A stretch of 11,091 nucleotides of DNA from Desulfobacterales bacterium (GTDB lineage: Bacteria; Desulfobacterota; Desulfobacteria; Desulfobacterales; Desulfosalsimonadaceae). Where the stretch lies: NCBI GenBank assembly GCA_018334855.1, contig JAGXLE010000019.1, positions 1 through 11,091 on the forward strand, written 5' to 3'. The stretch's first letter is position 1, and the number at the start of each line of letters is the position of its first letter. The position numbers were made by a program, and so were the translations under genes. The notes beneath the pieces are model-generated. The model was given only the letters and a program-made list of their open reading frames with translations, did not search any database and was not told the DNA's origin. Below, piece by piece: positions 1 through 11,091 of this stretch.

Positions 1-22
1 GCCATCTAAAAAATTGACTTCC

Positions 23-114
23 AAGGAAACCCAAGGTCGGGATCGGTTTTTGAAGCGACATTGAGCGCTTGCGGTCAGGAGCAAAAAAATTGATCCCGAC
101 CGCAGGGTTTCCTT
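23..114. repeat. Long inverted repeat (two-part stem)
   Basis: Outer arms AAGGAAACCC (23-32) and GGGTTTCCTT (105-114) are perfect complements, and so are the inner arms GGTCGGGATC (35-44) and GATCCCGACC (92-101). They are separated by a small internal loop (AA against GCA). A further short stem, AAGCG (53-57) with CGCTT (66-70), sits in the middle. There is no T-run after the right arm, so this does not look like an ordinary intrinsic terminator. It may be a REP/MITE-like element or an RNA structure in the 3' region of an upstream gene lying outside the window. Confidence 0.7.
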
Positions 115-126
115 CCTTCAAAAAAT

Positions 127-138
127 CCGCCGCGGCGG
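127..138. repeat. GC-only perfect palindrome
   Basis: CCGCCGCGGCGG is a perfect 12-bp palindrome lying 34 bp upstream of the GTG start at 173. It could be a protein-binding site or a small hairpin in the leader of the membrane-protein gene. No function can be assigned. Confidence 0.4.
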
Positions 139-172
139 TGTAAACAGCTTTTTACGAGACGGGAGACTATCG

Positions 173-553
173 GTGAGTTTTTCCAGGATGCTGGCCAGGC
201 AGTTGATCAAAACCAAGTTTGCCCATCGGGCCGTGGCTGAAAATGCGGATTTGAGTGTTTTCCGGCAGAAGCCTTCGGGCAGGATGCTTACGGGACTGGG
301 ATGCATAGCGTTGAGCTATATCGCGTGCTGGCCGGTTATAGGTGCGCTGAGCGTATTTGCGATATATATCGGCCAGTCGCTCTTGATTGTCATCGGAGGG
401 CCGGTCATCTGGACCGCATGCCATTTTCTGTGCATGTTTGGAGTATATATGGCCGGAGCGGACCATTCAAAAGCGTTTTTAAAATGGGCCATCCGTATAT
501 TTGTTGAAAAGCACGTGCCGGAAAAAGTACCGGAGCAGAATTTATCTTCCTGA
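173..553 (+). CDS. Small two-helix membrane protein, function unknown
   Basis: This 126-residue protein is not recognised as a known family. It starts at GTG 173, chosen because GGGAG (161-165) lies 7 bases upstream. The N-terminal ~35 residues are basic and polar (many K and R). Two hydrophobic stretches follow, about residues 39-66 and 70-94, with glycines and a proline in each, suggesting a helical hairpin in the inner membrane. The C-terminal tail is charged and ends in a proline- and glutamate-rich segment. No catalytic motif is visible. It is on the same strand as the fatty-acid operon but separated from it by 358 bp with its own promoter signals, so it is probably a separate transcript. 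A role in membrane or lipid biology is only a guess from location. The clean ribosome-binding site and hydrophobicity pattern make it likely a real gene. Confidence 0.65.
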   Translation: MSFSRMLARQLIKTKFAHRAVAENADLSVFRQKPSGRMLTGLGCIALSYIACWPVIGALSVFAIYIGQSLLIVIGGPVIWTACHFLCMFGVYMAGADHSKAFLKWAIRIFVEKHVPEKVPEQNLSS

Positions 554-619
554 AACAACAAAAGATATAATTTTTATCCCTTCTTCTGAACACCTTTTCA
601 ATTCGATTTTTATGCACCC

Positions 620-640
620 CATGTACAAGGCCTGTACATG
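620..640. promoter_or_regulatory. Perfect 8-bp dyad, candidate operator or enhancer site
   Basis: CATGTACA (620-627) and TGTACATG (633-640) form a perfect inverted repeat with a 5-base spacer (AGGCC). Its centre is about 120 bp upstream of the -12 part of the sigma-54-like promoter at 739-754. That is the usual distance for an enhancer-binding-protein site. A TetR-type or other dimeric regulator is an alternative. There is no flanking T-run, so it is not a terminator. Confidence 0.5.
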
Positions 641-699
641 AAATGTCTGAAACAGCGGTTGCCCGGAATGGTGTCGCAAGGTAATCATATAATTTTTTA

Positions 700-713
700 C
701 TGATTTAAATCAA
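700..713. promoter_or_regulatory. FNR/CRP-family-like box
   Basis: CTGATTTAAATCAA matches the FNR consensus TTGAT-N4-ATCAA at nine of ten fixed positions, and its core TGATTTAAATCA is a perfect palindrome. It sits about 40 bp upstream of the sigma-54-like element. AT-rich half-palindromes of this type also arise by chance, so the call is tentative. Confidence 0.35.
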
Positions 714-738
714 GAAGTTATATGAAGGCAGGAAAAGT

Positions 739-754
739 CGGCACGATTTTTGTA
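739..754 (+). promoter_or_regulatory. Sigma-54-like -24/-12 promoter
   Basis: The sequence CGGCACG-N4-TTGTA resembles the sigma-54 consensus TGGCACG-N4-TTGCW. The -24 GG is at 740-741 with the usual 10 bases before the -12 pair, which is GT rather than GC. There are two mismatches: C for T at 739 and T for C at 753. The expected start of transcription is near 764-766, which gives a leader of about 147 bases before the fabD-type gene at 912. It would be the promoter of the ten-gene operon. Confidence 0.5.
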
Positions 755-758
755 TGTA

Positions 759-775
759 TCTAAAGTGACTTTAGA
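759..775. promoter_or_regulatory. Perfect 17-bp dyad at the predicted transcription start
   Basis: TCTAAAGT (759-766) and ACTTTAGA (768-775) are perfect complements around a single central G. The dyad sits immediately after the -12 element and covers the predicted start site, a position typical of a repressor operator. Confidence 0.5.
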
Positions 776-813
776 GAAATAAGCCGCAATTCAGAGAATC
801 AAAAAGGCTTTCT

Positions 814-836
814 GCTGTCCTTTTCAGAAGGACAGC
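814..836 (+). promoter_or_regulatory. Leader hairpin, possible attenuator
   Basis: GCTGTCCTT (814-822) pairs perfectly with AAGGACAGC (828-836) around a 5-base loop. The 3' side continues with CCTTTCTGC, which is pyrimidine-rich but not a clean T-run. An AAAGG (803-807) can also pair with CCTTT (837-841), leaving a 6-base bulge. It lies in the untranslated leader of the operon, 75 bp before its first gene, and could be a weak terminator/attenuator or a stabilising stem. Confidence 0.45.
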
Positions 837-911
837 CCTTTCTGCAATTCTTTCAGCGCTTAAAACTTAAATTTTTAAACATTTAATACTAATCCATTTC
901 TGGAGGTAGTT

Positions 912-1853
912 ATGGAAAATACAGCAACAGCCGTGGTTTTTCCCGGACAGGGAGCCCAGCGCCCGGGAATGGGAAAGGATTTTTACGATAACATCGAGAT
1001 CAGCCGTAAAACATACCAGGAAGCCTCCGACGTACTCGGATGGGATGTAGGGGCATTGTGTTTTTCCGAAGATGAGAGGATGAACCTGACCGAGTTTGCC
1101 CAGCCCTGCATCCTTGCCACTGAGATAGCCATGCTGCGGGGGATGCAGGATTTATACGGCTTTTGCCCCGATTATTTCGGAGGCCACAGCCTGGGCGAAT
1201 ATACGGCAATGGTGGCAGCCGGGGCTATTTCGTTTCCAGACGCTCTTAAAATTGTCGAAACCAGGGGCAGTCTGATGCAGGAGGCCTCTCCTCCCGGCCA
1301 GGGCGCAATGGCTGCAGTGATCGCAAAAAATATAGATATTGAGCGGATCAGGGAAATTCTCCGGGGGCTGCCGGTGGATATGGCCAATATAAACTCCACC
1401 GACCAGGTGGTTATAAGCGGCCGGGCCGACAGCATGGACAGCGCCAGGGAGCGCATCGCCAAAGAAATCGGTGATGAGGAGAATATGAGGTTTGTCCCGC
1501 TAAACGTAAGCGCCCCGTTCCACAGCCGATTCATGAATGTGGTCAAGGACAAGTTCCGCGAGGTGTTAACCGCGGTTGCGGCAAGGCTTAATTCAGGCAA
1601 CGCTGCACGGGTCACCTCCAACTACACGGGCTGGTTTCATTCCGACATGACAGCCAGTATCATAGAGGCGCTCGTAGCACAGTTGAGTGGCTCGGTAAAA
1701 TGGCGGGACAACATGCAGGCACTGGCTGAAAAGTCCCAGAGAATCTATGAGATCGGGCCGAACCGCCCCCTGAAGAACTTTTTCAGAAGCCTTGATATAA
1801 ACTGCCGCTCGATCACCACCTTTTCTGCGGCTGAGAGGGAATTTTCAGTATGA
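912..1853 (+). CDS. fabD: Malonyl-CoA:ACP transacylase (FabD type)
   Basis: It transfers malonyl from coenzyme A to the phosphopantetheine arm of an acyl carrier protein, supplying extender units for the downstream ketosynthases in the cytoplasm. The 313-residue length matches the family. Visible motifs are the N-terminal FPGQGAQ with the oxyanion glutamine (Q13), the nucleophile elbow GHSLG with Ser93, the malonyl-binding arginine R118 in the ETRGSLMQ stretch, a QVVISG segment, and APFHS with the catalytic His204. The spacing equals that of E. coli FabD (S92, R117, H201). GGAGG (902-906) lies 5 bases before the ATG, the strongest ribosome-binding site of the operon. It is the first gene of the operon and overlaps the next by 4 bp (ATGA). 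A generic acyltransferase loading another unit is possible, but the arginine favours malonyl. Confidence 0.93.
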   Translation: MENTATAVVFPGQGAQRPGMGKDFYDNIEISRKTYQEASDVLGWDVGALCFSEDERMNLTEFAQPCILATEIAMLRGMQDLYGFCPDYFGGHSLGEYTAMVAAGAISFPDALKIVETRGSLMQEASPPGQGAMAAVIAKNIDIERIREILRGLPVDMANINSTDQVVISGRADSMDSARERIAKEIGDEENMRFVPLNVSAPFHSRFMNVVKDKFREVLTAVAARLNSGNAARVTSNYTGWFHSDMTASIIEALVAQLSGSVKWRDNMQALAEKSQRIYEIGPNRPLKNFFRSLDINCRSITTFSAAEREFSV

Positions 1854-2791
1854 TGCATTCTGACAGGAACTGGTGGGCCGTCATTGTAGGGGGATCAAGC
1901 GGATTCGGCCTGGCGGCTGCAAAAAAGCTTGCCGCACACGGGATAAACGTCTGCATTGTACACCGAGACCGGCGCAGCGCCATGAAGAAAATCGAGCCCG
2001 AGTTTGACCAGCTGCGCAAAAGCGGGGCCGGGGTGCTTACTTTTAATCTTGACGGGCTTTCAGACGACGGCCGGACCCGGGTGCTTGACGGACTTGGCGA
2101 AAAGCTTGGAAACGAGGGCAGGGTCCGTCTTCTTTTGCACAGCGTAGCATTCGGTAATCTCAAGCTTCTGGGCCCGTACCCGGGATCGGATGTACCGGCC
2201 GCGTCCCGCGAAAAAATTGCAGATGAAGCCGGGATTTCAAAAGAGCGGATGAATGAGATCATAAGCAATGCTTTTGCCGAGGGCTATGATGCTTTTTATC
2301 CGCTGGTCGACGATGCTTCGGACTACAGCAACAGCCAGTTTCTGGAGTCCGAGGATTTTTCCCGCACCCTTCATGCCATGGGATACAATGTAGTTGAATG
2401 GGTGCAGGACATGATAGGCAGAGACTTTTTTGCCGAAGATGCCCGGGTGCTCGGCCTGACCAGCGAGGGAAACAGCGTTGCATGGAAAGGTTATGCGGCC
2501 ATTTCGGCCGCTAAGGCGGTTCTGGAGTCGGTTTCCAGGGCAATGGCGGTGGAATTCGCCCCTCAGGGAATAAGGTCCAATATTATACAGGCAGGCATTA
2601 CAGATACCCCGGCGCTGCAGGCCATACCCGGCAGTCACCGGATCCGTGCCCAGGCAGCTCTGCGCAATCCTTTCGGCAGGCTGACAACACCCGAAGATGT
2701 GGCAAACGTGATATATCTATTGTGCCTGGATGAGGCGGCATGGATTAACGGTGCGCTGATATGTGCTGACGGCGGTGAGAGGATCGGGTAA
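1850..2791 (+). CDS. SDR-family enoyl-ACP reductase-like protein
   Basis: Probably reduces trans-2-enoyl-ACP with NAD(P)H, the last step of the elongation cycle. It has a Rossmann fold with the glycine motif GGSSGFG (residues 14-20), a HSVAFGNL stretch resembling the FabI HSI(G/A)F region, and the catalytic pair Tyr215-x6-Lys222, the spacing of enoyl reductases rather than the YxxxK of ketoreductases. A serine (S205) stands where FabI has its second tyrosine. A C-terminal SNIIQAGITDT segment and a final NGALICADGG complete the fold. At 313 residues it is longer than FabI (about 260). The extra residues lie at about 105-180, where FabI proteins have a short loop. It starts inside the stop of fabD, so it is translationally coupled; a second ATG follows directly at 1853. 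Its exact substrate is inferred from context. Confidence 0.8.
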   Translation: MMHSDRNWWAVIVGGSSGFGLAAAKKLAAHGINVCIVHRDRRSAMKKIEPEFDQLRKSGAGVLTFNLDGLSDDGRTRVLDGLGEKLGNEGRVRLLLHSVAFGNLKLLGPYPGSDVPAASREKIADEAGISKERMNEIISNAFAEGYDAFYPLVDDASDYSNSQFLESEDFSRTLHAMGYNVVEWVQDMIGRDFFAEDARVLGLTSEGNSVAWKGYAAISAAKAVLESVSRAMAVEFAPQGIRSNIIQAGITDTPALQAIPGSHRIRAQAALRNPFGRLTTPEDVANVIYLLCLDEAAWINGALICADGGERIG

Positions 2792-2794
2792 TAC

Positions 2795-3787
2795 ATGATT
2801 TATCTGCACGGGCTGGGTCATTTTTACCCGGAAAACGTAATTACCAATAAATTTATCAGCGAGCTTGATATCGGCAGCGATGAGCAGTGGATCATGGAGC
2901 GGGTGGGAATTGCCGAGCGCCGTACCTCCCTGAGTCTCGATTATATCAAAAAGACAAAAAACAGCGATCCCAGGGCCGCTTCTGAGGCAAGCATCCATAC
3001 CCGGGCCGAGGCCGGGGCTGCGGCTGCGGCAATGGCCTTGCAAAGGGCCGGCCTGTCTGCCGGAGATATCGGAATGGTTATTTCCGGAACCTCCACCCCG
3101 CATTATACCATTCCCGCAGAAGCCTCGATAATTGCTGCAGAGCTCGGAATAGAGGCGCCCTGTTTTGACATTAATGCGGCATGCTCCACCTTTGTGGTGC
3201 AGATGGCGTGTTTAGGACAGATGTCGGCCGGGCACACCCCTAATTTTGTTCTGGTGGTCAACCCTGAAAACTACACCCACGTGGTCGATTATTCAGACCG
3301 CCGGGTCGCCCCGCTGTTCGGCGACGGCTGCAGTGCTGCTGTAATTTCAGCAAGCGAGCCCTCAAAAAAGCGATTCGAAGTCTTTGATTACGGTTCCCGC
3401 CCGGATTCATGGGAGAAGGTGCGGATTCCCAGGGCCGGCCATTTCAGCCAGGACGGAAGCTATGTACAGCGTTTTGCCATCAGGAAAGCCACCGAAGGCG
3501 TGAGGCAGCTCCAGCAGCAGTACCCGGCAGATACGGAAAAGTTTAAATTCGTGGGCCATCAGGCCAACCTGATGATGCTAAATACGGTCTGCCGCAGGTG
3601 TGATATTCCGGAATCGCGGCATCTGTATAACGTGGTTGATTTCGGCAACACCGGCTGTTCAAGCGCTCCGGCGGTTTTGAGCCAGAACTGGGACCGTCTT
3701 TGTCCGGGTGATCATATCGCCGTGGCTGTTGTCGGCTCGGGACTGACCTGGGGGCATACCCTGCTGAAAATCACCGCAGAGGAATAA
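2795..3787 (+). CDS. 3-oxoacyl-ACP synthase III (FabH type)
   Basis: A chain-initiating ketosynthase that condenses an acyl-CoA starter with malonyl-ACP. The thiolase-fold catalytic triad is complete: Cys130 in NAACST, His255 in GHQAN and Asn285 in FGNTGCSS, in the order and spacing of FabH. The protein has 330 residues against 317 in E. coli. The C-terminus VAVVGSGLTWGHTLLK resembles the FabH glycine-rich end. It starts 3 bases after the reductase stop, with a GAGAGG purine stretch at 2776-2781 as a possible ribosome-binding site. Starter preference (acetyl-, branched or longer acyl-CoA) cannot be read from the sequence. A specialised KAS III member is possible because housekeeping FabH is usually found with plsX, which is absent here. 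Confidence 0.88.
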   Translation: MIYLHGLGHFYPENVITNKFISELDIGSDEQWIMERVGIAERRTSLSLDYIKKTKNSDPRAASEASIHTRAEAGAAAAAMALQRAGLSAGDIGMVISGTSTPHYTIPAEASIIAAELGIEAPCFDINAACSTFVVQMACLGQMSAGHTPNFVLVVNPENYTHVVDYSDRRVAPLFGDGCSAAVISASEPSKKRFEVFDYGSRPDSWEKVRIPRAGHFSQDGSYVQRFAIRKATEGVRQLQQQYPADTEKFKFVGHQANLMMLNTVCRRCDIPESRHLYNVVDFGNTGCSSAPAVLSQNWDRLCPGDHIAVAVVGSGLTWGHTLLKITAEE

Positions 3788-3790
3788 TTG

Positions 3791-4351
3791 ATGAAATACG
3801 AAGAGTTTTTACAGCAGCAAAGCTTTGACCTGCAGGAGCTAATTGCTTTTTCATACGGAAGGCTTATTGACGACCCACCGGAAGGCTTTGACGCCCGGCT
3901 GCCGGCGCCGCCTTTTTTAATGGTCGACAGGATTGTCTCCATTGACAGCAACGGCAACAAGGGCGGCATTGTAGCCGAGCAGGACATAAGGCTGGATGCA
4001 TGGTATTTCCAGTGTCATTTTCCTGATGACCCGGTTCAGCCGGGGTGCTTGGGAGTGGATGCTGTATGGCAGCTGCTGGGTTTTTATGGTGTCTGGCGCG
4101 GAGGCATCGGGGCCGGCAGGGCCCTTGGAAGCGAGGAGGTGGTTTTCAACGGCCAGATCAGGCCGCACAACAGTGTTGTCCGCTTTGAAATAGATGTAAT
4201 AAGATTCAGGGATATGAAAAGCAGCGGATCGAGTATCGTAATGGCAAACGCCTCCATCCTGGCTGACGGAGAAGTCGTGGCAACAATTAAAAAGGCAAGA
4301 TCCGGAATTTTCAAAGGCATTGCATATAAGAATTACCCCTATCAGGAATGA
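3791..4351 (+). CDS. fabA: FabA-type 3-hydroxyacyl-ACP dehydratase/isomerase
   Basis: It dehydrates 3-hydroxyacyl-ACP, and true FabA enzymes also isomerise trans-2- to cis-3-enoyl-ACP, which keeps a double bond in the growing chain. The 186-residue protein closely follows E. coli FabA: CHFPDDPVQPGCLGVDAVWQ contains the catalytic His76 and Asp90, 14 residues apart as in E. coli (H70, D84), followed by LLGFY and GRALG. The aspartate instead of glutamate and the PGCLG turn distinguish it from FabZ. ATG 3791 is preferred over the adjacent TTG 3788 because AGAGGA (3778-3783) lies 7 bases upstream. It is 3 bases from the FabH stop. Isomerase activity is inferred from similarity. The N-terminus (residues 1-30) is more divergent than the core. 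Confidence 0.9.
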   Translation: MKYEEFLQQQSFDLQELIAFSYGRLIDDPPEGFDARLPAPPFLMVDRIVSIDSNGNKGGIVAEQDIRLDAWYFQCHFPDDPVQPGCLGVDAVWQLLGFYGVWRGGIGAGRALGSEEVVFNGQIRPHNSVVRFEIDVIRFRDMKSSGSSIVMANASILADGEVVATIKKARSGIFKGIAYKNYPYQE

Positions 4352-4360
4352 GTTGTTATT

Positions 4361-5113
4361 ATGTCAGAAACTGGTGATAAAACAGAAAACAAGCCGGTTG
4401 CCGTTGTAACAGGCGCTGCCGGCGGAATCGGCGCGGCCTGCTGCAGGGCGCTTTTTGGGAAGGGGTTTGCCGTGGGCATCCATTACCGCAAAAGCCGGGA
4501 GCCCGCAGAGGCTCTTCTGTCCGAAATCAACGGGGAAGGCTTTCTTCTGGAAGCCGATCTCGCCTCGGCCGAACAGATCGACGCCATGGTCAACACCATA
4601 AAGAAGGAAGCCGGCAGGGTGGACGTCCTTGTAAACAATGCGGGTATGTCTGTAAATGAACCGATCCATTCCATGAAGCTCGATGATTTCGATGCCCAGC
4701 GGGTGATGTCCAGGGGCGCCTGGTATCTTACCAAGCGCGTTTTGCGGGTATTTATGATCCGGCGTTCATCCGGCAGGATTATCAATATTTCCAGCGTGGT
4801 GGGTCATACAGGAAATGCCGGCCAGATTGCCTATACCATGGAAAAGGCCGCGATGGATGCCATGACCAAGTCGCTTGCAAAAGAGCTTGCCGGAAGAAAT
4901 ATCCTGGTCAATTCGGTGGCTCCGGGCTTTATTGATACTGAGATGACGGGCGAACTTCCGGAAGAAGTGCGCCGGAAGATACTTGACACCGTTTCTCTCG
5001 GACGCATGGGCAGAGCCGATGAGGTCGCAGAGGTGGTTGCCTTTCTTGCCGCCGGGGCAAGCTATATCAACGGTAGCGTGATTCATGTAAACGGGGGTAT
5101 GTACGGTGGCTGA
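4361..5113 (+). CDS. fabG: 3-oxoacyl-ACP reductase (FabG type)
   Basis: An NADPH-dependent ketoreductase of the classical SDR family that converts 3-oxoacyl-ACP to 3-hydroxyacyl-ACP. It shows the cofactor motif TGAAGGIG near residue 17, the structural NNAG motif, and the catalytic Ser145, Tyr158 and Lys162 (AYTMEK). These have the same 13- and 4-residue spacings as in E. coli FabG. The end, INGSVIHVNGGMYGG, matches the usual C-terminus. The length of 250 residues is typical. Odd points are REPAEALL in place of the usual TSE start of the second helix, and DFDAQRVMSRGAWYLTKRV in the region that normally reads as the NL(T/K)G substrate loop, which suggests a specialised substrate. It lies 9 bases after fabA with a weak ribosome-binding site, and overlaps the next gene by 8 bp. 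Confidence 0.9.
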   Translation: MSETGDKTENKPVAVVTGAAGGIGAACCRALFGKGFAVGIHYRKSREPAEALLSEINGEGFLLEADLASAEQIDAMVNTIKKEAGRVDVLVNNAGMSVNEPIHSMKLDDFDAQRVMSRGAWYLTKRVLRVFMIRRSSGRIINISSVVGHTGNAGQIAYTMEKAAMDAMTKSLAKELAGRNILVNSVAPGFIDTEMTGELPEEVRRKILDTVSLGRMGRADEVAEVVAFLAAGASYINGSVIHVNGGMYGG

Positions 5114-5576
5114 TGCGCACATGATTAAGCAGGTTCTTGACATGGTACCCCAGCAGAGGCCGTTTCGTTTTATAGATGATATCGAGAAGGTCGACGATAA
5201 AGAAATAAGGGCAGTCTACCGGTTCCGCGAAGATGAATATTTTTATGAAGGTCATTTTCCCGGCTATCCGATTACCCCGGGTGTCATTTTAATAGAAACC
5301 ATGGCCCAGGCCGGTGTAGTGGCCCTGGGAATTGCGATACTGCTTACCCAGGGAAAGCCGGTTTCTGAAATAAAGAAAATGAAGACGCTGTTTACCTTTG
5401 CCGAATCAGTGGAGTTTACCGGCATGGTGGAACCCGGGGAGAAAGTTGTCATTTACGGGGAAAAAATTTATTTTCGAAGGGGCAGCATCAAAACAAGGGC
5501 CGGTATTGCACGTGAAAACGGGGAATCCGTGTGCACCGGCGTTCTTATGGGAACAGGAGTCAATCTCGATGTATAA
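5106..5576 (+). CDS. fabZ: FabZ-type 3-hydroxyacyl-ACP dehydratase
   Basis: A hot-dog-fold dehydratase that forms trans-2-enoyl-ACP. The signature YEGHFPGYPITPG then LIETMAQAG carries the catalytic His50 and Glu64, the histidine-to-glutamate pair of FabZ (14 residues apart), unlike the His/Asp pair of the FabA-type gene upstream. The length of 156 residues is normal. The GTG start at 5106 is chosen because GGGGG (5093-5097) lies 8 bases upstream; ATG 5121 is a less supported alternative. It overlaps fabG by 8 bp and the following ketosynthase by 8 bp, so all three are likely translationally coupled. Having both FabA and FabZ types in one operon suggests that some cycles go to saturation and others retain a double bond. 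Confidence 0.92.
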   Translation: MADAHMIKQVLDMVPQQRPFRFIDDIEKVDDKEIRAVYRFREDEYFYEGHFPGYPITPGVILIETMAQAGVVALGIAILLTQGKPVSEIKKMKTLFTFAESVEFTGMVEPGEKVVIYGEKIYFRRGSIKTRAGIARENGESVCTGVLMGTGVNLDV

Positions 5577-6855
5577 CAGGGTGGTAATCACCGGAATGGG
5601 AGTGGTCAGCCCCAACGGAATAGGTCTTGCCGATTTCGAACAGGCGCTGCGCGAAGGCAGGTCAGGCATACGGTTTATTCCCAGGCTGGAGGAGCTTAAA
5701 TTTGCCTGCCGCATAGGCGGGATACCGCAGAATTTTGAGTCCGCCTGCGGAGAGTATTTCAATAACTACCGGCAGCAGTCATTTTTAAGCGAAACCATCC
5801 GGTATGCCGCGGTAGCAGCCGTGGATGCCTGGCGGGACGCAGGGCTTTCCATCCCTTCAGATGAAGAGCCTCCTGACTGGAATTCCGGCACTGTTTTCGG
5901 ATGCGGTATTTCGGACATGGAGGTAATAGCCAATGAGGTGGTACCTACCGTCAATGCCGGAAAGGTCCGCAGGCTTGGCACCAGGGTTGTTGAACGGGTT
6001 ATGGGCAGCGGTACCAGCGCGCGTCTCGGCGGAATTCTGGGCCTGGGCAACCAGGTGACCTCGAATTCATCGGCCTGCAGTACCGGTTCGGAGGCTGTGG
6101 CTGAAGCCGCCTGGAAAATCCGCATCGGGCTTGCCAAAAGAATGGTTGCGGGCGGTGCGGAAGGTGCATCTCCGTATACCTGGAGCGGGTTTGACTCCAT
6201 GAGGGTGCTGGCGCGCAAATTCAACGATGACCCGGAGAAGGGTTCGCGTCCCATGAGTGCATCTGCAGGCGGGTTTGTGCCAGGGGCAGGTTCGGCGGCC
6301 CTTGTCCTGGAAGATCTGGAGACGGCTAAGGCCCGGGGTGCAAAGATTTACGCGGAAGTGCTCGGTGTCATGGTCAATTCAGGAGGGCATCGCAACGGCG
6401 GTTCAATGACCGCCCCTAACCCGGAGGGGGTCCAGCGGTGTATCCGGGGAGCTATTGCGGATGCAGGCATCGAAGCCGGGGAGATTGACGCAGTAAACGG
6501 CCACCTGACAGCTACTTTTGCCGATCCGCACGAGGTGAAAAACTGGTCGGCCGCACTGGAGAGGGGGCCGGAAAGTTTTCCCTGGATAAATTCCACGAAA
6601 TCGATGATCGGCCACTGCCTGGGCGCGACCGGTGCTATTGAAACAGTGGCTTCAGTGCTGGAACTTGACAGGGGTTTTCTGCATCCCTCAGTTAACTGTG
6701 AGGATCCTCATCCGGAACTTGAAGCCTTTTCAGACAGGGTGGTACGTGAATGCATGGAGACGCCAGAGCTTAAAACCATTGCCAAGGCATGTTTCGGATT
6801 CGGGGATGTTAATTCCTGCCTTATACTTAGAAAAGCGGTGACGGGTGACCAGTGA
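5569..6855 (+). CDS. 3-oxoacyl-ACP synthase, FabB/FabF family, atypical
   Basis: An elongating ketosynthase that condenses acyl-ACP with malonyl-ACP. The 428-residue chain begins MYNRVVITGMGVVSPNG, the usual FabF start. The frame is open further upstream, but ATG 5569 has AGGAG (5555-5559) 9 bases before it and overlaps fabZ by only 8 bp. The active site is complete: Cys170 (SACSTG), His312 (NGHLTAT) and His349 (TKSMIGH, with Lys344). Two conserved stretches are unusual: the RDGFVxGEGAG segment reads AGGFVPGAGSA (residues 233-243), losing the acidic residues, and the NAHGT motif reads NGHLT. Since Cys and both His are kept, it should be a condensing enzyme and not a chain-length factor. The last codons and the stop lie inside a heptamer repeat array. 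Confidence 0.87.
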   Translation: MYNRVVITGMGVVSPNGIGLADFEQALREGRSGIRFIPRLEELKFACRIGGIPQNFESACGEYFNNYRQQSFLSETIRYAAVAAVDAWRDAGLSIPSDEEPPDWNSGTVFGCGISDMEVIANEVVPTVNAGKVRRLGTRVVERVMGSGTSARLGGILGLGNQVTSNSSACSTGSEAVAEAAWKIRIGLAKRMVAGGAEGASPYTWSGFDSMRVLARKFNDDPEKGSRPMSASAGGFVPGAGSAALVLEDLETAKARGAKIYAEVLGVMVNSGGHRNGGSMTAPNPEGVQRCIRGAIADAGIEAGEIDAVNGHLTATFADPHEVKNWSAALERGPESFPWINSTKSMIGHCLGATGAIETVASVLELDRGFLHPSVNCEDPHPELEAFSDRVVRECMETPELKTIAKACFGFGDVNSCLILRKAVTGDQ

Positions 6856-6914
6856 CGCGTGACGGGTGACAAGTGAACCGTGAACCATTAACCGTGAACT
6901 ATGAACTATGAACC
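6838..6914 (+). repeat. Tandem array of eleven degenerate heptamers
   Basis: Eleven 7-base units lie in perfect register: GTGACGG, GTGACCA, GTGACGC, GTGACGG, GTGACAA, GTGAACC, GTGAACC, ATTAACC, GTGAACT, ATGAACT, ATGAACC. The consensus is RTGAMNN, drifting from GTGAC-type to GTGAAC/ATGAAC-type. The array begins inside the ketosynthase gene, supplies its last residues and stop codon (TGA 6853-6855), and fills the gap to the ACP ribosome-binding site. Confidence 0.85.
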
Positions 6915-6932
6915 ATAAAGGGGGAAAGAAAA

Positions 6933-7199
6933 ATGGATAAAGAACAGATTTTCAACGATGTCGTAGGCATCATCAAGGATTATGTAAAAGAACCCGCAAG
7001 GCTTGAAAAAGTGGATATGGATACCTCCATTCTCGATGACCTCAAGGTCAACTCCGCAAGGCTCGTCGATATTATTATCCAGTTCGAGGACACCTTTGAC
7101 ATCGAGATCGAAGACGAGGATGCAGATAATATCCGTACCATAGGGGATGCGGTAAATTACATCGCAGGCAGAGTGCAGTCTGACCGGGCAGCAAAATAA
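6933..7199 (+). CDS. Acyl carrier protein, atypical
   Basis: This 88-residue acidic four-helix carrier protein holds growing acyl chains on a phosphopantetheine arm. Ser41 in KVNSARLVDIIIQFED is the attachment site. The usual DSL reads NSA here, so the aspartate before the serine and the leucine after it are both replaced. Helix II remains acidic further on (FEDTFDIEIEDEDAD). The ATG at 6933 has GGGGG (6920-6924) 8 bases upstream, a strong site fitting the high expression typical of ACPs. It follows the ketosynthase after a 77-bp gap made largely of heptamer repeats, and the acyltransferase begins 3 bases after its stop. The altered motif suggests it is used by the local enzymes and loaded by the local PPTase instead of the housekeeping system. 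Confidence 0.9.
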   Translation: MDKEQIFNDVVGIIKDYVKEPARLEKVDMDTSILDDLKVNSARLVDIIIQFEDTFDIEIEDEDADNIRTIGDAVNYIAGRVQSDRAAK

Positions 7200-7202
7200 G
7201 TC

Positions 7203-7943
7203 ATGGAAGATTCAGTCAAACGCTCCCTGGATTTCCAGGAGGCTCTGGGCAGGTTTGCTGTATTATTTACCGCCCCCCTGCTGACCCTTGCAGTTAAGCT
7301 TCTCGGATACCGGGTGCGGAATCTGCGGGAAACCCGGCGCAGGATCAACGCACTGATGCGTCGTCACAGCGGCCCCTGGCTGATATGCGCCAATCATCTG
7401 ACACTTATCGATTCGTTTATCCTGGCCTATGCCATGTTTCCGGCTTACAGGTACATGATTCATTTCCGCCTTGTGCCGTGGAACATGCCTGAATACATGA
7501 ATTTCAACCGCAACAAGCTGGTGGGCGGCTTTTGCTACTTGATAAAGTGCATTCCGGTAATACGCGGCGGGGACAGAGAGGCGGTGAATCTGAGCCTGGA
7601 AAAGTGTGTCCGCATCCTGCGCAAGGGGGAAAACCTGATGATTTTTCCCGAAGGAACCCGCTCGCGCACGGGAATGGTCAATACCCGGGATTACACATAC
7701 AATGTAGGCAGATGGTTCTGCAATATCGAAAACCTCCGGGTTATGTGCATTTATCTCAGGGGCGACGGACAGAAGACCTACAGTGATTTCCCTCGCTTCG
7801 GGGAAAGATTTACCATGAAAGTGGAGCAATGCAGGCCTCACACCAATTTAAAGGGTCTGCGGGCTCACAGGGAATGCGCCAGGCAGATTATCCAACATCT
7901 TGCCAGAATGGAGAGGCAATATTTTACCGCACGTGGGAAATGA
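7203..7943 (+). CDS. PlsC-type 1-acyl-glycerol-3-phosphate acyltransferase family
   Basis: A membrane-associated acyltransferase that probably moves an acyl chain from ACP or CoA to a hydroxyl acceptor such as a glycerolipid. Motif I is NHLTLID (His65 to Asp70, the HxxxxD catalytic pair), motif II is the CIPVIRGG stretch, and motif III is FPEGTRS (residues 148-154). These are the conserved blocks of the LPLAT family. A hydrophobic N-terminal stretch (about residues 14-34) may anchor it to the inner membrane. The 246-residue length is normal. It starts 3 bases after the ACP stop without a strong ribosome-binding site, indicating coupling. Next to an ACP and a PPTase, it is the best candidate for releasing the product, since no thioesterase is seen. 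Whether the acceptor is lysophosphatidate, an ether lipid or another alcohol is unknown. Confidence 0.86.
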   Translation: MEDSVKRSLDFQEALGRFAVLFTAPLLTLAVKLLGYRVRNLRETRRRINALMRRHSGPWLICANHLTLIDSFILAYAMFPAYRYMIHFRLVPWNMPEYMNFNRNKLVGGFCYLIKCIPVIRGGDREAVNLSLEKCVRILRKGENLMIFPEGTRSRTGMVNTRDYTYNVGRWFCNIENLRVMCIYLRGDGQKTYSDFPRFGERFTMKVEQCRPHTNLKGLRAHRECARQIIQHLARMERQYFTARGK

Positions 7944-8592
7944 TATAGTTGACCTCAGGGACGCGAATTCAGCCGGCAAAAGTCAGGATGAACGGTTTGT
8001 CGGCAGGGTGCTTGTCAAATCGGAGATGCGGGAGATGGAGCGGGCCAAATTCCCGGATAAATGGCTTTGGTCTGCCTGGGCGGCAAAAGAAACCGCATAT
8101 AAGGTGATTTCCAAGGCACGGCCGGATATAAAGTCTTCTCCGCGAAGCTACGAGGTTAGTTTTGAAGACGCAAAGATCGGCGAAAAATTTCCGGGGAGAG
8201 TTGCAACACCGGCGGAAACTGTGCACATACTGTTAAGTATCAATGAGAATTATATTCACTGTATCGGCAGAACCGGGAAAAGGCCTTTCTGGAAAGATAT
8301 AATAAGTGAGGCAAACCATATTGCACCGGATCCGGGCTGCGGCGGTGATTGCAATTCCGAGCGGCAGTCGGCGGCCGTGCGCCTGGCGGCCCGCAAACGC
8401 ATTGCCTCGATAATTGATCTGCGCGCAGACGATATTGCCATCGAGCGAAGCAAAGGTCCCCGAGGACCGACCCCTCCGGCTGTGTATATCAGGGGCGAGA
8501 TGGCAGAGATCGACATCAGCCTGAGCCATCACGGCCGGTTTGCAGCTTTTGCCTTTCACGGCGGCAATCTCATCTCTACAAAAATCCGCTGA
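7933..8592 (+). CDS. 4'-phosphopantetheinyl transferase
   Basis: It attaches the phosphopantetheine arm of coenzyme A to the serine of acyl carrier proteins. The signature motifs are present: GNDIVDL at the very N-terminus (Mg-binding aspartate) and WAAKETAYK about 45 residues later (the WxxKEAxxK block), followed by a C-terminal ISLSHHGRFAAFAF strand. The start is uncertain. GTG 7933 puts GNDIVDL at residue 2, as in many family members, with GGAGAGG (7910-7916) rather far upstream. TTG 7900 would add 11 residues but lacks a ribosome-binding site. It overlaps the acyltransferase by 11 bp (44 bp with the longer start). The length of about 219 residues lies between AcpS (about 125) and Sfp-like enzymes. 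Its place in the operon implies activation of the local ACPs. Confidence 0.86.
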   Translation: MGNDIVDLRDANSAGKSQDERFVGRVLVKSEMREMERAKFPDKWLWSAWAAKETAYKVISKARPDIKSSPRSYEVSFEDAKIGEKFPGRVATPAETVHILLSINENYIHCIGRTGKRPFWKDIISEANHIAPDPGCGGDCNSERQSAAVRLAARKRIASIIDLRADDIAIERSKGPRGPTPPAVYIRGEMAEIDISLSHHGRFAAFAFHGGNLISTKIR

Positions 8593-9664
8593 TATCCACT
8601 CCCCGCATTTTTGCCCGTGTCTCATACCATCTCATTTCGTCTTCCGGGGGCGTTTTTATCTGCTCCTCGGGCTTGCGAACCAGCGATATGGCACGTTCCG
8701 GGCAGGCATTGACGCAAAGCCCGCAGCCGATGCACCTTTCAGTTATCACCCGGCAGTATTCTTCTCCCTGTTCAATGGCGTTGACCTGGCAACGCTCTTG
8801 GGCACAAATTCCGCAGGCAGTGCATGATTTCGGGTCGATTTGCGCATAATAATGGGAATTGACCACCTGGGAGGCCGGAAATCCCATTTCGTTGATACCG
8901 CGCAGCACAGCGCAGCAGCATCCGCAGCAGTTGCATATGAAGTAATGACCGTTTTGCACGTTCCAGGTCATGTGGACAAGGCTTTGTTCCTCGGCCCGGT
9001 TTAACAGGTCATAAGCCTCCTGTTTGGTCATCACCGTTCCATAGGGATGATTATCGAACAGGCCTTTAATGGGTGCGTATGCTGTACATACCTGCGTGGG
9101 TCTGTCGCAGGGTCTTCCCAGAAGCGCTTTTTCCTTTTTGCAGATACAGTCATAATACATGAAGGACTTGCTGTTTTCGATAATACTGGAGACCCGCTCG
9201 TGGGACAGCACCCGGTGCCTGTCGTTAATTTCTTCTTCAATCGGGATTACCTGCATCAGGGGGGGAGTGTTTTCAAAAAACTGTTTGCCGAAGGCATCCA
9301 GGTATTGCTCGCACATCTCGGCCATTTCCCGGTCAATGCGGGGCATCTGCAGCTCATATATTCCAAAGGCCCAGGGTATCATCCGATAGACTTTAAACCC
9401 GCCCACGTCGATTCCGAAAATCTGGCCCTTCCTGGTCATAACATCGAGTTTTTCCTCCAGCTCTGCCGGCGGACGGCCGATGCGCTGGGAAATCTGTTCC
9501 GGGGTTTCGAAATTGAGCCTCAGTCTGCAGAATAATTCCGCCTCGTCCGGGTCGAAGATCTTTTTGAGCAGCCTGATTTCGATTCCGTCTTCTGTCGGCG
9601 GAAATCCATTTGGCAGGGTATCTAACACCCCGGCCAGTTTTCGGTATGGGCCTTCTTCATTCAT
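8576..9664 (-). CDS. Iron-sulfur protein with two C-terminal ferredoxin-type cluster sites
   Basis: A 362-residue cytoplasmic protein with no signal peptide. The N-terminal part (about residues 30-90) resembles a winged-helix fold of the type seen in DNA-binding or adaptor domains (TPEQISQRIGRPPAELEEKLDVMTRKG). A middle region has unusual cysteine clusters: CIC (173, 175), C186, C193 and CNCCGCCC (244-251). The C-terminus has two ferredoxin sites: C281-C284-C287-C292, which has an extra residue before the last cysteine and no following proline, and C311-C314-C317-C321-P, which is canonical. AAGGAGG (9673-9679 on this strand) lies 8 bases before the ATG. It is convergent with the operon and overlaps its last gene by 17 bp. 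It likely transfers electrons; the partner and any link to the fatty-acid genes are unknown. Confidence 0.82.
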   Translation of the reverse strand: MNEEGPYRKLAGVLDTLPNGFPPTEDGIEIRLLKKIFDPDEAELFCRLRLNFETPEQISQRIGRPPAELEEKLDVMTRKGQIFGIDVGGFKVYRMIPWAFGIYELQMPRIDREMAEMCEQYLDAFGKQFFENTPPLMQVIPIEEEINDRHRVLSHERVSSIIENSKSFMYYDCICKKEKALLGRPCDRPTQVCTAYAPIKGLFDNHPYGTVMTKQEAYDLLNRAEEQSLVHMTWNVQNGHYFICNCCGCCCAVLRGINEMGFPASQVVNSHYYAQIDPKSCTACGICAQERCQVNAIEQGEEYCRVITERCIGCGLCVNACPERAISLVRKPEEQIKTPPEDEMRWYETRAKMRGVDISGFL

Positions 9665-9760
9665 GAGTCTTGCCTCCTTAATCTTTAAAAAGAGAAGCTG
9701 AGTGTTTTTTACGGTAATTTGTAAGCTACACAGGCAATTGCGGGTTTATCAAATGTTGCC

Positions 9761-9789
9761 TTGACTCTTCGTTCTGTTTGCCTTAAAGT
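9761..9789 (+). promoter_or_regulatory. Possible sigma-70-type promoter
   Basis: TTGACT (9761-9766) matches five of six -35 positions, with a 17-base spacer and TAAAGT (9784-9789) matching four of six -10 positions. It would transcribe towards the second ACP gene at 10068, giving a long leader that includes the palindromic element below. It is a plausible match only. Confidence 0.35.
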
Positions 9790-9803
9790 TAATTTTTTAA
9801 AGG

Positions 9804-9872
9804 TTGTATCCTTAATAAACTGGCAGCATCAGGGCCGAAAAAGTTTGAATGCATGCCGCTGTTAGGATACAA
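9804..9872. repeat. Inverted repeat with 9-bp outer arms
   Basis: TTGTATCCT (9804-9812) and AGGATACAA (9864-9872) are perfect complements about 50 bp apart. GGCAGCAT and ATGCATGCC in the interior can also pair with one extra base. The pairing suggests a folded leader RNA or a small mobile-type repeat directly beside the larger palindromic element. Confidence 0.5.
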
Positions 9873-9876
9873 TATC

Positions 9877-10019
9877 AGTGCCCATCCAGAAATGGCTAAT
9901 TTGCCCAATTTCTGCGTCAGGCTCAAATTTTAATCCTCAAAATACTTTGAGTATTCCTGCGGTTAAAATTTTCGCCTTCCTTGAACTTGGACAAATTATC
10001 TGATTTCTGGACGGACACT
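9877..10019. repeat. 143-bp imperfect palindrome (MITE/REP-like element)
   Basis: The two 70-base halves fold onto each other around an exact centre at 9948: AATACT (9941-9946) and AGTATT (9950-9955) flank a TTG loop. The outermost 17 bases of each arm match at 15 positions, sharing AGTG then TCCAGAAAT. The middle shares AATTTG and AATTTTAA blocks with small offsets. No open reading frame is inside. The shape and the sharp termini suggest a non-autonomous mobile element or extragenic palindromic repeat. Nothing similar is repeated elsewhere in this window. Confidence 0.75.
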
Positions 10020-10030
10020 ATTTAACAATG

Positions 10031-10042
10031 AAAATCGATTTT
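10031..10042. promoter_or_regulatory. Short perfect palindrome before the second ACP gene
   Basis: AAAATCGATTTT is a perfect 12-bp palindrome ending 25 bp before the ATG at 10068. A TATAAA-like -10 (10049-10054) follows it but has no clear -35. It may be a small regulatory site; AT-rich chance occurrence is possible. Confidence 0.25.
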
Positions 10043-10067
10043 AACACTATAAAATAGACAGGCTATT

Positions 10068-10352
10068 ATGACTCGACAGGAAATACAAACAGAAATATAT
10101 AAAATATTTCAGGAGCAGTTTGAAATTGAAAATCCGGGAGCCGATGATGACTTAAAGGACATGCACGGCTTTGACAGCATAGATGCCATAGAGCTGCTCA
10201 TTGAGATAGAAAAAATGCTTCAGGTCAACCTTGATCAGGAAACAAAAAAAGATGCAATGCTCCACATCCGGACTGTCAACCAGATCTGCGATTACGTTGA
10301 AATGCTGCTGGACCGCTACGGTGTCGTAAATCAAAGCGCCCTGAACCAGTAA
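10068..10352 (+). CDS. Acyl carrier protein (second)
   Basis: A 94-residue acidic carrier protein. Ser37 in FDSIDAIELLIEIEKML is the phosphopantetheine site, with the aspartate kept and isoleucine replacing the usual leucine (DSI). The motif is followed by an acidic helix II. It differs clearly from the first ACP (NSA motif) and has a longer C-terminal tail. ATG 10068 has AGACAGG (10056-10062) a short distance upstream, a moderate ribosome-binding site. It opens a second plus-strand unit, and its stop codon overlaps the ATG of the next ketosynthase by one base (TAATG), so the two are translationally coupled and probably act as partners. DSI-type ACPs occur in some polyene and secondary-lipid pathways, but the product cannot be told from this. 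Confidence 0.9.
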   Translation: MTRQEIQTEIYKIFQEQFEIENPGADDDLKDMHGFDSIDAIELLIEIEKMLQVNLDQETKKDAMLHIRTVNQICDYVEMLLDRYGVVNQSALNQ

Positions 10353-11091
10353 TGGACAGAAGAGTAGTCATAACATCAGAAGCCGCAATCACACCCATCG
10401 GAAATTCGAAGGATTCAATCATCAACAATCTCCTTGAGGGAGTCTCCGGTGTCGGCCCGCTTAAAGATGATGGCCTTCTGACCGATTATATTCATTCCAA
10501 GGTGTACGGGACGGTTGACTATTCCATTGACTATGATTTTGGCCGCAAATACCGCAAAACCATGGGGCCTGTATCCTTTTACGCCTGCCAGGCGGTAAAG
10601 GATCTGCTGGCAAAAGCTGGTTTGGACCAGGATTTTATATCTTCAGGCAGGCTTGGAGTCGCATTCGGTTCCACCCACGGGAGCCCTTCGGTGCAGCGCA
10701 GCATTTACAGGACTTTTTTCCGCGAAGACCCCTCTGAAACCGGTACAATCGGCGCTGTGGATTACCTGAAATCAATGGTGCACACCACGGCCGTAAATAT
10801 TACCAAAATGTTTAATATTACCGGCCGGGTGTTATCATCATCCACCGCGTGCACTACAAGCAGCCAGTCCATCGGGTTCGGGTATGAAATGATTAAATAC
10901 GGCATGCAGGACGCGATGATCTGCGGCGGAGCAGATGAGTACGACACCACCACTGTTGCAGTTTTCGATAATCTGTTGGCCTGTTCCACGGCCTACAATG
11001 ACACCCCTCATTTAACGCCCAGGCCGTTTGACACCGGGCGCGACGGCCTTGTGGTGGGAGAGGGAGCAGGGGCGGTGCTTCTGGAGGCCCC
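10352..11091 (+). CDS. 3-oxoacyl-ACP synthase, FabB/FabF family (cut by window end)
   Basis: The first 246 residues of an elongating ketosynthase are present, and the reading frame runs off the window edge. It starts MDRRVVITSEAAITPIGN, at an ATG overlapping the ACP stop by one base. The nucleophile is Cys167 in SSTACTTSSQS. The conserved RPFDTGRDGLVVGEGAG (from residue 224) is canonical, in contrast to the altered segment in the first ketosynthase. The two catalytic histidines lie beyond the window. It pairs with the second ACP and probably begins a further group of biosynthetic genes. It could be a chain-extending ketosynthase for polyene or long-chain acyl products. Confidence 0.88.
   Translation, partial: MDRRVVITSEAAITPIGNSKDSIINNLLEGVSGVGPLKDDGLLTDYIHSKVYGTVDYSIDYDFGRKYRKTMGPVSFYACQAVKDLLAKAGLDQDFISSGRLGVAFGSTHGSPSVQRSIYRTFFREDPSETGTIGAVDYLKSMVHTTAVNITKMFNITGRVLSSSTACTTSSQSIGFGYEMIKYGMQDAMICGGADEYDTTTVAVFDNLLACSTAYNDTPHLTPRPFDTGRDGLVVGEGAGAVLLEA

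Follow-up and report, generated by a model that had tools for sequence, protein, structure and literature searches.

What is a complete set of fatty-acid genes doing in a single operon of a Desulfobacterales bacterium, together with its own acyl carrier protein (ACP), its own phosphopantetheinyl transferase (PPTase) and an acyltransferase? We have analyzed a window of 11,091 nucleotides, the whole stretch of DNA considered here, in which positions 912-8592 hold ten genes on the same strand. All ten gave a Pfam match (E values from 3e-7 to 2e-54). In order they are:

912-1853, + strand: AT, FabD-type malonyl-CoA:ACP transacylase (PF00698, 8e-32; TIGR00128 fabD, 254.7 bits, slightly below the cut-off of 260.9)
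1850-2791, + strand: ER, SDR of FabI/FabL type (PF13561, 3e-38; best NCBIfam FabL, 109.6 bits, cut-off 328)
2795-3787, + strand: KSIII, priming ketosynthase (PF08545/PF08541; Cys-His-Asn aligned to solved FabH)
3791-4351 (alternative start TTG 3788), + strand: FabA-type dehydratase, possibly isomerase too (PRK05174, 189.4 bits, cut-off 124; TIGR01749 fabA, 154.9, below the cut-off of 238.15; aligned to solved FabA)
4361-5113, + strand: KR, FabG-type 3-ketoacyl-ACP reductase (PF13561, 2e-54; TIGR01830, 240.9 bits, cut-off 297.75)
5106-5576, + strand: FabZ-type dehydratase (PF07977, 1e-16; aligned to solved FabZ)
5569-6855, + strand: KS, elongating ketosynthase, in a clade apart from FabF (PF00109/PF02801; solved FabF/FabB; tree)
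6933-7199, + strand: ACP with attachment site Asn-Ser-Ala (PF00550, 3e-7; Asn before Ser)
7203-7943, + strand: LPLAT, PlsC-like acyltransferase, proposed off-loading enzyme (PF01553, 7e-14)
7933-8592 (alternative start TTG 7900), + strand: PPTase (PF01648, 1e-7; weak match to AcpS structures, E 0.012)

The first-pass annotation had described these genes as tightly coupled and the coordinates agree, since seven of the nine junctions overlap (by 4, 8, 8 and 11-44 bases) or are at most 3 bases apart (gaps of 3, 0-3 and 3 bases). The wider gaps are those between FabA and KR (9 bases) and between KS and ACP (77 bases). The ATG at 5569 is a more likely start for the KS than the longest-ORF start at 5398, and for the PPTase the GTG at 7933 is more likely than the TTG at 7900.

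By alignment to solved structures, the catalytic residues are kept in the KSIII (Cys/His/Asn), the FabA-type enzyme (His...Asp), the FabZ-type enzyme (His...Glu) and the KS (Cys/His/His), and we presume that the aligned residues have the corresponding catalytic roles. Separate MAT, KS, KR, DH, ER and ACP, all with conserved motifs, make up the layout of a type II (dissociated) fatty-acid synthase (FAS), the ER reaction being assigned by motif alone. For this enzyme no NCBIfam cut-off was reached among the best 25 of 199 families and the best solved-structure matches were general SDRs (FabL 3oic included), so we infer the reaction from the Tyr-x6-Lys motif (Tyr215-x6-Lys222), which was invariant in 42 of 42 aligned sequences. 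Roughly 40-50 residues of the ER form an insert that the listed Bacteroidota relatives lack.

Type II organisation including a dedicated ACP and PPTase would also fit a polyene or polyketide synthase, and a polyene product had been offered in the first-pass annotation. This now looks very improbable for the operon, which includes the conserved FabI/FabL-type reductase homologue, has only one KS with no chain-length-factor partner, and shows no cyclase or aromatase among its ten genes. Conservation of the enoyl-reductase homologue speaks against a polyene product, and the genes of polyene type belong to a flanking cluster (see below). PUFA synthases (pfa), in which PfaA is a multidomain protein with tandem ACPs, were rejected on architecture, the enzymes here being ten separate proteins.

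The reading that we consider probable is that the operon encodes an accessory, self-activating type II FAS delivering its chain to a membrane lipid. The operon PPTase would charge the operon's own ACP, the AT would load malonyl and the KSIII would join an acyl-CoA starter to malonyl-ACP. Extension would proceed by the KR, the FabZ- or FabA-type enzyme, the ER and the KS, and the FabA-type enzyme may isomerise as well, which would introduce a cis double bond. The LPLAT is the candidate for transferring the acyl chain from the ACP to a glycerol- or lysolipid-type acceptor, and release of the chain by this acyltransferase is plausible. The LPLAT could also use other acyl donors. It is not the sole PlsC-like protein, because additional PF01553 acyltransferases were found in 14 of 14 genomes searched.

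We compared gene order across genomes, as the first-pass annotation had proposed, and found the order of the operon again in unrelated genomes; it is therefore not due to chance. Among the non-Bacteroidota loci having at least four operon genes, 27 of 34 were collinear, and six of the seven breaking collinearity had a different KSIII placed after the PPTase. Locus L023 was scored out of order, which we read as an artefact because its KSIII frame opens upstream of the ER. The AT was detected in 21 of 43 non-Bacteroidota loci, with contig ends accounting for part of the shortfall. At five loci (L021, L024, L031, L035 and L036) ER-KR pairs stood alone; at these loci long frames on the opposite strand interfered with the ORF lists.

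The KS and the ACP set this synthase apart. In our tree the operon KS formed one clade of 39 sequences from several phyla (support 100/100) and did not group with the FabF of the order. The FabF group was separate (18 rows, support 98/93), and for 10 of its 18 rows the source genome also has the operon or a related Bacteroidota module. In the operon-type ACP, Asn-Ser replaces Asp-Ser-Leu (Asn before the Ser in 60 of 61 sequences), while the three housekeeping ACPs that we read (from L153, L158 and L163) have Asp-Ser-Leu.

The first proposal, of a dedicated type II FAS in addition to another, is supported by the rest of the genomes. FabH, an acyl carrier protein and a PPTase were each found away from the operon in the window's own genome (62% complete). 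The ER is patchily distributed, being present in 9 of 9 members of the genus, 16 of 27 other family members and 1 of 24 genomes belonging to other families of the order. We sampled 18 other carrier genomes and found canonical FabF in 14, namely 6 of 10 outside Bacteroidota and all 8 Bacteroidota that have the related module; the other 4 of the 10 non-Bacteroidota carriers showed no ortholog. We rejected a simple housekeeping set, given the other fabH, acpP and PPTase in the window's own genome and the different KS clade. Housekeeping type II FAS (fabG-acpP-fabF, fabH, fabD, fabZ) has enzyme classes in common with the operon but differs in KS clade, ACP motif and lack of the operon's own PPTase, LPLAT and single-operon gene set.

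Other known systems resemble the operon in part. The rhizobial very-long-chain fatty acid cluster (acpXL, fabF2XL, lpxXL) likewise has a dedicated ACP, ketosynthases and an acyltransferase, but LpxXL is of the LpxL type (PF03279) whereas the enzyme in the window belongs to PF01553. The KSIII found after the PPTase in six relatives of the operon is of the PRK07515 type, which we take to be that of PA3286, while the window carries another type of KSIII, at position three. FabW, a strong PA3286 homologue, is described as condensing C2-C10 acyl-CoA with malonyl-ACP (PMC4549310). A FAS module of Bacteroidota (L045-L082 except L050) has in common with the operon the order ER-FabZ-KS-ACP(-PPTase), the KS clade and the Asn-Ser motif of the ACP. 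No KR, FabA or LPLAT match was found in this module. It adjoins genes for a type III PKS, a methyltransferase and a FAD-oxidoreductase (Pfam names from L065 only), in contrast to the operon, which has an acyltransferase instead. None of these three was found in the window, and the methyltransferase and oxidoreductase families were found in 0 of the 42 loci L003-L044. A methyltransferase-oxidoreductase-type III PKS operon of Planctomycetota is described as involved in alkylresorcinol synthesis (PMC10896814). A type III PKS standing in place of the acyltransferase suggests that the chain-making engine can be paired with different hand-off enzymes.

Within the genus the role of the operon may be wider. 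According to the first-pass annotation, finding no other fab genes in the genome would make this the housekeeping set. That does not hold for fabH, acpP and the PPTase, which lie elsewhere, but it does in part for fabF and fabZ. None of 36 genomes of the family, which are 60-100% complete, had a FabF ortholog; the best full-length match there had 285 bits at 38%, against matches at 49-75% in 14 of 18 genomes belonging to other families. At the family loci that we read, seven in number (L153, L155-L158, L160, L162), acpP is not followed by fabF. The fabG point rests on three genomes, G000, G004 and G008 (L155-L157), in which acpP and gltX are too close together to leave room for fabG. G004 and G008, both 99% complete, had no PF07977 protein beyond the operon, except a weak ApeI-like one. 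Because FabF is lacking throughout the family and these two congeners have no separate FabZ, the operon, present in all nine genus members, may have taken over primary elongation. As the primary synthase of the genus it would have displaced lost housekeeping fabF, fabZ and fabG, a tentative reading that is compatible with the accessory one. Against it, the housekeeping acpP and FabH have been retained along with a FabD-like AT, and G018 and similar family members have neither FabF nor the operon, so the family must have another elongation route. In addition, the flanking cluster has its own KR and hotdog proteins, and the evidence on fabG is limited to the neighbourhood of acpP. With this mixed outcome, a special-lipid and a primary role are not cleanly separable in the genus; since canonical fabF is missing family-wide, the operon is probably also feeding general lipid synthesis there.

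Among the matches listed from the open-licence literature, judged on title and abstract opening, no paper described the operon, and none was found in that literature on FabF loss. Complete fatty-acid synthases of this kind form a widespread lineage, and their product is directly testable. We can conceive, with some reserve, of a portable FAS family (Asn-Ser carrier, own PPTase) spread across phyla with either an acyltransferase or a type III PKS for the hand-off and, in a single genus of sulfate reducers resembling Desulfosalsimonadaceae, replacing housekeeping fabF, fabZ and fabG. If that takeover is true, a core pathway that is conserved as a rule has been displaced by a portable accessory synthase. 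With FabF lacking family-wide, the question arises of which elongation route these sulfate reducers use.

The genes flanking the operon in the window are:

173-553, + strand: small protein, conserved in the genus (no Pfam match; in G007 it adjoins an ApeR-like ketosynthase)
8576-9664, - strand: 4Fe-4S ferredoxin-domain protein, convergent, with no assigned step in the pathway (PF00037, 1e-8)
10068-10352, + strand: second ACP, with ordinary Asp-Ser, first of the flanking aryl-polyene-like genes (PF00550, 2e-8; best PRK05350, below its cut-off)
10352-11091, + strand: truncated ketosynthase (congener homologue L114:9429-10667 closest to ApeR, best solved match 7f27)

The structure 7f27 is AbApeR (PMC8358021). 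The E. coli aryl polyene cluster (ape) resembles the operon in its dedicated type II genes, ACPs and lysophospholipid acyltransferase ApeD, but the gene table of that source contains no enoyl reductase, and the cluster as presented there has no PPTase (PMC8253772). This cluster is described as using a KS-CLF pair, ApeO-ApeC, plus ApeR (PMC8358021), whereas the operon has one KS of its own clade. The operon could be an arm of the flanking aryl-polyene-like pathway, in which case it would make the ordinary acyl chains for a lipid that bears an aryl polyene. Upstream sequence was read for seven members of the genus (G001, G003-G008), and every one of them has a PlsY gene at most a few kilobases upstream of the operon. 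Genes for ACP, ApeR-like KS and PlsC follow downstream of it in G003 and G004; in G008 and the window's genome they are on what is probably the next contig. Among solved structures, the flanking ketosynthases matched ApeR and ApeO best. We nevertheless consider this unlikely, as the operon stands without aryl-polyene-like neighbours in related genera and other phyla (loci read by eye), and in G007 most of the aryl-polyene-like genes are on a different contig, with a thioesterase and PlsY still beside the operon. The ApeO-like fusion is located in the flank, outside the operon. The interval first annotated ends before the second ACP and the truncated KS, which both belong to the flanking cluster.

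Ten genes, in the order AT, ER, KSIII, FabA, KR, FabZ, KS, ACP, LPLAT (a PlsC-like acyltransferase) and PPTase, occupy a single strand at 912-8592 of the window, which is contig C267 in its entirety and belongs to a genome 62% complete. All ten match a Pfam family, which bears out the gene set of the first-pass annotation, and its junction count (seven of nine overlapping or no more than 3 bases apart) was exact. When KSIII, FabA, FabZ and KS were aligned to solved structures, the residues that are catalytic in these kinds of enzyme were visible. ER retains Tyr-x6-Lys, which we take to be the FabI/FabL spacing, in 42 of 42 aligned relatives. It passes the PF13561 cut-off, but so does KR; its best solved-structure matches are general SDRs, and in none of the 25 NCBIfam families listed, out of 199, did its score reach the cut-off. 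A ferredoxin-domain protein (8576-9664), with homologues in loci L003 (77%) and L146 (74%), is convergent with the PPTase gene and overlaps it by 17 bases.

Judging from the sequence, the PPTase would charge the ACP, AT would load malonyl and KSIII would prime; KR, FabZ or FabA, ER and KS would then cycle the chain, and LPLAT would pass it to a lipid acceptor. We infer every one of these reactions, none excepted. The presence of FabA in the operon suggests a cis-unsaturated chain. Additional PF01553 acyltransferases were found in all 14 genomes searched; this is consistent with LPLAT having a dedicated role, without proving one.

The operon KS form a lineage of their own. A tree built from 66 ketosynthases puts 39 operon KS (at least 45% identity to the window and more than 380 residues, the Bacteroidota rows thinned) on one side of a branch of length 2.0 with support 100/100, and 18 FabF in another group (98/93). 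The 39 come from records labelled Thermodesulfobacteriota, Myxococcota, Bdellovibrionota, Spirochaetota, Fidelibacterota, Pseudomonadota and Bacteroidota. Nearest to them are the ApeR-like KS of congener G004 and two more ketosynthases of genome G067, long-branched and of unsure placement. Among the 120 matches listed from 8000 scored, the top KS relative (86%) is labelled Desulfobacterales only; Desulfosalsimonas (three records, 84-85%) and Desulfosalsimonadaceae (two records, 74-75%) are also included, so the host probably belongs to Desulfosalsimonadaceae. Of 61 operon ACP sequences, the window's among them, 60 have Asn just before the attachment Ser, and all 61 have Ala or Ser just after it; the three housekeeping ACPs read (L153, L158, L163) have Asp-Ser-Leu. 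Since this unusual recognition motif adjoins a private PPTase, the sequences suggest that the two are a dedicated pair.

Other fab genes in the host, on which the idea of a pathway apart from housekeeping synthesis depends, were found in part. The window's own genome has a separate FabH (C237), an ordinary ACP (C92) and a further PPTase (C108). No second FabD-like AT was found in it at 62% completeness; G004 and G008, the two congeners that are 99% complete, each have one. The FabF ortholog is what failed to appear. A search with a related family's FabF found none in any of the 36 genomes (60-100% complete) that represent the window's family; there the best full-length match reached 285 bits and 38%, and one 170-residue fragment 41%. 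Orthologs (49-75%) were present in 14 of 18 genomes of other families, G046, G048, G049 and G052 having none. In G045 fabF follows acpP; none of the seven loci read from the window's family shows this. G018, G009 and G019 have fabG between acpP and gltX, where G000, G004 and G008 leave too little room for it. Besides, in G004 and G008 the only PF07977 protein not encoded by the operon is a weak ApeI-like one; the neighbouring aryl-polyene-like cluster holds hotdog proteins that this model does not detect. The lack of FabF, of room for fabG and of other PF07977 proteins therefore suggests that the operon may be responsible for primary elongation in the window's genus. Against this stands G018, a family member 100% complete, which keeps FabD-like AT, FabH, FabG, FabZ and ACP but in which neither FabF nor the operon, nor an elongating ketosynthase of any kind, was found; the family must therefore have another elongation route. 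Strong matches to the operon ER occur in 9 of 9 genomes of the genus, in 16 of the 27 remaining genomes of the family and in 1 of 24 from the order's other families. In the genomes of 18 loci chosen from the best 80 of 200, a FabF with at least 48% identity to the order's own was present in six of ten non-Bacteroidota carriers, irrespective of genome completeness and kinship (none in G060, G061, G062 and G064), and in all eight Bacteroidota with a related module.

In the window's genus the operon adjoins an aryl-polyene-like cluster, of which the window holds one part:

10068-11091, a second ACP followed by an ApeR-like ketosynthase that the end of the window truncates

The cluster probably continues on C157 (locus L148) of the same genome. 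In G008 the operon contig carries upstream an ApeO-like fused ketosynthase, LpxL-like acyltransferase, MMPL transporter, glycosyltransferase, hotdog protein, ACP, ketosynthase pair, thioesterase and PlsY; a second contig carries the second ACP, ApeR-like ketosynthase, PlsC, AMP ligase and a further ACP, with a B12-binding radical SAM protein (L146:5833-7242) downstream. The ApeO-like part in G004, and most of the cluster in G007, lie on a different contig from the operon. Among solved structures, the second ketosynthase of the congener best matches 7f27, deposited as AbApeR, and the fused one best matches 6qsp, the ApeO-ApeC complex. The E. coli aryl polyene cluster has no enoyl reductase in its published gene table and no PPTase (PMC8253772), whereas the window operon has an ER homologue and a PPTase. 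It follows that the operon is not itself an aryl polyene cluster, although it may supply one.

Gene order is widely conserved. Outside Bacteroidota, 43 loci have ER; 34 of them hold at least four operon genes, 27 of these collinear with the window, and AT was seen in 21 of the 43. One non-collinear locus, L023, resembles an ORF artefact. The other six have no KSIII at position three and carry after the PPTase a PRK07515-type KSIII, 70-86% identical to the copy in G009, whose score of 573 bits exceeds the cut-off of 304; one has a further KS and one no KR match. We take PRK07515 to be the same type as PA3286/FabW. Ralstonia FabW, a PA3286 homologue, is described as condensing C2-C10 acyl-CoA with malonyl-ACP (PMC4549310). 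Among 37 Bacteroidota loci, 31 hold at least four genes and all 31 are collinear. Of the loci L045-L082 (38, mostly Bacteroidota), 33 have a methyltransferase family and 32 an FAD-oxidoreductase family; in the Bacteroidota loci read (L049, L065, L067) a type III PKS (Pfam naming from L065) lies before ER. A Planctomycetota methyltransferase-oxidoreductase-type III PKS operon has a part in alkylresorcinol synthesis (PMC10896814). From the KSIII swap and the Bacteroidota module we therefore propose that the operon family is an engine for acyl chains whose priming and hand-off enzymes can be exchanged.

Two further arrangements were seen. In L021, L024, L031, L035 and L036, ER and KR homologues are adjacent, with no matches to other operon genes. 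At L141:6393-7769 a FabD-like acyltransferase (about 455 residues, its N-terminus much extended) adjoins a protein of about 1260 residues that by eye resembles a fused carboxylase.
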